The notes under the pieces were generated by a model. The model had not been told where the DNA came from, did not search any database, and saw only the letters and a list, made by a program, of their open reading frames with translations. The position numbers were made by a program, and so were the translations under genes. Shown in pieces: positions 1 through 64,000 of a stretch of 64,000 bases of DNA (the first letter of the stretch is position 1; every line of letters begins with the position of its first letter). Source of the DNA: Verrucomicrobiales bacterium (GTDB taxonomy: Bacteria; Verrucomicrobiota; Verrucomicrobiia; Verrucomicrobiales; DEV007); contig PAAG01000019.1 of assembly GCA_002698785.1 (NCBI GenBank), forward strand, positions 124,001 through 188,000. Direction: 5' to 3'.

Positions 1-381
1 GCCATCGAAACGGCGATGCACGATAAAGCGCGGGCCGACGAGTTCTTTGATCGCCTGAAGCGATACGAGGACTTTAAAATGCTCTTCCGTTCGGGTGGTG
101 AAACAGGAATGCAGCTCGTCCTTGCACCGGACAATCAGGGGCGAAAGCTCATCCCCATCTTTACAGCCGAAGATTCGTTCCAACTGTTTCTCGACCAGAT
201 GACTCCCATTATCCAAAAGGAGGTTTGCAGTCCCTATGTGATGACTCGAAAAGGAACTGAACTCTTTGCCCAGCTCGCGACGATTCCTGCAGACGGAGTT
301 GTCTTCAATCCGGTTGGCTATGCTCGCCCGAAGGCATTCGCGATGCAGTTCTGCAATGTGATCGCAAATCACCAAGCTTAG
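1..381 (+). CDS. SseB-like protein, 5' end outside window
   Basis: The reading frame is open from the first base, so the gene is probably cut by the window edge; the first ATG inside is at 16. The visible 121-127 residues resemble the SseB N-terminal family (small cytosolic proteins of unclear role): an N-terminal helix (ETAMHDKARADEFFDRL), a strand with VLAPDNQGRKLIPIFTAED, then a helix-strand unit ending in VVFNPVGYARP. The pattern 'P ... LIPIFT ... D' is the best family mark. No signal peptide or membrane segment is visible. The family assignment is tentative and rests on pattern resemblance only. Confidence 0.6.
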   Translation, partial: AIETAMHDKARADEFFDRLKRYEDFKMLFRSGGETGMQLVLAPDNQGRKLIPIFTAEDSFQLFLDQMTPIIQKEVCSPYVMTRKGTELFAQLATIPADGVVFNPVGYARPKAFAMQFCNVIANHQA

Positions 382-383
382 CA

Positions 384-431
384 ATTCCGGCGAGCGGCGA
401 TAAGGGATCAGCCGGAATCGACACATTTTTT
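384..431 (+). terminator. Possible intrinsic terminator after SseB-like gene
   Basis: Perfect 8-bp inverted repeat ATTCCGGC (384-391) / GCCGGAAT (411-418), followed by a T-run at 426-431. The 19-nt loop and the 7-nt gap before the T-run make it weaker than a textbook terminator. Confidence 0.4.
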
Positions 432-551
432 GGAAGTCGGCTCCCTTGCATTTTCCTGAGTCTCATCTAGTTCGGGGGAATCGTTAGTGCACTCTGTTGT
501 GTCATCCGCTTTGGCACAGAACGTGCACCTTTTTTCACCGAGAAATCATCC

Positions 552-1586
552 ATGAGATTTACTCTACCTTTCTGGCTAGCCATGTTGGTTAGCACCGTCG
601 CCCCGCAGCACAACACCCAGTCCTCGCCGAAGTCCGGCGAGGGTTCCTGGGTGTTTGAATACCGCCCTGAGCTATCCCAGCTGCCTCCCGGTGCGGAAAA
701 ATTCATCAAGCGCGCTCACGGTGGTTTCGCGGTAGATCGTCAGGGGTCTGGCGACGTTTACTTCCACCTCGACAGTTACGGAATTATCCATCTCAGCCCT
801 GATCTAACAGAGTCTGAACAGCTTAATTGCGATCCTGAACTGGTCGAGGGAAACGGCCACAACACCAGTCTCGCTTATAACGACGACGGTGTCCCCTATC
901 TCGTAATTCCCGACAACAAACGAGGGAAGGTTTTCTTTTCGAGCACTGAAGGGAAGATTCTTCATCAAATGGAGAAACCGGATTTCCTGGACTGGTTTGC
1001 TTCCAGCCGATTCGCTCCCACTGATACACTTATCATCGATGGCAAACTGCTCGTTGCCGACGGATACGGCAGTCGCTTCATATTTCCCGCGAAGCCATTT
1101 GGAGGTTATGTCAGGGGAATTTATGGAGGAAAAGGCGTTTTCACCACAAGCCACGGACTAGACTGGGATCCAGTTGGAAAGCGTGTCGCGGTTGCCGACC
1201 GGGAAGCCAGCCAGATCCGCTATTTCACCACAGATGGAAAAGAGATCGTAGAAGGAAAGACGCCAGTAGTCACGCCCCTCCCTTCAGGCGCCCGCCCCTG
1301 TGACATCGATTACATGCCAGATGGCACCGCTGTAGTTGGTTGTTTGAAAGGAGCAGATGGCGCTCCCGGCGAAGTCTATATTCTCGATCCTAAAGGCGAT
1401 ATCCTCTCGGTGGTTAAGCCAAAAGTAGAGCTCGGTCTCGACAATGGGAATACCGACATCGAACACGTGCACAATGCTTCGTGGACGAAAGTCGGCGATA
1501 CCCTTTACCTCCTCGTATACGCATGGAATCCGGGAGGATTTGTCGTGCTGGAGCGGGTCGATTCCGAAGAGTCGGCTACTCCTTGA
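552..1586 (+). CDS. Exported beta-propeller-like hypothetical protein
   Basis: 344 residues starting with a short hydrophobic segment (LPFWLAMLVSTVAP) that could be a signal peptide. The rest has repeated short strands with motifs such as GGFAVDRQGSGDVYFHLD, HGLDWDPVGKRVAVADR and CDIDYMPDGTAVVGC. This is the rhythm of a six-bladed NHL/SMP-30-type propeller, where each blade begins with a hydrophobic-D-x-x-G pattern. It is probably a periplasmic or exported protein with an unknown ligand. The last 11 bases overlap the 3' end of the convergent DUF1772 gene. No catalytic residues could be assigned. Confidence 0.7.
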   Translation: MRFTLPFWLAMLVSTVAPQHNTQSSPKSGEGSWVFEYRPELSQLPPGAEKFIKRAHGGFAVDRQGSGDVYFHLDSYGIIHLSPDLTESEQLNCDPELVEGNGHNTSLAYNDDGVPYLVIPDNKRGKVFFSSTEGKILHQMEKPDFLDWFASSRFAPTDTLIIDGKLLVADGYGSRFIFPAKPFGGYVRGIYGGKGVFTTSHGLDWDPVGKRVAVADREASQIRYFTTDGKEIVEGKTPVVTPLPSGARPCDIDYMPDGTAVVGCLKGADGAPGEVYILDPKGDILSVVKPKVELGLDNGNTDIEHVHNASWTKVGDTLYLLVYAWNPGGFVVLERVDSEESATP

Positions 1587-2067
1587 GTTTCCACAGAGCA
1601 ACCAGATATGCAGCGCCTGCGAGTGTAGTTGCAACTGTCCTGACATGATTCCATGGGAGCCACTCCCTGAGGTAGCGGTTCCACATCTCCAGGCCATCGG
1701 CTGATGCAGGGTCGACTGCAGCAAGCAGGTTGTTGAGCGGGACATTGCATGCCCCGGTAACAACAATGCAGCCAATGCAGTAAAATAACGCGCCAGCGAG
1801 AATCCAAACACTCGCAGGATGACTCATTTGGAACAGTGCTGGCGCAGCTATCGCCACACTGCCAAACGCGGTCCCCAGAAACAATGCCAGAAACCAGGGG
1901 TTTACGATGGTGACATTGATTGCCTGCATAGCGGAGATACCCGCTTCAGGTCGAATACGGGCGAATGAGTTCATCGCAAAGTTTGAGAAGACAAAGAACA
2001 GGCCGGCCATGACGGCACTCCCCAGAATGAGGAGGCCGAGGCCAAAAGTAATGATTGGTGTGTTCAT
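1576..2067 (-). CDS. DUF1772 / anthrone-oxygenase-like membrane protein
   Basis: 163 residues with four predicted hydrophobic helices: IITFGLGLLILGSAVMAGLF near the N-terminus, FLALFLGTAFGSVAIAA, VWILAGALFYCIGCIVV, and a C-terminal one. The pattern N-F-x-M-x-S-F-x-x-I followed by AMQAIN, the NPWF motif, and GACNVPLNN in the third loop are typical of DUF1772, a family related to fungal anthrone oxygenase. It lies 26 bp downstream of the NmrA-like gene on the same strand and is probably co-transcribed with it. Such pairs often sit beside AraC or TetR regulators. The substrate is unknown. Confidence 0.8.
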   Translation of the reverse strand: MNTPIITFGLGLLILGSAVMAGLFFVFSNFAMNSFARIRPEAGISAMQAINVTIVNPWFLALFLGTAFGSVAIAAPALFQMSHPASVWILAGALFYCIGCIVVTGACNVPLNNLLAAVDPASADGLEMWNRYLREWLPWNHVRTVATTLAGAAYLVALWKLKE

Positions 2068-2093
2068 GATAGTTCAGCTTTGGGATTGTTATC

Positions 2094-2981
2094 TCAGGAG
2101 TTCCAGTATCCTTGTTCGAAGGCCTTTTCAGCATAGGAACTGAAATCAATCGGTTCGCGGCCCAGCGCTCTTTGCACTCCGTCGGAGAGGTAAGCGTTCC
2201 GTCCATCGAGCACCTGTGTGAAAAGGTAGTCTAGCAGACTCACTAACTCCGCAGGCAACTGTTGCGAGCGAAGGCCTTCGATGAATGCTTCGTGTGGGAT
2301 CTGCTGAAACCGGATCTCTCTTCCGGTTGCTTCGGAAAGCTTCTCCGCGGTCTCAGCAAAAGACAGCAACTCCGGCCCTGTCACTTCATAGATCTCACCT
2401 TCGTGACCGGCTTCCGTGAGTGCAGCTACGGCGACATCAGCGATGTCATCTGCATCGATAAACGGCTCGAGGACGTTCCCGACTGGGAGGTAGATGGTGC
2501 CATCTACGATCATGTCGCGGATGAAGTTCTCTCTAAAGTTCTGATTAAACCAGCTCGCCCGAACTACTGTCGATGGAATGTCTGAGTCCATCACAATCGC
2601 CTCGCACAACTGGGCTTCTTCTTCGCCCCTTCCTGATAGGAGGACGAGACGCTCGACGTCATTCTTTCCCGCTTCTTCGACAAGTTTACGAATCGCATCC
2701 GACGCACCGGGCGCGGCGAGGTCGGGGTGATACGAGATGTAGATTGATGTCGCGCCACAAAGAGCTTCTTTCCAGGTAGAGCGATCGGTCCAATCAAATG
2801 CCGGGGTACTGGCCCGCGATCCAACGCGGACATTCTCTCCCATTTCTTCCAGTCGCTGCACGATGCGGCGGCCTGTTTTCCCGTTCCCGCCAATCACGAG
2901 AGTGCTCTCGGTGGCAGCGTTCTGTGCGATGATTTCTGTAGTAGTTTCGGTGGTATTCATAGTAGATAGATTGGTTTGCAT
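2094..2981 (-). CDS. NmrA-like NAD(P)-binding SDR-type protein
   Basis: About 295 residues. An N-terminal Rossmann motif GGNGKTGRRIVQRL and the downstream sequence (VRASWFNQNF, FIDADDIADVAVAAL, YEVTGPELLSFAE) match atypical short-chain dehydrogenases of the NmrA/NAD(P)H:quinone-oxidoreductase type. The usual YxxxK catalytic pair is absent, as in most NmrA-like proteins, so it may be a redox sensor or reductase. The start at 2981 (MQTNLS) was chosen over longer alternatives because GGTGGAG lies just upstream and because it leaves 89 bp to the divergent AraC gene; a second ATG at 2960 is possible. It leads the two-gene unit with DUF1772. Confidence 0.85.
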   Translation of the reverse strand: MQTNLSTMNTTETTTEIIAQNAATESTLVIGGNGKTGRRIVQRLEEMGENVRVGSRASTPAFDWTDRSTWKEALCGATSIYISYHPDLAAPGASDAIRKLVEEAGKNDVERLVLLSGRGEEEAQLCEAIVMDSDIPSTVVRASWFNQNFRENFIRDMIVDGTIYLPVGNVLEPFIDADDIADVAVAALTEAGHEGEIYEVTGPELLSFAETAEKLSEATGREIRFQQIPHEAFIEGLRSQQLPAELVSLLDYLFTQVLDGRNAYLSDGVQRALGREPIDFSSYAEKAFEQGYWNS

Positions 2982-3070
2982 GACTCCACCGTATTCGCCT
3001 TTTTCAGGACGAACAATTCCACTTAGTCTTTGTAAATTGACATTTCGTCCAATTCGAAGGAGTTTCGGAG

Positions 3071-4030
3071 ATGGCAAGCAGTACACCAGATACCGCATGG
3101 ATTCCGGCCGATCCCCTGGGCGAGGCCCTGCATTCGATGCGAATGACCGGCACGTTCTACTGTCGTTCCGAGCTGACGGCTCCATGGGGCATCGACCTGC
3201 CCGCCATGCCGCAATGCCTGATGTTTCACGTAGTGACCGCCGGTGAGTGCCTGGTCGAGTTTGGTAAAAAGAAGAGCCATCTACTACGAGCCGGAGACTT
3301 TGCGCTGATTCCTCAAGGCAAAGGCCATTCGCTGAAAAGTGAGAATGGGGTCCCTGTCAGGAATATTTTCGACCTTCACCGGGAACTAGTGACGCCGCGC
3401 TACGAGTTGCTCAATTTTGGAGGTGGTGGCGAGAAGACAATTGTCATTTGCGGGGCTGTGTGCGTCGAAGATGAGACGGCCGAACGAGTCGTGAGAATGC
3501 TTCCGGAGATCATCACCATGAATGCGGCGACACCAGAGAATGAATGGCTTCTTGGCACCGTCCGCTTGATGATCAGCGAAGCTCAGGCGATGCGCCCCGG
3601 TGGCAACACTATCATCACCCGCGTATCTGACATCCTGGTGGTGCAGGCGATACGCCATTGGCTAGAAAGTGCTCCCGCCGCTCGAACCGGCTGGCTCGGG
3701 GCATTACAGGACGATCAAATCGGAAAAGCCATTGCTCATATCCACCGCTATCCCACCAACTCCTGGACTGTAAAAAGTCTCGCCGAGGTTGCAGGCATGT
3801 CCCGCTCTGCATTCGCGGCACGCTTTATGGAACTCGTCGGGGAATCCCCGATGCACTACGTACGGGAATGGAGATTTCGCGTAGCCTGCACCTGGCTACG
3901 GGAGAGCTGCCTATCCATCGGTGAGATTGCGGAAAAGCTCGACTACCAATCAGAGGCATCGTTCAACCGGGCCTTCAAAACCTTCATAGGAAAGACGCCG
4001 GGGGCAGTAAGACGGGAGGCAAAGAAATGA
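3071..4030 (+). CDS. AraC-family regulator with cupin N-domain
   Basis: 319 residues. Residues about 10-190 form a cupin-type ligand domain (CLMFHVVTAGECLVEF, then LRAGDFALIPQGKGHSL). Residues about 215-315 hold two helix-turn-helix units of AraC type: WTVKSLAEVAGMSRSAFAAR and LSIGEIAEKLDYQSEASFNR, ending in FKTFIGKTPGAVRRE. AAGGAG lies 12 nt before the ATG. It is divergent from the NmrA/DUF1772 pair. Cupin_6-type AraC regulators usually control the adjacent oxidoreductase gene, so it likely regulates that pair. The inducer is unknown. Confidence 0.9.
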   Translation: MASSTPDTAWIPADPLGEALHSMRMTGTFYCRSELTAPWGIDLPAMPQCLMFHVVTAGECLVEFGKKKSHLLRAGDFALIPQGKGHSLKSENGVPVRNIFDLHRELVTPRYELLNFGGGGEKTIVICGAVCVEDETAERVVRMLPEIITMNAATPENEWLLGTVRLMISEAQAMRPGGNTIITRVSDILVVQAIRHWLESAPAARTGWLGALQDDQIGKAIAHIHRYPTNSWTVKSLAEVAGMSRSAFAARFMELVGESPMHYVREWRFRVACTWLRESCLSIGEIAEKLDYQSEASFNRAFKTFIGKTPGAVRREAKK

Positions 4031-4061
4031 AATCCAGATGCCTCTCTGGCTCACAGCCTGT

Positions 4062-5189
4062 TTACTTTTTGCGGATTTTAATCTTCGCCTGATCACGTGC
4101 GCCTGCAACAGAAGAGGAAGCACCCATGAGTCTGAGGGTCATTCCGCCCTTTTTCTTTTTCGGCTTTGCCTGGATCTGGAAGATTTCTCTCTCATTGTGA
4201 TCGAGGTTGCCAGTGTTCACACCACGTCCCTTCGTGATAGCAGCCGTTACGTTCTTCCTCGGGCTGGTTGAGAAGATTTTCACATCGAACTTGCGGCTTC
4301 CTTTGGAGGATTTCACTTGCAGATTGTCATCGTTCCCATCGTTCTCCGCCTGAGTGAAGACCTTGGTTGTTCCACTCTTTCTGGTTGTCACCTTAACCGT
4401 CTGACGTGCACCTGACGCGTTAAAGAAGTCGTCCCCGATGAGGTTGCCGATTCTCTTACCGACTGCCATATCGACAGTCTGAGTGTTGCGATCGAAGAAA
4501 AAGTTGCCTCGTTTTTCGTCCTTAAGAATCCCGTCATCGTAGCGCGTGAGGACGTATGCACCGGTTGACTCTGTGTCGAACGTGAGGTCGATATCATCCC
4601 ACTTATCCGGCTTGAAGGTCGCTACCACGTTAGCGGTATCGGCACCGGTCACCATGTAAACGTAGGTGAAAAGATCCACGTCGCCAGGTTCGAATTCGCG
4701 CCCCTCTGTTTCGGTGAGGAATTCAAACCGTTCGTCTTCCAGCTCAACTGCTTCTTCGAGTCTAGCTCCGATCAAGTCAGCCGGTGGGAATGCCTCGCCC
4801 GTGTTTTCCTGAAAGTTGCCGGTGTCCGTATCATCGAGCGCGTTGTCTTTGTATTCGCGACGAACGAATGAGCCTTTCCCATCTGAAGTCCAAGTGAGAT
4901 CCCATTCATCGTAGTCGCCATCACCTGGATCGTAGGTGGCAACCAAAGTTGCGGTATTTGCTCCTGTGACGGTGTATGTGTAAGTAAACGGATCTACGCC
5001 ACCGGCGAGTTCGATCTCTTGCCCGTTCGTTCCATCAGTGAAGGTCAGATAATCATCAGGACCTTCTTCAAAATACAAAAACTGGCCAAGCAGATCAACT
5101 GGAGGAGCTGCTGAATGGGCAGAGGGGACAGACAAAAGAGACAACAGAACGACGGCCAACAGCCCATTGTGAAAACAGGAGTTTTTCAT
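4062..5189 (-). CDS. Exported protein with basic C-terminal domain (copy 1)
   Basis: 375 residues. The signal peptide is MKNSCFHNGLLAVVLLSLLSVPSAHSA. Then come two repeats of about 105 residues, each with a lipocalin-like strand pattern (GVDPFTYTYTVTGANTATLV and DVDLFTYVYMVTGADTANVV) and a closing GNF motif. The last 130 residues are strongly basic (QAKPKKKKGG, final KIKIRKK). They match the C-termini of the M36 peptidase (19038-24263) and the Ig-domain protein (48672-49784): IGDD/GDxxY, ENDGxxD, F-x-V-x-Y, NVTA, and a closing I-K-hydrophobic-R-K. The gene converges with the AraC gene. Function unknown; probably surface or periplasmic. Confidence 0.75.
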   Translation of the reverse strand: MKNSCFHNGLLAVVLLSLLSVPSAHSAAPPVDLLGQFLYFEEGPDDYLTFTDGTNGQEIELAGGVDPFTYTYTVTGANTATLVATYDPGDGDYDEWDLTWTSDGKGSFVRREYKDNALDDTDTGNFQENTGEAFPPADLIGARLEEAVELEDERFEFLTETEGREFEPGDVDLFTYVYMVTGADTANVVATFKPDKWDDIDLTFDTESTGAYVLTRYDDGILKDEKRGNFFFDRNTQTVDMAVGKRIGNLIGDDFFNASGARQTVKVTTRKSGTTKVFTQAENDGNDDNLQVKSSKGSRKFDVKIFSTSPRKNVTAAITKGRGVNTGNLDHNEREIFQIQAKPKKKKGGMTLRLMGASSSVAGARDQAKIKIRKK

Positions 5190-5358
5190 GTGCGGAATAA
5201 TTTTTGAGCAGAAAATAAGCTCTAACTATCTCACTATGTGGCAGTTAGAACCAAAGGAGAGCGTAAGTATATCGCATTCCGCAAATTCTGACTACAAAAA
5301 TATTCGAATGGAAACGACAGAGTGACAGCCAGCCTATCGCCAACTGGGTGTCCCCAAC

Positions 5359-5706
5359 TCACAACTCAATCGTCGAGAGCTCGCGAGTCACAGTTAGCCG
5401 ATCGGCCTTCACGCAGACCTTTTCGCCATTTTCGCCCTCGAAGTTGACTTCGACGTTGCCTTCGAAAATGACATCTCCATTTGATCCAAACGAAGAACTG
5501 GTCGCCGAGATTGCCAGGCTTCGTCGAATGTTCGAAGGAATCCTCATGGTCATCCCATTATCGAAGGTGAGGATTTTGGTATGCCCATCGTAGCTCTGCC
5601 TCTGCGCATCCCTCGTTTCGGCGGTGTATGCCAGAGAAAACGAGAACACTACGAGAAATGAAAGAAAAACAATGCGGGATAAAATACGAGTCAAAAGCGG
5701 TTCCAT
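5359..5706 (-). CDS. Small exported LptA/OstA-like protein
   Basis: 115 residues from the ATG at 5706. The hydrophobic N-terminus ILSRIVFLSFLVVFSFSLAYTA is a probable signal peptide. The remainder contains SNGDVIFEGNVEVNFEG followed by VKADRLTVTRE, the strand pattern 'G-x-hydrophobic-x-F-x-G-N-V-x-V ... A-D-x-L-x-V' of OstA/LptA-type beta-jellyroll segments that bind lipopolysaccharide. It is much shorter than LptA (about 185 residues), so it may hold only one partial jellyroll. A longer frame from 5790 lacks a signal peptide at its start. It lies 125 bp downstream of the following minus-strand gene. Confidence 0.6.
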   Translation of the reverse strand: MEPLLTRILSRIVFLSFLVVFSFSLAYTAETRDAQRQSYDGHTKILTFDNGMTMRIPSNIRRSLAISATSSSFGSNGDVIFEGNVEVNFEGENGEKVCVKADRLTVTRELSTIEL

Positions 5707-5831
5707 GGTCAGTCGAGTGAGTTTACGTTCACAGCCTTCCCTAATCCTTATACGCTCAGCAGGCGCAGTCCTTATACAAAAGTTTGTCACGATTGAATTC
5801 GACGTGACCTGAAAAGTATGAAAATTTCAGA

Positions 5832-7451
5832 TTATTTCTTTGACTCCGCGAACACGACTCCCTCGCCTGCAACGAGCAGCACCACTTTTTGAAAGTGAAA
5901 TTTTTCGCCCGCATCCACGTCTTTCCGATACGCACGAACTTGATTGATTTCGCCGGGAAAGAGTTTGAATACCGGGATGTCGGTTGGTTGGAAGCCCAAG
6001 TCGCGAAGCGTGGTCTCTTGACTCGCGGCGCCCTCAATCGTTTCCGGCGGAGTGAGTGCATACAGAACGCCCCCTTTCTCAACCTCAGCGTGGTAATCAT
6101 CGATGGTCGTTCGGAGAAATGTCAGCCCCTGCAGTTGGTCTGGCACTTCGCGGATGCTGTAGGAGCGATCGGTAAACAGAGGAATTCCCGGTTTCATCAC
6201 TGCCGGGGGAACGGGTGGCGCAGGAATGGGCTCCCGTGTCAGCCCCTCTTGTGACGGAAAGTCACCCACGTCCTCAAGCTTTCCGAACACAATGCGCTCT
6301 TTGTGGCTACCGGGGTTGTCTCCGTGAGTGACGGCTAACCAGACTGCGCCGTCATACTCTCGGAAGACCGGGTATTGGAATGACTTTGTCGTTTCGAACC
6401 GGTATTTCCGCTCCCACGATTTTCCATCGCGAGAAATGTCGACATTGAAGACGCTACGACCGACTCCGTGGATCTTCGTCGCTTCCTGCCAACCAAGATA
6501 ATAGAGGTCACCAAACTTGTCGAAAGTCGGTTTCGAGTTCGCTCCGTTAGGAACGTGAGGCAGTTCTTCCCCTTCGGTCCAAGTGCGGCCATCTTCGCTC
6601 GTGGTAAAATGATAGTGGCCACCATCATTCCGGCAGATCGCCATCCAGGATCCATCAGGCAAGCGGTTGATTGCTGATTCACTGAGCTGCTCCGCCTGTG
6701 GTTCGTTGTAATGGCCAAGCACCTCGAAGGTGGCAAAGTCGTCCAGCACGCGAGCGAGGGCGTTCTGCTTTCCGGGAAAGTTGTTCAACGCTACGTATAG
6801 GTCTCCGTCGAACTCCTTGAAGGAGTCGAACAGGTAGAGGCCGAAATCTTTTGCTGGCTTCTCGAACCCCTGAGCCTCGGCGTCGGCATGGAAGTACTGT
6901 GGCTGCATGGGGAACGTCCCGGCAGCGGTCTTGATCTTTGCCTCGTGGATGGTTGGCGAGAAAGTGTGCGTTTCCAGATCGAAGTCGCGATACCACGTCT
7001 GCGCTTCGCGTTTGCCGGGATCTTCGCTCGCGAAATAGCAACGCAATGTCTTATCATTAATTTGCAGAATACGTGGAACAAAGCAGGCACCGACCGGGAG
7101 CGTGACATTTTCGAACTCCTGTTCGCTCTTGGCGAAGTCGATGATGTCTTCCACTTCCAGAGTCGCCAGATCAACGATCGACATGGATGAATAGATCTCA
7201 GGCCAGCCTGCGCTTTCTCCCGCTTTTACATCGTTGACCTCGGCAACGACGTAGGCACGACCATCAACGATCGCCATTTCCGCATCGTGGGCGCCTTTCA
7301 CTCTGGGAGCTGTGATCGTAACGAGACGATCCAGGACGAGATCGCCAGCGAGGGCTGGGTTCCAGGTGGAGGGGACGATCGAATCGGCGGCTTGTCCTGT
7401 GGTAGCGACGAATACGATGAGAAATGAAAATAGTGTGGCTCGTTTCCGCAT
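5832..7451 (-). CDS. Exported sialidase-like beta-propeller protein
   Basis: 539 residues from the ATG at 7451, which places a classical signal peptide (MRKRATLFSFLIVFVATTGQAA) at the N-terminus; an upstream ATG at 7514 would bury it. The body has repeated strand blocks and an Asp-box-like motif (TSEDGRTWTEGEELP), with a second S-R-D-G-K-S-W element. These suggest a BNR/sialidase-superfamily propeller. The C-terminal 130 residues follow a proline-rich linker (REPIPAPPVPPAVMKPG) and are a separate unit. No sialidase catalytic Arg triad was confirmed, so enzymatic activity is not claimed. Its promoter may be the palindrome shared with the divergent MarR gene. Confidence 0.65.
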   Translation of the reverse strand: MRKRATLFSFLIVFVATTGQAADSIVPSTWNPALAGDLVLDRLVTITAPRVKGAHDAEMAIVDGRAYVVAEVNDVKAGESAGWPEIYSSMSIVDLATLEVEDIIDFAKSEQEFENVTLPVGACFVPRILQINDKTLRCYFASEDPGKREAQTWYRDFDLETHTFSPTIHEAKIKTAAGTFPMQPQYFHADAEAQGFEKPAKDFGLYLFDSFKEFDGDLYVALNNFPGKQNALARVLDDFATFEVLGHYNEPQAEQLSESAINRLPDGSWMAICRNDGGHYHFTTSEDGRTWTEGEELPHVPNGANSKPTFDKFGDLYYLGWQEATKIHGVGRSVFNVDISRDGKSWERKYRFETTKSFQYPVFREYDGAVWLAVTHGDNPGSHKERIVFGKLEDVGDFPSQEGLTREPIPAPPVPPAVMKPGIPLFTDRSYSIREVPDQLQGLTFLRTTIDDYHAEVEKGGVLYALTPPETIEGAASQETTLRDLGFQPTDIPVFKLFPGEINQVRAYRKDVDAGEKFHFQKVVLLVAGEGVVFAESKK

Positions 7452-7553
7452 ACCCAAAGCATGGACATGAGTGGCATCGCGCACAAACGCCAAGCCCACC
7501 CTGATCCCGTCCACGGCGGCGTTACGGATGAATGAACTTCTTGCAAACTTTCA

Positions 7554-7589
7554 CTTGCATAATACTTGACCACTCAAGTATTATGCAAG
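7554..7589. promoter_or_regulatory. Perfect 16-bp inverted repeat / two-way promoter at MarR gene
   Basis: Arm CTTGCATAATACTTGA (7554-7569), 4-nt spacer, then its exact reverse complement (7574-7589). It ends 4 bp before the MarR ATG and 102 bp before the divergent gene. Because of the symmetry, TTGCAT-18 nt-TATTAT can be read as a sigma-70-like promoter on both strands (7555-7560 and 7579-7584 on +). The inner TACTTGA/TCAAGTA core resembles known MarR/OhrR-type operators. Probable site of autorepression; the promoter reading is inference. Confidence 0.75.
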
Positions 7590-7593
7590 CATA

Positions 7594-8034
7594 ATGACTA
7601 TCTCTCCTCACACTGAGCCGACTGTCCTTGAACTTCTGGAAGCTGCGAGTTTGCTCGAACGCAGATTTGATCGTGCTCTTTCCCACACAAAGGGAATCAG
7701 TTTCAGCGAATACCGGATCCTGAGTTCTCTCGCCGCGGCGGAAACCTATGGCTCGACACGAATCGACCTCGCCAATTCCGTCTGTCTCACTGCTTCTGCT
7801 ATCACGAGGGCGTTGAGGCCGCTGGAGAAACTCGGACTGGTTGTGACAGAACGCAGTGAACGAGATGCCCGACAAAGCCTGGCTAAGTTGACGCCTGCTG
7901 GAACTGAGCTGCTGGAAGATGCTAAGGGCATTTTCCAGGATGCGCTGCGGGACCTTCCACTCCATGGACTAAAGAAGCGAGAGATCATTGAATTCCAAAA
8001 TCGCCTGGAAGAGATCAACAAGAGTCTCCGATAG
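7594..8034 (+). CDS. MarR-family transcriptional regulator
   Basis: 146 residues, the usual MarR length. The winged helix-turn-helix covers about residues 35-100: ISFSEYRILSSLA, then RIDLANSVCLTASAITRALRPLEKLGLV with the recognition helix, and the wing ERSERDARQSLAKLTPAG carrying the conserved D-x-R. N- and C-terminal helices would make the dimer. The start has no Shine-Dalgarno sequence and lies about 10 nt after the predicted -10 element, so the mRNA may be nearly leaderless. The perfect palindrome directly upstream points to autoregulation. The ligand is unknown. The divergent sialidase-like gene may be a co-target. Confidence 0.92.
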   Translation: MTISPHTEPTVLELLEAASLLERRFDRALSHTKGISFSEYRILSSLAAAETYGSTRIDLANSVCLTASAITRALRPLEKLGLVVTERSERDARQSLAKLTPAGTELLEDAKGIFQDALRDLPLHGLKKREIIEFQNRLEEINKSLR

Positions 8035-8248
8035 GCTCCGAACCTTTTACCGAAACGTAACTGTAGAAGGAGGCGGTGCGGGAGACCGACTCGTCTACAC
8101 GACTGGCATTTCGCATGTTTTACCTAGCAATATGCCAGAGTCGGCTGCATGCAGGTCCACGCTTCGCCAACCAGACGATCTACTGAATGATAGGGAGTTA
8201 GGGCCGTAATTCAGGATACGGCGCAGAAAATGCACTCTTTCACCCCTC

Positions 8249-8842
8249 ATGAAAGTACGTCGAGATATCATATCCGGAAAGCGTGTGGCGATACTTGTCA
8301 GTGAAAATGTAGAGAAACGAGATCTCATCCTGCCATTCGAAGCGATCAATGACGCCGGCGGACAGGCTGACCTGATTTTGACTGGAGCTGACACACCTGT
8401 ATCAACGCTTCCGATAAACAGCGAGCTGGAGCGACACGTCTTCCCGCTCGACAGCTGGATCCTTTCGAAATCAGACCACTGCTACGACGCAATGGTTCTG
8501 CCCGGACGATCTGTCGATGCGAAGACACTAAGGCGCCAACAGGGAGTTGTGGATTTCATTCGAAAATGGAACGAGAGAGGAGCTTTGATTGCTGCCATCT
8601 GTCGGGCAATCCACGTTATCTCCGATGCTATCGATCTCCGAGACCGTCGGCTCACATCTCATCCTAAATTGAAAAGATCCCTCAAGCGTAAGGGAGCAAA
8701 CTGGATCGACCAACCTGTGGTGGTGCATCACAATTTGATCACCAGCCGGACACCCGATGATCTTGCGGCCTTTAACGAGGCTCTGATAACAAAGCTCGAA
8801 GGCGCACCGTGGCCAGAAGAAGAACTCGAAGCCGCGGAATAA
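8249..8842 (+). CDS. DJ-1/PfpI-family protein
   Basis: 197 residues. Typical DJ-1/PfpI order: RVAILVSENVEKRDLILPFEAINDAGGQADLI at the N-terminus (strand, then the helix with the usual early Glu), YDAMVLPG, VDFIRKWNERGALIAAIC with the nucleophile-elbow Cys, then DRRLTSHPKLKRSLKRKGANW and VVVHHNLITSRTPDD. The residue after the Cys is Arg (ICRAIH) where most members have His (ICHG), so the usual Cys-His pair is altered. Possible roles are deglycase, chaperone or hydratase; none can be chosen from sequence. It is 214 bp downstream of MarR and was not clearly linked to it. Confidence 0.88.
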   Translation: MKVRRDIISGKRVAILVSENVEKRDLILPFEAINDAGGQADLILTGADTPVSTLPINSELERHVFPLDSWILSKSDHCYDAMVLPGRSVDAKTLRRQQGVVDFIRKWNERGALIAAICRAIHVISDAIDLRDRRLTSHPKLKRSLKRKGANWIDQPVVVHHNLITSRTPDDLAAFNEALITKLEGAPWPEEELEAAE

Positions 8843-8943
8843 TCCTCCGCTCCACCGAACTGTGAGATAACACGAGCGAAATGCCGCGTGAGCGGAGGAA
8901 ACTGTTTTCCGAACCGGAAATTCGTCAAAAAATGCGGCATTTC
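8843..8943 (+). ncRNA. Competing hairpins in leader of radical SAM gene
   Basis: Two long inverted repeats overlap here and cannot form together. Stem A is TCCTCCGCTC (8843-8852) with GAGCGGAGGA (8890-8899), 10 perfect pairs. Stem B is GAAATGCCGC (8878-8887) with GCGGCATTTC (8934-8943), 10 pairs extendable by two more, one of them G-U. Smaller GGAAA/TTTCC hairpins lie between them. This is the layout of a switch or attenuator, but no known riboswitch class was recognised, and stem A could instead serve as the 3' end of the PfpI gene transcript. Confidence 0.45.
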
Positions 8944-8994
8944 CCCTAAATTCTGCGGAGTCTTCCTTTCAAGTCGGCAGGAATATGTTTTCGG

Positions 8995-9055
8995 CCACCT
9001 CTCCTTCGCCTAGCGGGAAACCGCCGATAGCCATAGAGGGCGCAGGGAGAGGTGG
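8995..9055 (+). ncRNA. Long structured hairpin upstream of radical SAM gene
   Basis: The outer helix pairs 8995-9006 with 9044-9055 (12 bp including one G-U), then 9007-9010 with 9039-9042 after a one-base bulge. Inside is GCGG-GAAA-CCGC (9013-9024), a GNRA-capped hairpin, followed by a single-stranded GATAGCCATAGAG stretch. The 3' strand contains GGAGAGGTGG, a Shine-Dalgarno-like sequence 25 nt before the ATG. GTGGT at 9052-9056 can alternatively pair with ACCAC at 9067-9071. It fits a cis-regulatory RNA. No T-tract follows, so it is not an intrinsic terminator. Confidence 0.55.
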
Positions 9056-9079
9056 TATCTATTTCAACCACTCGAAAAC

Positions 9080-10288
9080 ATGATCGACATCAGTGTTCTT
9101 TACACCGGCCTCGAAACTCCCAGCACGCCGCACCGTTACGGTCGAGCCATCACCCAGATCGACCCGCCGGAGCACCAGCGGATGCGCCAGGCAAGGTCTG
9201 CTGCCGAACGTCGGCCAATCGTGGTCTGGAATCTCACGCGCACGTGCAATCTGAAATGTCAGCATTGCTACACCGATTCAGCCAACCAGAAATACTCAGG
9301 TGAACTGACGACTGAAGAATGCAAAACGGTGCTGGATGATCTTGCGGCTTTCAAAGTGCCTGCCGTTCTTTTCTCCGGTGGCGAACCGCTGGTGCGGAAA
9401 GACGTTTTCGAATTGGCTGCCTATGCTCGCTCACTCGGTCTCCACGTGGTTCTTTCGACGAACGGGACATTGATCACTCCCGAGATAGCGCAGCGGTTGA
9501 AGGATCTGAAATTCGCCTACGTCGGTATCAGCCTGGACAGTGCGTTTCCTGAGGTGCACGACCGCTTCCGCGGGATGGAGGGCGCTTTCGCAAAGACGAT
9601 GCAGGGATTTCGCAACTGCGTCGATGTCGGGCAAAAGGTGGGCCTTCGACTAACATTGACACGTGAAACGTGCGAGAATCTCGATCATCTCTTCGATCTG
9701 ATTGAGCGCGAGGGCATACACCGCGCGTGCTTCTATCATCTGTGTCCATCAGGACGCGGAAAGGATCTCTACCGCATGGACCCCGAGCAGTCCCGCAAAG
9801 CGATGGACACCATTTTTGCCCGGACCCGCGATCTGAACGAGCGAGGAAAGAACGTTGAGATCCTCACCGTCGACAATCATTGCGACGCCGCGTATCTCTA
9901 CATGAAAATGTTGGAAGAGGATCATCCCCGCGCCCAACAGGTAAAGGAAATGGCCGAGTGGAACGGCGGAGCTCGCTACTCCAGTGGGGTCGGGATTTCC
10001 AACATCGACTTCAACGGCAATGTGCATGCCGACCAGTTCTCCATGTTCCGGACGTTTGGGAACGTGAAAGACCGTCCATTTTCGGAGATCTGGCAGGATA
10101 CGACAGATCCCGTGATGGCTGGATTGAAAGATCGTCTCGAACTCCTTGGCGAGCGCTGCCGCAACTGCCGCTTCCTCAATATGTGTGGCGGCGGGCTGAG
10201 GGCACGGGCGGAAGTGGTGACAGGCGATACGTGGGCGCCGGATCCGGGGTGTTATTTGACGGACGCGGAGATTGGATTGGAAAATTGA
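9080..10288 (+). CDS. Radical SAM/SPASM protein, AhbC/NirJ-type
   Basis: 402 residues. The radical SAM cluster motif CNLKCQHC holds Cys56, Cys60 and Cys63, followed by FSGGEPL and GISLDS. The C-terminal SPASM region has CRNCRFLNMCGG and a later DPGCYLTD, giving ligands for a second 4Fe-4S cluster. The opening MIDISVLYTG, the block VLSTNGTLI, ILTVDNHCDAAYLY, and ID.NGNVHADQF match AhbC (12,18-didecarboxysiroheme deacetylase) and NirJ, which act on siroheme-derived tetrapyrroles. No other heme-pathway gene is nearby, so the exact substrate is unproven. There is no Shine-Dalgarno at normal distance; the leader is highly structured. Confidence 0.85.
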   Translation: MIDISVLYTGLETPSTPHRYGRAITQIDPPEHQRMRQARSAAERRPIVVWNLTRTCNLKCQHCYTDSANQKYSGELTTEECKTVLDDLAAFKVPAVLFSGGEPLVRKDVFELAAYARSLGLHVVLSTNGTLITPEIAQRLKDLKFAYVGISLDSAFPEVHDRFRGMEGAFAKTMQGFRNCVDVGQKVGLRLTLTRETCENLDHLFDLIEREGIHRACFYHLCPSGRGKDLYRMDPEQSRKAMDTIFARTRDLNERGKNVEILTVDNHCDAAYLYMKMLEEDHPRAQQVKEMAEWNGGARYSSGVGISNIDFNGNVHADQFSMFRTFGNVKDRPFSEIWQDTTDPVMAGLKDRLELLGERCRNCRFLNMCGGGLRARAEVVTGDTWAPDPGCYLTDAEIGLEN

Positions 10289-10352
10289 TTCCGCACCCTT
10301 CGAAACAAAATCGCCCATTGAGCAGAATGAGAGGATCTGCTAGCATCCGCTC

Positions 10353-11090
10353 ATGACTCGGCTCTCCCCTGTTACCTACGTTCTTGCAGCGCTCGTCGCT
10401 TACGGTGTTGCCACAACCTTTCTCGTCGCACAGGCAGTGACATCGAGCAAAGATCCGGGGCAGTGGGCGCTGATCTATTCCGACATTCTAGACAAGAACC
10501 GGGAGGCGCTTTCCGACTACACCTGGCAATATGAAGTCCAAGTAACTGAAGAAGGCGAGCTGCTCTACATCGACACGCTGGAAGCCACTCGGACCAGTTC
10601 CGGAGCGCTGGAGACAAAGCGCATTGAAAAGGATCTACAAATCAAGCAACGACAGGGACCTCTGGGCCGTGCAGGCCAGGAGGCTCGCCTCGCAAAGATT
10701 CAGGAAAAGATCGATTTCGTAAAAGGCGTGCTCCAGAGCTACGTTTATATGAGCCGGGGTCAGGTCGTGGACTTTTTTGATGGTGCGCTGGTGACGGAAG
10801 CGGAGGGTTACAACAACGCTCTGCGAGTCGACGCGGAAAATGTGATTCGCGATGGGGATTCCATCCTGCTTTATGGCGATCGTGCGACAGCGCATCCGAT
10901 CATGCTGAGCTTCACAGTGCCTTTCGATGAGAATGTTCGTGTCGACGGAACGATCCAGTTTCGCCATTTGAGAAAGAGCCGCCTTTTCTATGGAGCCGAG
11001 ATCGATGCGAAGTTCGTCGAAATCAAAAAGGCCGGGAAAGAGAAGGAGCTGAGTATCGCAGTGAAGGCGTTCGACTTTGAGAAGAAGTAG
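10353..11090 (+). CDS. Exported hypothetical protein
   Basis: 245 residues. The N-terminal hydrophobic segment YVLAALVAYGVATTFLVAQAV is a signal peptide or anchor. After it comes an alpha/beta region beginning with IYSDILDKNREALSDYTWQYEVQV and rich in alternating strands (FRHLRKSRLFYGAEIDAKFVEIK). The overall pattern, with a polar-strand series after a short helix, recalls periplasmic proteins of the outer-membrane lipoprotein-sorting (LolA-like) fold, but that is only a resemblance. It follows the radical SAM gene by 64 bp and may be co-transcribed. No motif could be tied to a function. Confidence 0.7.
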   Translation: MTRLSPVTYVLAALVAYGVATTFLVAQAVTSSKDPGQWALIYSDILDKNREALSDYTWQYEVQVTEEGELLYIDTLEATRTSSGALETKRIEKDLQIKQRQGPLGRAGQEARLAKIQEKIDFVKGVLQSYVYMSRGQVVDFFDGALVTEAEGYNNALRVDAENVIRDGDSILLYGDRATAHPIMLSFTVPFDENVRVDGTIQFRHLRKSRLFYGAEIDAKFVEIKKAGKEKELSIAVKAFDFEKK

Positions 11091-11176
11091 GGACTTTTAT
11101 ATTTCTTTTACAATACCGACATTGCTAGCGAGAGCTCGAACTGGTGGAATTGACGTGAGTTCAATTTTACCGGGAA

Positions 11177-12304
11177 ATGAATCACAACGTATCGCTGTTC
11201 ATCGCTTATCTATTGCTGTGCTTCGCGAGTCGCGGCTTGGCAGATGAGCTGTCAAAGCACATATTTGTTGTTCCCCCAATCTTCGCAAACGCAGCCGAAC
11301 ACACGGCTGATTCCCCTCACCTTCTATCCCCTCGCGAGCGACTGGAGCAAATGGGGTTGGTCTTTGGACCAGGGGCACATGCCAGCTATAATCCCGAGAC
11401 GTCACAACTCACGATCACCAATACAAAGGACCAAATTGAGTTGTTCCAATTGAGACGAGACGAATTGATTCTCCGAGCGGAGAAACAAATTTTCTTTTCG
11501 ATCACTGAAGCGAGATTTTCCAACAGCCCTGAAGCCCTCGGAGACTGGTGGGATAAGCATATTGGCCCCAATGCCTCCTCACCCGTCGGAAATCAGATTC
11601 CCTCGAGAGAAGATGCCAAAAAGGCTCTAATCAACTACCTGTCGATCCCCGCGCAGCGCTCCGACGAGAGCACTGAAACCCGACGTCTTGGCATTGCAGC
11701 ATTCCTTTCCGAATTTCAATTCGAGAATCTTATAGACGCGATGACCGCCCTGGATGGAGTCGACTGCCAAACACTGCCCCCGACTGCATGTAAGTTTGAA
11801 AGAGGATGCTGTATCGAGGTGGGTGAGACGAGAGTCGGGATCTACCCCGAACTAAGAGATGATCAAGAGACCGCAGAAGTCTCGATTTTCCTTACTCCAC
11901 AGAGTGGGAGGTTTTCCGAAAGACCAGGAGAAACCGCCGTCCCGATATCCGCCTCGGTGCGGAGCAATCAGGTCATCGTTCTGTCCGAAGTTTGTTCAAA
12001 TGGGATGAATCGCGTTCTGTTCCTGAAAAGCCAGATTCTCGATCCTGCGGGAATGCCTGTGTTTCACCACGAACTGAGAGACTACTCGCCAGATGAAGCC
12101 ACCAGATTGGCAGAGGAAAACTTTTCGAGCGCTCGACAGTTGGCTCTCTTCGAGAACTATTCGGGCGCTGTCATCGCATGTAAGACTGCCGTTAGGCTAC
12201 TCCCCTTTTTCAAAGATCAAAAATCCACTCGAGAGCTTTATTTGTCTTATGTCGAAAAGTATGAGGATATGGGCCGAAGGGACAAATCAACAGAGATCAG
12301 ATAG
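11177..12304 (+). CDS. Exported protein with secretin-like module (paralog A)
   Basis: 375 residues with a signal peptide (SLFIAYLLLCFASRGLA). Residues about 50-90 contain MGLVFGPGAHASYNPETSQLTITNTKDQIE. This pattern (long hydrophobic - GA-x-A-x-Y-N-P-x-T-x-x-L-x-hydrophobic-x-N-T) precedes secretin-type domains in exported verrucomicrobial proteins. The middle (LDGVDCQTLPPTACKFERG, then VSIFLTPQ) matches, in degenerate form, the 'GVDLLSxPSV' secretin segment. The C-terminus has a helical TPR-like pair. It shares its central region with the next gene (N-x-V-I-V-L-S-E ... FLKSQILDPAG against FIKAQLLDPST), so the two are paralogs. Confidence 0.65.
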   Translation: MNHNVSLFIAYLLLCFASRGLADELSKHIFVVPPIFANAAEHTADSPHLLSPRERLEQMGLVFGPGAHASYNPETSQLTITNTKDQIELFQLRRDELILRAEKQIFFSITEARFSNSPEALGDWWDKHIGPNASSPVGNQIPSREDAKKALINYLSIPAQRSDESTETRRLGIAAFLSEFQFENLIDAMTALDGVDCQTLPPTACKFERGCCIEVGETRVGIYPELRDDQETAEVSIFLTPQSGRFSERPGETAVPISASVRSNQVIVLSEVCSNGMNRVLFLKSQILDPAGMPVFHHELRDYSPDEATRLAEENFSSARQLALFENYSGAVIACKTAVRLLPFFKDQKSTRELYLSYVEKYEDMGRRDKSTEIR

Positions 12305-12345
12305 GATTCTTTTCTACAACGCTCCCGTCTAACACCCACCCCAAG

Positions 12346-13218
12346 ATGAAGACGTTCTTTCTTCTCGTGCTATTCTCCATCGCGACATCGGAGTTATACG
12401 CAGAACCGCAAGTCTACTTAACCTTTAGAGAGGTAGAGTTCGATCCCGATGAGATAAAAATCAATTATGAGAAGTTAATCCCCGTTCAGCAATGGAATGA
12501 AATAGAAACAGAACTGGCTGATATGGCTCGGGTGATTTCGCGAGAAGAATTGATTCGAGAGCTTTCCAAATCGCCTACTCCGGATACGATTGTTCACTCC
12601 AGTCCAACACATCCTACGGGCATCCTGATCCTAACAGATCGACAGTTTCAGGTTCTGGCCCGGATGCTTAGTCAGAAGAGATCTGTTGATCTGCTTTCCC
12701 TACCCTCTGCTACGGTTAACTCTGGTGATGCAGCGCTGATTCAAATAGCAGGAATACGTCGAGCTGCGATCCCTACGATATCGGACGATGGAGCTTCTGT
12801 TGAACTGGAAATTTTTCTACCGCGCGATGGGTTTCCACTTGCTTCGAAGCAGCAAGACATACGTCCGTCAGTTCACATCACGATTCCTGATGGCACGAAT
12901 CTAATTTGCTTTGAAACAGGACGATTGGCATTCATAAAAGCTCAGCTTTTGGATCCGAGCACAATGGAGAAAGTAGAGCCTGAGCCATTCCTCCATCACA
13001 TCGTCCAAGTAAATGAAACTGTTGAGGAACTCGCGCAATTCTATCGAATTGAACAGGATGACATTTTGAAAGAAAACAACCTCGCTTCCCCCACCCTCGA
13101 AACCGGAAAACCCGTTCGTATCCCCCTGCCTCAAATGGATGCGGAATCGATATTCTCCGTTTTTAAAAATCTGGATAAACGTGATTATCTGGAGCGATAC
13201 CTTGCTCCCGAGAAATGA
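12346..13218 (+). CDS. Exported protein with LysM domain (paralog B)
   Basis: 290 residues. The signal peptide is FFLLVLFSIATSELYA. Residues about 105-160 hold VDLLSLPSATVNSGDAALIQIAG, a secretin-like segment without the rest of a secretin pore. Residues about 220-265 (HIVQVNETVEELAQFYRI, then LASPTLETGKPVRIPLP) are a LysM peptidoglycan-binding domain, preceded by the 'FIKAQLLDPST' block shared with the upstream gene. It lies 41 bp after that gene, probably in the same transcript. The LysM places it at the cell wall. Function is unknown; the pair looks like a duplicated module with different C-termini (TPR-like against LysM). Confidence 0.72.
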   Translation: MKTFFLLVLFSIATSELYAEPQVYLTFREVEFDPDEIKINYEKLIPVQQWNEIETELADMARVISREELIRELSKSPTPDTIVHSSPTHPTGILILTDRQFQVLARMLSQKRSVDLLSLPSATVNSGDAALIQIAGIRRAAIPTISDDGASVELEIFLPRDGFPLASKQQDIRPSVHITIPDGTNLICFETGRLAFIKAQLLDPSTMEKVEPEPFLHHIVQVNETVEELAQFYRIEQDDILKENNLASPTLETGKPVRIPLPQMDAESIFSVFKNLDKRDYLERYLAPEK

Positions 13219-13311
13219 TCTGCCGATCCAAGGGAATTCGGTCAATGTCTCGCAATCGCGGGATTGCCTTGAGCCGACTGTTCGCCGACTCTCTCGCTTT
13301 CAATTTCAATT

Positions 13312-13968
13312 ATGATCAAAAACCTCTTCGCCCTCGGCTTGCTTGGCACTTTTGTTTTTTCTGCTTCTGCTGAGGACTACAAGCCAGAGCTCTTTTCGTC
13401 AATTAAGCCTGTGTATTCGGATGATTTCTCAAGCGGGGAGATCGACTTGGATCACTGGCAGATTCGTCAGAATTCGACATGGGTGGTGAAAGAAGGTGTA
13501 CTGACAGGAAGCCAGTCGTCGAAAGAGTTCCAGGAGAAGCGAATCGCCGCAGGAGACAAGGCTCATGCGGGCTTAAAGCCAGTAATGTGGCTGGAGAAAG
13601 TCCCTGAAAATCTGGTGGTGCATTTTCGCCTCCGCTATGACGGCAAGGAGTATCACCGGAAGTTCCCCCTGATCGACGTGGGCCACCACGTGAATACGAT
13701 TGTTTTTGGGAAGGGTAAAACGACGCTGAACCTGAAAAAGAACACAAAAGAAATCGTGATCGAGAAACAGTTCCTCCCGCTCAACGAATGGGTCGATGTA
13801 ACTATCGAATTAAAAAAGGGAGCAATGCTCTTGAAAGTCGGGGATAAGAAACACCTCTTCGAAGATCCTTTGATCGATATGGTGGGTCAGCAGCAGATCG
13901 ATTTTAAAGGTCTCGATTTTGGAGAGACCATGATTGACGATGTTGAAGTCTTCGAAGGTGTTGAGTAG
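13312..13968 (+). CDS. Exported DUF1080-like lectin-fold protein
   Basis: 218 residues with a signal peptide (ALGLLGTFVFSASA). The body YSDDFSSGEIDLDHWQI, then WVVKEGVLTGSQ, is the opening of DUF1080/3-keto-disaccharide-hydrolase-like domains (concanavalin-A-type beta sandwich), and it ends with the standard DDVEVFEG strand. Such proteins are abundant in Verrucomicrobia and Planctomycetes and are linked to sugar binding or hydrolysis. No catalytic residues were identified. A second protein of the same fold is encoded on the other strand at 14780-15469. Confidence 0.78.
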   Translation: MIKNLFALGLLGTFVFSASAEDYKPELFSSIKPVYSDDFSSGEIDLDHWQIRQNSTWVVKEGVLTGSQSSKEFQEKRIAAGDKAHAGLKPVMWLEKVPENLVVHFRLRYDGKEYHRKFPLIDVGHHVNTIVFGKGKTTLNLKKNTKEIVIEKQFLPLNEWVDVTIELKKGAMLLKVGDKKHLFEDPLIDMVGQQQIDFKGLDFGETMIDDVEVFEGVE

Positions 13969-13985
13969 AGGCGCACGACTAACAT

Positions 13986-14633
13986 TCACCTCACACGAGT
14001 GATCGTTATTCGGGCGATGTATTTCCCCCATCCCCGACTCTTGGGAATGTCGCCGTCGCCGCGAACGGCGTCGGATAGACGGATTGGTTTATCTTCCTCG
14101 GGACCAACCCCATGGGCACCGAGACAGGGCACATCGTCGCGCGACTCGGTGTTCACCTCGGCCCCGGCGTCGTATGCGAGGATGAGCTTGGTCTTTGTCT
14201 GCCCCACGTAACGAGGGAGACGAAAGCTGTCCTGACCAGCGAAAGTGTCGTTCGAGCACACCGCCATTGTGCTCCACGAAAATAGGCGATGCCCGGGTGA
14301 CGAACGGACGCGAAATGTGCTCTGACGTTTTGGACCGGGCCCAAAGCCAACGCCAATCGAGTCAACTCCCTTTGCTTTCTTCTGTTGTGCGACAAGCTCG
14401 CGACGAAGGATGGAAAGGATGCCGTCTTTTGCAAGCTCGGCAACGCCTCGTGAGGCTTTCTTTCCACGACGATACATGCGTGCTCGAGGACCATGGGTAG
14501 CCCACATGATGTTGGTAAGACCACTTCTGGCACGGTTTACCACTCGCACTTCATAAACGCGATCTGCAGCTGAAATCGGGGACAGCGAAACCAGAGAGAC
14601 CGAAAAACAGAGCAACAACAAATAACACTTCAT
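13986..14633 (-). CDS. Exported Spondin_N-domain protein
   Basis: 215 residues from the ATG at 14633, which gives a good signal peptide (CYLLLLCFSVSLVSLSPISAA); the reading frame extends further upstream but without sense. The mature part is one Spondin_N domain: YEVRVVNRARSGLTNIMWATHG, KKASRGVAELAKDG, then LFSWSTMAVCSNDTFAG. The pattern 'hydrophobic-x-N-x-[ST]-x-G-x-T ... TH ... A-S ... L-A-x-[DE]-G ... S-x-M ... S-N-D-x-F' is that family's core, which includes a metal-binding Asp. Spondin_N domains in bacteria sit in exported proteins, many of unknown role. The C-terminus is basic (ARITITRVR). Confidence 0.82.
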   Translation of the reverse strand: MKCYLLLLCFSVSLVSLSPISAADRVYEVRVVNRARSGLTNIMWATHGPRARMYRRGKKASRGVAELAKDGILSILRRELVAQQKKAKGVDSIGVGFGPGPKRQSTFRVRSSPGHRLFSWSTMAVCSNDTFAGQDSFRLPRYVGQTKTKLILAYDAGAEVNTESRDDVPCLGAHGVGPEEDKPIRLSDAVRGDGDIPKSRGWGKYIARITITRVR

Positions 14634-14779
14634 GCATGAAGAGAGTAAGGCAGGATCGCCATGTTTGTCAGCCCCTCCTTCTAACTTCTTTGCTTTTTGC
14701 CTGAAAGCATCGCTAGCGTTGAATCGGTTTCGAGCAAACAAAGAGGTGACGGGCCTGTCTCTTTGCTGGACTACATTGG

Positions 14780-15469
14780 TCACTCCGGCACGCGGATCGA
14801 GAAGTCGTCGTAGTGCATTTCGCGATCCATGGTGGTGATGTTCATGTTCGATTTGGTCTTGTGGGCGATACCCTCGGATTGAATCTGGCAAGCAAGTTCT
14901 CCATCAATCCAGGCTTTCATCACATCCCCTTCGATACGGACAAGCAGGGTGTGCCAGGCTTCTTTGTCGAGAGAAAGCTTGTTCGTCACACGCTTGGTTT
15001 CCTGGTGATTCTTTTCTTCCTCGGTCAGGGGGATTCCGGCCTTACGCTTGTCACGAATTTCTTTGAGGAACTGCCCAAATTTGCCGTCGTAGAGAGAGAT
15101 CGAATCGGGAGAAACGCCAACGTGACAGATATGCCCGGCGTGGGAGCCTTTGTAGTCGAGATCGCGGATCATGATGTTGAAGCGAGGCGAGCCCGCATAT
15201 TTGAATTTCACGGCCACTTCCATATCGCTGAGCGGAGGAAGCTTGATCTGGTTAACGGATGGATGGTCGGCTGTAGTCGGAGTGATGCCTACCATGACAC
15301 CGTCTTTCACGACGGTTTCGCTTTTCCAGGAACCCCATTCTTCTTTCAGTTCCGTTCCTGAGAAGTCGTCTTCGAAAAGGATTTTGCCGAACGGCTCGGG
15401 GGCTGGTTCAGCATACGCTGAAGTTACCAGAGACAGGACACAAACAAGTAGGAGATATGGGATTTTCAT
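14780..15469 (-). CDS. Exported DUF1080-like lectin-fold protein
   Basis: 229 residues. The signal peptide is IPYLLLVCVLSLVTSAYA. ILFEDDFSGTELKEEWGSWKSE, VKDGVMVG, then the WHTLLVRIEGDVMKAWIDGE strand pair and a closing MHYDDFSIRVPE are classic DUF1080-type features. It has a helical insert of about 40 residues (KFGQFLKEIRDKRKAGIPL) not seen in the sister protein at 13312. It lies 146 bp upstream of the Spondin_N gene on the same strand and could share its transcript. A role in binding or cleaving glycans is a family-level guess only. Confidence 0.8.
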   Translation of the reverse strand: MKIPYLLLVCVLSLVTSAYAEPAPEPFGKILFEDDFSGTELKEEWGSWKSETVVKDGVMVGITPTTADHPSVNQIKLPPLSDMEVAVKFKYAGSPRFNIMIRDLDYKGSHAGHICHVGVSPDSISLYDGKFGQFLKEIRDKRKAGIPLTEEEKNHQETKRVTNKLSLDKEAWHTLLVRIEGDVMKAWIDGELACQIQSEGIAHKTKSNMNITTMDREMHYDDFSIRVPE

Positions 15470-15683
15470 TTCAATAAGAGAATTGCGAACCAGATCGGTT
15501 GCCGGTCAATGACGGGGAGCCTGATTCCTTCGTCAAAGCCATTTTCCCGTATGTCAGGGCGGTGAATCGCACTGTACCATATGGAGATCACTCCGACATT
15601 TTACACTCTCTAGCCTCCCCTATTTGCAGGCATGATCAGAACGTTGCAATCCGATCTGTGTGATTCTAGCTTCTCTGGCACCC

Positions 15684-16616
15684 ATGAAATTCTCGCTCTT
15701 TACTCTCTTGTTGCTCTTCACTTCCTTTTCTGTTTTTGGAAATCCTGCGCCTGAGAAACGTGCTACCCGGCTCCCTGCCGATCTCGATACCGAAGACGGA
15801 ATTGTATTCAAAGAAGTCGAAGGTCAGAAGCTGGTATTCACGCTGTTCCGTCCTCTCGAGAAGAAATACGATAATTCCCCTCTCCTGGTTTACATCCACG
15901 GAGGCGGCTGGGGCGGCGGCGACAGGTTCAAGGTGACGCGAAGCGGTATCATCGACGTGATTCGCGGATTAAACAAAGAAGGGATTACCTGTGCCAGCAT
16001 TGAGTATCGTCTCGTTGACGGGAAACCGACTACCGCAGCAGATGCCGTGGCAGACTGTAAAGACGCGGTGAGATATTTCGTGAAGAACGCGGAGACCTAC
16101 GGCATCGATCCGGATCGAATTGGCACTTTTGGTTCATCCGCAGGAGGCCACTTGACTCTCGTAACAGCGCTGGGAAAAGACGATGACTACCCCTGTGATC
16201 CGGCTTTTGATGGACCCGAATACACGATCCGGTGTGTCGCTTCCTACTACCCTCAAGTCTCTTTCACAGACCGGCCTTTGATGACAGTCGGAAACTTTCG
16301 GCGTCCTCAACGTCTGATCCCACTACTCGGCGGCCCATTAGAGGAACATCGTGACATGGCTCAATTGCTCAGCCCGATCGACCTGATTACTCTCGACAGT
16401 CCTGCCATTTTCCTCGCCCATGGAGACGCCGATACTGTCCTGTCAGTTGACAATGCCATTGCGATGGAAAAAGCAGCCAAGGAGAAAGATGTCCCCGTCG
16501 AATGCGTGATATCCAAGGGAGCCGGCCACGGATTCAGCGGAGCAGCGATCGATCCTACTCTTGAGGAAATCACCGGTCGCACACTCAGCTTTCTGCTGAA
16601 GTACTTGGCGCACTGA
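15684..16616 (+). CDS. Exported alpha/beta-hydrolase esterase (BD-FAE-like)
   Basis: 310 residues from the ATG at 15684, which opens a signal peptide (MKFSLFTLLLLFTSFSVFG); an in-frame GTG lies at 15660. The hydrolase core is complete: oxyanion motif VYIHGGGWGGGD, nucleophile elbow GSSAGGH, acid in HGDADTVL, and the base His in GAGHGF. The HGGGW/GxSAGG pattern matches carboxylesterases and BD-FAE (feruloyl or acetyl esterase) enzymes that release ester groups from polysaccharides. The substrate cannot be read from sequence. A strong terminator follows 34 bp downstream and separates it from the lysis cassette. Confidence 0.88.
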   Translation: MKFSLFTLLLLFTSFSVFGNPAPEKRATRLPADLDTEDGIVFKEVEGQKLVFTLFRPLEKKYDNSPLLVYIHGGGWGGGDRFKVTRSGIIDVIRGLNKEGITCASIEYRLVDGKPTTAADAVADCKDAVRYFVKNAETYGIDPDRIGTFGSSAGGHLTLVTALGKDDDYPCDPAFDGPEYTIRCVASYYPQVSFTDRPLMTVGNFRRPQRLIPLLGGPLEEHRDMAQLLSPIDLITLDSPAIFLAHGDADTVLSVDNAIAMEKAAKEKDVPVECVISKGAGHGFSGAAIDPTLEEITGRTLSFLLKYLAH

Positions 16617-16649
16617 GAAAACGCTTCAATCCACTCCCCCTCTATGAAA

Positions 16650-16673
16650 GGCACCCTATCCGGGTGTCTTTTT
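16650..16673 (+). terminator. Intrinsic terminator after esterase gene
   Basis: Stem GGCACCC (16650-16656) / GGGTGTC (16662-16668), 7 pairs with one G-U, 5-nt loop, followed directly by five T and further T-rich sequence. It insulates the downstream lysis cassette. Confidence 0.85.
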
Positions 16674-16677
16674 GTTC

Positions 16678-16713
16678 TTGTTAGTGTTACGTTTTTGCAT
16701 TATACTAACACTA
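16678..16713 (+). promoter_or_regulatory. Sigma-70 promoter with inverted-repeat operator of lysis cassette
   Basis: TTGTTA (16678-16683), 17-nt spacer, TATACT (16701-16706): a near-consensus sigma-70 promoter. A perfect inverted repeat TAGTGTTA (16682-16689) / TAACACTA (16706-16713) begins at the end of the -35 and at the end of the -10, so a bound dimer would cover the whole promoter. This is the arrangement of a repressor operator. No repressor gene is encoded next to it. Confidence 0.7.
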
Positions 16714-16740
16714 TCACACAACCACGCAGACAGCATACCC

Positions 16741-17292
16741 ATGACACCCCCGAAACACACTGGAGGGCTGGCTCGCATTCGAGAAGCACTCCGAAAATCA
16801 AAAATTGACGATGTCGTTGGCGCGATACTCGCCGAGACTCCCCTGGGAAAAGCAGGAAAAGTTCTCAAAGAACTTTCTGATATCCTTGGCACATCCCCGA
16901 ACGAAGATTCAATCGCAGAAGCCATTGAGGCCGGAGTATCCCCAGAGCAGGCCATACGACTGCGCGAATTCGCGACGAGAGAGTTCGAAGCCCGAGAGGA
17001 AACGGCGAGGAACCAGGAGGACAACCTGACGAGTCGACACGCCAGCGACATGATGAGTGACTCGAAGCTCTCAAAGACAGTACGGCCGCTTGTTACCTAC
17101 GTTCTTCTCGGAGCCGTCATCGTAGACAATCTCTCGGTGCGGGTTCTCGAAGCACGGGGGCTCACCTCAACGCCCAGCGATGTACTCGCGGTTCTGATGC
17201 AAATGGCGATCGGTTTCTACTTCGGAAGTCGAGGCGTACAACACGTAACCGCTCAACTCACAACAAAATGGAACGGGAGGATCAAAGGATGA
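16741..17292 (+). CDS. Holin-like protein (3TM / GTA-type holin family)
   Basis: 183 residues from the ATG at 16741. The N-terminal two thirds are charged and helical (AEAIEAGVSPEQAIRLREF, REFEAREETARNQ). The C-terminus has two hydrophobic helices: TVRPLVTYVLLGAVIVDNL and DVLAVLMQMAIGFYFGSRGVQHV. The closing pattern 'hydrophobic-GFYFGSR' and the charged helix before the membrane segments match the 3TM-type holin family found in phages and gene-transfer agents, which make or time the membrane hole for endolysin. It is first in the three-gene cassette; its stop overlaps the endolysin start (ATGA). Confidence 0.7.
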   Translation: MTPPKHTGGLARIREALRKSKIDDVVGAILAETPLGKAGKVLKELSDILGTSPNEDSIAEAIEAGVSPEQAIRLREFATREFEAREETARNQEDNLTSRHASDMMSDSKLSKTVRPLVTYVLLGAVIVDNLSVRVLEARGLTSTPSDVLAVLMQMAIGFYFGSRGVQHVTAQLTTKWNGRIKG

Positions 17293-18608
17293 ACGCGTTT
17301 ATCGAACTACTAAAGCTCATCTTTGGGATCAGGACTCCGAAAACAGAGAGTCACCACACGCCGACACGTGGAGACAGCCCGGTGATTCCGGTCGTTCCCC
17401 ACGAGAGCCCCTCGGGCATTTCCGCTCAGGAATGGGAAATAGGGCTGGCAATCGTGGATCTTGAAGCAAGACGCGACTCAAATGGACACCTGTCGGTGTA
17501 TCGGCTTCCCTCGAATGACGGTGGTGGCTCTGAGGAAATCGCTGGAATCAATTCCAAATACCATCCTGAAGAGCTCGCAAAGCTGAAAACAATGGCTCCC
17601 CCTCTTCGAGAAGAAGCAGCAGCCCGATACATCGAAAACTACACCCGCCGGATGACCGGCCTGTCCGAGAGCAGTAACCTGCGGAAGGGAACGGAGTTGT
17701 TCGTTCTCGACACCACCTTCAATCGTGGCGGCGGCGGTAGCGCATGGGTCGTACAGACAGCGCTTCGTTCCCTCGGGTTTTCCGTAATTCGAGACCGCCT
17801 CTGGGGACCGTTGACTCGGAAGGCTCTGATCGAAGCTGACCGGAAATTCGATCGTCAGATTATCGATAGGCTTCGCAGCGCACGCGAGAGCTATGAACGA
17901 AATGTAATCGGCTATCGAGCAAACCTTTGGAGAGGCCTTGTGAATCGCTGGGATCATGTCAGGGATCTTTCACTTAAATGGAATGAGCTAGAGAGCCCGG
18001 CGAAGGCATCACTCCCCTCACCTGGATCCGGGAGTGAGCCGAGCCGAATTGTTCTGCCTCGAGAAGGAACAAACTCTCTGAACGAATTCTACGGAACAGC
18101 CTCACCCACTGGAAACTACCTGGAGTGGTTCAGCTTCCCGGTCGCCAATGTACGGCTGTATTCACGGAGAGGAGCCAGTCTCAGTGACCGAACGGGCAAT
18201 GGTCTCGACGATCACCGATGTCATTCCAAGGTTCGAAACCAACTGGAGGCCGCACTATCAGCAGTCTACCAGGCCTTGGGAAAGGGTCAGTTTGAGAAAG
18301 AAGGCTGGCATATCTATGGAGGTTGTTTCAACTACCGCAAGAAGCGCGGCGGATCGTCGCTTTCGACCCATTCGTGGGGAATCGCAATCGACATCAATCC
18401 CGAAGAAAACCCGTTCCACGGAACAGATACGACCTTCTCCGGCAAGGCTATCGACATCATGGAAGAACATGGATTTCTCTCCGGCGGACGCGCGTGGGGC
18501 AAGGACTGGATGCATTTTCAAGCGGCCATTCCCCATGTCACTTCTGGTAGCTACTATGCCAGCCACGGACTTCCGGCTAACGTCCAATCAGCGTCTCTTG
18601 CATCATGA
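17289..18608 (+). CDS. Two-domain endolysin: GH108-like muramidase plus M15 peptidase
   Basis: 439 residues; start 17289 was chosen because GGGAGG lies 8 nt upstream and it overlaps the holin stop by ATGA. Domain 1 (about 35-240) resembles GH108 N-acetylmuramidases: catalytic-type Glu59 in VDLEARRD, the G-x-N-x-K-Y-H-P turn (AGINSKYHPEE), then the companion peptidoglycan-binding part FNRGGGGSAWVVQTALRSLG and RLWGPLTRKAL. Domain 2 (about 280-425) is an M15 D,D-carboxypeptidase/L,D-endopeptidase: His361 and Asp368 in STHSWGIAIDIN and His409 in DWMHFQ, the zinc-site pattern. It would cut both glycan and peptide. No signal peptide is visible apart from a short hydrophobic FIELLKLIFGI at the N-terminus. 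Confidence 0.85.
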   Translation: MNAFIELLKLIFGIRTPKTESHHTPTRGDSPVIPVVPHESPSGISAQEWEIGLAIVDLEARRDSNGHLSVYRLPSNDGGGSEEIAGINSKYHPEELAKLKTMAPPLREEAAARYIENYTRRMTGLSESSNLRKGTELFVLDTTFNRGGGGSAWVVQTALRSLGFSVIRDRLWGPLTRKALIEADRKFDRQIIDRLRSARESYERNVIGYRANLWRGLVNRWDHVRDLSLKWNELESPAKASLPSPGSGSEPSRIVLPREGTNSLNEFYGTASPTGNYLEWFSFPVANVRLYSRRGASLSDRTGNGLDDHRCHSKVRNQLEAALSAVYQALGKGQFEKEGWHIYGGCFNYRKKRGGSSLSTHSWGIAIDINPEENPFHGTDTTFSGKAIDIMEEHGFLSGGRAWGKDWMHFQAAIPHVTSGSYYASHGLPANVQSASLAS

Positions 18609-19024
18609 GTGGTCAGGAGCTCCAGAAGGTAGAGGACGACCTGAACATGTCCGTGTCAAAATTCATTAAAGCCCTCTGGATCGTAGGGGGGCTGATGTTT
18701 GCAGTCGGCACATGGACGGCCACACAACAGGTTCTCCTAACAATGAACACAAGCGGGGACCAAGAAGCCCACAAGAAGATCGATTCTGCAAAGGCAAAAC
18801 TTTCCACCATTGAAGTCTGGCAGGCTGCAACAGAGGCGAATCGCTACACGGTGAAAGATCATTCGGAATTTGAAAAGCAACTTGCTCAGGATCGCCTGCT
18901 GCAGGAAAAGCGAATTCAACGACTCGAAGACAACCAGGCCCGAATTACCGATACGCAGGAAGAAATTCAGAAGCTGTTGAGATCAGTCGACACCCAGATT
19001 CGGGAACTGACAAAATCACTATGA
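18605..19024 (+). CDS. Small coiled-coil membrane protein (i-spanin-like position)
   Basis: 139 residues, overlapping the endolysin stop by ATGA. One membrane helix (about 21-42: ALWIVGGLMFAVGTWTATQQ) is followed by a long charged coiled coil (FEKQLAQDRLLQEKRIQRL, then TQEEIQKLLRSVDTQIREL). An N-terminal membrane helix with a periplasmic coiled coil is the topology of phage i-spanins and of some haemolysin XhlA-type proteins. No separate or embedded outer-membrane lipoprotein (o-spanin) was seen. Assignment rests on topology and gene order, not on sequence identity. Confidence 0.6.
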   Translation: MSGQELQKVEDDLNMSVSKFIKALWIVGGLMFAVGTWTATQQVLLTMNTSGDQEAHKKIDSAKAKLSTIEVWQAATEANRYTVKDHSEFEKQLAQDRLLQEKRIQRLEDNQARITDTQEEIQKLLRSVDTQIRELTKSL

Positions 19025-19037
19025 GGAAATGAGAAGA

Positions 19038-22000
19038 TCACTTCGTTCTCACGCGGATGAGGGAAATATCATTTTCACTCTCATCAAATTCTGACGCAGC
19101 TCGAACTACCGTGTAAAAACGTCGTTTCTTGTAACGCACGCGTCTCTTCCCGTTTCGCTTGATGACACGCCGGATCTTTCTCTTCTTGGGTATGATCACC
19201 ACATCAATATCGTAGTCATCTCCCGGTTCCATTTCGTCGACGGTGTGGGCGCCCGCCATAAGAGAGGCCGTGATGTTCCCATCATCTTTTGCCAGGTATA
19301 AGACACGAAACACCTTTGTCCCGCGGGAAGCTGACAAATTATAGGAGTCTAACGCTCCTCCATCGTTTTCCAGTTCGACTCGAGAAGATACTCGCCGCCC
19401 CTTACGTGAAACAAGATTCACCGTTTGACCGTACGAAGTTCTGTAGATGTCATCCCCGGCGTTTTCGACAATCAGATCTGGTTGGGGGCTTAAATCGGCA
19501 AGAATCTCGATGTGCAGTTCGTATCCTCCCGGGCCTGCGTTATTGGTGATCTCGATAGTGTAATCGCCAGCAATGAGATTCTCTTCGATCTCGAAATTGT
19601 CACTGCTGCCCTCATCATCATCAAAGTCTGGATCGTTTTTGAGATCACCGAGACTGTCACGAAGCACCCCCCTGGTATCCAGTGAGCTTGTCGTATAGAT
19701 TCTGATCGCGCTGTATTTCTCCAGACGAAACGAAAACGCATCGATGTCACCGGTGTGAAAGTAACCTTCCTCTTCCCCCGATTCATCGGTGATTGAAATG
19801 GGCGTCGGGCTTCCCGAATCTCCATGAACGTCGAGAGACACAGTGTTGTCGACGACGGTAGCCGCTGTGTTCAAGTTGCCCGCAAGATCGTTCACGACAC
19901 CACCAGGCAGACTGACGGTTACATACCCTTCCGAACCAGAGGTAGAAATAGAAATTTGATAAGTAGCGGATCCTCCTGACAACACTGCACTTCCTGAATT
20001 GTCGCCATCAACATCCACGTCACTTCCTGTGAAGGAGTATACCGGTTCACTGAATGCCGCTTCGAATAGAATGGGACCATTTGTCACCGGATCGTCCTGC
20101 CCGGTTGCCAAGTCCAGGGTGACGCTCGGAGCGGTCAGATCGATCTCTACGGTGAGAGCAGCAGAAACAGTTTCCCCATTCGCAACAGCGGTCATCTCGT
20201 GGACTCCTTCGCTGAGCGTCGCAGCAGTAGCAGTCCAGTCGCCATTGTCGTCGATCAGGCCGGTAGCTACTGTACCGTCGATATCCGAAACCAATTCGAA
20301 GGAAACCCCGGCTGAACCTGTCCCCGAAAACTGTGGATTTGTTACATTGGTGACTTGGTCGTCGTCTTCACTGCCTGAATCTGAGGAGGATAAGAGAGTT
20401 GGCGCAGAAATGTTCGGAGTCGTATCAATGCGAACGTCATCGATGGCTATGCCATCAAGATCAATTCCGAAATCATCGAATTGATTGAAGCGAATCCTGT
20501 AAACGCCGCTCGTGGGTAATCCGTTTGCCGCAATCGCACTCGTCAAACTGACTGAGAATTCTCTGTAAAAAGAGGTCACGCCCGATCGGAGTGCCTTTAC
20601 CTCATACCAGTTTGCTCCATCCACACTGATGGCAACTCCATCGTAATCAGTATCGCCCGGGAAGGGAGAAGGGGGCGGTGCATCTGATTCGTCCGAAAAG
20701 TCTTTCGCCTGGAATTTCAATTCCAGGAATTCCTCTCCTGTCACATTAACAACCATTGTCAGCTCGTTTCGGGCTAGAGTGCCGTCGGATGCACTGTCCA
20801 TCGTCACGTGCCAATCGCCATCTGCCGGACCATTCTGCTGGGTCACAATAGTCCTATGCGGACCTTTTCCCGAGGCAATCCAATACGAACTCAAGGCCCC
20901 ACTCTCGAATGAGTCCGAAAATGGAATCGGTGCCAACTCCACAATGGCAAAAACAACCGTTCGCTGTGTCGCGCCGGAAGCATTTGTTGCGGTAACCTCG
21001 ACCTCGAAGGATCCCGTCTCTGTAGGAGTCCCCGAAATCAATCCAGTCATGGTATCCAGGGAAAGCCCCATTGGAAGGGTGGTGCTGGAAAACGAAGTCG
21101 CGGGCTGGGAGGTAGTGATTTGATAGTCCAGAGATTCTCCCAATATTCCGAAAGCAGAAACCGAACTGGTAATGAACGGACGTGGATCGGAACCCAGTAC
21201 GCTGAACTCATCTACCCAGCCTGTGTCATCTCCGCTATCAACACTCGCATCCTTGTCGTAGCGCCACTCGATAGTATGGGTCCCCGCAGGAAGGCTGTGA
21301 AACACCTGCGTCCAATCGACTTCGCCAGAAATAGACTGAATCAACTCTCCATCGACGAAGAAATCAAGGAAGTCCCAAGTCTCCTCAGATGAAACTTTCC
21401 ACCAGAAAACAATCTGCTCTGGCCCCTCTACCTCGACCGCGAGAGAAGAGGTTTCGTTGTGCGTAATTCCTCCTGCCTGCGCAGCATCGATTCCGTCGTG
21501 AGTTGTCAATGACTGAGAAAACCAAGGCGTCGAACTTGTCGCTACTGGACGAGAGCCTGAATCGATGGCGGTAAGAAGGGCATTCTCTCCCACATCGATC
21601 TCCAGCGTCTCCGTATCTGAGCCGGACGGATTAACCGCTGTAATCTGGAGACTCACTATGCCAACAGTTGATGGCATCCAGGATATGATGCCTGTGTCAG
21701 GATCAACAGTCATCCCCGAAGGTTCTCCTGAAATGGAGAATGACCGCGGGCTGTTGTCAGCGGTAATCATGTAGGAAAACTCGCTCCCGATATTCCCACC
21801 GGCAGTAAGAGAACTGGTGATTACAGGGGGAATGTAATCATCATTCAATATCGTTCCCCTTCCGGCATCATCAGCAATGTAGGCTTCGACCGGATTGCTA
21901 AGCCTGACAATGAACTCTTCGTCTTCCTCAGGATCATTGTCTCCAAACACTACGATGGACACTGTTTCTTCCACGTCCCCCGGAGCAAAGGTCACTTGTC

Positions 22001-24263
22001 CTGAATCTGCAGTAAAGTCAGAGGGAGAGGTGGCAGTGCCATTTTCCGTCGCCCAATCAACGGAGATTGTCTCCTCAGCAGCGAGGTCGAGTCGAATGGT
22101 AAAGGTAGCGATGAGGCTCCCGGAATCCATTTCTGTTACCGTGACGTCGTCGATCGAAAGTCCCTCGTCGGGTAGATCAAACGCCTCTGTTACATCCCGA
22201 CTGCTAGCCGATCCACCATCATCTGCACTGAAGCCCATTCCCCGTTTCGCGAATGCCAGCCATATAGCATCAAGATTTTCCCCACCATTTAAGACCTGAT
22301 CTGCCAGCAGAATCCCATTCCGAGCTTCAAGATACGTTGGATTAGCGGGCTGGAGCTTCATTCCTTCAATGATTAGGTCCAAGGCAATATTATTGCCTCC
22401 CGTTCCATTATAGAGGTCGGGATCCCATCCGTGAATATCGACAAGATTCCAATACATCTCCCAGAGAGCCGAGCACCACACCGAACCAATCCCGTGGGGA
22501 ACACTAAGTCCGCCTCCTGCCTGGATGTCTCCATAGGTACTCGGGTTTTCTCCCAAATCGGTCGAGTATCGGTAAGGACGAATCCCCCGCCCCGTAGGAG
22601 CCTGGTTCAACAAGTAAGTGCCTATCCCGCGTGCCGTCGTAGCTGTGTCACTTGGATCTGCTGTCAATACAAGGGCGAACCAATCGCTCCAGCCCTCTCC
22701 CATGCCTCGACTTTGTGTCTGTGTCAGAGCGCTGGAATTGGATGGTCCTCCTGTCAGGCGGTTGGAAACCCCATGCCCATACTCGTGGATAATCACTCCG
22801 TTATCTAAGTCGCTATCGCGATCGGGATTCGCCTGCGTCCAGACAAACATCTGCATCCTGGGGTCCGATCCATCGGGAGGAGTGCCAAAGTTGGCGTTGT
22901 TGATTCCGGAACCATCCTGCGCGTCGGCTTGTACCGGGTCCCCGTCCACACCACCGTTGCCGTAATTGTTTGCCTGAAAGTTACCCGAGATTTCATCAAA
23001 CCCGTGATGCCACATGATGTCGTGGAGCAAGTTATTCCAGTAGAAGAGATTGGTGATGGCCGCATCCTGGTAGGTATCCGGCGCTTGCCCAAGAAAGAGA
23101 TTGTTGTCGAAAACAAGCCCCGGTCCGCCATCCGGCCTCATTCCACCGGTATTGTTTTTGTCTCCGTCTTCCTGTGCTTCAACGTTGTTACCTCTAGTAT
23201 CGGTGAACTCCGCACCTGCCACGCCATTGGTATCGTGCCAACCAAACGGTGAAGCGTTCACATCATGCGGATCCGTTTCCAGCATTCTCCCGCCATCGTT
23301 GGGATTCTCCAAAGGCAACGGAAATACGCGATAGTCGGCGCTGGCATACCAGTTTGCCTGTGTGAGAAGATCCCCGGTCTCGGCATCGACGTTCATATCG
23401 AGCCACCGCTGTCCATCGTTCAAATGAAGCACGAGATTCCATGCCAGACGAATTTCCTGATCAGCCGTGGCTACATAGACCAGCTTAGCCGGTATCGGAT
23501 CTTGTGAAAGCTCGCCGCCCTCGAATTCGATCTCCTGACGAACACCACCCTTTTCTTCTATCACAACCAGATCTTCGGTTCCGCCAAATGGAACAAAGGA
23601 GTGACGCGCTGCCATTGCTACAGCCTCTTCCACAGGAATAACCGGGCTGTCTGCATTCGCGAATTGGGATGCTCCTTGAATGAAACCGTTGTGAAGACTC
23701 AAAATCGCACCATTCTTGGCAACGTTGGCATTCAGATTTGCATTGTAGACCTCAATGCCGCCTATGTTCTGCCGAAGATGAACGGCTGTGACTCCACTCT
23801 TCCGTGAGAGCATCGTATCCGTAACAACCGGAGACTCAAAATCCTCCTCGCTCCAACCCTTGCTACGAGGTGAGCCATCTTCCGAAGAACGAAGATAGCC
23901 GAGAACGATTTCCACAGGTGTTGCTTCTCCATCAAAGCCCTTTGTAACTGATGGAATCCATCCCCGATATTCTGGCTCGGGACTCGTAGCATTGACTCTA
24001 GGGGGACTGTAAGCGGTTCCCGCTGCATTCGTTGAGCCGGGCTCTTCGACGATGGAGCTTTTTTCCTGCCTTTCAGAAGAACTCGCCTCGCCTGCCTTTT
24101 GCCCTTCGATGTTTTCCTTCTCTCCCGCGACCACTTCCGCACCAACAGTGTCTTTTCGATTGGAAGACAGGTGTACGAGGTATCCAAGAAGGATACCTGC
24201 GGCAACCAGGACGCAGAGTGTCTCCAACGGCCGGTTATCTTTTCGGGAACCGGAATCTTTCAT
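19038..24263 (-). CDS. Giant multidomain M36 (fungalysin-type) metallopeptidase
   Basis: 1741 residues. An N-terminal membrane helix or signal (LCVLVAAGILLGYLVHL) is followed by a low-complexity linker. Then come an FTP-type propeptide (about 100-320) and an M36 catalytic domain with HEYGH (His493, Glu494, His497) and GMGEGWSD (Glu523), a complete zinc site. After about residue 700: Calx-beta (to about 812), He_PIG-like Ig (810-890), a CUB-like/jellyroll part (893-1025), a second He_PIG (1030-1110), another sandwich domain (1110-1285), Ig-like repeats (1290-1480), PPC-like (1490-1590), and the basic shared C-terminal domain (1595-1741). Secreted or surface-attached protease. A GGGGAG-type ribosome site lies upstream of the ATG. 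Confidence 0.92.
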   Translation of the reverse strand: MKDSGSRKDNRPLETLCVLVAAGILLGYLVHLSSNRKDTVGAEVVAGEKENIEGQKAGEASSSERQEKSSIVEEPGSTNAAGTAYSPPRVNATSPEPEYRGWIPSVTKGFDGEATPVEIVLGYLRSSEDGSPRSKGWSEEDFESPVVTDTMLSRKSGVTAVHLRQNIGGIEVYNANLNANVAKNGAILSLHNGFIQGASQFANADSPVIPVEEAVAMAARHSFVPFGGTEDLVVIEEKGGVRQEIEFEGGELSQDPIPAKLVYVATADQEIRLAWNLVLHLNDGQRWLDMNVDAETGDLLTQANWYASADYRVFPLPLENPNDGGRMLETDPHDVNASPFGWHDTNGVAGAEFTDTRGNNVEAQEDGDKNNTGGMRPDGGPGLVFDNNLFLGQAPDTYQDAAITNLFYWNNLLHDIMWHHGFDEISGNFQANNYGNGGVDGDPVQADAQDGSGINNANFGTPPDGSDPRMQMFVWTQANPDRDSDLDNGVIIHEYGHGVSNRLTGGPSNSSALTQTQSRGMGEGWSDWFALVLTADPSDTATTARGIGTYLLNQAPTGRGIRPYRYSTDLGENPSTYGDIQAGGGLSVPHGIGSVWCSALWEMYWNLVDIHGWDPDLYNGTGGNNIALDLIIEGMKLQPANPTYLEARNGILLADQVLNGGENLDAIWLAFAKRGMGFSADDGGSASSRDVTEAFDLPDEGLSIDDVTVTEMDSGSLIATFTIRLDLAAEETISVDWATENGTATSPSDFTADSGQVTFAPGDVEETVSIVVFGDNDPEEDEEFIVRLSNPVEAYIADDAGRGTILNDDYIPPVITSSLTAGGNIGSEFSYMITADNSPRSFSISGEPSGMTVDPDTGIISWMPSTVGIVSLQITAVNPSGSDTETLEIDVGENALLTAIDSGSRPVATSSTPWFSQSLTTHDGIDAAQAGGITHNETSSLAVEVEGPEQIVFWWKVSSEETWDFLDFFVDGELIQSISGEVDWTQVFHSLPAGTHTIEWRYDKDASVDSGDDTGWVDEFSVLGSDPRPFITSSVSAFGILGESLDYQITTSQPATSFSSTTLPMGLSLDTMTGLISGTPTETGSFEVEVTATNASGATQRTVVFAIVELAPIPFSDSFESGALSSYWIASGKGPHRTIVTQQNGPADGDWHVTMDSASDGTLARNELTMVVNVTGEEFLELKFQAKDFSDESDAPPPSPFPGDTDYDGVAISVDGANWYEVKALRSGVTSFYREFSVSLTSAIAANGLPTSGVYRIRFNQFDDFGIDLDGIAIDDVRIDTTPNISAPTLLSSSDSGSEDDDQVTNVTNPQFSGTGSAGVSFELVSDIDGTVATGLIDDNGDWTATAATLSEGVHEMTAVANGETVSAALTVEIDLTAPSVTLDLATGQDDPVTNGPILFEAAFSEPVYSFTGSDVDVDGDNSGSAVLSGGSATYQISISTSGSEGYVTVSLPGGVVNDLAGNLNTAATVVDNTVSLDVHGDSGSPTPISITDESGEEEGYFHTGDIDAFSFRLEKYSAIRIYTTSSLDTRGVLRDSLGDLKNDPDFDDDEGSSDNFEIEENLIAGDYTIEITNNAGPGGYELHIEILADLSPQPDLIVENAGDDIYRTSYGQTVNLVSRKGRRVSSRVELENDGGALDSYNLSASRGTKVFRVLYLAKDDGNITASLMAGAHTVDEMEPGDDYDIDVVIIPKKRKIRRVIKRNGKRRVRYKKRRFYTVVRAASEFDESENDISLIRVRTK

Positions 24264-24293
24264 TGTGCGGGTCGCTCCCCTGATGAAACAATT

Positions 24294-24307
24294 TTCACAA
24301 CTGTGAA
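24294..24307. promoter_or_regulatory. Short palindrome upstream of M36 gene
   Basis: TTCACA-AC-TGTGAA, 31-44 bp before the M36 start, where an operator would be expected. It is short enough to be chance. Confidence 0.3.
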
Positions 24308-24514
24308 TGCCTCACGACTGCAATCGTGGACTGTTCCATTCATTGAGGCTCGAATCCAATATCCCAGGACTGACGATCGAATCTGCCGAAGTATGCCGAC
24401 AACCAGCACAAAAACGAAATTCTACCAAATCCTCGGACCTCGAATTCGCAATTCTCGGAGGGAGTCTTACAACAAATAGAACTTTGCCAGAATTTCTATA
24501 AAAGTTCAAACAGC

Positions 24515-24545
24515 AAAACCAAGGCCTGCAAAGAACCTTGGTTTT
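24515..24545 (-). terminator. Hairpin terminator after beta-barrel gene
   Basis: Perfect 10-bp inverted repeat AAAACCAAGG (24515-24524) / CCTTGGTTTT (24536-24545), 40 bp after the stop of the minus-strand beta-barrel gene. Its A/T flank gives the U-run on that strand. Confidence 0.7.
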
Positions 24546-24584
24546 AATAATAGGGCTATAGAAGCCCAAAACTTCAGGTAGGTC

Positions 24585-25475
24585 CTACCAGAATTGGATT
24601 TTTACCCCAGTCCAGAACTGCCAGTCAGGCATGATGCCCCGGTTCCCCATGGAGACCTGTGGCTCAACCCAGAAATTGACGACTTTGTTTGGTCCCTCGA
24701 TCACTTTTCCAAGGCGAAGACCAATCGGCATATTGTAGTTGTCGTTCTGAAAATTGTAGATCCAGATGGGTGCCGTTCCTGTATACCACCCATTTCCTAG
24801 CTGGTAGAAAGCAAAGGGGCGAAAAGCTCCCACGCTGTAGTAATTCCTGCTGTCGTCGCCAGCAAAGCTCTGCAGCCACGAAATTTCGTAACCATACTGA
24901 AATTTGCTGTTCGATCCGTTAAAATAAACCGCATTCAACCCTCCGGACCACTTCTCGTTACCAAGGACCGAATCAGTGGCGGTTGGGAGGCGGAAAGTCG
25001 GCCCCACACCAAAACTCACATTGGGCTCGTTGGTCTCGAAGAGATAAGTAAAGCCGAGACCCATGTCTCCCAAGCCGGTTTCAGTCCCTCCTGCTGGAAC
25101 CGGAAAATGGTTGATTGGAAGTGTGGCACGAAACAACCAATCACTTCCGCCAAGAGTGAGAGGAGTCGCGTATCGAAGGAGAAACTGGTTCGCATCTTCG
25201 CTGAAACCTTCAAAATCGCTGATGTAGTAATTCTCTGCACTGAAGGCAGTAACGGCTGCGATCGGGTTGTTCGCCTGCGCGTAGTAATCGATGGGATCCT
25301 CGTAAGGCATCTTGGGGTAAACGCCCTTTGCGGGAATCGGCGCTTTCCCATAGTCCTCAACGACAGGGGCTTTCCCATAATCTTCGACGATATGGTCGCC
25401 CCCTTTTGTGCTGTGAAGTCCAGATAGTGTGAGAATTGCTAACAGGCAGCAACAGGATGTTGTTTTGGCGTGCAT
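24585..25475 (-). CDS. Outer-membrane beta-barrel protein
   Basis: 296 residues. Signal peptide with a Cys-rich core (SCCCLLAILTLSGLHS). The mature N-terminus carries a direct repeat VEDYGKAPVVEDYGKAPIP, then many amphipathic strands with alternating aromatic residues (GLGDMGLGFTYLFET, GYEISWLQSFAGDD, GNGWYTGTAPIWIYN). It ends in aromatic W-F-W (FWTGVKIQFW), the Trp/Phe C-terminus recognised by the BAM machinery. It resembles 'transporter/MetA-like' outer-membrane channels of roughly 300 residues. Transported substrate unknown. The start has no Shine-Dalgarno. Confidence 0.8.
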   Translation of the reverse strand: MHAKTTSCCCLLAILTLSGLHSTKGGDHIVEDYGKAPVVEDYGKAPIPAKGVYPKMPYEDPIDYYAQANNPIAAVTAFSAENYYISDFEGFSEDANQFLLRYATPLTLGGSDWLFRATLPINHFPVPAGGTETGLGDMGLGFTYLFETNEPNVSFGVGPTFRLPTATDSVLGNEKWSGGLNAVYFNGSNSKFQYGYEISWLQSFAGDDSRNYYSVGAFRPFAFYQLGNGWYTGTAPIWIYNFQNDNYNMPIGLRLGKVIEGPNKVVNFWVEPQVSMGNRGIMPDWQFWTGVKIQFW

Positions 25476-25690
25476 TGCTGGTGGCGGTTCGGGCGGCGAG
25501 AATTACTTCGAATTCAAAACTGGAAATCAAAGCAAAGCAAATGAATAATCGTTACGAAACAAATGACTCAGTCGCAAGCAAAGACTCCCACATTTACTTA
25601 GGGTAGGTATTCTGAAGACTCAAGGGAAATATTTGGAATGATTCCGCACAAGAATCCATCTCAATCCGCCCCCCCGTTCTGATAATTCTG

Positions 25691-26425
25691 TTAAAGCCGA
25701 ATTTTAAAGATTATCGCCGCAGGAATCGCCAAAAGGAAAGAAATCACGGAGAGCGCGGTCAACCAGCCACAATTCCATCCACTGATCCGGTAGAGTTGCT
25801 CGGGATACTCCACAAGGCACCTTGAAATGGCTTGCCCCTCTCTGATTGCCCCTACACCAGGCAAAAGGCCAGCCGCAGAAGTGGTCCATCCAGGTTTGAG
25901 GATCCATGTTCTGGTCCCAATTACGACTTCTAAGGTGGAGTGTTCCTTTCCCTCTCCAAATGTGAGTTCGAAAATCCCCTCTTTCTCCCCCTGAAACCGC
26001 CACACAGTCCTTCCGCTATCAGAAAAGCGAAACGGCGGAGCAGTCAACTGAAGCCCCTCAGCTTCCTGCCATTCTACTGTTTCTGGAGACTCCGTTTCGA
26101 CCAGGAAGTCCTGACCAGCGGAAAATGGTGACCAGGCAAGCATCGGCTCAACCAGCACCAGAATTAGTACAGCTGGCGCCATCGCCGCAAACAGAGGTAG
26201 CAGAAGGGCTACTAAATAGGCTCCCAGCGCTTTCATTAAACGCCCAGCGGCGCGGCCACTTGCTCGAAGACTCTCCTGATAAAGAAACATTTCGATCAGC
26301 CGGGCCACCATGCGATTTCGCTTCACGAGCGCCGAGTGCGGCCGATAGGCCCACTTGAACGCAAGGACTGCGACGACCGCCACCAGCAATGAGGCGAAAA
26401 TCATACTGAACCAGGGAGCTTCCAT
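25691..26425 (-). CDS. Membrane protein of unknown function
   Basis: 244 residues with an N-terminal helix (FSMIFASLLVAVVAVLAF), a middle hydrophobic block (AYLVALLLPLFAAMAPAVLILVLV), then a soluble region of about 100 residues with beta strands (TVWRFQGEKEGIFELTFG), and a C-terminal helix (LTALSVISFLLAIPAAIIF). The soluble part sits between membrane segments. It is the last gene of the phosphodiesterase operon, 4 bp after the upstream stop, so it probably works with those enzymes. No family was recognised. Confidence 0.75.
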   Translation of the reverse strand: MEAPWFSMIFASLLVAVVAVLAFKWAYRPHSALVKRNRMVARLIEMFLYQESLRASGRAAGRLMKALGAYLVALLLPLFAAMAPAVLILVLVEPMLAWSPFSAGQDFLVETESPETVEWQEAEGLQLTAPPFRFSDSGRTVWRFQGEKEGIFELTFGEGKEHSTLEVVIGTRTWILKPGWTTSAAGLLPGVGAIREGQAISRCLVEYPEQLYRISGWNCGWLTALSVISFLLAIPAAIIFKIRL

Positions 26426-26429
26426 CCTA

Positions 26430-28430
26430 TCAGGTCCAGAGCGAGCGGCCGGTCATTTCTTTCGGTATTTTCAGGTCGAGAAGCTGGAGGATAGAAGGCG
26501 CCAAGTCCCATAGCTTTGGTTGCTCTCCACCTCCCGGAATGGCTCGGTTGCTGATCAAGACGCCTGAGAGAAAGTCTGGATGCATACAGTGATCTCCACT
26601 CCAGGGATCGAGATTATCGAGGCTCACATCTCTCGGATAGGCACCCAGAATGGTGTCCCATGAGGCCCTGAAATTTTTATTGTAGCAAACGACTAGGTCG
26701 GGAGCCATCTCGACGCTGGGGCCAGAGTAAATATCCTCAGGGCGGTAGACACCTCGGATGACTTTGTCTCCCGTATCCGGATCTCGCACTTCCTGCAGTC
26801 TCGCAATCAATTCACTTCGGACAGTTTCAAAGTCTTCTCCTGCTTCCACGATACCTTCGTGCTCGCGGCCTTTCACGTTTACGTAAAGACTGTTGATGCC
26901 CAGTCCATAGGCTTTGGTTTCCGTCCATTTGGTATTGCTGAAATAATTCGTGCCTTCACGATCAAAGCGATTGATCAGTTTGGAATATCCGTTCTCCAGG
27001 AGCCAAGTGTTCAAGTTGAACTGACGGCGAAACGGCACAAATCCATGATCGGAGACGATCATGAACAGCGTGTCGTCGTCGGCATGTTCCATCGCCATAC
27101 CGATTCCCTGATCAATTTTCTCATACATTGAAGGGAGCACGTCTCCGAACTTCTCGCCAAGTTCCTTGGTGTAAAGCGGGTGTCCCGGGTCCATGGCCCT
27201 CCAGAACGCATGGGAGTTCAGGTCCAGAGACGAAAAGTAGAAGTAGAAAAACCCGCCTTTGTATTGGTTCAGCTCGTACTCCAGCATCCTTAGCCGCTCT
27301 TCGAGGACGAACCAACTCTGCTCGAGGAAGTCCGAATCGTCGAAAACGCCGGCTGAAAGCGCTGCGGTATCTTCCGGCATTCCCTGCGTGTAAAAGAGTC
27401 CGATCTCCTCAGCCAGCTCCTTAGCGAAAGACTTCGGCGATGAAATGTCCGCCACTGGATCAGTAGGATCGATATTGAAAGGGCTTACGTAAAACTCAAA
27501 GACGGAGTCCACGCGCTTCAGGCAAAACCGGCAGATCGCAGGAATCCCGGAGAGGCTGGCAGAAACAGGGAATGAAACCCTCATCCAATCACTCCACTCC
27601 CCCTCCTTCAGTAAAAAACGCTCGTCGGGGAACTCGAAGAACGCGGTCTTGTTTTCCTTATCCTTGTATACTTTGAAAGGAATTTCGCAGCGCTTTCCGT
27701 CCCTGTCTCCCGGATCGACAGGTCCTTCCAGATGGCAGGCATAAAACCCTTCCTCTTCGTGGATGCGTTGGACCACTCCTCCCGCGACTTCTCCGGCATC
27801 GGCATTCACATCCGATGTGAACCAGGAAAAAACCCCGTAACTCCCCTGCACATCCGGAGTCGTGATACCGGTCAAGGTTTTCGCCCCGTCTTTGGGCGCT
27901 GGGAAATTCACTGGCGCACGAAACGCTACCGAATCCATCCCTGCGTCGGCAAGAATATCCCAAAGGGCTGGCCCCTGTCTCAGGAGTTCTGTCTGCCCGC
28001 CACCTAGAGGAAAGGAATAATCACCGAAAGTCAGCGTTTTTGCCGGAGGCTCTGTTTTCGCTGTCGACAAAAAGGGAGCTCTTGTTTCCGGATCACGAGC
28101 AATGAAATCGAAAATCCCGTGGCCTCCGGGATCCGTTCCTGAAATAAAAGATGACCACGCGACCGGGCTCTGTGGCGGGTATGTGCTGCCTACAGTCCCA
28201 AAGCTACCCTGCTTCGCGAGCTTTGCGCAATTCGGAAGGCGCCCCGCTTTGATCAGTTTCCGGGTCAGCGCAGGGTCCATCCCATCGACGCCCATCACGA
28301 TAATCTTCGATGGCCCGCGCCTCGAAGCTCCTATCGCAGGTGCCCCAAAAGCCATCGGCGCTGCACCGGCAGCAGCCGCATTCTTCAGGAAGCGGCGGCG
28401 AGTCGTGGGAATGTGACTTTTCGAATTCAT
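26430..28430 (-). CDS. Type I phosphodiesterase, Tat-exported
   Basis: 666 residues from the ATG at 28430, overlapping the upstream stop (ATGA). The N-terminus TTRRRFLKNAAAAGAAPMAF is a twin-arginine signal. The catalytic core is of the alkaline phosphatase superfamily type I phosphodiesterase/nucleotide pyrophosphatase kind: metal Asp in MGVDGMDP, nucleophile region PPQSPVAWSSFISGTDPG, then HGIFDF, the D...H pair in YFSSLDLNSHAFW, and MIVSDHGF. A final SGDHCMHPDFLSGV supplies another metal His. The substrate is unknown (nucleotide, phospholipid headgroup or glycan phosphoester). It is a close paralog of the upstream gene. Confidence 0.88.
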   Translation of the reverse strand: MNSKSHIPTTRRRFLKNAAAAGAAPMAFGAPAIGASRRGPSKIIVMGVDGMDPALTRKLIKAGRLPNCAKLAKQGSFGTVGSTYPPQSPVAWSSFISGTDPGGHGIFDFIARDPETRAPFLSTAKTEPPAKTLTFGDYSFPLGGGQTELLRQGPALWDILADAGMDSVAFRAPVNFPAPKDGAKTLTGITTPDVQGSYGVFSWFTSDVNADAGEVAGGVVQRIHEEEGFYACHLEGPVDPGDRDGKRCEIPFKVYKDKENKTAFFEFPDERFLLKEGEWSDWMRVSFPVSASLSGIPAICRFCLKRVDSVFEFYVSPFNIDPTDPVADISSPKSFAKELAEEIGLFYTQGMPEDTAALSAGVFDDSDFLEQSWFVLEERLRMLEYELNQYKGGFFYFYFSSLDLNSHAFWRAMDPGHPLYTKELGEKFGDVLPSMYEKIDQGIGMAMEHADDDTLFMIVSDHGFVPFRRQFNLNTWLLENGYSKLINRFDREGTNYFSNTKWTETKAYGLGINSLYVNVKGREHEGIVEAGEDFETVRSELIARLQEVRDPDTGDKVIRGVYRPEDIYSGPSVEMAPDLVVCYNKNFRASWDTILGAYPRDVSLDNLDPWSGDHCMHPDFLSGVLISNRAIPGGGEQPKLWDLAPSILQLLDLKIPKEMTGRSLWT

Positions 28431-30448
28431 CCTGTTGGGTTGCTTGTGGAAAAGCGGATTGCTTCCCCATCCATGTTTCCGGGAGGTTTCACACCAAACC
28501 ACCTCAAGATACTCGGGGCAAGGTCCACCAATTGAAATCCACGTCCATTGATCGACTCCAGTGGGCGGCTGGCGAACATCATTCCGGGAACAAGGCTCCG
28601 ATCGACACAATGGTCGCCGCTCCAGCACTTGTCGTTCACGCTGAAAATGGAGTCGCTTCTGTAGCCGGATGCGCAGTCCCACGAAACCCGGTATCCCTCG
28701 TGATACCCTACGACCAAATCAGGCCCTTCATTCGAATAAGGTCCCCTATATGCTTCCGCCGAACGGTATACTTTTGACACGGCCGGGTCACCAGATTCGG
28801 GGTCACGCAGGTCCATGAGAAGGGCGGTGATCTTATTTGCGAGATCTGAAACTTCGTTTTTCTCCAAGATCCCACCAGCCTCGCGTCCTTTCAGATTGAA
28901 ATAAATTCCGGAGAGCCCAAAGGCGTATGCCTTGGTCCGAGTCCAGTCGATGTCACCATAGGCCCCGCGGCCGGTAGACTCGCTCTTCCAATGCAATAGC
29001 CCCTCCTGCTCCAGCAGGCAGTTCAGATCGACCCCGCGACGGAAAGAGGTGAAACCATGGTCAGAAATCACGAGGAGCAAGTCGTCGCGCCTCACTTTTT
29101 GTATCGTCTTTCCAACCAAGGAATCCAGATCCTGATACATTCTATCAATCGTCGTAGACTCCCCTTCTTTGCTAACTCCTTCAGGAGTTTCTTCCTCACG
29201 GAAAAACATGTGCTGAATGCGATCGGGGCCATCGAAGACGCAGGCAAACATCCCTTTCGTGCGGTGATTCATGAGTTCCAACGCCATCTCCTCTCGCTCT
29301 TTGTGGATGTCCTCCGCCTGTTTCAGGAATGTGGCATCATCGATCACACCGTCGTTAAGAGCGGATGTGTCCTCCGCCAGCCCCAACGTCGCGTAGGGGC
29401 CAATGAGGCGGCTCAAATAGTTGGAAAAAATCCATGGAAATCCGATCGGCAAAACCGGGCGGGCCGGGTCGATCTGGATGGGCGTCACGTAGAGTGTGAC
29501 CTTTTCACCATCGCTTTGGAGTTGGACTCTAACCAACCCGTGCATTTTCCGCCATTTTCCTATTGGAAAGGAAACACGGACCCATGGGCTGAGTTCTCCA
29601 GCGCTTACATCGACTTCCTCAGAGCCAACCTTTATCGTGTATCGACCATCAGCCGCATCACGAATCTCGACGTTCGCTTCCAACCGGCTCCGATCTTTCG
29701 CACTACTTTCTTCAGGTCCCGGGAGAATCCCTTTCCAACCACTGTCCTCTCTCTCTAACGGAGCCCAGAGGCCTCCCGAATGAGAGTCGTCCTCTTCTTC
29801 CACTTCTGTCGAGAAGAACGTGTACGAACTCTGCGTCCCTCGTAAATCCGGGATGCACATCGCTGACAGAATCGAACCGTCGAAGGGCTCTGCAGGAAAT
29901 GTGATCGGAACGCGCAACACCGTCGACGAAACGCCATATTTGCCGAGGTGTTTCCAGAATGGTTCGCTCTTGCGAAGCCCTTTCACGTTCACTCGCGTGC
30001 CAAATCGGGACGGCCTCTGAGATACCTCTGCAGAGGAAAGTTTTGGCAAATAGGTGCGAGGATCACGAGCTACGAAGTCAAAAATGCCATGCTTACCCGG
30101 ATTGGTCCCCGTGAGGAAACTCGACCAGGCCACGGGCGATATCGGAGGAACGGTCGAACCGAGCCGATAGAAACCACCCTGCTCGGCGAGTTTCGAAAAT
30201 GACGGCATTACTCCATCTTTCATCAATCTCTCCACTCGTCGTGGGTCCATACCGTCGAGCCCCATCACGATTACTCGACGAACCTGGGCTTTTCCCTTCT
30301 TGGGAAGTCGAATCCACCTCCACACACGACGTATCGGCCAGAATGCAAAATTCGCGAGCATCGTCGCGACAGCAATCACTGTGACCAGCAATGTCCCCGC
30401 TGCGGCTATACCGGCGCCAGGACCTATGTAAGAGAGGAAGAAACTCAT
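28427..30448 (-). CDS. Type I phosphodiesterase, membrane-anchored
   Basis: 673 residues. It opens with two membrane helices (IGPGAGIAAAGTLLVTVIAVATMLANFAF), so the enzyme is anchored with its catalytic domain on the outer face. The same motifs occur as in the next gene: MGLDGMDP, PPISPVAWSSFLTGTNPG, HGIFDFVARD, FACVFDGPDRIQHMFF, LVISDHGF, then SGDHCVDRSLVPG. The middle block of about 100 residues shared by both paralogs looks like an insert domain. Its stop overlaps the downstream paralog's ATG, so the two enzymes are translated together, one anchored and one Tat-exported. Confidence 0.88.
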   Translation of the reverse strand: MSFFLSYIGPGAGIAAAGTLLVTVIAVATMLANFAFWPIRRVWRWIRLPKKGKAQVRRVIVMGLDGMDPRRVERLMKDGVMPSFSKLAEQGGFYRLGSTVPPISPVAWSSFLTGTNPGKHGIFDFVARDPRTYLPKLSSAEVSQRPSRFGTRVNVKGLRKSEPFWKHLGKYGVSSTVLRVPITFPAEPFDGSILSAMCIPDLRGTQSSYTFFSTEVEEEDDSHSGGLWAPLEREDSGWKGILPGPEESSAKDRSRLEANVEIRDAADGRYTIKVGSEEVDVSAGELSPWVRVSFPIGKWRKMHGLVRVQLQSDGEKVTLYVTPIQIDPARPVLPIGFPWIFSNYLSRLIGPYATLGLAEDTSALNDGVIDDATFLKQAEDIHKEREEMALELMNHRTKGMFACVFDGPDRIQHMFFREEETPEGVSKEGESTTIDRMYQDLDSLVGKTIQKVRRDDLLLVISDHGFTSFRRGVDLNCLLEQEGLLHWKSESTGRGAYGDIDWTRTKAYAFGLSGIYFNLKGREAGGILEKNEVSDLANKITALLMDLRDPESGDPAVSKVYRSAEAYRGPYSNEGPDLVVGYHEGYRVSWDCASGYRSDSIFSVNDKCWSGDHCVDRSLVPGMMFASRPLESINGRGFQLVDLAPSILRWFGVKPPGNMDGEAIRFSTSNPTG

Positions 30449-30482
30449 CGAGAAAGATTCAATCTGCCAACCAGCAGGCCTT

Positions 30483-33400
30483 TCAGACTAACTGATTGAG
30501 CAACTGCTCAAAATTCGACAGGAGAGCACGGTAACGCGGCAAATCCTGCTGTTCATCTGGAAATTGTTTGAGCAAGCTCACGGCATTCCGGATTGCCGCC
30601 CTTACAGCGACCGGAGGATTCTCCGTTCGACGGATCACTTTCGGCAATTGGCTCAGTTGTATGAGACATCGATCCCACTGCTCCAGGCGGGCATATGCAG
30701 CCGCAATCATCCGTCCCTCTGCCAGACTGTCTGGCCAGCGTCCCGGTAGCTTAGATATATCGATTAGCCCGGCCCATTGCTCTGTTTGTGAAGCATAGGT
30801 CATTCTGAGAGTCAGAACATTTCGGTATAGCGGATGGAGAATATCAATTTTCTCAAGGGTTCCATCAAGATCACCAACGGCTTCCCAATCTCCTCGTTTT
30901 GCGCGCTCCATTGCTTGGGTAGCCGCGTAAGTCAGAGGCACGTTTGCTTCTCGAAGTATTTCAGGATCGAAACGCAAGAGGGCCCTTTGGTAACTGAAAA
31001 ATAGCCCCGAAGCGGCTTCTTCCCGAACCCTGGCATCATCGGACTTGATACCCATCTCAAATTGCCCCCTCGCCTGTTCATATTGCTTTTTCGCGAGGTG
31101 AATCTGCCCCTGCGCATTATTCCTACTGTAAGAATCATCCAGGCTCTGAGCATAAGCCTCGGCCTGGACATAGCGCTTGTCGATCAACCACTCCAGTACG
31201 AGCCGGTTCGAATTTCCCTGAAACTCCGCGAGGTCAAAAGGATCGTTTTTCGCAAACCAACGAACGAACCGATCTAATCCCATCGATGTCTCATGAGATT
31301 GAGTTCCTTTAACTTGAAAGAGGTTTTTCTGATCAGTGATCAAAGGCATCCCTTTCGACATCTGTCGAATTGTCGCATCTCCTCCCAGATACGCTGCCAC
31401 GAGTTCTTCCGGTAGATAGACGCTTGCGGCGGAAAACTCCTCACGATTTTCTCCAACCACGCTGGCTACATTCGAAAGCGAGGAACCTGATGAATCTCGT
31501 GCCAGAAATACGACCCCTCCCCCGTTTTTTGGCAAATACACTTCCACATTTTCGAATACCGATCCTAGCGAAGCCAGCAACGAGAGAAACAACTTTTCGT
31601 CGACAAGGCTCCCCCCCATCCACTGAACAAAAGAGCCCTGCGGACGTAATCTCGACTGAACCAGTTCGAAAAACTCCTTCGTGTAAAGGTGGCTGGAACC
31701 ACTGGTAAAAGGATGTGAGGGCTGTGATACGACGATATCGAACTTCTCTTCCGATAGCCGTAAGGCGGATCTCGCATCTTCCAGACGAATACGAACTCTG
31801 GGATCGGAAAGTGGATCTTTCAGTCTCTCTTCCGCGACAACTCGATTGGCAGCAACGACCTCTGGTTCCAGTTCGACCACTTCGATTTTTTTGATGCTTC
31901 CCGGCACAGACTCGACAGCAAGCCCTCCGCCGAGACCGACAACCATCATAGATTTTGCATCTGGGGTACCGAGGACTCCGAATAACGGCAGGCTTCGCGC
32001 CATTGGGATCCACTGCCGTGGATTGCCTTTCGATTGAATGGTTGCTTCCGGCAAACCATTTGTGAAAAGCCCCCAGTCGCCCACCGATCGATCTTCATAC
32101 AGCAAGACATTGGAAGTGCGCCCGACTCGATAGAAAACGACGGAATAATCATTAATGAGCCCACTCAAAATGGAAAACTGCAAGGCTCCTGCGGGCGGTT
32201 GAAAAGGCAGAAAAAACAACGCTGCGAAGCCGAGAGCACAAAAGGATAGCGAAGCTTTTCTCAGTGGGCCTCCCACGCAAGATACCAAGGCACCGAGTCC
32301 CAGGCAGACGCAGATCATTGCAACTACGGTTCCCGAATATCGCAACATGGGCAGGAGACAAACTCCCGCAACGATGGCACCGAGTATTGCTCCCACAGTA
32401 TTCCAGGAAAATGCCTGTGCACTTGCAGAAGCCATTTCTTCGTGACTCCTAACGGCCACTCGGACAGCAAGCGGAAACGTAGCCCCTGTAAAGCAAGCAA
32501 CCGGCCCAAGGGCAGCCACAGCCAGCCACAAACGATACCTGTAAGGAATCTCTCCGCTCCCCGCCGCATTCTGGAAGAACTGCATGCACGGATCCAGCGA
32601 GAGAAATCCCAGAGCCAATGTGGTAGCGATGCCAATCTGGGCCCAGACAAGCGCCGTTCGCGCAATCTGTTCGCTCTTTACAAAGCGGCTCGCGACAGTC
32701 GAACCAATGGATAGTCCCACGAGAAAAATAGCAAGGATAGTGCCGAAGGAGTATACGGTCCCCCCCAGGATCTGCGAGAGAAGACGAGTCCACATCACCT
32801 CTCCGCTGAATGAAACCGCTCCCGAGACGAGAACCACCGGATACACCCAATGGAACCGGCGAGTCCGAACTCTCTCCAGCTTAGCAACCGGCTGAACTTT
32901 CCCCCTGCAACTCAGAAGGAACGCGGCAATGGCGACGAGAACATTGATTCCCGCGGCTACCCATACAGCACCACCGAGGCCCAACCGCGGAAGGAGCAAG
33001 AAAACCGACAACAAAGCCCCCCCGGCTGCTCCCGCAGTATTTACCGCGTACACCACTGCCGTTTTCCAACCCATTTCCCGGTCCTCGCGAATCGAAAAGC
33101 GAATCAACAGAGGCAGAGTCATTCCCATCAGCGCAGTCGGGATCAACAACAGGAGAAAGCTCAGCGAAAACACCAACAAGCCGCCCTGCCACGCAGGCGG
33201 AAGTTCCGCTAAAGTTGGCACAGAGAAAATACTCTGCTGAATCCTCCCAACTCCTGCCAGAAAGAAAGGAAATAACAGAGCAAAAACCGCTACAGCAACC
33301 TCGATGACAGCATAAATAAGAAGAGGGCTCCCCACTCTACCAGCCACTCGACTTGCGATAGCAGCTCCCAGAGCGAGGCCGCCCATGAAACCTGCGAGAA

Positions 33401-33563
33401 CTGCCACTACGGCGATCTCCGACGCGCCAAAAACGAGCCCGAGCTGCCTCACCCACGAAGTCTGGTAGATCAAGGCACTCAAACCAGAAAGGAAAAAGCA
33501 CACCAGGCAGACTCCAAACTGAATTGGGGACAACAGATGTCGCACTCTCTCTGGCCGTGACAT
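30483..33563 (-). CDS. Membrane-fused spermidine-synthase-like protein with TPR tail
   Basis: About 1026 residues from the ATG at 33563 (an in-frame GTG at 33593 would add 10). Residues about 15-480 contain roughly a dozen membrane helices with the SGLSALIYQTSWVRQL and SGAVSFSGEVMWTRLL repeats typical of fused-type spermidine synthases. Residues about 500-740 are the aminopropyltransferase/methyltransferase-like Rossmann domain: VVGLGGGLA, VVELEPEVV, then RLEDARSALRL. The last 270 residues are TPR-like helices. Such fused proteins are common in Planctomycetes and Verrucomicrobia; few have been assayed. It leads a four-gene operon with two phosphodiesterases. Confidence 0.85.
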   Translation of the reverse strand: MSRPERVRHLLSPIQFGVCLVCFFLSGLSALIYQTSWVRQLGLVFGASEIAVVAVLAGFMGGLALGAAIASRVAGRVGSPLLIYAVIEVAVAVFALLFPFFLAGVGRIQQSIFSVPTLAELPPAWQGGLLVFSLSFLLLLIPTALMGMTLPLLIRFSIREDREMGWKTAVVYAVNTAGAAGGALLSVFLLLPRLGLGGAVWVAAGINVLVAIAAFLLSCRGKVQPVAKLERVRTRRFHWVYPVVLVSGAVSFSGEVMWTRLLSQILGGTVYSFGTILAIFLVGLSIGSTVASRFVKSEQIARTALVWAQIGIATTLALGFLSLDPCMQFFQNAAGSGEIPYRYRLWLAVAALGPVACFTGATFPLAVRVAVRSHEEMASASAQAFSWNTVGAILGAIVAGVCLLPMLRYSGTVVAMICVCLGLGALVSCVGGPLRKASLSFCALGFAALFFLPFQPPAGALQFSILSGLINDYSVVFYRVGRTSNVLLYEDRSVGDWGLFTNGLPEATIQSKGNPRQWIPMARSLPLFGVLGTPDAKSMMVVGLGGGLAVESVPGSIKKIEVVELEPEVVAANRVVAEERLKDPLSDPRVRIRLEDARSALRLSEEKFDIVVSQPSHPFTSGSSHLYTKEFFELVQSRLRPQGSFVQWMGGSLVDEKLFLSLLASLGSVFENVEVYLPKNGGGVVFLARDSSGSSLSNVASVVGENREEFSAASVYLPEELVAAYLGGDATIRQMSKGMPLITDQKNLFQVKGTQSHETSMGLDRFVRWFAKNDPFDLAEFQGNSNRLVLEWLIDKRYVQAEAYAQSLDDSYSRNNAQGQIHLAKKQYEQARGQFEMGIKSDDARVREEAASGLFFSYQRALLRFDPEILREANVPLTYAATQAMERAKRGDWEAVGDLDGTLEKIDILHPLYRNVLTLRMTYASQTEQWAGLIDISKLPGRWPDSLAEGRMIAAAYARLEQWDRCLIQLSQLPKVIRRTENPPVAVRAAIRNAVSLLKQFPDEQQDLPRYRALLSNFEQLLNQLV

Positions 33564-33695
33564 AGATGAATCGATGAATGAAAGGCGCGACACTAGCCCA
33601 GCTTCGCCAGCGTGGCACGGCTCAAATGAGAAAACGCGGCATCATTTGCCCCTCTTGACTTAGGGGAGTCTTGGGTCGAACCATGAACCCAAAAT

Positions 33696-34109
33696 ATGGG
33701 TCGCATTGACAACAAGACATTCCTCCTTTTGGGATGCCTCGCATCTGTTTTCTTCTCTGCCTGCAGCGACGAGAAAAAGGAACCGCCGGCGACCTTGGAA
33801 GCAAAAGAGCAAACTGCTCCTGAATCGCCTCAATACATCAAGAATACCTTGAAGTGGCAAACCGCCTCGGAGAGCAAGATTTTCGGCTTCTACGTCTATC
33901 GAGGGGAAACTCAGGACGGACCTTTCGATCTACTCAACCCGCGCCCTGTATCGGCAACCGGAACCACAGACGAGCACCAAAACTACCAGTTCGCCGACAC
34001 CGAAGCCGTTCCTGGCAAGACCTACTACTACTACCTGGAAACACTGGACTACAACAATCGCCGCAAGCAATACAGCCCTGTCTTCCCCTACCAGACTCCT
34101 GCTTCATGA
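33696..34109 (+). CDS. Lipoprotein with Fn3-like domain
   Basis: 137 residues. The signal ends in a lipobox-like VFFSAC at about residue 23, so it is probably a lipid-anchored protein. A charged linker (EKKEPPATLEAKEQ) leads into one domain with LKWQTASESKIFGFYVYRG and TYYYYLETLDYNNRRKQYSP, a fibronectin-III-like strand pattern (W...G-Y-x-V-Y-R, then Y-x-Y-x-L-x-x-x-D). It overlaps the C25 peptidase start by ATGA, suggesting the two are made together. A short inverted repeat ACCCA/TGGGT flanks the start codon. Confidence 0.75.
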   Translation: MGRIDNKTFLLLGCLASVFFSACSDEKKEPPATLEAKEQTAPESPQYIKNTLKWQTASESKIFGFYVYRGETQDGPFDLLNPRPVSATGTTDEHQNYQFADTEAVPGKTYYYYLETLDYNNRRKQYSPVFPYQTPAS

Positions 34110-36304
34110 GACAAATCGCCTTATTGCTTGCATTCTGTATCGGGCCCAATCTCGCAATCGGAGGAAAATTCTCCGCTACCGTTGAAGGCCCCGGCGTCTA
34201 CTTCCTGACTTTCGAGCAATGTGCCGAACAGTTTAACGGCGAGAAACTCGGAAAGATTACAATCGCCCAGCGAGACATTGCGTGCCCGGTCTGGCTCGAT
34301 GATCAGAATGCCGACAACCAGTTTGGCGAGGGGGACAGGCTCCTTTTCCTGTCCCCGACAAAGCAGGACAGAAGCGTCGGATTTGAGACACCTTATCCTC
34401 CGGTGATCATCAACAACGATCCAGATCTTCCTACTGAACTAGAAACCGTGGCCACCCTTTCTCCTTCCGATGCCAAAGGAAACACCAGTGCGGCTCCCCC
34501 TTTTGAACTTCTTCACCATATCGAAGAAGATAACATTCGAACCTCTATTCGAGGTAGCGACTTCAATTCTGCCGACCGTTTTTTCTGGCAACGCTTTACG
34601 TCTCTGGACGAGGCACCACTGGAAGTCAATCTCCTGGACGATGTACCGAACCTCATCCTGGACAATGAAAACTCGCCTCGAGTGCTTCTTTCCTTGGTCG
34701 GCATAACAACCCTTCCAGGAGATTCAGAGAAGGTCGCCGAGCACGCTCTTACATTCACCCCAACTGGCTTTGAGACAATTGCTCGCCAATGGTCAGGCAC
34801 TGAAGAGCATATCATTGAGATCACTGACTTGAGTCATGAGGAACTCGGCCAGCCGGTTACCATGAAGTTGGCAGAGCGATACGACGATGATGGCAATTTC
34901 ATCGCTGACATTGCCCTACTCAATTGGATCGAAATCCGAGCCCCCATCGCTGAGATCCCAGAGGAATTTTCAGATCAAGCGCAGATATCCACTTCAGAAG
35001 GCACAACTTCAAACCAGTATTCTCTTTCTACAAAATGTCCGAACCTGGCACTCTATCAATCTACCGGCGAGGCATGGGCACTGAGCGAGCCGGGCACATA
35101 CCATGTTGCCGCCAACTCGGAAGCCACTGCCAGTTTCCTTGTCCTGACAGGAACCGAAAAACCGGTTACCAGAGTCAGCCGATTTCGCACGCCTGATTTG
35201 TCCTTCATTTCTCGGGGAGACGTCGATTATCTCGCACTTGCCCCGGAAAAATTCGCTGAAGGCATTACGCCCCTCCTGTCAGCTCACGAAGAACAGGGCA
35301 TTCGCACCCACCTGCTGTCGATTGAAGACTGCTATGATGCATTCGGAAATGGCTTCCCGAGCCCACGGGCCATCCACGAGGCAATTCGGCAGTGGTTTGG
35401 CGATAGAAAGTCGACTGACAAACCGGCCTACGTTCTTCTCGCCGGCGACGCAAGTTCCGACCCTCCCGGCCAGAACCGAAACCTGATCCCGACGTGGACA
35501 TTTACCATACGTGAGTCCCTTTGTGCGAGCGACAATCCCTACGCCTGTGTTGAAGGCGATGATTACATTCCCGATCTTGCCATAGGGAGACTTCCCGTCG
35601 CGTCCACCGAAGAATTGGACCGAGTCGTAGCCAAAACAGTCGACATGCTAGCCGCAGACAAGGTTAAACCAAAGTCTGAGATGCACGGTTTGTGGATTGC
35701 CGATCACAACAAGGCAAACTGGCAGAGAGCCCTCCAAGCCAGCAAAAGACTCCGTGACTTTAATATCGATGGCGAAGTGATTTACGCGCAGGACGACGAA
35801 ACACACGCAGACCGAATCGTGCGGATCAAGAAAGCTTTGTATGAAGCTCCTGACTTCACGGTCTATTTCGGCCACGGAGCCCGACACAATTGGCAGACCG
35901 GCGGTCACGATTACGCAGAACAAAGTTCGCTATTTACCACCGACCAGCTTCAAGAATGGCCTGAGGGTGAAGACACAAATCCCATTCGAACGATCATCAG
36001 CATCACCTGTGACAGTGCCCCCTATGACCACCCTACGGACGATTCCCTTGGTGAGCGGTTCGTTACCATGGCGCATGGAGGTGCCGTTACCTTCATTGGC
36101 GCCAGTTGGCGGATAGATTTCAACGGGTCGCTGCCCTTTCGCTTCGCCTCCGCAATCGAACAGAGCAGAACGGTGGGAGAAGCCTTTCTCACAACCAAGA
36201 GCAAAATAGAGCACAGGCCCTACCTTGAGTCGTTCAATCTGCTGGGAGATCCCGCCGTCCCACTGAAAAGAGAGTCCCTGAGCCCCGATTCGAGCGAAAA
36301 CTGA
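34106..36304 (+). CDS. C25-family (gingipain-type) cysteine peptidase
   Basis: 732 residues from the ATG at 34106. The signal peptide is RQIALLLAFCIGPNLAIGG. Residues about 20-370 are beta-rich. Residues about 380-725 form the C25 peptidase domain: LLSIEDCYDAFGNG, YVLLAGDASSDPPG, PDLAIGRLPVAS, then catalytic His590 in VYFGHGARHNW and Cys635 in ISITCDSAPYD, and the closing ESFNLLGDPAVPL. All recognised C25 core motifs are present. There is no T9SS C-terminal sorting domain, so it is probably periplasmic or exported by another route. It is co-transcribed with the Fn3 lipoprotein. Confidence 0.9.
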   Translation: MRQIALLLAFCIGPNLAIGGKFSATVEGPGVYFLTFEQCAEQFNGEKLGKITIAQRDIACPVWLDDQNADNQFGEGDRLLFLSPTKQDRSVGFETPYPPVIINNDPDLPTELETVATLSPSDAKGNTSAAPPFELLHHIEEDNIRTSIRGSDFNSADRFFWQRFTSLDEAPLEVNLLDDVPNLILDNENSPRVLLSLVGITTLPGDSEKVAEHALTFTPTGFETIARQWSGTEEHIIEITDLSHEELGQPVTMKLAERYDDDGNFIADIALLNWIEIRAPIAEIPEEFSDQAQISTSEGTTSNQYSLSTKCPNLALYQSTGEAWALSEPGTYHVAANSEATASFLVLTGTEKPVTRVSRFRTPDLSFISRGDVDYLALAPEKFAEGITPLLSAHEEQGIRTHLLSIEDCYDAFGNGFPSPRAIHEAIRQWFGDRKSTDKPAYVLLAGDASSDPPGQNRNLIPTWTFTIRESLCASDNPYACVEGDDYIPDLAIGRLPVASTEELDRVVAKTVDMLAADKVKPKSEMHGLWIADHNKANWQRALQASKRLRDFNIDGEVIYAQDDETHADRIVRIKKALYEAPDFTVYFGHGARHNWQTGGHDYAEQSSLFTTDQLQEWPEGEDTNPIRTIISITCDSAPYDHPTDDSLGERFVTMAHGGAVTFIGASWRIDFNGSLPFRFASAIEQSRTVGEAFLTTKSKIEHRPYLESFNLLGDPAVPLKRESLSPDSSEN

Positions 36305-36401
36305 GCCCCGCTTTTGCCCGGATTGAGACGCCGTGTTCCCCGCCAAACCGGGAATTATCCATTTGCATTTCAACCCTCCGTCGCCAATGCTCCTTGCCCC
36401 C

Positions 36402-38531
36402 ATGCTTCGCCCAACATCGTACGTTTTCTGGCTGGGACTGGTCGTCATAGCCACCCTTTCCAGTTGCAAAAAACTGGACAAAATCAACGTGGTCATCGTC
36501 ACGGTGGACACTACTCGCGCGGACCATATCGAGTGTTACGGCCACCCGAAATCCAAGACGCCAGCCATTAACGCACTGGCGGAAGATGGTGTCCTGTTCG
36601 AAAACGCCTTCACCCCGGTTCCAATAACTTGCCCCTCACACTCCACGATGATGACAGGGAAAGTCCCCTTCACGCACGGAATACGGGACAATGGGCTTTT
36701 CATCCTCGCTGAAGAACAGGAAACACTGGCGGAAATACTGAAGAAAGAGGGCTACGCGTGCGGCGCTGCTATCGGGGCTTTTCCGCTACTCTCGCGATTT
36801 GGGGTGGACCAGGGATTCGATTTTTATGACGAGCGTCTCGGTGGCGAGTTCGAAGATCCCGAAGGCAACCGGGTTATCCGGAAAAAGCGCCTCTTTTTTG
36901 ACGAACGCAAAGCAGCCCTCGTGAATGAGTCTATTTTCCCCTGGCTGGACGAGCACAAGGACGAACCGTTTTTCGCGTGGCTGCATTACTTCGACCCACA
37001 TCATCCTCACGAACCGCCTCCACCATACAATCATCGTTTTGCCGACGATCTCTACCTTGGTGAGATCGCCTACTCCGACGAATGCATCGGAGTCCTGGTT
37101 GATAAGCTGAAAGAAATGGGTGTCTACGACAACACCATGATTGTTTTCCTTTCAGATCATGGAGAAGGACGTGGGCAGCACAACGAATACACTCACTCCT
37201 TGCTCGCCTACAACTCCACCCTTCACGTGCCTCTCGTGATTAAGAACCCGGGAGGTGCAAAGGGACAACGCATTTCCAAACGCGTTGGCACAGTGGACTT
37301 ACTCCCCACCATTTTGAAGCGAATCGGAATCGAACCCGCAGATGATCTACAGGGGGTAAGCCTCATTGATTGCTTGAATCCCGGATTCCAAGAAAGCGAA
37401 CCACAGACTCTGTACGCGGAAACGCTTTCCCCTCGCCTGACACACGGGCTTGGAGAAATCAGAGCGTTTTACGACGGTGAATACAAGTATCTCCACGGAC
37501 CACGGAAAGAACTGTTTAACATCGCAGAAGACCCCGATGAATTGAATAATCTGATCGAAGCAGAGCCAGAAGTCGCCTCAAGAATGCGCTCTCGCTTGGA
37601 GGAATATCTCAAGGACAACTCGAGTAGCCATTCCTCCCAGCAAGTCAGTATCGACGAGGAAACTGCCCGTCGGCTGATGGCACTCGGATACCTTGGGTCC
37701 AGCGGTGCCGTCGAAGTAGGAGAAGAACGTCTCCGCGACGACGGAGTCGCCCCGCAGGAAAGGGTGATCGACAACACTCTGTTGAGCCGTGCGAAACACT
37801 GGCTCAACCTTCGGCAACCGACAAAGGCCCGCGAAGCAATCGTCGATCTTCTTGAGCGAGCTCCCGACAATCCCGCTTACCTCAGCCTGCTCGCTGAATG
37901 TGAGCGTATGTCCGGAAACAGTGAAGAGGCACTGAAGGCTTTCGAAAAACTGCTCGAAACGGAAAATGCCCAGGCAGTCATTCATCCCGACAAAACGCTC
38001 CTGCTCATGAGTAATTTGAATCTTCAGCTCGGCAATGTCGAAAAGGCGGTAGAAATGATACAGGAAGCTCAGGACTTCAATGAAACAGCCCAGGGGCATT
38101 ACCAGCTTGCCGCCATTCTAAAAACCAAAGGAGACACCGCGGGATACTTCGAAGAACTCAAAAAAGCAGTGGAGTTCGAAGATTGCCCTACCACTGCCCT
38201 CATCGAACTTGGTATTTTGTATGCACAACAAGACCAAATCGCAAAAGCCGAACCGCTTCTGCGAAAAGCACTGGAAGCAGAGCCTTACTCAGCGAGAATT
38301 CACTACAACCTCGCGGCTTTCTATTTCCAACAGGAGAATTTGGACGAAGCTATCCGGCTCGCGAATCGTGCTGCCGAATTGAGCCCCGGGTACATCCTGG
38401 CTCACTACCTTCGTTTTCAATTGTACCAGAAGGTGGGAGATCAGGAACAGGCGAAAGCGGCCCTGTCAGATGCCGAGAAAGTCGCACCTGCTCATCCTCT
38501 CGTTCGAGCCATGAAAGGCCTCATCCGATAG
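36402..38531 (+). CDS. Sulfatase-fold/TPR lipoprotein with non-formylglycine site
   Basis: About 709 residues from the ATG at 36402 (ATG at 36387 is also possible). The signal ends in VIATLSSC, a lipobox. The alkaline-phosphatase-superfamily domain (about 25-390) starts VVIVTVDTTRADHIECYG. At the position of the formylglycine Cys/Ser in true sulfatases it has Thr (VPITCPSHSTMMTG, Thr76), with His replacing the usual Arg. Other core motifs are DLYLGEIAYSDECIG, VFLSDHGEGRGQHNEYTH and the R-A-F-Y-D metal loop. Residues about 450-709 are TPR repeats. The Thr type is seen in other PVC TPR 'sulfatases'; it may be a phosphoesterase or have lost activity. Confidence 0.85.
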   Translation: MLRPTSYVFWLGLVVIATLSSCKKLDKINVVIVTVDTTRADHIECYGHPKSKTPAINALAEDGVLFENAFTPVPITCPSHSTMMTGKVPFTHGIRDNGLFILAEEQETLAEILKKEGYACGAAIGAFPLLSRFGVDQGFDFYDERLGGEFEDPEGNRVIRKKRLFFDERKAALVNESIFPWLDEHKDEPFFAWLHYFDPHHPHEPPPPYNHRFADDLYLGEIAYSDECIGVLVDKLKEMGVYDNTMIVFLSDHGEGRGQHNEYTHSLLAYNSTLHVPLVIKNPGGAKGQRISKRVGTVDLLPTILKRIGIEPADDLQGVSLIDCLNPGFQESEPQTLYAETLSPRLTHGLGEIRAFYDGEYKYLHGPRKELFNIAEDPDELNNLIEAEPEVASRMRSRLEEYLKDNSSSHSSQQVSIDEETARRLMALGYLGSSGAVEVGEERLRDDGVAPQERVIDNTLLSRAKHWLNLRQPTKAREAIVDLLERAPDNPAYLSLLAECERMSGNSEEALKAFEKLLETENAQAVIHPDKTLLLMSNLNLQLGNVEKAVEMIQEAQDFNETAQGHYQLAAILKTKGDTAGYFEELKKAVEFEDCPTTALIELGILYAQQDQIAKAEPLLRKALEAEPYSARIHYNLAAFYFQQENLDEAIRLANRAAELSPGYILAHYLRFQLYQKVGDQEQAKAALSDAEKVAPAHPLVRAMKGLIR

Positions 38532-38545
38532 TCGTTTCCCTTTGC

Positions 38546-40369
38546 ATGAAAGATTCAGCATCCCGAATTTCTTCGCTCCTTTCGAGCACTCTCCTCATTC
38601 CCAGTCTTTCTGCTCTCTGCCTGGCATTTGTACTGACCTCTTGCAATAAAGAAGAAGACCCTTCCCCCCCTCCCCAGAGTGAGCAGGAGCCAAAGAAGGA
38701 TTCAACTGTCGAGACTCCGCCCTTGCCCGTTGTGGCGACATTTGGGGAAGGCGAACAGATCACACGATCTGATGTGGACGAGATCATACTCTCTGCCCCG
38801 GCAAAACAGCGTTCTCCTGGCGAAACACCATTTTCCGATTGGTATTCTTCCTGGGTCAGAGACCTGTTCCTGCAACGCGTTCTCGAACGGGAAGCAGCAG
38901 ATACCGACATAGATCGGTCCCCCGAACTCATACGCCAGGCCCGTTCACTTCGCCGAAACCTCTATTCCGAATTCAAGCTTCAACGGGCTCTTACAGAAGA
39001 AAAGCCAATCACCGAAGAAGAGTTGAAGCAGCGATACGAAGAGACCATCGACGAATGGAATAAGCCCGAATCGCGAAATATGTATCACATTTTTCTCCGT
39101 TTCGGAGAAGGCCCCGACTCTTCCAAAGACGCTGTTCTCGAGAAGTTGAACACGCTGAAAGAAAGAGTCGAGAACGGAGAGAATTTTGGCATGCTCGCTT
39201 CCGAGAATTCAGAATCGGAGTCCAGACATCAGGAAGGGTGGATTGGCTTCGTGACTAAAGGCCAACTCGCAGACGCGGCTGATGAAGCGATTTTTTCTAC
39301 GCCTGAAGGTGAAGTCAGTGATCCCGTCGTGGTTGGAGACGGAGCCCATATTTTCTTCAACGAAAACACGGTGGCAGCGAAGAATCCGTCATACGAAGAA
39401 GTAAAAATCCTCATTGCACAACGCTTGGGATTTGAACGCATGAAAGAAGCCCTCGCAAAGCTTGCCGAGGACGCAGAGCTTCGGGGGAGTTCCTTTTTCC
39501 CCGATGAGCAAGAACTAGACAAGCTGATCAGAGAAGGGAAACCGGATACCGTGATTCTGGCACTCGGAACATTTGAAATGACTCTGCAGGATTTCAGAGA
39601 ACTCATACGAGGATACCAGAGACAAGTCGCTACAAGAACCGATATCCTTGGCGAAGAAGCCCCTCAGTACCTTTACGACGAGATCAAACACCGGGAAATC
39701 ATCTTCCAGGATATGCTCGCCGACACGGAAACCGATTACAGCAACATCGAGGCCGTCTTTGAGGAGCGAAAAAAAGCAGTCCTCAACGAAATACTCGTCC
39801 GGAGGAAAATGGTAACATGGGTTGAGAAGCATCCAGAGCTGCTCAAAGAATATTTCAAACACAACATCAAGCGCTTCCAGAGCACTGGTCAGGTTCATCT
39901 TCACGGCATTCGCATTCCCCTTCCCAAGAATGCTCCAGATGTCATGGCTCGTCTTGAACAAGCAAAGCTCGACCTGGAATCAGGTTCCACCGACTGGGAG
40001 ACAGTGGCCAAATCAGTGAACGCCGAATATCAGGACTGGGGTTGGTTCAATACCAGAAAGCTATTCCAGTATGACAGGAAAGCCGCCACGGTTGCTTTCG
40101 GCATGGAAAAGGGAGAAATCTCCGCTCCTTACACCTACTCAGGAACGATCCGAATGTTCGCGGTTCAAGCGAGTGAAGCTCCGGAAGCTCCTTACTTTGA
40201 CCGAGTGAGGAACCAGGTGACTTCGGTCTACATCGAAAACAATTCCCAGAAGGTCTACGCAAAGGTCGAAAAGGAAATCATGGAGAAATACAATTACCAG
40301 GTGTTTCCCGAGAATTTCCCAACACCTGCTGAAATTCTCGACTCAGAACCGGTGGCAGAGACTCCCTGA
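38546..40369 (+). CDS. Exported parvulin-type peptidyl-prolyl isomerase lipoprotein
   Basis: 607 residues from the ATG at 38546. Signal ending in CLAFVLTSCNK (lipobox Cys). A SurA/PpiC-type organisation follows: the N-terminal chaperone helices (LTEEKPITEEELKQRYEET), a parvulin domain (about 165-285: RNMYHIFLRF, then GENFGMLASENSESES, HQEGWIGFVTKG, FSTPEGEVSDPVV), and a second, weaker rotamase-like unit near the C-terminus (VHLHGIRIPLP, then DWGWFNTRKLF, FGMEKGEISAPY). It probably helps fold exported proteins, plausibly those of its own operon. It starts 14 bp after the sulfatase-fold gene. Confidence 0.88.
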   Translation: MKDSASRISSLLSSTLLIPSLSALCLAFVLTSCNKEEDPSPPPQSEQEPKKDSTVETPPLPVVATFGEGEQITRSDVDEIILSAPAKQRSPGETPFSDWYSSWVRDLFLQRVLEREAADTDIDRSPELIRQARSLRRNLYSEFKLQRALTEEKPITEEELKQRYEETIDEWNKPESRNMYHIFLRFGEGPDSSKDAVLEKLNTLKERVENGENFGMLASENSESESRHQEGWIGFVTKGQLADAADEAIFSTPEGEVSDPVVVGDGAHIFFNENTVAAKNPSYEEVKILIAQRLGFERMKEALAKLAEDAELRGSSFFPDEQELDKLIREGKPDTVILALGTFEMTLQDFRELIRGYQRQVATRTDILGEEAPQYLYDEIKHREIIFQDMLADTETDYSNIEAVFEERKKAVLNEILVRRKMVTWVEKHPELLKEYFKHNIKRFQSTGQVHLHGIRIPLPKNAPDVMARLEQAKLDLESGSTDWETVAKSVNAEYQDWGWFNTRKLFQYDRKAATVAFGMEKGEISAPYTYSGTIRMFAVQASEAPEAPYFDRVRNQVTSVYIENNSQKVYAKVEKEIMEKYNYQVFPENFPTPAEILDSEPVAETP

Positions 40370-40494
40370 GAGACCTACTATCTCCCGCATTCCGGCCAAG
40401 ACTCATTTTTCAGATCTCACCTGAAGGTGTAGATTCTTGTCGCAATGTTTCGCAAAGAGCGCTCCACTTTGCCCTTCCCAAGCCCGAAGAAATT

Positions 40495-42174
40495 ATGCAT
40501 TTGATTCGACGAACCCCTCACTTTCGCACGATCGTGAAAGGTGCTGCAATTCTGTCCTTTTCCCTCCTCACCTTCTTTTGCCATGACCTCGGTGCCGACG
40601 ATGTCGTAGCCACATACAAGGGCGGTGAGATAACTCGAGCAGAAGTCGACGAATGGGTAGAAGTTGTGGGCGAGAACACAGCTTCTCGAATCCCGTCTCT
40701 GCAGGTTGAGTCGTTCGCCCTCGCGAAATACCTGTCCGAAAACTCGACACGTGAAGACGACCCCGCAATCCAGATGGCACTTCTTAAGACAGAAGCAGCC
40801 AACATCCGTGGATACTACACCGGTGAGCTAAACCAGAGTCAGGAAATTGATCCTGCCGAGATCCAGAAGTACTTCGAGGAATACAAAGACCAACTCGGAA
40901 AGCCGGAGAGGATTCGTTTACGCAGCATTTTTAAGAGCAAAGCCGGGAAGTCTCCCGAAGAGATCGAAGCTCTCCGAGAAGAGACTGAAGAAATTCGAAC
41001 CCGCCTTCTCGAAGGCGAAGACATGAAAGAGCTCGCAGTGCAAGAGTCTCAGTCCACCAACCGCTTCGATGAGGGAATGGTGGGAGTTGTCGCACGTGGA
41101 TCCCTGCGGCCAGAATTGGAGAAAATGGTCTTTTCTCTCGAAGAAGGCGAAATCACTTCTGTCATAGAGGCGAAAGACGGGTTCCATATCTTTCGATGCG
41201 AGAAGCGAATGGCACCAGTTGTTCTTACCGATGAAGAAAAGAAAGAGCGAATCGTAAAGTTCATCACCCGAAATAACTTTAAGACAGATTGGGAACAGCA
41301 GCAAAAAGAATGGATGGAAGGTGCGAAACTCGATTTCGACGCGCTCCAATCAGGGGAAATGACCGAGACTGCCCTTACTTTGAAAAACGGCAAGAGCTAC
41401 ACCGTTGAACAGATTATTGCGCTTCTTGCTAGTGGACCTCAACCCTTCGATCCGAGAATGGAAGGCGCCACAAAAGAAGGTGTGTTCCAACGCCTTCGGA
41501 CATTTATTGTCGATGTTTCCGCGACAGACGCCTACCTCGAATCGAATCCACGTCCTGACATTGACAGCATCATGAAGTGGAAAAAGATGCAGATAATTGC
41601 CAACTTGGAATTGAAAAAAAGGGCCGCTGCCGCCCCGGAGGCTAGCAACCCTACCGAAGAAGAAATTCGAGAAGTTTTCGAGTCAACCAAACATCGTTTG
41701 GTCAAGGACCCCGCCTACAAGATGGAAACGTTCACGATGAGAATTGACAACAATTCTCTACAGAAAGATTTCGCCGTCCTAAAACAGTTCCGCGATGAGC
41801 TAGCCGCAGATCCATCTCTAGCATTTGTCGATGCAGCAAAGAACCTTCCCCCAGAGATTCTGGAACGCTCCAAAGTAAGCGGTCCACACATGAAAGATGA
41901 AATCCAAGTTCGCTCGATCGGCCGGGCTGAATTTCTGGCAGTTCAAAATCTCAAACCAGGTGAAGTGAGTCCGCTATTCCGCACTCGGATGAGCGGTGCC
42001 AATCTCTGGATTATTCGTTTGCTTGAGATTGAGGACTCTCGCCCCTTCACTTTTGAAGAATCCAAACCGGGGCTTACCACTTACCTCACTCGCCTCCAAG
42101 TCAAAGAGCGAGAAGACTCCCTGAAAAAAGACATCCTCGAAGAGATGAACTTCGAGGATGTCGAAAAAGAGTGA
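40495..42174 (+). CDS. Exported parvulin-type peptidyl-prolyl isomerase
   Basis: 559 residues. The signal peptide is GAAILSFSLLTFFCHDLGA. It opens with the SurA-like ATYKGGEITRAEVDEWV, with chaperone helices after it, then a parvulin domain (about 140-240: RIRLRSIFKSK, GEDMKELAVQESQST, FDEGMVGVVARGSL, FSLEEGEITSVIEAKDGFHIF). The C-terminal 300 residues are helical with another rotamase-like trace (FLAVQNLKPGEVSPLF). It is a paralog of the preceding gene, 125 bp upstream. Having two foldases beside a large secreted peptidase suggests a dedicated folding pair. Confidence 0.88.
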   Translation: MHLIRRTPHFRTIVKGAAILSFSLLTFFCHDLGADDVVATYKGGEITRAEVDEWVEVVGENTASRIPSLQVESFALAKYLSENSTREDDPAIQMALLKTEAANIRGYYTGELNQSQEIDPAEIQKYFEEYKDQLGKPERIRLRSIFKSKAGKSPEEIEALREETEEIRTRLLEGEDMKELAVQESQSTNRFDEGMVGVVARGSLRPELEKMVFSLEEGEITSVIEAKDGFHIFRCEKRMAPVVLTDEEKKERIVKFITRNNFKTDWEQQQKEWMEGAKLDFDALQSGEMTETALTLKNGKSYTVEQIIALLASGPQPFDPRMEGATKEGVFQRLRTFIVDVSATDAYLESNPRPDIDSIMKWKKMQIIANLELKKRAAAAPEASNPTEEEIREVFESTKHRLVKDPAYKMETFTMRIDNNSLQKDFAVLKQFRDELAADPSLAFVDAAKNLPPEILERSKVSGPHMKDEIQVRSIGRAEFLAVQNLKPGEVSPLFRTRMSGANLWIIRLLEIEDSRPFTFEESKPGLTTYLTRLQVKEREDSLKKDILEEMNFEDVEKE

Positions 42175-42204
42175 CTTCTCTGCACGATGCGGAAGCGCCG
42201 ATTC

Positions 42205-45200
42205 CTATCGGTGCTTCAACGTGACGGTGTCTCCCTCGAATCCTTCGACGAACTGGGCGCTTGTGCCATCAGGCCAGCGAACTTCAATAACTTGAATTTC
42301 CTCACCTTTGGCCAGACCAAAAAACAGGTCGGCTGTTGACTGGCTCAAGTAACTTCCCCCTGCGTAAACCTCCTGAGACTGCTTTCGGCCATCTCTTGTC
42401 GTCAAGGTAGCAGTTGCACCGACGGACGTGGGATTGCCCTTCTTACCTTCGAGGACGACTTTGAGGATACGCCCTTTCCGACCGGCTTCTGCGTTCAGGA
42501 AGAATTTCATGGGACCATCATTGATACCCACGACGAGGTCAGGCCAGTTGTCATTGTTCAGATCCGCCACAGCAAGACTACGCGAATCCTCAGGGACAAA
42601 GAACCCGCTTTCGGCAGGCCAGACTTCTGTAAAGTCGCCCTTTCCGTTTCCTTCAAGAAATAGGCCCACGCTGTTGTTGTTGGGCCCCGTTTCGATCTGA
42701 TTCGGATAGAAGTTCTGGTTCATCAGGATATCGGCGTTTCCATCACCATTGAAATCCTGAACCGTCACTCCGAAAGAAGGGGTGAGCTGTGCAAGGCGAG
42801 GCAATTCTTTCACCTCGAACTTCCCAGTACCATCATTGATGAGCACTGAGTTGCTCAGGTAATTGGCGCCATGTGAGAGTGCCTTGTTCAGGCTATCGTC
42901 CGTGTAAATATCAGACAAGCTGGCGACCGCGAACTTCCGGTAGGTGGTGAACTTCTCCGCCAGTTTTGGCATCCTCAGAGTAGTGCAACTACGGCCCCTC
43001 ACAGGCAAAAGCTGATCGCCACCATACTTCGCTTCCACGATGTCCATTCTGCCATTCCCATCGAAGTCAGAAAAATAGATCATCCGTGGCTTGCCGTCCT
43101 TGATCTTGTATTTGGAATTCAATCCCCAATTGGTTGCCACGAAATCGATGTCTCCATCGTTATCTACATCACCACCAGCGATGCCGTTCCACCAACCCTG
43201 GTAATCTGCAATTCCCGCTTCGATAGTTTTATCTTCCAGCTTCCCTTCTGTATTCAGGAAGACACGAACTGGTCCCCAGTCCTCTGTTACAAGGAGATCG
43301 ATCCATCCATCACCATTCACGTCTGACCAGATTGCGCTGGTCACCAGAGCTTCAAAAGCATCACCGACTCCAGGCATCGCCTCGGCAGTGGCATCGACGA
43401 ACTTTCCACCATCGTTCCGGAAAATTCGGCTCCTCGCTGGAGCAGGATATTGCTGCGGGATGGAACGAGCCCCTACGAACAGGTCGAGATCCCCATCGCG
43501 ATCGTAGTCACCCGCGCAAACGATACTACCACTTTCACGGTAGGGAGGAATCGCCGACTTGGGAGCTCGCGTGAAGTTTCCGCTGCCGTCATTCAGGAAA
43601 AGACGGTCTTCCATTTCCTTCGAATTAGCTCCCGTCTCCACTCCACCGCTCACGACATACAGATCCATATCGTCGTCGCCATCGGCGTCGAAGAAAAGGC
43701 CGCCCATATCTTCAGGGAGAGCATCGTCGCGCAAATCGTATCCCCATTGATTCTTGATATGGGGTTCTCCATCACCATCGTGAAAGACTACCTGGCTCAG
43801 TTGTCCATGTGCGCCGCCCAGCCAGATTTCTTCTTTTCCGTCTCCCTCGATGTCACCAATCGCAACTCCCGGTCCCATCTCCGACATCTGATAGGGAATC
43901 AAAAGCTGATCTGCATAGTCATGATGATACTGCTCGAAATGAACAGCTGGCTTCGGCAACGCGGAAGGAGTTTCAGAGAACTTCGTTGGAGCGTCTTTTT
44001 TCGGCCCGAAACGGGGACCTTCGGCAGGCTGCTTCTCGACATTCTGTGAAGCCGGCTCCGTAACAGTGTAGCGATTTCCTACCGCAAGATCCTTCAACTC
44101 CTGACTGATGCCACTGGGCCATTCCACGAGGAGGCGGGTAATAGTCTCGTCTTCACCCAATCCAAAGTGCACCTCAGGATGATCGCCACCTTGGAACCCC
44201 CTCGAAGCACGGAGAAGGCGCACCTGTTTGCCGAGAGCAGACTCGGCAGTCACTTTTGCACCGATTCCGAAGCGGTTACTTTCCACACCGTTCAGGCGAA
44301 CCACGACACGGTTTCCTGTTTTCCCATCGTTCCGGTAAACTCTGATTGACCCGTCCAGTCCGTTGGCAACGATGTCCTCGTCACCATCGCCATCGAGGTC
44401 ACTCACTGTTACACCGAAGCTGACAACCTCTTCATTAAATCCCCATTCGTCACTGACGTTGGAAAACTGAATATTGCCCTCGTTTTTGAAAATCAGGTTT
44501 TTCTGCGCGAGAGGCGGACGAGAGGTGATGTCAAAAACCTCTTCCTCGAAGCCCTGTTCCCTCAGGAAGTCAACGAAACGAACGGCTGGCTCTCCAGGTG
44601 TGATTTTTCCTCTGTCTTCCTGCCATGTTTTCAACAGGTGCCGAGCGAGCTGGCGGTCAGAGTCCCGAGAATTCGCATAGTACCCATTCGTGAAGAAAAC
44701 GTCCTGTTTACCGTCGTTGTCATAATCGGCAATACGCACAGCCCAGGTCCAGTCCGTTGCATTCAATCCTGCAATTCGGGCCACCTCCATAAAGCGACCT
44801 ACACCTGCGTTGAGGAAGACTGTGTTCACCATGTATTGCTTGGGAAAACAGTAGGTCAGGAAATCCCGGGTGAGGTTGATATCACCCATCCGAATTTTCT
44901 GCTCGAAGTGCGTCGTGCCCGCCATGTCGGTTCCGATCACATCAAACATTCCGTCGTTATTGAGGTCGGCAGAATCGCTTCCCATCGAGAACCAGGGAAG
45001 ATAGGGAAATGCCTCAGCTGCGACTTCCTCGAAGGTACCGTCTCCCATATTATGAAGGTAGCGGTCTGGCTCGCCGAAGTCGTTTGCCACGTAAATGTCG
45101 GGCCAGTTGTCCCCATTGGCATCCCACCAGGTGGCTGAAAGCCCCATTCCTCGGATGTCCATCAAACCGGCTTCTTCAGTCACGTTCACGAAGTTACCAT

Positions 45201-46062
45201 TCCCATCGTTTCGGTAGAGGTAATCGGGAGTTCCGACTTTCACTTCGACACCGTCTTCCTCCAGAGAGATCCCTGCTTCGAGCAAGATCTGCTCCCGGTC
45301 TTCCGTGTCCTCATGCAACTTAAGGGTCTCGTGAGGATCGCGATTTCGAACCAGATAAATATCGAGATCTCCGTCTCGATCGTAGTCCGCAAAAGCAGCC
45401 ATCACACTTGGCCCCGGTTCACCGACGCCACGCTTTTCACTTTCCTCGACGAATGTTCCGTCGCCCTGATTCACAAACAGGGCATCCTTGCCTGATTGAT
45501 TCGAGACATAAAGGTCGAGATCGCCATCGTTATCGATATCAGCAAAGGCAGGCCCGGTCCCACTGGTCTTGCCTTCCGCCATTGCGACGCCGGCCTTTTC
45601 CGTTACGTCTTCGAAGACCCACGGAGCGGTCTGGCGATAGAGACGGTTTGGCTCGACCTGGCCAACAAAGTAAAGGTCGATCATCCCATCACCATCGTAG
45701 TCAGCACTGGAGACACCCGAGCCGAGGTTTCCAGTAGCGGCGTTCCGGGCGATCTTCTCAGAATACACCGCCGAGAGACGCACATCGGTGGCCAGGGAGT
45801 TTTGGAAATCGATTCCCGACTCTTCAGGAGGAACGATCGTGAACTGAGTGCCCCCCTCGCCTCCGGCCACCTCACGAAGAGGTTCGCTTTCCACAGAACC
45901 AGCAGAGTCCTCTTTCGACTCCTCCTTCGTAGAATCAGTCGCCTCTTCTGAGGCGGGTGCTTCTGGAGTCTCCTTGGGATTTGGGGCTGCTTTCTCTTCT
46001 TCTGAACAGCCGACAAAAAAGAGGGCGAATATACCGAGGGTAGTTACGATAATTTTTTTCAT
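42205..46062 (-). CDS. Double FG-GAP/ASPIC lipoprotein
   Basis: About 1285 residues from the ATG at 46062. Signal ending in LFFVGCSE (lipobox). The protein has two complete modules, each with several FG-GAP/VCBS calcium-binding repeats (DYDGDGMIDLYFVG, DIDNDGDLDLYVSN; later DYDRDGDLDLFVGA) and an ASPIC/UnbV C-terminal unit (GVESNRFGIGAKVTAES ... LVEWPSGISQEL at about 620-700; GNPTSVGATATLTTRD ... VRWPDGTSAQF at the end). Single-module relatives bind other proteins or surfaces. The internal duplication suggests a fusion of two ancestral genes. Probably a surface-exposed binding protein. Confidence 0.9.
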   Translation of the reverse strand: MKKIIVTTLGIFALFFVGCSEEEKAAPNPKETPEAPASEEATDSTKEESKEDSAGSVESEPLREVAGGEGGTQFTIVPPEESGIDFQNSLATDVRLSAVYSEKIARNAATGNLGSGVSSADYDGDGMIDLYFVGQVEPNRLYRQTAPWVFEDVTEKAGVAMAEGKTSGTGPAFADIDNDGDLDLYVSNQSGKDALFVNQGDGTFVEESEKRGVGEPGPSVMAAFADYDRDGDLDIYLVRNRDPHETLKLHEDTEDREQILLEAGISLEEDGVEVKVGTPDYLYRNDGNGNFVNVTEEAGLMDIRGMGLSATWWDANGDNWPDIYVANDFGEPDRYLHNMGDGTFEEVAAEAFPYLPWFSMGSDSADLNNDGMFDVIGTDMAGTTHFEQKIRMGDINLTRDFLTYCFPKQYMVNTVFLNAGVGRFMEVARIAGLNATDWTWAVRIADYDNDGKQDVFFTNGYYANSRDSDRQLARHLLKTWQEDRGKITPGEPAVRFVDFLREQGFEEEVFDITSRPPLAQKNLIFKNEGNIQFSNVSDEWGFNEEVVSFGVTVSDLDGDGDEDIVANGLDGSIRVYRNDGKTGNRVVVRLNGVESNRFGIGAKVTAESALGKQVRLLRASRGFQGGDHPEVHFGLGEDETITRLLVEWPSGISQELKDLAVGNRYTVTEPASQNVEKQPAEGPRFGPKKDAPTKFSETPSALPKPAVHFEQYHHDYADQLLIPYQMSEMGPGVAIGDIEGDGKEEIWLGGAHGQLSQVVFHDGDGEPHIKNQWGYDLRDDALPEDMGGLFFDADGDDDMDLYVVSGGVETGANSKEMEDRLFLNDGSGNFTRAPKSAIPPYRESGSIVCAGDYDRDGDLDLFVGARSIPQQYPAPARSRIFRNDGGKFVDATAEAMPGVGDAFEALVTSAIWSDVNGDGWIDLLVTEDWGPVRVFLNTEGKLEDKTIEAGIADYQGWWNGIAGGDVDNDGDIDFVATNWGLNSKYKIKDGKPRMIYFSDFDGNGRMDIVEAKYGGDQLLPVRGRSCTTLRMPKLAEKFTTYRKFAVASLSDIYTDDSLNKALSHGANYLSNSVLINDGTGKFEVKELPRLAQLTPSFGVTVQDFNGDGNADILMNQNFYPNQIETGPNNNSVGLFLEGNGKGDFTEVWPAESGFFVPEDSRSLAVADLNNDNWPDLVVGINDGPMKFFLNAEAGRKGRILKVVLEGKKGNPTSVGATATLTTRDGRKQSQEVYAGGSYLSQSTADLFFGLAKGEEIQVIEVRWPDGTSAQFVEGFEGDTVTLKHR

Positions 46063-46186
46063 GGAATGGAAACGGAGCGTTTGAATTGGCAAACACACCT
46101 CACCTAATGCGGATTGCACGTTTTTCAAATCGCACGATGAAGATAATTCATGCCATCAAAACAAACAGAAAATTAGCGCCGCAGAA

Positions 46187-46220
46187 AACAAAAATCCCCG
46201 AAGGCTAACCTCCGAGGATT
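46187..46220 (-). terminator. Strong intrinsic terminator downstream of 46270 gene
   Basis: Stem AATCCCCGAAGG (46193-46204) / CCTCCGAGGATT (46209-46220), 12 pairs with two G-U, 4-nt loop, and a T-rich run on the minus strand (46187-46194). It sits 50 bp after the stop of the upstream exported protein and ends that transcript. Confidence 0.88.
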
Positions 46221-46269
46221 AAACGAATCCGATTCGGTCGAGCTTTTCGACCGCGCCTTGGTGAAAAAC

Positions 46270-47202
46270 TCACTCCTCTTCCTTCTGCAGCTCTACTGGC
46301 ACAGTACTTGGGTCCACGATATTCCCGCTGACCCTGACGTAGGCGTTCAAAGCACCACCAAAATTAAACGTATCAGTGATATTCGGGAACATCCCGCCCG
46401 AATAGCCCACAACACCGTGGTGCCCCTGGCCTAAATTGGTCCCTGTGCCCGCCACAGGAATGTAACCAGACGCGAAATCGAAAAGAAGAGCGAAAAATGA
46501 TGTACCCGTGTAACTTGCGGAGAGGGCCGAGAAACTAATTGTGTCAATCTGGCCGGAGGCAGCAGTGGTCAAGGTGGTGATCGCAGAGGCGCCCCCTCCT
46601 CCAGATTGAGGCCCCACCAAAAGGACACCTGCAGTCGAATTCGTATTCGCAGGTCCTGGAACCACGACAGCGCGAACAGTGCTGATCGTTCCCGACGCAA
46701 GCATCGGCTGCGCAGTGGCGGAGTTAAATTTATTTCCGACAAAGGCTCCACCTCCGAAACCGATTGTAGGAAATCCAGAATCGTAAATGACTGTCCCTAC
46801 CAACGAAGCAGACTCACCGCCCCAGTCAAAACTTCCACCCGTCGCAGCCTTTTTTGCGCCCTCTTTTACGCTCTCTTCCAAAAGCGCCGAGTACGGGGGC
46901 ATTACAAATCCGTTATTAGCGAGAGTTTCCTGAAATCCGGTGCGAATCTCCCACTTGGCCTGCTGATAGGCTTTTTTCTCGGCCTCGCTCAAAGCGGACT
47001 TTTCCTCACTCGAGAGCCTAATCTCAGCATTCTGGGATTGAAAGTCAGCCCAGAGGTCGCGGTATTCCTGCTTGCGCTCATCGTCCATTTCATCCCACCC
47101 CGATGGAAGCGGGAACGCCTCCTCAGCAGCGCTAGCCGGAGAAAGAAAAAATCCGAACGCCGAGAGCGCTGCGAAAACGGTAGAAAAAAGTAAGCGGTCC
47201 AT
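46270..47202 (-). CDS. Exported protein, tandem paralog 1
   Basis: 310 residues from the ATG at 47202. The signal peptide is DRLLFSTVFAALSAFGFFLSPASA. A charged helix (EMDDERKQEYRDLWADF, SEEEKSA-type repeats, EKKAYQQAKWEIRTGF) is followed by a beta-rich region with GTVIYDSGFPTIGFG and GQGHHGVVGYSGGMFPNIT. The latter is nearly identical in the adjacent gene (GQGHHAVVGYTGGMGPNIT). The helix/beta arrangement resembles an exported adaptor or S-layer-type domain, but no family was recognised. It lies 64 bp after the paralog, and the pair probably arose by duplication. Confidence 0.72.
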   Translation of the reverse strand: MDRLLFSTVFAALSAFGFFLSPASAAEEAFPLPSGWDEMDDERKQEYRDLWADFQSQNAEIRLSSEEKSALSEAEKKAYQQAKWEIRTGFQETLANNGFVMPPYSALLEESVKEGAKKAATGGSFDWGGESASLVGTVIYDSGFPTIGFGGGAFVGNKFNSATAQPMLASGTISTVRAVVVPGPANTNSTAGVLLVGPQSGGGGASAITTLTTAASGQIDTISFSALSASYTGTSFFALLFDFASGYIPVAGTGTNLGQGHHGVVGYSGGMFPNITDTFNFGGALNAYVRVSGNIVDPSTVPVELQKEEE

Positions 47203-47266
47203 TTCTATGAGTCTTTGATCTAACAATAAGTGAGCAAGAAATCCGATTCAGCAAAAATCCTTGGCG

Positions 47267-48229
47267 TCACTCGCTTGGAGGTCCGGAAGATTCCCCACCG
47301 TTCGAGTCGCTTTCCACTTCGAATTTCATGAGCTCGACCGGCGTATCCGTCAGGATCACCCCGCTTGCTCGGATAAAGCCATTCATCCCTGCAATAGGTG
47401 TTGTCGACGTGATGTTCGGCCCCATCCCACCCGTATATCCCACAACAGCGTGGTGCCCCTGCCCCTTCGTCGTTCCCGGCCCGAATACCGGAAGATACGA
47501 ATTATCGAAATCACCAAAGAGGACAAAGAATGAGGAACCTGTATAGGTCACGCCCAGTCCCGCAAATGACACAGAGTCAATAACTCCTGTTGCCGCTCCA
47601 AACGTGGAAAAGATGGCCTGGGCACCACCCATTGACGTTTGTGGTCCAAGAAGCACGAACCCTGCAGAGCTTGTTGTGTTAGCCGCTCCTGGAACCACCA
47701 GAGCACGAATGGTACTTACAGTGCCCGGATTGCAGACAGGAAAACCAGACGAGAAGGTATCGAAGCGATTACCAATGATTTGTCCGGTTCCGTTTCCGAA
47801 AGCTGTAGTGGGAAAATCACTGTCATATACAATTGTCCCGTTGATTGCAGAGGAAATACTTTCCGATCCCCCTGAACCGGAGCCGTTGGAGTTGTTCATT
47901 TTCACTGCCGCCTCCGCAGCAATGTCTGTGTAGGATTTAAATTCAAATCCATTCTCCTCCAAATCGTCGTGATATCCCCGTCTCAATTCCCACATGGCCT
48001 GATAGTGGGCCTTCTTCTCTCCGGCACTCAGAGCTGCCTTTTCCTCCTCCGTAATCTTGATTGCCTTCAGCGCTGAGCGAAAACTTTCGTTCAGATCGAG
48101 AAACTCCTGTTTTCTTGCTTCGTCCATTTCCTCCCAGCCGATCGGCTTGGAGTTGTCGTCAGCCCTCAATGAACTGGAGAAAATGCAGAGGAACGCTGCT
48201 GCCGTGATGTGCGGAACTAGCTTGTACAT
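47267..48229 (-). CDS. Exported protein, tandem paralog 2
   Basis: 320 residues. Signal: HITAAAFLCIFSSSLRA. The order matches its paralog: helix with EEMDEARKQEFLDLNESF and EEEKAALSAGEKKAHYQAMWELRRGYH, a Ser/Gly linker (NNSNGSGSGGSE), then the beta region with NGTIVYDSDFPTTAFG, TIRALVVPGAANTTSSAG, and GQGHHAVVGYTGGMGPNIT. The helical and beta halves are well conserved between the copies and the linkers are not. Both end in a short acidic tail (EVESDSNGGESS). No metal or catalytic motif was identified. Probably the first gene of a two-gene unit. Confidence 0.72.
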   Translation of the reverse strand: MYKLVPHITAAAFLCIFSSSLRADDNSKPIGWEEMDEARKQEFLDLNESFRSALKAIKITEEEKAALSAGEKKAHYQAMWELRRGYHDDLEENGFEFKSYTDIAAEAAVKMNNSNGSGSGGSESISSAINGTIVYDSDFPTTAFGNGTGQIIGNRFDTFSSGFPVCNPGTVSTIRALVVPGAANTTSSAGFVLLGPQTSMGGAQAIFSTFGAATGVIDSVSFAGLGVTYTGSSFFVLFGDFDNSYLPVFGPGTTKGQGHHAVVGYTGGMGPNITSTTPIAGMNGFIRASGVILTDTPVELMKFEVESDSNGGESSGPPSE

Positions 48230-48671
48230 GGGTTCGAACGGGAATGGTTAGGCGGGTCAAACGGTTGCGCTACCTGAACAGTAGCAAGAAACAAGACAAC
48301 ATCTACCGGATCTCCTTTAATTTCAAGTAAATCACCGCCTCATGCGGAACTTTTCGTCTTACCACGCTTCCGTGATCGAAGCCCGGACCTCTGGTTGCCC
48401 TGCCCGAGCGAGATGCCCGCAATGAAGCCGGTAAATCTGCTCCTTCGAAATTGAAACATCTCCATCTCTAGCCCCCGAGAGGAAACGCCCCGATAGAAAG
48501 AGAATCACGGACAAATGCAGCCCAACCGATCATCAGTTCACCTTGGTTAGACAGGAAGAGTTAAAGTTCCTCATTCCTATCGGTTTTTTTGGTTGACCAC
48601 CTCTCACTTGTCGCGTTGTGTTTAGACGGTGTTTACTGTTTCCAACAGTCCCCGTCATCCCGCTTGAACCC
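48230..48671. other. 442-bp gap between divergent genes
   Basis: It should contain the promoters of both neighbours. No RNA gene was recognised. A TTGACC element lies at 48593-48598 on + but without a good -10. The only coding hint is the short minus-strand frame at 48359-48508. Confidence 0.5.
48359..48508 (-). CDS. Possible small protein or gene remnant
   Basis: A 49-codon open frame from GTG (48508) to TAA (48359), with upstream stop TGA in frame. The C-terminal half reads SISKEQIYRLHCGHLARAGQ, which looks more protein-like than chance, but there is no ATG, no ribosome site and no recognised family. It could be a degraded gene or noise. Confidence 0.2.
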   Translation of the reverse strand: MILFLSGRFLSGARDGDVSISKEQIYRLHCGHLARAGQPEVRASITEAW

Positions 48672-49784
48672 ATGAACCTCAAGAGCCGCACTCTCTCATT
48701 TCTTGTTCCATTGCTAGCAGCCGCAGCAGTCACATTCGGTGGATCTGCATTCGCCGGTGCAGGGCTGGTTGGCGTAACAATCAGCTCAACCGAGCCATCT
48801 CCAACGAATGTATCCCCGATTCCGATCACTTTTACGTTCGATGAAGATGTTCAAAACTTCACGCAAGGAGACATCACACCTACCAACGGGGCTCTCTCAA
48901 ACTTCCAGACGGTGTCTGCTGCCGTTTACACCGTAGATGTAACACCTGCTGCAGAAGGCACTGTTATGGTCGCCATCGCCGAAGGTGCTGCTCAAGCTGT
49001 GTCGGATGGAGACGATTCAGAAGCAGATTCGTTCAGCATCGACTACGATCTATCCCCTACCTTTACAATCGCAATCGCACAGGCAGGAGACACCTTAAAG
49101 GTCACAGTAGAATTCAACGAGGATGTCACTGGTTTCGATGCCTCAGACCTGACTATCGGCAACGGAACCTTGGCGAACTTTACTCCGGTCTCAGCGACCC
49201 TTTACACCTTCGACATTGTCTCATTGACCGGAAGTCCGGTCACGGTGGAAGTCGCTGACATGGCCGCAATGGACTTGGTAGGCAATCAAACCTCTGCTGA
49301 CACCGCGGCCTTCTCCGTTCCTTCCGTGCCTGACCTTCGCATTGGCGACAAGAGCAATCCTGGTAAGCACAAGGGCGACAACAACTACCGGAAAGTTCGC
49401 CACAAGGACAAGGACATAGCGAGAACCGCTAAATACTACCTGTCACTGGAGAACGATGGCGGCGCCACTGATTCTTTTACCTGCCGTTCGAAAAAGCAGC
49501 GCTCCTTCAAAGTAACTTACAAAGCCATCGGTGGAGGCGGCAACGTCACGGCAAAGATGATGACCCGTGGTTTCGTTCTCAGCCTCGAACCAGGTGAGAT
49601 TAAGAAGGTTAAGGGCATTGTCCGCAAGACTAGCAGCAGAACTACCTTTAAGGATAAGATCCAGATGCTTTCAAACCGCTCTTCTGCGAAGGATTCGGGT
49701 ATTGTCACCCTCAAATTCCGCAAGCCTGCAGCTGGAGCGAACGGCATTGTTCCAGGAACAGTCGGCGGCACACCGCTTCCGTGA
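48672..49784 (+). CDS. Exported Ig-domain protein with basic C-terminal domain (copy 3)
   Basis: 370 residues from the ATG at 48672, with signal peptide TLSFLVPLLAAAAVTFGGSAFA. Two bacterial Ig-like (Big_12-type) domains follow, with the repeats PIPITFTFDEDVQNFTQGDI and LKVTVEFNEDVTGFDASDL. From about residue 238 comes the domain shared with the M36 peptidase and the 4062 protein: PDLRIGDKSN, YYLSLENDGGATDSF, F-K-V-T-Y-K, GNVTAKMMTRG, LEPGE, ending I-V-T-L-K-F-R-K. A short Pro/Gly tail trails it. Probably a surface or matrix protein. It is divergent from the tandem paralogs. Confidence 0.78.
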   Translation: MNLKSRTLSFLVPLLAAAAVTFGGSAFAGAGLVGVTISSTEPSPTNVSPIPITFTFDEDVQNFTQGDITPTNGALSNFQTVSAAVYTVDVTPAAEGTVMVAIAEGAAQAVSDGDDSEADSFSIDYDLSPTFTIAIAQAGDTLKVTVEFNEDVTGFDASDLTIGNGTLANFTPVSATLYTFDIVSLTGSPVTVEVADMAAMDLVGNQTSADTAAFSVPSVPDLRIGDKSNPGKHKGDNNYRKVRHKDKDIARTAKYYLSLENDGGATDSFTCRSKKQRSFKVTYKAIGGGGNVTAKMMTRGFVLSLEPGEIKKVKGIVRKTSSRTTFKDKIQMLSNRSSAKDSGIVTLKFRKPAAGANGIVPGTVGGTPLP

Positions 49785-49841
49785 TCTGACACCACGATGG
49801 AGGGAATTCGAAAGAATTTCCTCCGCCCTACCTCTTTGTTC

Positions 49842-50069
49842 ATGGCTTTCACCAGCAAGAAGAAACGCCTGAAAATTGACGGTGATCTCTGCGACGAGTT
49901 GGCCTCGAATTACGAGAAGTGCGGATACAGCTCTGTCGACGAAATGGCAGAGCACCTGATCCGAACTGGTCTCGATCAAATCCAATCTGCACTAGGTGAT
50001 TCCTCTGTTTCCGAAGAAGAACGCAAACTCGCCGAAGAGCAGCTTCGCGGTCTCGGATACCTGAAGTAG
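49842..50069 (+). CDS. Small RHH-like protein
   Basis: 75 residues from the ATG at 49842. It reads KKKRLKIDGDLCDELASNY, then KCGYSSVDEMAEHLIRTGLDQI, and ends in EEQLRGLGYLK. The first strand followed by two helices is a ribbon-helix-helix-like pattern, and 'L-R-G-L-G-Y' is a recurrent C-terminal motif of small proteins found next to sulfatase- or phosphodiesterase-type genes. It ends 1 bp before the next ATG, so it is coupled to the sulfotransferase-like gene. Could be a regulator or a partner protein; DNA binding is unproven. Confidence 0.7.
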   Translation: MAFTSKKKRLKIDGDLCDELASNYEKCGYSSVDEMAEHLIRTGLDQIQSALGDSSVSEEERKLAEEQLRGLGYLK

Positions 50070-50070
50070 A

Positions 50071-50664
50071 ATGGAAGCGACTTCCCGCGCGTCTTCTCAG
50101 GTAATTACCGTTGTTTCAGGCCTGCCACGTTCAGGAACCTCGATGATGATGGCGATGCTGGAAGCTGGAGGAATTCAGCCTCTGGTCGATGATCACCGCC
50201 CTGCTGATGAATCGAATCGCAACGGCTACTACGAATTTGAACCAGTTCTTGCCAGCCGAGAGTCTGTCGACTGGGTTCCAGCAGCGAAAGGAAAAGCAGT
50301 CAAAGTAATCTACGCCCTCCTCGACAGTCTCCCGAGAGGATTTGAGTATCGCGTAATATTCATGATTCGTGACATAAGCGAAGTAGTGGAATCACAACAA
50401 AAGATGCTCAAGCGCATCGGCAAAGAAGGCGCGGCCCTTCCCCCTGAAAAGCTTGAAGGTATTTTCGAAAGAGAAAGGGAAAGGTCCCTCACTTGGCTTT
50501 CTGATCAGGAGAATTTCCAAGTCCTCGAAATCGACTTTCAACAAGCCCTCACTGAACCAGAAGTATGCAGTCAGGCGATTAGCAACTTTCTAGGTGGAGA
50601 TCTTGATCTTGAGGAAATGGCCAAGATCGCAAGTCCGGAGCTTCGCACAGTTTCGAGAAACTGA
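50071..50664 (+). CDS. Sulfotransferase-like P-loop protein
   Basis: 197 residues. The phosphate-binding loop VVSGLPRSGTSMMMAML at residues about 13-28 fits the PAPS-binding 5'-PSB motif of sulfotransferases. VIFMIRDISEVVESQQKML is the 3'-phosphate-binding region (R-D ... S). It is shorter than typical bacterial sulfotransferases (250-300) and lacks their C-terminal part, so it may transfer sulfate to a small target or act as a related kinase. It contains 'DESNRNGYYEFE', which fits the substrate-side loop. It is coupled to the small RHH-like gene. Confidence 0.72.
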   Translation: MEATSRASSQVITVVSGLPRSGTSMMMAMLEAGGIQPLVDDHRPADESNRNGYYEFEPVLASRESVDWVPAAKGKAVKVIYALLDSLPRGFEYRVIFMIRDISEVVESQQKMLKRIGKEGAALPPEKLEGIFERERERSLTWLSDQENFQVLEIDFQQALTEPEVCSQAISNFLGGDLDLEEMAKIASPELRTVSRN

Positions 50665-50679
50665 GTCACCAGAGCCCTC

Positions 50680-51528
50680 TCAGGAATACTCCAACATCAC
50701 CTCCTCGATAGGCAAGCCAGTCCCCTCCCTTCGGGTAATCAATCGAGCCGCGGCAAAATGATCGACTTTGGCGGAAGGAATCTGCGCCACAACAGCACTT
50801 TCAATCTCTGTGTCTGAATATCCGTTCAGCCTCGCGATAATGAGCGCCCCCTGCATCGGGGATACGCTCGGGTTGTAAGCGGCATTTTCCAGATATGGCG
50901 AGGAGAAAACATTTCCGTCCCGAGTGACTACTGCCGCGCCACCAAAGACTGATGTGTAGGGAGCATATGACCGGCAGGCAGAAGCAACAGCCTCTTCGAC
51001 TCCCGGTCCTGCTACGCATTGAGATTTCTTCAAGTCATGAGGTTCCGAAGCAAGCAGTCCCGCTTGCACACCCAGATCACCTGGCCCAAACGCCCCGGGA
51101 AGAGCCTCCTCCAAGTCCTGATATGGTCCCTGGGGAAGAATGATTTTCAATTTCGAGGCCGTCGCCAGCTCATATAGGAACTGTCGGCAGCATCCGCACG
51201 GCGGAGACGATACAGCAAGTCGAACGATTCCCTGCTCGCGGTGGGCTTCTGCATTCACCACCGCAGCCTGCTCGGCATGAATTGTTTGCGTCAAAGCGCT
51301 TCCAGAAAACTCGTAGTTCCCACCAAAATAGAGAGCCCCCGACTCTCCCTGTGCTATTGCACCGACGGAAAAGCCCGACAGGACAGGTGCAGCAAAAGAA
51401 CAGGCAAGAGGAAAAAGTCCCAGCATCAGTTCCTCAATATTCGCCTCGTCACCGAGACTCTGAACAGCAGCAGGAGACAACCGCCCGCACTCCAAAAAAC
51501 TCTTCGCTTTCTCAATCAGAGTAACCAT
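50680..51528 (-). CDS. cdd: Cytidine deaminase
   Basis: 282 residues, the long homodimeric form (E. coli Cdd is 294). The zinc site is TIHAEQ (His84, with Glu86 as the proton shuttle) and PPCGCC (Cys111 and Cys114). The substrate-side strand SGALYFGGNYEFSG precedes it. A second, inactive deaminase-like half follows (YTSVFGGAAVVTRDGNVFSSP), as in E. coli. It converts cytidine and deoxycytidine to uridine and deoxyuridine for pyrimidine salvage. Its neighbours are unrelated. Confidence 0.94.
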   Translation of the reverse strand: MVTLIEKAKSFLECGRLSPAAVQSLGDEANIEELMLGLFPLACSFAAPVLSGFSVGAIAQGESGALYFGGNYEFSGSALTQTIHAEQAAVVNAEAHREQGIVRLAVSSPPCGCCRQFLYELATASKLKIILPQGPYQDLEEALPGAFGPGDLGVQAGLLASEPHDLKKSQCVAGPGVEEAVASACRSYAPYTSVFGGAAVVTRDGNVFSSPYLENAAYNPSVSPMQGALIIARLNGYSDTEIESAVVAQIPSAKVDHFAAARLITRREGTGLPIEEVMLEYS

Positions 51529-51602
51529 CTATTTCTACTGCGATGAATATTGGCTTTTTACGCGAACTGAAGTGAAGGTCGGGCACACTTCGAATACTGA
51601 AA

Positions 51603-52139
51603 ATGATCGTTCGTATAACAAAAGGTATCTTTTCTGATATCAAATCTGTTCTTCAGCACTTCAAGTCAGAGGGCTTTCGGAGCACCCTTGCATGGCTTCA
51701 CTCTAAAGAAGCGCCCGTGACCTTTCAATTCGCGAAATACGGACTTTGCGGGGTCGCCACCACAGTACTGCATCTCGGAATTTTCACTCTCCTGTCTCAC
51801 ACAGTCTTCCCCGCGCACGATTACCTCGCCGAGGGGGGCTTGGCGGACTCTCTGAAAGAGCGAAACGCCATCCTGAGCAACCTCATCGCCTTTCCATTGT
51901 CCAACATCTTCGCCTATTACCTGAACACTTGGTTCGTATTCACACCGGGAAGGCACTCATGGTGGCGAGAGTTCCTTCTTTTCACCATTATCTCATTTGT
52001 CAGTTTTGGAGCCGGACTGCTTAGCGGCCCTATCCTCATCTCTCGAGGATTAAATCCGTGGTTTGCACAAGTGGCTTTGATGGTCACCTCGGCCATTGTC
52101 AATTTCGTGTGCAGAAAATTCCTCGTCTTCCTCAAATAA
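51603..52139 (+). CDS. GtrA-like membrane protein
   Basis: 178 residues. Four membrane helices: KYGLCGVATTVLHLGIFTLL, AFPLSNIFAYYLNTWFVF, LLFTIISFVSFGAGLLSGPIL, and VALMVTSAIVNFVCRKFLVF. The pattern K-Y-x-x-x-G-x-x-x-T-x-x-x-x-x-x-F, the N-x-x-x-A-Y-x-x-N-x-x-F-V-F and the final 'N-F-x-x-x-R-x-x-V-F' match GtrA, a family linked to flipping or transfer of lipid-linked sugars. An N-terminal cytosolic stretch of about 35 residues is added. No sugar transferase is adjacent, so the substrate is open. Confidence 0.9.
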   Translation: MIVRITKGIFSDIKSVLQHFKSEGFRSTLAWLHSKEAPVTFQFAKYGLCGVATTVLHLGIFTLLSHTVFPAHDYLAEGGLADSLKERNAILSNLIAFPLSNIFAYYLNTWFVFTPGRHSWWREFLLFTIISFVSFGAGLLSGPILISRGLNPWFAQVALMVTSAIVNFVCRKFLVFLK

Positions 52140-52150
52140 GAGAAAGGCGT

Positions 52151-53698
52151 TTACTGGATTGGTGCCAGCAATCGGGCGAGTCTGACTTGAAGGCGAAAGA
52201 AAAAGCCTTCCTCCGTATAGTCCTCACTTTTCGCTCGCCTGCTGTTGCTGAAATCCGTTTCAAACATTTCCGCGACGTCTTGGTTGAAAGCGGGATCGTC
52301 CACAATTCCGGTAATTTCGAAGTTCAAGCGGAAGGATCGATTATCAAAATTAGCAGACCCAATGGAAGAAATCCTGTCATCGATCAGCACCGCTTTCTGA
52401 TGAAGAAACCCTTTCTCATATCGGTAGAGTTTTACCCCCGCCTGCTCCAATTCCTTCAGGTAGGAGAATGAAGATAGATAGACTAAGCGACTATCGCTCA
52501 AATCGGGCATCAAAACCCTCACATCGACACCACGCACTGCGGCCAATTGAAGTGCCGTAACGATTTTATCGTCGGGAACGAAGTAAGGAGTAGCAATCCA
52601 CACTCTGTCCTCGGCCTCGTTGATCGCTGTCAGGAAGAACATCGCACATGTCTCCATTGGGTCTGCCGGACCGGTCGCAAGGCAGAGCGCATCCATCTCC
52701 CCTGCCAGATCGTCCTCTGTGATCTCCCATTCAAGATCTTCGAGAACTTCGCCCGTAGCCCAGTGCCAGTCCTCTACAAAAGGAATTTGCAGAGTCTTCA
52801 CGACGGGACCTTCCATTCTAATATGACTGTCTCGCCAGGGAGTCAGCGTTGGGTGATACCCCAGATACTCATCCCCGACATTGTGGCCGCCCACGAATCC
52901 CACCTTACCATCGACAACTACCAGCTTTCTATGATTGCGAAAATTTAGCTGAAAGCGATTTGCCTCTCCTGACAATTCCATAAAATAATTCGCATCCACC
53001 CCCGCCTCTCGCAACTCTCCAAAATAGCGATCTGGGAGACCTAGAGCACCGTAGTTGTCGACCAATAACCTGACACGAACCCCCTCTTTCGCTTTCTCGA
53101 TTAACTTATCCTTGAGCTTCCCACCCAGCTCATCGTCTCGCACGATGTAGAATTGAACCAGGATATATTCCTCCGCCTTTTCGATGGCATCGAAAATGGA
53201 ATCAAAAGTGTTTTTCCCATCGACAAGCAGATCGACATGATTCCCCCGCGTCATCGGCATCGAAGCCAGTTTTTCAAGCGTTCTGCAAATCCTCGAACCA
53301 TCTGTCCCTTTGGACTCGAAACCTTCAAGATTCTCCACAAGGGATTCTGCATACGGGCGAAGCTTCTCGAGTCCAGCCGTTCGCGAAGCGGTATAGGAGT
53401 CCAACTTCGAGTCCCCAAATACGAACCAAGCAGGAACAGCAACAATCGGAACCGTATTTAGAGAAATCGCCCAGGCGACCGCTCCCTGCTCGGTTCTCGA
53501 TTGCATTACAGCGAAAACGGAGCAGACCAATCCCACTGCGTGGAATACCACATGCAGGAGAGCGCGAATCGGCCTGCGCCTTCTTCGCAATACCCCCAGA
53601 AACGAGGCAGTTCGAGGAAACTTTCTGGAAAAGCCGGAGACGAAGTTTCCGATCTTCAGCCGAATGGACCCTAGAAACCCTGTAACGGCATTTTTCAT
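52151..53698 (-). CDS. cls: Cardiolipin synthase
   Basis: 515 residues. N-terminal membrane helices (LLHVVFHAVGLVCSVFAVM, then AVAWAISLNTVPIVAVPAW) are followed by two PLD catalytic motifs: HRKLVVVDGKVGFVGGHNVG and HQKAVLIDDRISSIGSANFD, both complete HxKx4D sets. Together with the length, this fits bacterial cardiolipin synthase type 1, which condenses two phosphatidylglycerols into cardiolipin and glycerol. It converges with the GtrA gene and is 49 bp from the MscS-like gene stop on the same strand. Confidence 0.92.
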   Translation of the reverse strand: MKNAVTGFLGSIRLKIGNFVSGFSRKFPRTASFLGVLRRRRRPIRALLHVVFHAVGLVCSVFAVMQSRTEQGAVAWAISLNTVPIVAVPAWFVFGDSKLDSYTASRTAGLEKLRPYAESLVENLEGFESKGTDGSRICRTLEKLASMPMTRGNHVDLLVDGKNTFDSIFDAIEKAEEYILVQFYIVRDDELGGKLKDKLIEKAKEGVRVRLLVDNYGALGLPDRYFGELREAGVDANYFMELSGEANRFQLNFRNHRKLVVVDGKVGFVGGHNVGDEYLGYHPTLTPWRDSHIRMEGPVVKTLQIPFVEDWHWATGEVLEDLEWEITEDDLAGEMDALCLATGPADPMETCAMFFLTAINEAEDRVWIATPYFVPDDKIVTALQLAAVRGVDVRVLMPDLSDSRLVYLSSFSYLKELEQAGVKLYRYEKGFLHQKAVLIDDRISSIGSANFDNRSFRLNFEITGIVDDPAFNQDVAEMFETDFSNSRRAKSEDYTEEGFFFRLQVRLARLLAPIQ

Positions 53699-53747
53699 TG
53701 ATCACGCTGCCAACATGCACACCCAGCAACTTTGAAGCAAAGAGGGG

Positions 53748-54659
53748 TCACTCCGCCCTCTCCATCTTCATCGGCTCGGCGAAGGTAAGAGTGCGGTAAG
53801 GAAAAGGGATTTCAATTCCAGCTTTGTCCAAATCTCGCTTGATCGCAGTGATAACTTCTCCACGAGACTTCCGAACATCGCCCGGTCGCGAAGAGGTCCA
53901 CCACGCAACGTCGATGTCGATACTGCTGGACCCGAATGCCTTGGGGTATATTTGGGTGGGTTCCTTCCCCTCGACAGAATGACAGGATTCTACCGCTCCC
54001 CTGATTACCTCCACGGACTGCTCGACATCTTCGCCATAGCCAACACCGGCAAGTATATGAACTCGGCGAAATTCTCGATCTGTCAGGACCTCCACGGGAT
54101 TTTTGAAGAGAAAGGAGTTAGGCACCACTACCAGTTCACCCGTGGTTTTTCGAATTTGCGTCATTCGAATCTGCACATCTTCCACCTTACCTTCGATGCC
54201 TTCGCACTCGATAAAATCACCACTTTCAAAAGGGAATCTCCATAGGAGCAAGATACCCGCGAAGAAGTTCTCGAAGATATCCTGAAACGCAAGGCCGACT
54301 GCCACTGACAGTAGCCCGACACCTCCCAGTGCTTTTGCAGGATCTATCCCCGGGAAGACGACAATGGCTGCTATCAGTAATCCAGCGAACCAAAGCAAAA
54401 TAGTAAGAAAGCGAATCAGAAGTTCACGTAGCGATTCACGTAGAGATCGCTTTGCCAGAACCTTCCCGACGACTCGCTTTGCGACAGCAACCACAACTCC
54501 GGTCGCGAGCAGAATCAGAATCCCTGCGACAATGTAAGGGAATCTCTCCAGGAACGATTCCCAGATTCCCGTGATTGAGCTAACCACGGTATCCGTCACT
54601 TCTTCCGTCGACTCCGGAACGCCGGACTCGTTAGCTTCCGCCAGAATGAATGCGAGCAT
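53748..54659 (-). CDS. MscS-family mechanosensitive channel
   Basis: 303 residues (E. coli MscS 286). Membrane helices PYIVAGILILLATGVVVAV, FLTILLWFAGLLIAAIVVF and the pore helix GGVGLLSVAVGLAFQDIFENFFAG, whose Gly/Ala spacing is the pore signature. The cytosolic beta domain follows (EGIEGKVEDVQIRMTQIRKTTGELVVVPNSFLFKNPV) with the PN[SA] motif, then the alpha/beta cage. It relieves turgor on osmotic downshock. It starts 31 bp after the hypothetical gene upstream, so they may share a transcript. Confidence 0.92.
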   Translation of the reverse strand: MLAFILAEANESGVPESTEEVTDTVVSSITGIWESFLERFPYIVAGILILLATGVVVAVAKRVVGKVLAKRSLRESLRELLIRFLTILLWFAGLLIAAIVVFPGIDPAKALGGVGLLSVAVGLAFQDIFENFFAGILLLWRFPFESGDFIECEGIEGKVEDVQIRMTQIRKTTGELVVVPNSFLFKNPVEVLTDREFRRVHILAGVGYGEDVEQSVEVIRGAVESCHSVEGKEPTQIYPKAFGSSSIDIDVAWWTSSRPGDVRKSRGEVITAIKRDLDKAGIEIPFPYRTLTFAEPMKMERAE

Positions 54660-54689
54660 GAGAGTAAAATAAGCGAAGGGTGAAAGAAA

Positions 54690-55103
54690 CTACGCGACGA
54701 GCACTTCACCAGAATCTTCCTCAGCGAAAGCATGCCGTGGCGCCAGAAACTCGACACATCGTCTCTCAAGCGTCGCGAGATCCTCTTCCATGTTGGAATC
54801 GTCCACGACAAATTCACTCCATTTGGTCACGCTGCTTTCTCCTTCGAAATCGGCAAAGCACCGTTCCACCGTCGGGAGAATGATCAGTGCCAGAGAGAGG
54901 TTCCCGAAGATCTCGCAGACCCCGTCTCTTAGCGGCAGATGGCGAACCCCTGATTCCGTGTCAGTAACTTCGTCTATCTCCCGGTGAGAGACGTAAACCC
55001 AGCACCTATCCTGTAAGGACTCGAAAAAGGATTCCAGGGCACTTCTACCACTTTCCGAGTATGTCTCGGGCTGATTAATCACGATTAAAACTGACGGTTT
55101 CAT
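54690..55103 (-). CDS. Hypothetical protein
   Basis: 137 residues. It starts with a hydrophobic strand (VLIVINQ) and an acidic helix (ALESFFESLQDRCWVYVSH), with alternating strands and helices afterwards (LALIILPTVERCFADF). No signal peptide, membrane helix or named motif. It is possibly a small cytosolic alpha/beta protein. It precedes the MscS-like gene by 31 bp on the same strand, so the two may be co-expressed. Function unknown. Confidence 0.6.
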   Translation of the reverse strand: MKPSVLIVINQPETYSESGRSALESFFESLQDRCWVYVSHREIDEVTDTESGVRHLPLRDGVCEIFGNLSLALIILPTVERCFADFEGESSVTKWSEFVVDDSNMEEDLATLERRCVEFLAPRHAFAEEDSGEVLVA

Positions 55104-55394
55104 GCAGAGCGAAATTGCAAGAGATCTGCCAAGTTCGATTTTCGATCTGACTCTTCGCCGTCGTTCTTAGAAAACCGCTCTATCTTCGGGCCTCCCAGCG
55201 CTGTTACAAACCAATCCCCTTCCTATCCCCATTCACCTTTCTTCGAAATCTCGTGCAATTTGCACAACCTGAAATTCTTCCATTCGCACATTGCATAGCA
55301 CGCGCATCTACCAAACCGTAGTCGAAAGAAAGATCACTCGACGGAACCCTGAAATCTTCTTTCACTTCACACAAAATTAGAGAATAACTTGGAA

Positions 55395-57764
55395 ATGCTG
55401 GACTTCTTCAGAAAGCTCTTCGACACCTCCGATTTCCCCGCGAGGTGGAATTGCGGCAATTGGACAACAGGCCATGGATTACTCCACATCATCTCAGATA
55501 TTGTTATCTTTGCAGCTTATTTCACGATACCGATTGCACTCGCATTTATCCTTCTGAGGAAAAACAAAGAGATTCCATTCCCAAAACTCTTCTGGCTGTT
55601 CGCGATTTTCATTCTCTCCTGTGGTTTGTCCCATCTCGTTGAAGCCATCGTGTTCTGGGAACCTTGGTATCGCTTTCTCGGAATTGTGAAAGGGATTACA
55701 GCAGTTGCCTCGGCTATTACAGCAGCCGGGTTAGTCTGGTGCATACCGAAGGTGCTCGCTATGCGAGGCATCTCTGATATCCAGAAACAACTTGAGCACG
55801 TCGCCGCAAGGGAAAATGCTGCACTACGAAGAGAAAAGGCCACCAATGACCGCTTGCAGCTACTTCTCGACTCTACGGCTGAAGGTATTTATGGCATCGA
55901 CGAAAAGGGCGTCTGTACATTCAGCAACCGAGCCAGTGCTGACTTGCTCGGATATCCTGATCCCGACAGCATGATCGGGGAAAAGATCCAGGACATCGTA
56001 TTTGGTAAAAGTGACAAACACGAACCCGAGACCGCACCAGAAGAAGGTATTCTACGTCCAGCGACGCACGGGGAAATTTACCACTCTGACGAGGAGCAGT
56101 TTGCCCGAAAAGATGGAACACTCGTCCCTGTCGAATTCTGGGCATACCCCATCAAAGAAGACGAAACCCGACTGGGAGCCGTTGTCACATTCGTTGATGT
56201 CACAGCCAGAAAAGAAGCAGAGAAAGCGATTCTCGAAGCAAAGAAGGAGGCAGAGAGAGAAAAGCGGTCCGCGGAAAGAGCAAACAGGCAGAAGAGCCAG
56301 TTTCTCGCGAACATGAGTCATGAGATACGAACACCGATGAATGCGATCCTCGGATTCAGCGAACTCATGCAGGGAGTTGTCGTTTCAGAAAAGGCCGAAC
56401 AGTATCTCGGAATCATCCGGTCCAGTGGAGAGTCACTGCTGGAACTGATCAATGACCTACTTGATCTATCAAAAATCGAAGCGGGACGCATCGACTTACA
56501 TCCTGAGCCGATGGACCTGATGCAGACCGTGAACGCCTCGGTTGCGCTGGTTTCTTCGCAGGCCGAGGAAAAAGGACTCGACCTTACCATCGAGTCGCAG
56601 GCAGATCTCCCTCGCGCTGTCGTTCTCGACCGGGTTCGCTTCCGACAGATTATCGTGAATCTCTTGTCGAATGCGGTCAAGTTCACTCAAGAAGGAAACG
56701 TCGGCATCACCGTGAACGCAAGCCCTAACGAGGATCACAAAGACCAGATCGATCTGAGAGTGTCTGTCGCGGATACCGGGCGGGGAATCTCGGAAGACGA
56801 GCAGATGCAGATCTTCAAACCCTTTCACCAGGAATATCACGATGAGAAAACAGTAACGTCCGGCACCGGACTTGGGCTCAGCATCTCCAGCCGACTTGCG
56901 AGATTAATGTCGGGCAAGATCGAGTTGGAAAGCACAAAAGGAAAAGGCAGCACTTTCACTGTAGTGATACCAAACGTTCCCATTTCCGAAGCCGAAGTAG
57001 AAATGTCCAACTTCGCCAAGAGTGAGGATGTTGATTTCGATTCCATCCCGCCTTCCAGAATTCTTGTCGCCGATGACAACGAGCTGAACAGGGAGCTGAT
57101 CAGTGAGATGTTTCACCAATCTCACCATACGATACTGCTGGCTAAGGACGGCGAAGAAGCGATTTCCGTAGCAAGAAAGGAAAAGCCCGACTTAGTCCTC
57201 ATGGATGTCAGGATGCCCAAAATCGATGGTCGCGAAGCACTGCAAATCATGCGGGAAGATGGGAACCTTGATACCATCCCCATCGTCGCCGTCACCGCTT
57301 CCAGTCTTCTCAACAAGGAAAAGGCACTCCGTAACGAATTCGATGGTTACCTTCGGAAGCCATTTTCAAAACGGCAACTCTATCTGGCGATGGCCACTAA
57401 ATTGGGAACCGTTGAATCTGAGGAATCAGCCCCCAGCGAAACGAAGCCCGAAGTTTCTACCACCAATCCCGATTTACCACGCAACGAGCTCGATAAACCC
57501 GAAGAATGGCTCAGTCTCGTCGATGAGTTGGTTGAGCTTGAAAACACCTCGTGGAAAGAGGTCTCCAAATCGCAGTCCACACACGCCGTCCGGGAGTTCG
57601 CACGCAACCTGTTGCGCCTGGCAGACCAATACAGCTGTCATGCCTTGAACGAGTATGCTTCTGAATTGATAGAGCATGCCGAGGGTTTCAATCTTCACGA
57701 ACTCGACAGGGAAATACGCCGCTACCCCGAGATGGTGGAATGGATCAGAAACGAAGCAAAGTGA
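55395..57764 (+). CDS. Hybrid histidine kinase with ethylene-receptor-like sensor
   Basis: 789 residues from the ATG at 55395. Residues about 27-120 hold three membrane helices. Helix 1 has ISDIVIFAAYF (Asp35, Tyr42) and helix 2 has FAIFILSCGLSHLVEA, giving Cys76 and His80 in a Cys-x3-His pair. These match the copper/ethylene-binding domain of plant and cyanobacterial ETR1-type receptors. A PAS domain (about 145-265), a coiled linker, HisKA with MSHEIRTPMNAILG, HATPase with N/G boxes (FRQIIVNLLSNAVKF, VADTGRGIS), and a receiver domain (ILVADDNE, phospho-Asp in LVLMDVRMPKIDG, K in GYLRKP) follow. The C-terminal 90 residues are helical and HPt-like but lack a clear phospho-His. Confidence 0.9.
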   Translation: MLDFFRKLFDTSDFPARWNCGNWTTGHGLLHIISDIVIFAAYFTIPIALAFILLRKNKEIPFPKLFWLFAIFILSCGLSHLVEAIVFWEPWYRFLGIVKGITAVASAITAAGLVWCIPKVLAMRGISDIQKQLEHVAARENAALRREKATNDRLQLLLDSTAEGIYGIDEKGVCTFSNRASADLLGYPDPDSMIGEKIQDIVFGKSDKHEPETAPEEGILRPATHGEIYHSDEEQFARKDGTLVPVEFWAYPIKEDETRLGAVVTFVDVTARKEAEKAILEAKKEAEREKRSAERANRQKSQFLANMSHEIRTPMNAILGFSELMQGVVVSEKAEQYLGIIRSSGESLLELINDLLDLSKIEAGRIDLHPEPMDLMQTVNASVALVSSQAEEKGLDLTIESQADLPRAVVLDRVRFRQIIVNLLSNAVKFTQEGNVGITVNASPNEDHKDQIDLRVSVADTGRGISEDEQMQIFKPFHQEYHDEKTVTSGTGLGLSISSRLARLMSGKIELESTKGKGSTFTVVIPNVPISEAEVEMSNFAKSEDVDFDSIPPSRILVADDNELNRELISEMFHQSHHTILLAKDGEEAISVARKEKPDLVLMDVRMPKIDGREALQIMREDGNLDTIPIVAVTASSLLNKEKALRNEFDGYLRKPFSKRQLYLAMATKLGTVESEESAPSETKPEVSTTNPDLPRNELDKPEEWLSLVDELVELENTSWKEVSKSQSTHAVREFARNLLRLADQYSCHALNEYASELIEHAEGFNLHELDREIRRYPEMVEWIRNEAK

Positions 57765-57776
57765 GACACCTGCTCA

Positions 57777-59147
57777 CTATTTATTCCAGCGAGCAGGATA
57801 CCCTCTCGTATCCACGTGAATAAATGGGTTTCGATAATTCTTCACGCTGTAAAATCCTAAACCACCCATCAGATACCGAGTTCCGGCACTCACTTCTTCC
57901 ACCGCTCTCTGGATGAATTCCGCATCGGCATCGTCAACCGATCCGCTGAAATCGAGGTCATCAATTTTCCCATCCCGGTTTGCATCGACAAACAGATCGG
58001 CGGCATCACCGTAAAGGTGACGGCTGTAGCTCGTCTTGTTACCGATCGCGTAATTATACGCAGGGGTGCGATATCCACTGGAGATGTAGAGGTTCGACGC
58101 ATCTCGTCCGCTTGCTTCGAGTTCTTCGATCAAGTTCTCCAACTTCAAGAGCAACCGCGTGTCGACTAACATGTATTTTGGAAAATCCGCCTCCTGCTTG
58201 CAGACGAACTGGCTGAGCTGGAGGTGCGGCGAAAGCCAGGAATCAACATTCTCCTCTGTCACCTCGATAAATCCCCTCGGTTTCTTGTACCGTGGATTCC
58301 CGCGAAAAGGTTCATCCTGATATTTTCCAATACGATAGCCGTTCACATACTCAGAATCCCCATCCCAAGGCTGCATTACCGCCAGGTGGATACACATCAT
58401 ATTCTCAGAGTCCACTTGCTTAATCTTCAGGCAGCATATCCCGGGCTTCTGTGGGGCCTTCCAGGTTGCGCTGTCACCATCGGACTCGATCAATTTCCCT
58501 TTATCGGCCTCAAATTGAAACCGTTCCGTATCCAGATTCTCTATCACATTCACCGTGAAAAGGTCTCCCGGAAGGGTCGATGCGGTCATTAGTGACCACT
58601 CGCTGGTAATTCCATCAAACTCCACGGTAAACCCAGACTTGGTTGCTCCTTCTCTCGTCTTCAGAGAAATCGACTCCTTCATCGTCTTTTTGAAGATCTC
58701 ATCGCAGATATCGATCTCTTCGACAGGCACTTGCTCTGCATCTGGCACGCGATCTTCCACCTCCCCTTTTCCTCCCGTTGCTTCATCGGGTACCTCATCG
58801 GTAACGACGACCTCCTGCGTTCCTTCTGCAGCAAGTTCCGGAGCAACGTCTTCTAAAGGAGAGTCACCGACGTCGGAAACACTCGCCGCGACGGCATCGA
58901 CTGACGTATCAGAATCATCCCCTACCTCTGAGGCTTGCCCTTCTTCCGGCTCTGATGTGGATTGAACAGTTTCTGGAACCTCGGGCTCGTTCACAGTATT
59001 CCCAACCTGCGTAGAACCGGCCTTTTTGCCCTCCGTGCTTGGTTGTTCCATCCACACTACCAATGCCCATCCAATCGCAAGGCCCAGAGGCAGCGTAGCG
59101 ATGGAAATTGCTATATCCCGGAATCTTCGCTGGCTCTTGGGATTCAT
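57777..59147 (-). CDS. M15-type D,D-peptidase-like exported protein
   Basis: 456 residues. An N-terminal membrane helix (IAISIATLPLGLAIGWALVVWM) is followed by a long acidic linker rich in Glu, Val and Pro. A beta-rich middle part follows, and then a C-terminal domain of about 150 residues: LYISSGYRTPAYN, YSRHLYGDAADL, and NPFIHVDTRGYPARW. The S-G-Y-R-x-P, S-x-H-x-x-G-x-A-x-D and H-V-D zinc-site pattern fits M15/DUF882-type D,D-carboxypeptidase or D,D-endopeptidase folds. The start overlaps the upstream stop (ATGA). It is the third gene of the peptidoglycan operon. Confidence 0.85.
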   Translation of the reverse strand: MNPKSQRRFRDIAISIATLPLGLAIGWALVVWMEQPSTEGKKAGSTQVGNTVNEPEVPETVQSTSEPEEGQASEVGDDSDTSVDAVAASVSDVGDSPLEDVAPELAAEGTQEVVVTDEVPDEATGGKGEVEDRVPDAEQVPVEEIDICDEIFKKTMKESISLKTREGATKSGFTVEFDGITSEWSLMTASTLPGDLFTVNVIENLDTERFQFEADKGKLIESDGDSATWKAPQKPGICCLKIKQVDSENMMCIHLAVMQPWDGDSEYVNGYRIGKYQDEPFRGNPRYKKPRGFIEVTEENVDSWLSPHLQLSQFVCKQEADFPKYMLVDTRLLLKLENLIEELEASGRDASNLYISSGYRTPAYNYAIGNKTSYSRHLYGDAADLFVDANRDGKIDDLDFSGSVDDADAEFIQRAVEEVSAGTRYLMGGLGFYSVKNYRNPFIHVDTRGYPARWNK

Positions 59148-61672
59148 TCGGCAGCACCTCCAGTGGCTTTTACGTCCTCCCGAGCTGCCCAGGGATTTCC
59201 TCCGATCACAATGTCTACCTTCGGCAAAACAGGCTGCGAGCGCTCAAAAAGGTTGGGCTCGACCTCAGCTTTCGTCAGGTTAATGGTCTGCGTCTTCTCG
59301 TGAACACCGCAGATCTTTTTCTGATCCACCTCAAGGCCTTTCCAAGTTAAATCTCCTAGCTTTGTGTGGGCGCAGTGTGGACCGGCCGGGGCTCCCGAAA
59401 CCATACAGACCCACCGGTTTCCAATATCACCCGCCTGACTCGGCTCCTCAGCCGAAGGGCCTGAGCTGGTAACATATTGGAGAGTGCTTTGCCCTGCTCC
59501 GATCACGGAACCGACAGCAGACCAGAGAGGCAAAGCAGTGTCTACGGAGAAAACTGACTCCGCAATTGGCTTAGGCTTGTCGAAGCCGATCCAGACACCC
59601 CAGACATATTGATCATTGTAGCCGACAAACCAGGCGTCTTCCTGGCCATGTGACATGCCGTTTCGCCCTGCAACTTTTCCTGCCAAGTTTCCAACACCAG
59701 CCCTAACAGGCAGCACTTCAGGAACGCGAGTAAGAACTCTATTCATCTTCTCTGCCGTCTCGGCAGACACCACTTGCGGGGACAACTCCGTGCCTGAAGC
59801 CGTGTAAATAACGCTCCCCTCCTTGTCTTCGATCTTTGCAACCAATCGCAGTTCGGGCGAAAGACTTCCGCCGTTCGGAAAAACGGAATACGTCCGCACG
59901 AATTCATGAAAGCGAACAGCGCTCTCACCAAGAAAGGTGTTAGGGTAACCCGTGGTCTCGCTAGTGATTCCAAAGTCGGCCAGCTTCTCGGAAAAGGACT
60001 CCACCCCGAACGGTTGCGCTGCCCTTACAGTAGCACCATTCTTGTTGGCTACCATCGCATAGAGAGCTGTAATTTCTCCCTCAAAGTCGTTCTCACCCCT
60101 CTCTGCTCCCCACTCACCCAACATTCCCTCCTTGCCTCCGATCATGACCTTTCGATTGTCCATGGGTGCATCCAGAAGCTTCGTCGAGAGTCTCAGTTGG
60201 CCGGCATCCAGCAAAGAAGCGTACAACAACGGTGTAATCGCAGTACCCGGTTTCCTCTTCGCCTGCCAGACTCTATCAAATTGGCTATCCGCAAAGTCAC
60301 GCCCCCCAACTGCCACTTCGACGTCCCCAGTTATACGATCAAACACCAGGCAGGCACCCTGAAGGTAATCTGAGGAGTCCGAACCATTTGCGACCATGCT
60401 TTGACGTGAAGCATGGGTAAAACCGTTGATCGACTCGATCTGCCTCAGATTTCGGTCGAGCAAATCCTTCACCGCTCTCTGTTGCTCCAGATTTACGGAA
60501 GTGTGGATCGTCAGCCCTTCGAGGTCAGTGTATTGGCCTAACACATCGAGAGCCTCCCGGCGAATCGCTGCGAGCAAGTAGTTTGGTCGCTCTTCCTTGG
60601 CGCGCTCCTTCGACGCTTCGAGATCGGTGGAAGCGAATTCGTCATATTCCTTTTCAGAAATCATCCCCAAAACCTGCATCCTTTCCAAGGTTCGGTTTCT
60701 CGCCGCCTCTGCCTTATCCGGATTTCTGAACGGAGAAAACCGTGTGGGACTTTTGATGATCGCGCACAGGGTGGCCGCTTCGGGTAGAGTGAGATTCTTG
60801 GCATCTTTCCCGAAATACCCGTTCGCAGCGGCCTCCACTCCCCAATACCCAGAGCCGAGGTAAATACGGTTCAGGTAGTGGGTTAATATTTCCTCTTTGG
60901 TAAATCGCTCCTCAATCCGCTTCGCGATAAATATCTCCAAAAATTTCCTGTCGAATGTCCGTCCTCCAATATCGAACGAGTGTCGGGCAAGTTGTTGGGT
61001 AATCGTGCTCCCCCCTTGACTGATCCCACCGGCCTTCAAATTCGCTAGTGCAGCCCTGGCAATCCCCTTAAAGTCGACACCGTCATGCTCAAAAAACCGA
61101 CTATCCTCGGTTGCCACCAGCGCATCAATCAGATGCTGAGGGACTCCGTCGAGGGAAATCTTTCGTCGGTCTCGGAGAGTGACTTGCCCAATCTCTTTTC
61201 CGGTCACATCAACAGCTATGGAACCGCCTTCCACGAGCCCCACGGTGTCGAGATCATACTTTTCCGCTCGCTCTTTGTATTGAAGAGCGATCACAAGAAC
61301 CGCCGGAACACACAGGGCCAGCAAGAAGAGAACTACGATCGAACTGACCAATATACGATTCCGGTTTGCTCGAAAAAACTTCTTCACAGGACTACCACCA
61401 TTCTGCACGCCTGTACCGACACCGCCCCTCGGCTCTTGCGTCGTGTTCCGCTCTACCTCCCGTCCATGGGAAATCGGAATCTTCGAGTACGCGGAAGTTT
61501 CACCGGTCGTCTGAGAATCCGCTTCAGGTTCAGTATTGTTTCGCTGCTGCGGCCGCGAGTCGTCTTCATCGCGTGTCGCCCGGTTGTCTTTCTGGAAGTC
61601 AGAAAAGGAATAGTCCTTCGGTAAGCCCTCGGGCCTCCCCTCCGGTTCACTGGGTCGCTTGTCACTGCTCAT
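59144..61672 (-). CDS. PBP1A-like glycosyltransferase with degenerate transpeptidase domain
   Basis: 842 residues. Cytoplasmic low-complexity tail (1-100), membrane helix (about 108-130), then a complete GT51 glycosyltransferase (about 175-350): ATEDSRFFEHDG with catalytic Glu189, GGSTITQQL, and IEERFTKEEILTHYLNRIY. The following penicillin-binding domain (about 430-720) has lost its three active-site motifs: S-x-x-K is TAIT (Thr477, Thr480), S-x-N is NKN (543-545), and K-T-G is KVA (666-668). It should therefore polymerise glycan strands but not cross-link them. Its start overlaps the PBP2-like stop (ATGA), so the two are coupled. Confidence 0.92.
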   Translation of the reverse strand: MSSDKRPSEPEGRPEGLPKDYSFSDFQKDNRATRDEDDSRPQQRNNTEPEADSQTTGETSAYSKIPISHGREVERNTTQEPRGGVGTGVQNGGSPVKKFFRANRNRILVSSIVVLFLLALCVPAVLVIALQYKERAEKYDLDTVGLVEGGSIAVDVTGKEIGQVTLRDRRKISLDGVPQHLIDALVATEDSRFFEHDGVDFKGIARAALANLKAGGISQGGSTITQQLARHSFDIGGRTFDRKFLEIFIAKRIEERFTKEEILTHYLNRIYLGSGYWGVEAAANGYFGKDAKNLTLPEAATLCAIIKSPTRFSPFRNPDKAEAARNRTLERMQVLGMISEKEYDEFASTDLEASKERAKEERPNYLLAAIRREALDVLGQYTDLEGLTIHTSVNLEQQRAVKDLLDRNLRQIESINGFTHASRQSMVANGSDSSDYLQGACLVFDRITGDVEVAVGGRDFADSQFDRVWQAKRKPGTAITPLLYASLLDAGQLRLSTKLLDAPMDNRKVMIGGKEGMLGEWGAERGENDFEGEITALYAMVANKNGATVRAAQPFGVESFSEKLADFGITSETTGYPNTFLGESAVRFHEFVRTYSVFPNGGSLSPELRLVAKIEDKEGSVIYTASGTELSPQVVSAETAEKMNRVLTRVPEVLPVRAGVGNLAGKVAGRNGMSHGQEDAWFVGYNDQYVWGVWIGFDKPKPIAESVFSVDTALPLWSAVGSVIGAGQSTLQYVTSSGPSAEEPSQAGDIGNRWVCMVSGAPAGPHCAHTKLGDLTWKGLEVDQKKICGVHEKTQTINLTKAEVEPNLFERSQPVLPKVDIVIGGNPWAAREDVKATGGAAE

Positions 61673-63825
61673 CGAATTTTTTGCGGTGTCGGGTTAGTCT
61701 CTGTGGCGCGATATTGGATGGAAGGAATCGTCCTTGGTTCTCCCATTTCGGTCTGAGACACAGGCACAGATCGCAACCGGCGATCGTTACTTTCCTGAGC
61801 TTGCTGGGTTTCAATCGGCCTTCCCTGCATTGACTGGCTCGTTTCCGGATAGCCTCGTTGCTGTTCAGGAACACCTTGTCCCGTCGGATATTGCGTAGGT
61901 TGCTGAGTATCGCGCAACTGCCGCCCCGGAACGTATCTGGTTCTGTTAGTCCCCGGCAAAACATCGTTTGAGAAAGGATTGTCTGGCTCGTCCACAGTAA
62001 TTTCGACATGATACTTTTCCTGGTCGGAATACACCGAGTTCACCCACTTGCCCACTAACGGAGCGGCATCCTTTCCGCCTGACAATGATTCACCGGGCTT
62101 GCCTTCCACCATGCAGGCAAAAGCGATCCGTGGAGAATTCGAGCCAACATATCCAACAAACCAGGCAACGTTGCTTTCTCGCTTCCACTGAGCTGTCCCG
62201 GTTTTTCCATACACCTGCGGGAGTGGATGGGCGGCCGCTTTTCCAGTCCCTCGATCATGGTTTACGACTCCCCACATTCCTGAGCGAACAGAAGTACGAT
62301 CGCCTGTCCGTGTATTGAGACGTTGGAATTTCCTCGGTTCGTTTGAATCGATAATCGCGTTCGTCAAAGGATCCTGTGTCTGGATGACCAGCCGGGGCTC
62401 AGGAACAGCAGTGCCAGAGGAAAGCCCCGCCATGGCCAAAGCCATTTGCAGAGGCGTTGCGTCTATCTCTCCCTGACCGATCGCAAAGTTTGCCACGGCT
62501 TGGTTTGCCAGAACGTTTTTCTCCTCAGGAAGATTCCCTGCAGAGGTGGGCAACTCTATCCCCGGCGCATGCCCCAGGCCGAAATGCTTTGCAGCGGAAA
62601 GCAAAAACGGACCTCCAGTCCTCATTCCTGCCTGATAAAACCACGTATTTGAAGAGCGCAGCAGCGCATACCTCACGTCGAGCATTCCTTCGTCATCACT
62701 GTTCCAGTTACGGAAAGTTCTTCCGTCAATATCAAGTGATGACGGGCTCGGCAGCCGGGTCCATCTACTGACCGCTCCCCGATCCAGCGCGGCAAGAGCC
62801 ACGATCGGTTTAAAAGTCGACCCCGGCGGATAGGCTGACATAGTTGCTCGAGGAATCAGAGGGTTTGCAGGATCATCCTGCAGCTCTTGGTAGCGTTTTG
62901 CAGAGATCCCACGCGTAAACAGCCCCGGATTGAAAGAAGGATAGCTGGCAAGCGCCAAAATATCTCCAGAGATGGAATCGACTGCCACAAAAGCGCCAGG
63001 CCTCCCATTTTCTTTGAGAGTATCGTATGCTAATCGCTGCATTGGCTCGACCAACGACGTTACAATAGTTTGTCCTGGGACAGCTGGTTGGATCAGCTCC
63101 AAGTCAGTCAATTCACCATTCTTCGTGTAAATGTAACTGACGACTCCGTTCTTTCCCGCCAACTTATTTTCCAAAGCCTTCTCAAGTCCCTGGACAGGCT
63201 CGTAAGGGGGCCAAAGCATCTCGGGATCGGATAGGGGCCCGTGCTGAAATGGTTTAGAAGGGCGGAGATAACCCACAACATGAGCGAACGATTCTCCTGC
63301 CGGATACTCTCGTGTGAAAACAGCCTCCAGTTGGAGATATCTCGAATTGCCAGCCAACTTTTCCAGTTCGCTGGCGTCTTCATCACTCAGGGATTCTGTT
63401 AGTGGGAATGGAACGAGTGGACGGTGCTCCCAATGTTGAGCAAATTTTTCCGAATCGATTGTGATCCGGGCAAGCTTTGGAAACTCACCGAGGGCTTTCA
63501 TAACCGCAGTCTGAGCTGCAGCAGGTCCATCATGCTCCCTCAGTTGCTGTAATCGAATGGCTAAGTAGGAGGACGCCTTTGTTACCGCGAGAGGTTCACC
63601 GTAACGATCCGTAATGATTCCTCTGGGGGCCGGAACCTCGAAAAGAACCGGCTGCAACTCCTCTTCCGACTCAACCGGAGCTCCCCTTGAATCATCGGAG
63701 TCGACGAGTGTTTCGACGAGTTGCGCAGCTTGTAATACCTCCGCACAGACTGGAGCAGGTAACACTGCTGTCCAGACAACTGCCAGTGTCAGCAAGAATA
63801 AAACGGAGAACTGAGAGAGATTCAT
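61669..63825 (-). CDS. PBP2-like transpeptidase
   Basis: 718 residues from the ATG at 63825. A signal peptide or anchor (NLSQFSVLFLLTLAVVWTAVLP) is followed by the PBP-dimer domain (APRGIITDRYGEPLAV) and a complete transpeptidase domain: PPGSTFKP (Ser336, Lys339), LLRSSNTW (S-x-N, Asn393) and YGKTGTAQW (Lys541). It cross-links peptidoglycan during elongation or division. The C-terminus carries about 80 residues rich in Gln and Pro (TQYPTGQGVPEQQ) that are not part of the enzyme. It is the first gene of the operon and supplies the catalytic site its partner lacks. The SEDS partner (RodA or FtsW) is not in this window. Confidence 0.93.
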   Translation of the reverse strand: MNLSQFSVLFLLTLAVVWTAVLPAPVCAEVLQAAQLVETLVDSDDSRGAPVESEEELQPVLFEVPAPRGIITDRYGEPLAVTKASSYLAIRLQQLREHDGPAAAQTAVMKALGEFPKLARITIDSEKFAQHWEHRPLVPFPLTESLSDEDASELEKLAGNSRYLQLEAVFTREYPAGESFAHVVGYLRPSKPFQHGPLSDPEMLWPPYEPVQGLEKALENKLAGKNGVVSYIYTKNGELTDLELIQPAVPGQTIVTSLVEPMQRLAYDTLKENGRPGAFVAVDSISGDILALASYPSFNPGLFTRGISAKRYQELQDDPANPLIPRATMSAYPPGSTFKPIVALAALDRGAVSRWTRLPSPSSLDIDGRTFRNWNSDDEGMLDVRYALLRSSNTWFYQAGMRTGGPFLLSAAKHFGLGHAPGIELPTSAGNLPEEKNVLANQAVANFAIGQGEIDATPLQMALAMAGLSSGTAVPEPRLVIQTQDPLTNAIIDSNEPRKFQRLNTRTGDRTSVRSGMWGVVNHDRGTGKAAAHPLPQVYGKTGTAQWKRESNVAWFVGYVGSNSPRIAFACMVEGKPGESLSGGKDAAPLVGKWVNSVYSDQEKYHVEITVDEPDNPFSNDVLPGTNRTRYVPGRQLRDTQQPTQYPTGQGVPEQQRGYPETSQSMQGRPIETQQAQESNDRRLRSVPVSQTEMGEPRTIPSIQYRATETNPTPQKIR

Positions 63826-64000
63826 TTCCCGTTCCGAATTGCACAACACGTACCATCGCCCCCTTGCTTATCCCACAAGGCCTCACGGTCCGCGCTTTGG
63901 AAAGTTCAGTGCAAGATGCACGAAGCCCACACTACATTATGCAACAAAGACCGCAGCCGATTGGAATATCATCAGGACCGCCCAATCAAGGGGGATTTTC

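Follow-up and report, generated by a model that had tools for sequence, protein, structure and literature searches.

In the textbook view, class A PBPs are bifunctional and class B PBPs partner SEDS polymerases. The gene for the SEDS protein RodA commonly sits beside that for the class B protein PBP2, and monofunctional GT51 enzymes are common as well.

A review (PMC4632607) describes cross-linking by pneumococcal class B PBPs (PBP2b/2x) given a class A PBP whose transpeptidase (TP) is mutationally dead, and no cross-linking by E. coli PBP2 given a TP-dead PBP1A. Because of the latter result, pairing alone may not suffice. The literature searched (titles and abstract openings, with subscription papers and preprints mostly or wholly outside coverage) listed no paper recognizable as an account of a natural class A PBP with a dead TP that is either paired with a class B PBP or fused to one.

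Here we report an operon in which two such proteins are neighbours. It lies in a 64,000-nucleotide stretch of a Verrucomicrobiales genome (label G000), hereafter the window. Sequence comparisons lead us to propose that its PBP1A-like and PBP2-like products quite probably form a two-subunit peptidoglycan synthase.

Operon architecture

ORF analysis of the window identified three minus-strand genes, transcribed in the order PBP2-like, PBP1A-like, M15-type peptidase. Both junctions are ATGA overlaps, in the gene order that an earlier note on this DNA had described. Its span for the three genes, 59144-63825, does contain both PBP genes; the M15 gene, at 57777-59147, falls outside it. The features are:

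61669..63825, minus: PBP2-like class B PBP, 718 aa from ATG (alternative GTG start at 63849), PBP_dimer and intact TP
62809..62820, minus: intact SxxK (S336-T-F-K339), PBP2-like
62647..62655, minus: intact SxN (S391-S-N393), PBP2-like
62197..62205, minus: intact KTG (K541-T-G543), PBP2-like
61669..61672, minus: ATGA overlap, PBP2-like stop and PBP1A-like start
59144..61672, minus: 842-aa PBP1A-like protein with intact GT51 motifs and lost TP motifs
60674..61201, minus: GT51 transglycosylase domain, residues 158-333 (Pfam; identity in alignment A1)
59513..60358, minus: pseudo-TP domain, residues 439-720 (Pfam, 6.9e-10; predicted fold; Foldseek)
60233..60244, minus: lost SxxK, T477-A-I-T480 (alignment to 4oon)
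60038..60046, minus: altered SxN, N543-K-N545 (alignment to 4oon)
59669..59677, minus: altered KTG, K666-V-A668 (alignment to 4oon)
59144..59147, minus: ATGA overlap, PBP1A-like stop and M15 start
57777..59147, minus: M15-type peptidase, 456 aa, H377 and D384 in SRHLYGDAAD, H444 further on

The PBP2-like protein matches the Pfam families PBP_dimer (2.3e-20) and Transpeptidase (1.7e-53) and carries STFK, SSN and KTG, which bears out the earlier claim of an upstream partner with all three TP motifs. It scores below the NCBIfam MrdA equivalog cut-off (360.1 bits vs 455), and its AlphaFold model is poor (mean pLDDT 58.6). We found no SEDS/RodA gene near it in the draft assembly; its neighbour is the gene for the GT51 protein, not rodA. 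The operon is on contig C22, and the only SEDS matches in a search of the draft genome are on C17 and C12. Since the genome encodes five class B PBPs and two SEDS polymerases, at least three class B PBPs have no SEDS partner of their own.

A folded domain without its catalytic motifs

The PBP1A-like protein has a strong match to Pfam Transgly (8e-62) and only a weak one to Transpeptidase. Across the six rows of alignment A1, its GT51 domain is 53-71% identical to the other five members, and E189-D190, S222, T223, T225, Q226 and Q227 are invariant. Alignment to P. aeruginosa PBP1A (4oon) shows SSFK replaced by TAIT, SRN by NKN and KTG by KVA. SxN keeps its asparagine and KTG its lysine; SxxK has lost both its nucleophile and its lysine. 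The earlier description of an intact GT51 site beside three altered TP motifs is therefore accurate.

The altered domain nevertheless appears to be a real domain. In the predicted structure, 25 of 28 ten-residue blocks across residues 441-720 have pLDDT values of 75-95, and the top Foldseek matches are E. coli PBP1b and A. baumannii PBP1a. The domain is 36-52% identical to its counterparts in the rest of A1 (five members). On sequence and model, then, this is a TP domain that is folded and has lost its catalytic motifs. Structure prediction, which the earlier note had suggested as a check, indicates a retained fold.

The protein fits neither standard category. It has the GT51 domain and C-terminal TP fold of a class A PBP and lacks the SxxK, SxN and KTG motifs; it falls below the NCBIfam PBP_1a_fam cut-off (431.3 bits vs 508.75). 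Monofunctional GT51 proteins (MtgA) are recognized by having no TP domain, whereas this protein has the fold, and it falls below the mono_pep_trsgly cut-off (134 bits vs 182.65). We rejected sequencing error and recent decay: the reading frame runs uninterrupted through all 842 aa, and relatives from other genomes, down to 37% identity, also lack the SxxK lysine.

Paired loci in relatives

The window genome holds a second operon of the same kind, with a class A TP that is likewise dead. We examined 22 loci with a class A gene beside a class B gene; they are not independent, several being near-identical (L198, L201, L202) and most coming from one genus. The SxxK lysine is lost from the class A member in 22/22, and at every one of these loci the class B partner has all three TP motifs. 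Canonical class A proteins have both Ser and Lys in 21/21.

Lysine loss is the only universal change, since the serine and SxN persist in 14 of the 22 paired class A proteins and KTG/KSG in 11 (two, L192 and L130, end before the KTG region and count as lacking it only through contig ends). One protein (G168) has lost the lysine alone (SAFL, SKN, KSG), two relatives have F or P at the serine position, and the window protein, with all three motifs lost, stands at the far end of this range. The earlier note had proposed aligning orthologs, and had held that relatives with intact motifs would count against it. The lysine loss proves fixed among the paired loci seen, and none of these relatives has a complete TP motif set.

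The class B partners also form a group. Our class B tree contains 46 of 48 unique rows (L222, truncated, and L211 omitted), and an enlarged set of 53 rows removes nine of the 46 and adds 16. All but one of the 22 paired proteins (21/22) fall in one clade apart from the TM-anchored MrdA and FtsI (SH-aLRT 99); the other, L128, lies outside it on a long branch. By eye, the paired N-termini resemble a signal peptide followed by a linker. A crude (-3,-1) rule passes 19/19 paired rows and also 6/10 MrdA/FtsI controls, and does not separate the groups.

The class A history is less stable. A tree of 107 of 175 unique sequences, omitting short rows (under 150 GT51 residues) along with most loci of the canonical and tandem kinds, places the paired proteins as sister to unlinked relatives (91). 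A second tree with fusions, built from a hand-picked subset of 71 rows, places them next to canonical proteins (85). Deep GT51 branching among paired, unlinked, fused and canonical domains is unstable, and a single origin for the paired and unlinked TP-altered class A proteins is recovered or not depending on sampling.

Fused and unlinked forms

Natural fusions of the two proteins occur in 9 of 141 genomes of the bacterium's taxonomic class, in families other than that of the window. Ten fused proteins were fetched. The N-terminal half lacks the SxxK lysine and KTG in 10/10 and the C-terminal half has an intact TP triad in 10/10; a Pfam run on four of the ten gives the order GT51, dead TP, PBP_dimer and live TP in one chain. 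A 13-handle search in which every candidate was scored gave a fusion in 9. A phylum search with a fusion profile, scoring two candidates per genome, had 2 hits among 387, of which one is a class B gene on its own, and is not an estimate of prevalence.

Of the 141 genomes of the class, 47 have an unlinked class A relative, and the same 47 have an unlinked class B relative; this 47/47 co-occurrence largely tracks taxonomy and depends on bit-score limits chosen after the gaps were seen. Joint absence was noted in one genus only. Within the TP-altered GT51 clade of 76 rows, 52 have no adjacent class B gene in the flank seen (flanks down to 1.5 kb). Of these 52 unlinked relatives, 50 have Thr in place of the serine and 26 keep the SxxK lysine.

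Such unlinked proteins, together with an intact GT51 domain and the familiarity of monofunctional GT51 enzymes, give some ground for reading the PBP1A-like protein as an MtgA-like monofunctional polymerase that carries the dead TP as ballast. Co-expression would then be a regulatory convenience, and the class B PBP would work with a SEDS protein. We regard this as unlikely: a useless domain would be expected to vanish, yet this one is still folded and conserved across A1; natural fusions join the dead class A protein to a class B PBP; and the SEDS genes number just two, both on other contigs.

The same relatives bear on whether the altered site is a changed transpeptidase, with T477 or another residue as nucleophile. 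With Thr in 50 of them and the lysine in 26, a Thr nucleophile is conceivable there, and the TP fold persists in the window protein. That protein, however, has also lost the SxxK lysine, the serine of SxN and the last two residues of KTG, and two paired relatives have F or P at the serine position, which makes a changed transpeptidase highly improbable at this locus.

A variable third gene

The earlier note assigned trimming to the third gene as part of the unit, a role that does not generalize. The M15 protein matches Pfam Peptidase_M15_3 (PF08291) at 8.9e-07 (29.5 bits vs a threshold of 23.2) and lies far under the MepK equivalog cut-off (23.6 bits vs 185); by analogy with the family, H377, D384 and H444 would be zinc ligands. 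The third gene is an M15 gene in operons of G000, G006, G007 and G168. In the second G000 operon it is an L,D-transpeptidase (YkuD), directly downstream, and in the remaining pairs whose contig continues it is some other gene. We accordingly set aside both M15 and YkuD as a constant third part. A YkuD homologue also lies close to the G006 operon, and a gene with an SHGCIR motif lies immediately upstream of a solo class B gene in G042.

These neighbours, the YkuD of the second G000 operon included, would suit a pseudo-TP that senses peptides, beta-lactams or a partner and gates GT51 while another enzyme, such as an L,D-transpeptidase, cross-links, but a class B PBP, not YkuD, adjoins in 22/22 paired loci and occurs fused, so we give that arrangement very little credence.

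A proposed two-subunit synthase

In the two-subunit synthase that we favour, the PBP1A-like protein would be anchored in the inner membrane and its GT51 domain would polymerise lipid II. The pseudo-TP, catalytically dead and still folded, would now serve as a scaffold. The PBP2-like protein, whose gene lies directly upstream and has a stop codon that overlaps the next start, would be the cross-linking subunit; it would work on the nascent strand in roughly the way that an ordinary class A PBP uses its second domain. The third gene may add an auxiliary wall enzyme, not the same one in every operon. We infer the GT51 and TP activities, the contact and the scaffold role from motifs, reading frames, gene order, conservation, fusions, co-occurrence and predicted fold.

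Comparative genomics supports this division of labour well, with one protein polymerising and its partner cross-linking. The earlier note had called the locus a split class A PBP. Its pairing of a dead-TP polymerase and a live TP as one unit is upheld by the 22 paired loci and the fusions; its account of the origin is not. Breakage of one class A gene into two was rejected on two grounds: the protein with the live TP contains PBP_dimer and clusters among class B sequences, and the class A protein has a TP fold of its own.

We lean slightly towards a broader proposal: that much of this bacterial class uses, in addition to bifunctional class A PBPs and pairs of SEDS and class B proteins, a third type of wall synthase. 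In it, a GT51 polymerase with a pseudo-TP would recruit a class B PBP without a membrane anchor of its own, from unlinked genes, an operon as in the window, or a fused chain.

A class A cross-linking domain has apparently become a scaffold here, its task passing to a class B enzyme encoded next door or, in other families, fused in the same chain. This opens to direct test which polymerase features a class B transpeptidase requires for cross-linking, and the natural fusions offer single-chain tools for structural work. Because a class A TP can be dead in these bacteria, a match to GT51 and TP domains does not identify a bifunctional enzyme or a beta-lactam target unless the motifs are checked.

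Comparison with known systems

The PBP1A-like protein shares with bifunctional class A PBPs (the PBP1A family; E. coli PBP1b, 5hlb; P. aeruginosa PBP1A, 4oon) an anchor-like N-terminal helix, GT51 and a TP fold in the same order, and differs in its lost TP motifs. MtgA resembles it in having GT51 as the sole expected activity, but the present protein retains a folded TP domain and has a TP partner encoded next to it. The PBP2-like protein has the PBP_dimer and intact TP triad of PBP2/MrdA, yet belongs to a clade separate from the genome's TM-anchored MrdA. In MRSA, PBP2A (mecA) cooperates with the GT domain of PBP2 when the native TP is blocked by drug; here the TP is mutated and the genes are adjacent or, in relatives, fused. 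In the E. coli PBP1A-PBP2 pair and in pneumococcal PBP2b/2x with TP-dead PBP2A, the class A protein is naturally bifunctional, whereas here the dead state is natural and conserved.

A transpeptidase-dead class A protein beside an intact class B partner

The window spans C22:124001–188000 in a draft genome of 7.0 Mb. Three consecutive minus-strand genes, joined by ATGA overlaps, encode a PBP2-like class B penicillin-binding protein (PBP), a PBP1A-like protein and an M15-type peptidase. The named near relatives of this operon are Verrucomicrobiales metagenome-assembled genomes (loci L112 to L115). The PBP1A-like protein has an intact GT51 domain (Pfam 8e-62) and only a weak match to the transpeptidase (TP) domain (Pfam 6.9e-10). 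Aligned to P. aeruginosa PBP1A (4oon), its catalytic motifs read TAIT, NKN and KVA at the SxxK, SxN and KTG positions; all three motifs are present in the PBP2-like partner. AlphaFold models the altered TP fold mostly with confidence: 25 of the 28 ten-residue blocks of residues 441–720 have pLDDT 75–95, with dips to 57–67 at residues 461–470 and 511–530 and a whole-protein mean of 71.4. The first Foldseek matches of the model are E. coli PBP1b and A. baumannii PBP1a.

A hybrid histidine kinase gene (window 55389–57764, plus strand) faces the operon and has homologues beside it in two related genomes, G006 and G007, as does, more weakly, a small protein at window 54690–55103. Just past the right end of the window, a gene upstream of the PBP2-like gene and divergent from it (L021:10208-11023) encodes a product that appears OmpA-like by eye; a weak homologue (1.4e-08) occupies the same place in genome G168.

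The genome carries a second operon of the same kind on contig C22:

C22:53.8–59.2 kb, PBP2-like protein, TP intact
C22:53.8–59.2 kb, PBP1A-like protein, with FAFA, GKN and EVA replacing the motifs
C22:53.8–59.2 kb, YkuD L,D-transpeptidase

Pfam detected no TP domain in this second PBP1A-like protein at E 0.001. Altogether, seven GT51 proteins are encoded in the genome. A third altered one, without a class B neighbor (C48:67 kb; L022:5547-9029), reads TVFK, with Thr for Ser and with Lys, SKN and KSG kept; the remaining four have intact TP motifs.

Loss of the catalytic lysine is universal among pairs

We sought the PBP1A-like protein in 56 related genomes and ran a profile search of 386 genomes of the order. 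The window's own subtype is rare: with two candidates scored per genome, matches of at least 854 bits (next value 718) occur in 6 of the 386, namely the window's genome (G000, twice), G005, G006, G007, G009 and G168. A comparison set of 175 unique class A sequences, one of them from the window, contained 22 loci (again counting the window) at which a class A gene adjoins a class B PBP gene; these are not independent of one another, deriving from 17 genomes plus two named contigs. The SxxK lysine is absent from all 22 paired class A proteins, replaced by L (11), I (3), F (3), A (3) or T (2). Serine is retained in 14 and SxN in 14, and KTG or KSG in 11, two of the 22 sequences being truncated at contig ends. 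The class B partners keep SxxK, SxN and KTG in 22 of 22 cases, and serine and lysine are both present in 21 of 21 canonical class A proteins. Decay is thus graded, with the lysine as its universal loss, and the window's PBP1A-like protein lies at the far end.

Another kind of TP-dead class A protein, of ~569 aa in most cases, sits directly behind a canonical PBP1A gene in Akkermansiaceae-type genomes (L131, L161, L181 and others; e.g. L131:8190-9899). It combines GT51 with DLGSAFEP or similar at the SxxK region, and lysine and KTG are absent in 10 of 10 rows checked.

Most paired proteins group together

The class A tree was built from the GT51 region alone, so TP decay cannot drive its grouping. 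Here the paired class A proteins, except that of locus L128 and together with two from cut contigs, form one clade (23 rows, SH-aLRT 95). Their class B partners, again except L128, likewise form one clade (21 rows, SH-aLRT 99), separate from the TM-anchored MrdA and FtsI groups, with an unlinked class B group (C51 type, 8 rows, 99) as sister (joint support 84). In the first GT51 tree, the paired class A clade had unlinked class A proteins as its sister; Thr replaces Ser in 50 of these 52 proteins, and 26 of the 52 have lost the lysine. The sister relation was not recovered once fusions and other outgroups were added, and we therefore do not claim it.

L128 (L128:848-5136, bacterium CG_2015-01t_44_12) has the pair in reversed order, class A then class B, and no intact class A motif (PAFL, with SxN and KTG absent). 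In both trees it sits on a long branch apart from the other pairs, and it may mark a second occasion on which a class A and a class B gene became neighbors.

Natural fusions join class A and class B halves

The strongest evidence that both proteins act as one machine is the presence of a dead class A and a live class B PBP in one chain. Searches of 141 genomes of the class, each at least 90% complete, yielded ten proteins of 1261–1411 aa with class A and class B profile matches in one reading frame, from nine genomes and six families (contig ends truncate L266 at the start and L270 on both sides); a second copy of equal score in G483 lies outside this set. In all ten, the N-terminal half carries GT51 and a TP domain without the SxxK lysine or KTG, and the C-terminal half has an intact triad. 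Pfam, run on four of the ten, returned Transgly, PBP_dimer and Transpeptidase. Each half of the fusions groups in a clade of its own, with support of 98 in the GT51 tree and 100 in that of class B. Separate class B genes in two genomes score highly against the profile's class B portion (G408:C104:3276-5351, 1096 bits; G419:C1:1284008-1285723, 716 bits) and are possibly split versions of the fusion.

The same searches placed the unlinked class A and unlinked class B groups in the same 47 of 141 genomes and neither in the other 94, at limits chosen after gaps in the scores were seen (class B at least 617 bits, next value 532; class A at least 821, next 668). None of the nine fusion genomes is among the 47. 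Shared ancestry accounts for much of this co-occurrence; one informative case is genus g65, where G454 has both unlinked forms and the 0.9 Mb genomes G401 and G409 have neither.

Polymerase supply and the third gene

Of the five class B PBPs encoded in the window's genome, C22 carries two and C12, C51 and C27 one each; its two SEDS polymerases are both on contigs other than the operon's. In G042, a one-contig genome from another family, a single SEDS protein accompanies two class B PBPs: one is FtsI-like, its gene lying ~7 kb from that of the SEDS protein, and the other is of the unlinked kind. The latter thus seems to lack a SEDS protein of its own, which leaves GT51 enzymes as its likely polymerase. 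Four genomes of genus g4 (G042, G046, G048 and G054) have one SEDS protein each. Directly upstream of the unlinked class B gene in G042 lies a gene (L226:2-418) carrying SHGCIR, a motif of YkuD L,D-transpeptidases.

The third gene encodes M15 in G000, G006, G007 and G168, YkuD in the second G000 operon, and other products in the remaining pairs whose contig continues. The M15 domain weakly resembles MepK (23.6 bits; cut-off 185). YkuD enzymes form the 3-3 cross-links that MepK cleaves, a hint from which we conjecture that both G000 operons are concerned with such cross-links. In the lysine-less pairs L193, L194 and L196, the next downstream gene encodes a ~830 aa protein and shares a 4-base overlap with the class A gene; in several other pairs, a small membrane protein is encoded at that position.

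A proposed division of labor

Most likely, the PBP1A-like protein polymerizes lipid II at the membrane, its dead TP domain positions the class B partner, and the partner's TP cross-links each new strand to the existing wall. The N-termini of the class B partners resemble cleavable signal peptides, which a rule-based check did not separate from anchored controls; if these are cleaved, membrane localization of the partners would depend on the class A protein.

The component parts are of known kinds, and cooperation between class A and class B PBPs is already known. Our literature search found no description of a natural, conserved class A TP loss with a dedicated class B partner, as operon or fusion. 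A review describes engineered pneumococcal proteins in which strands of a TP-dead class A PBP were cross-linked by a class B PBP; E. coli PBP2, by contrast, produced no cross-linking with TP-dead PBP1A but, in the presence of PBP1A and sacculi, did contribute to attachment (PMC4632607). A well-known functional parallel is PBP2A of MRSA acting with PBP2 (PMC12369386).
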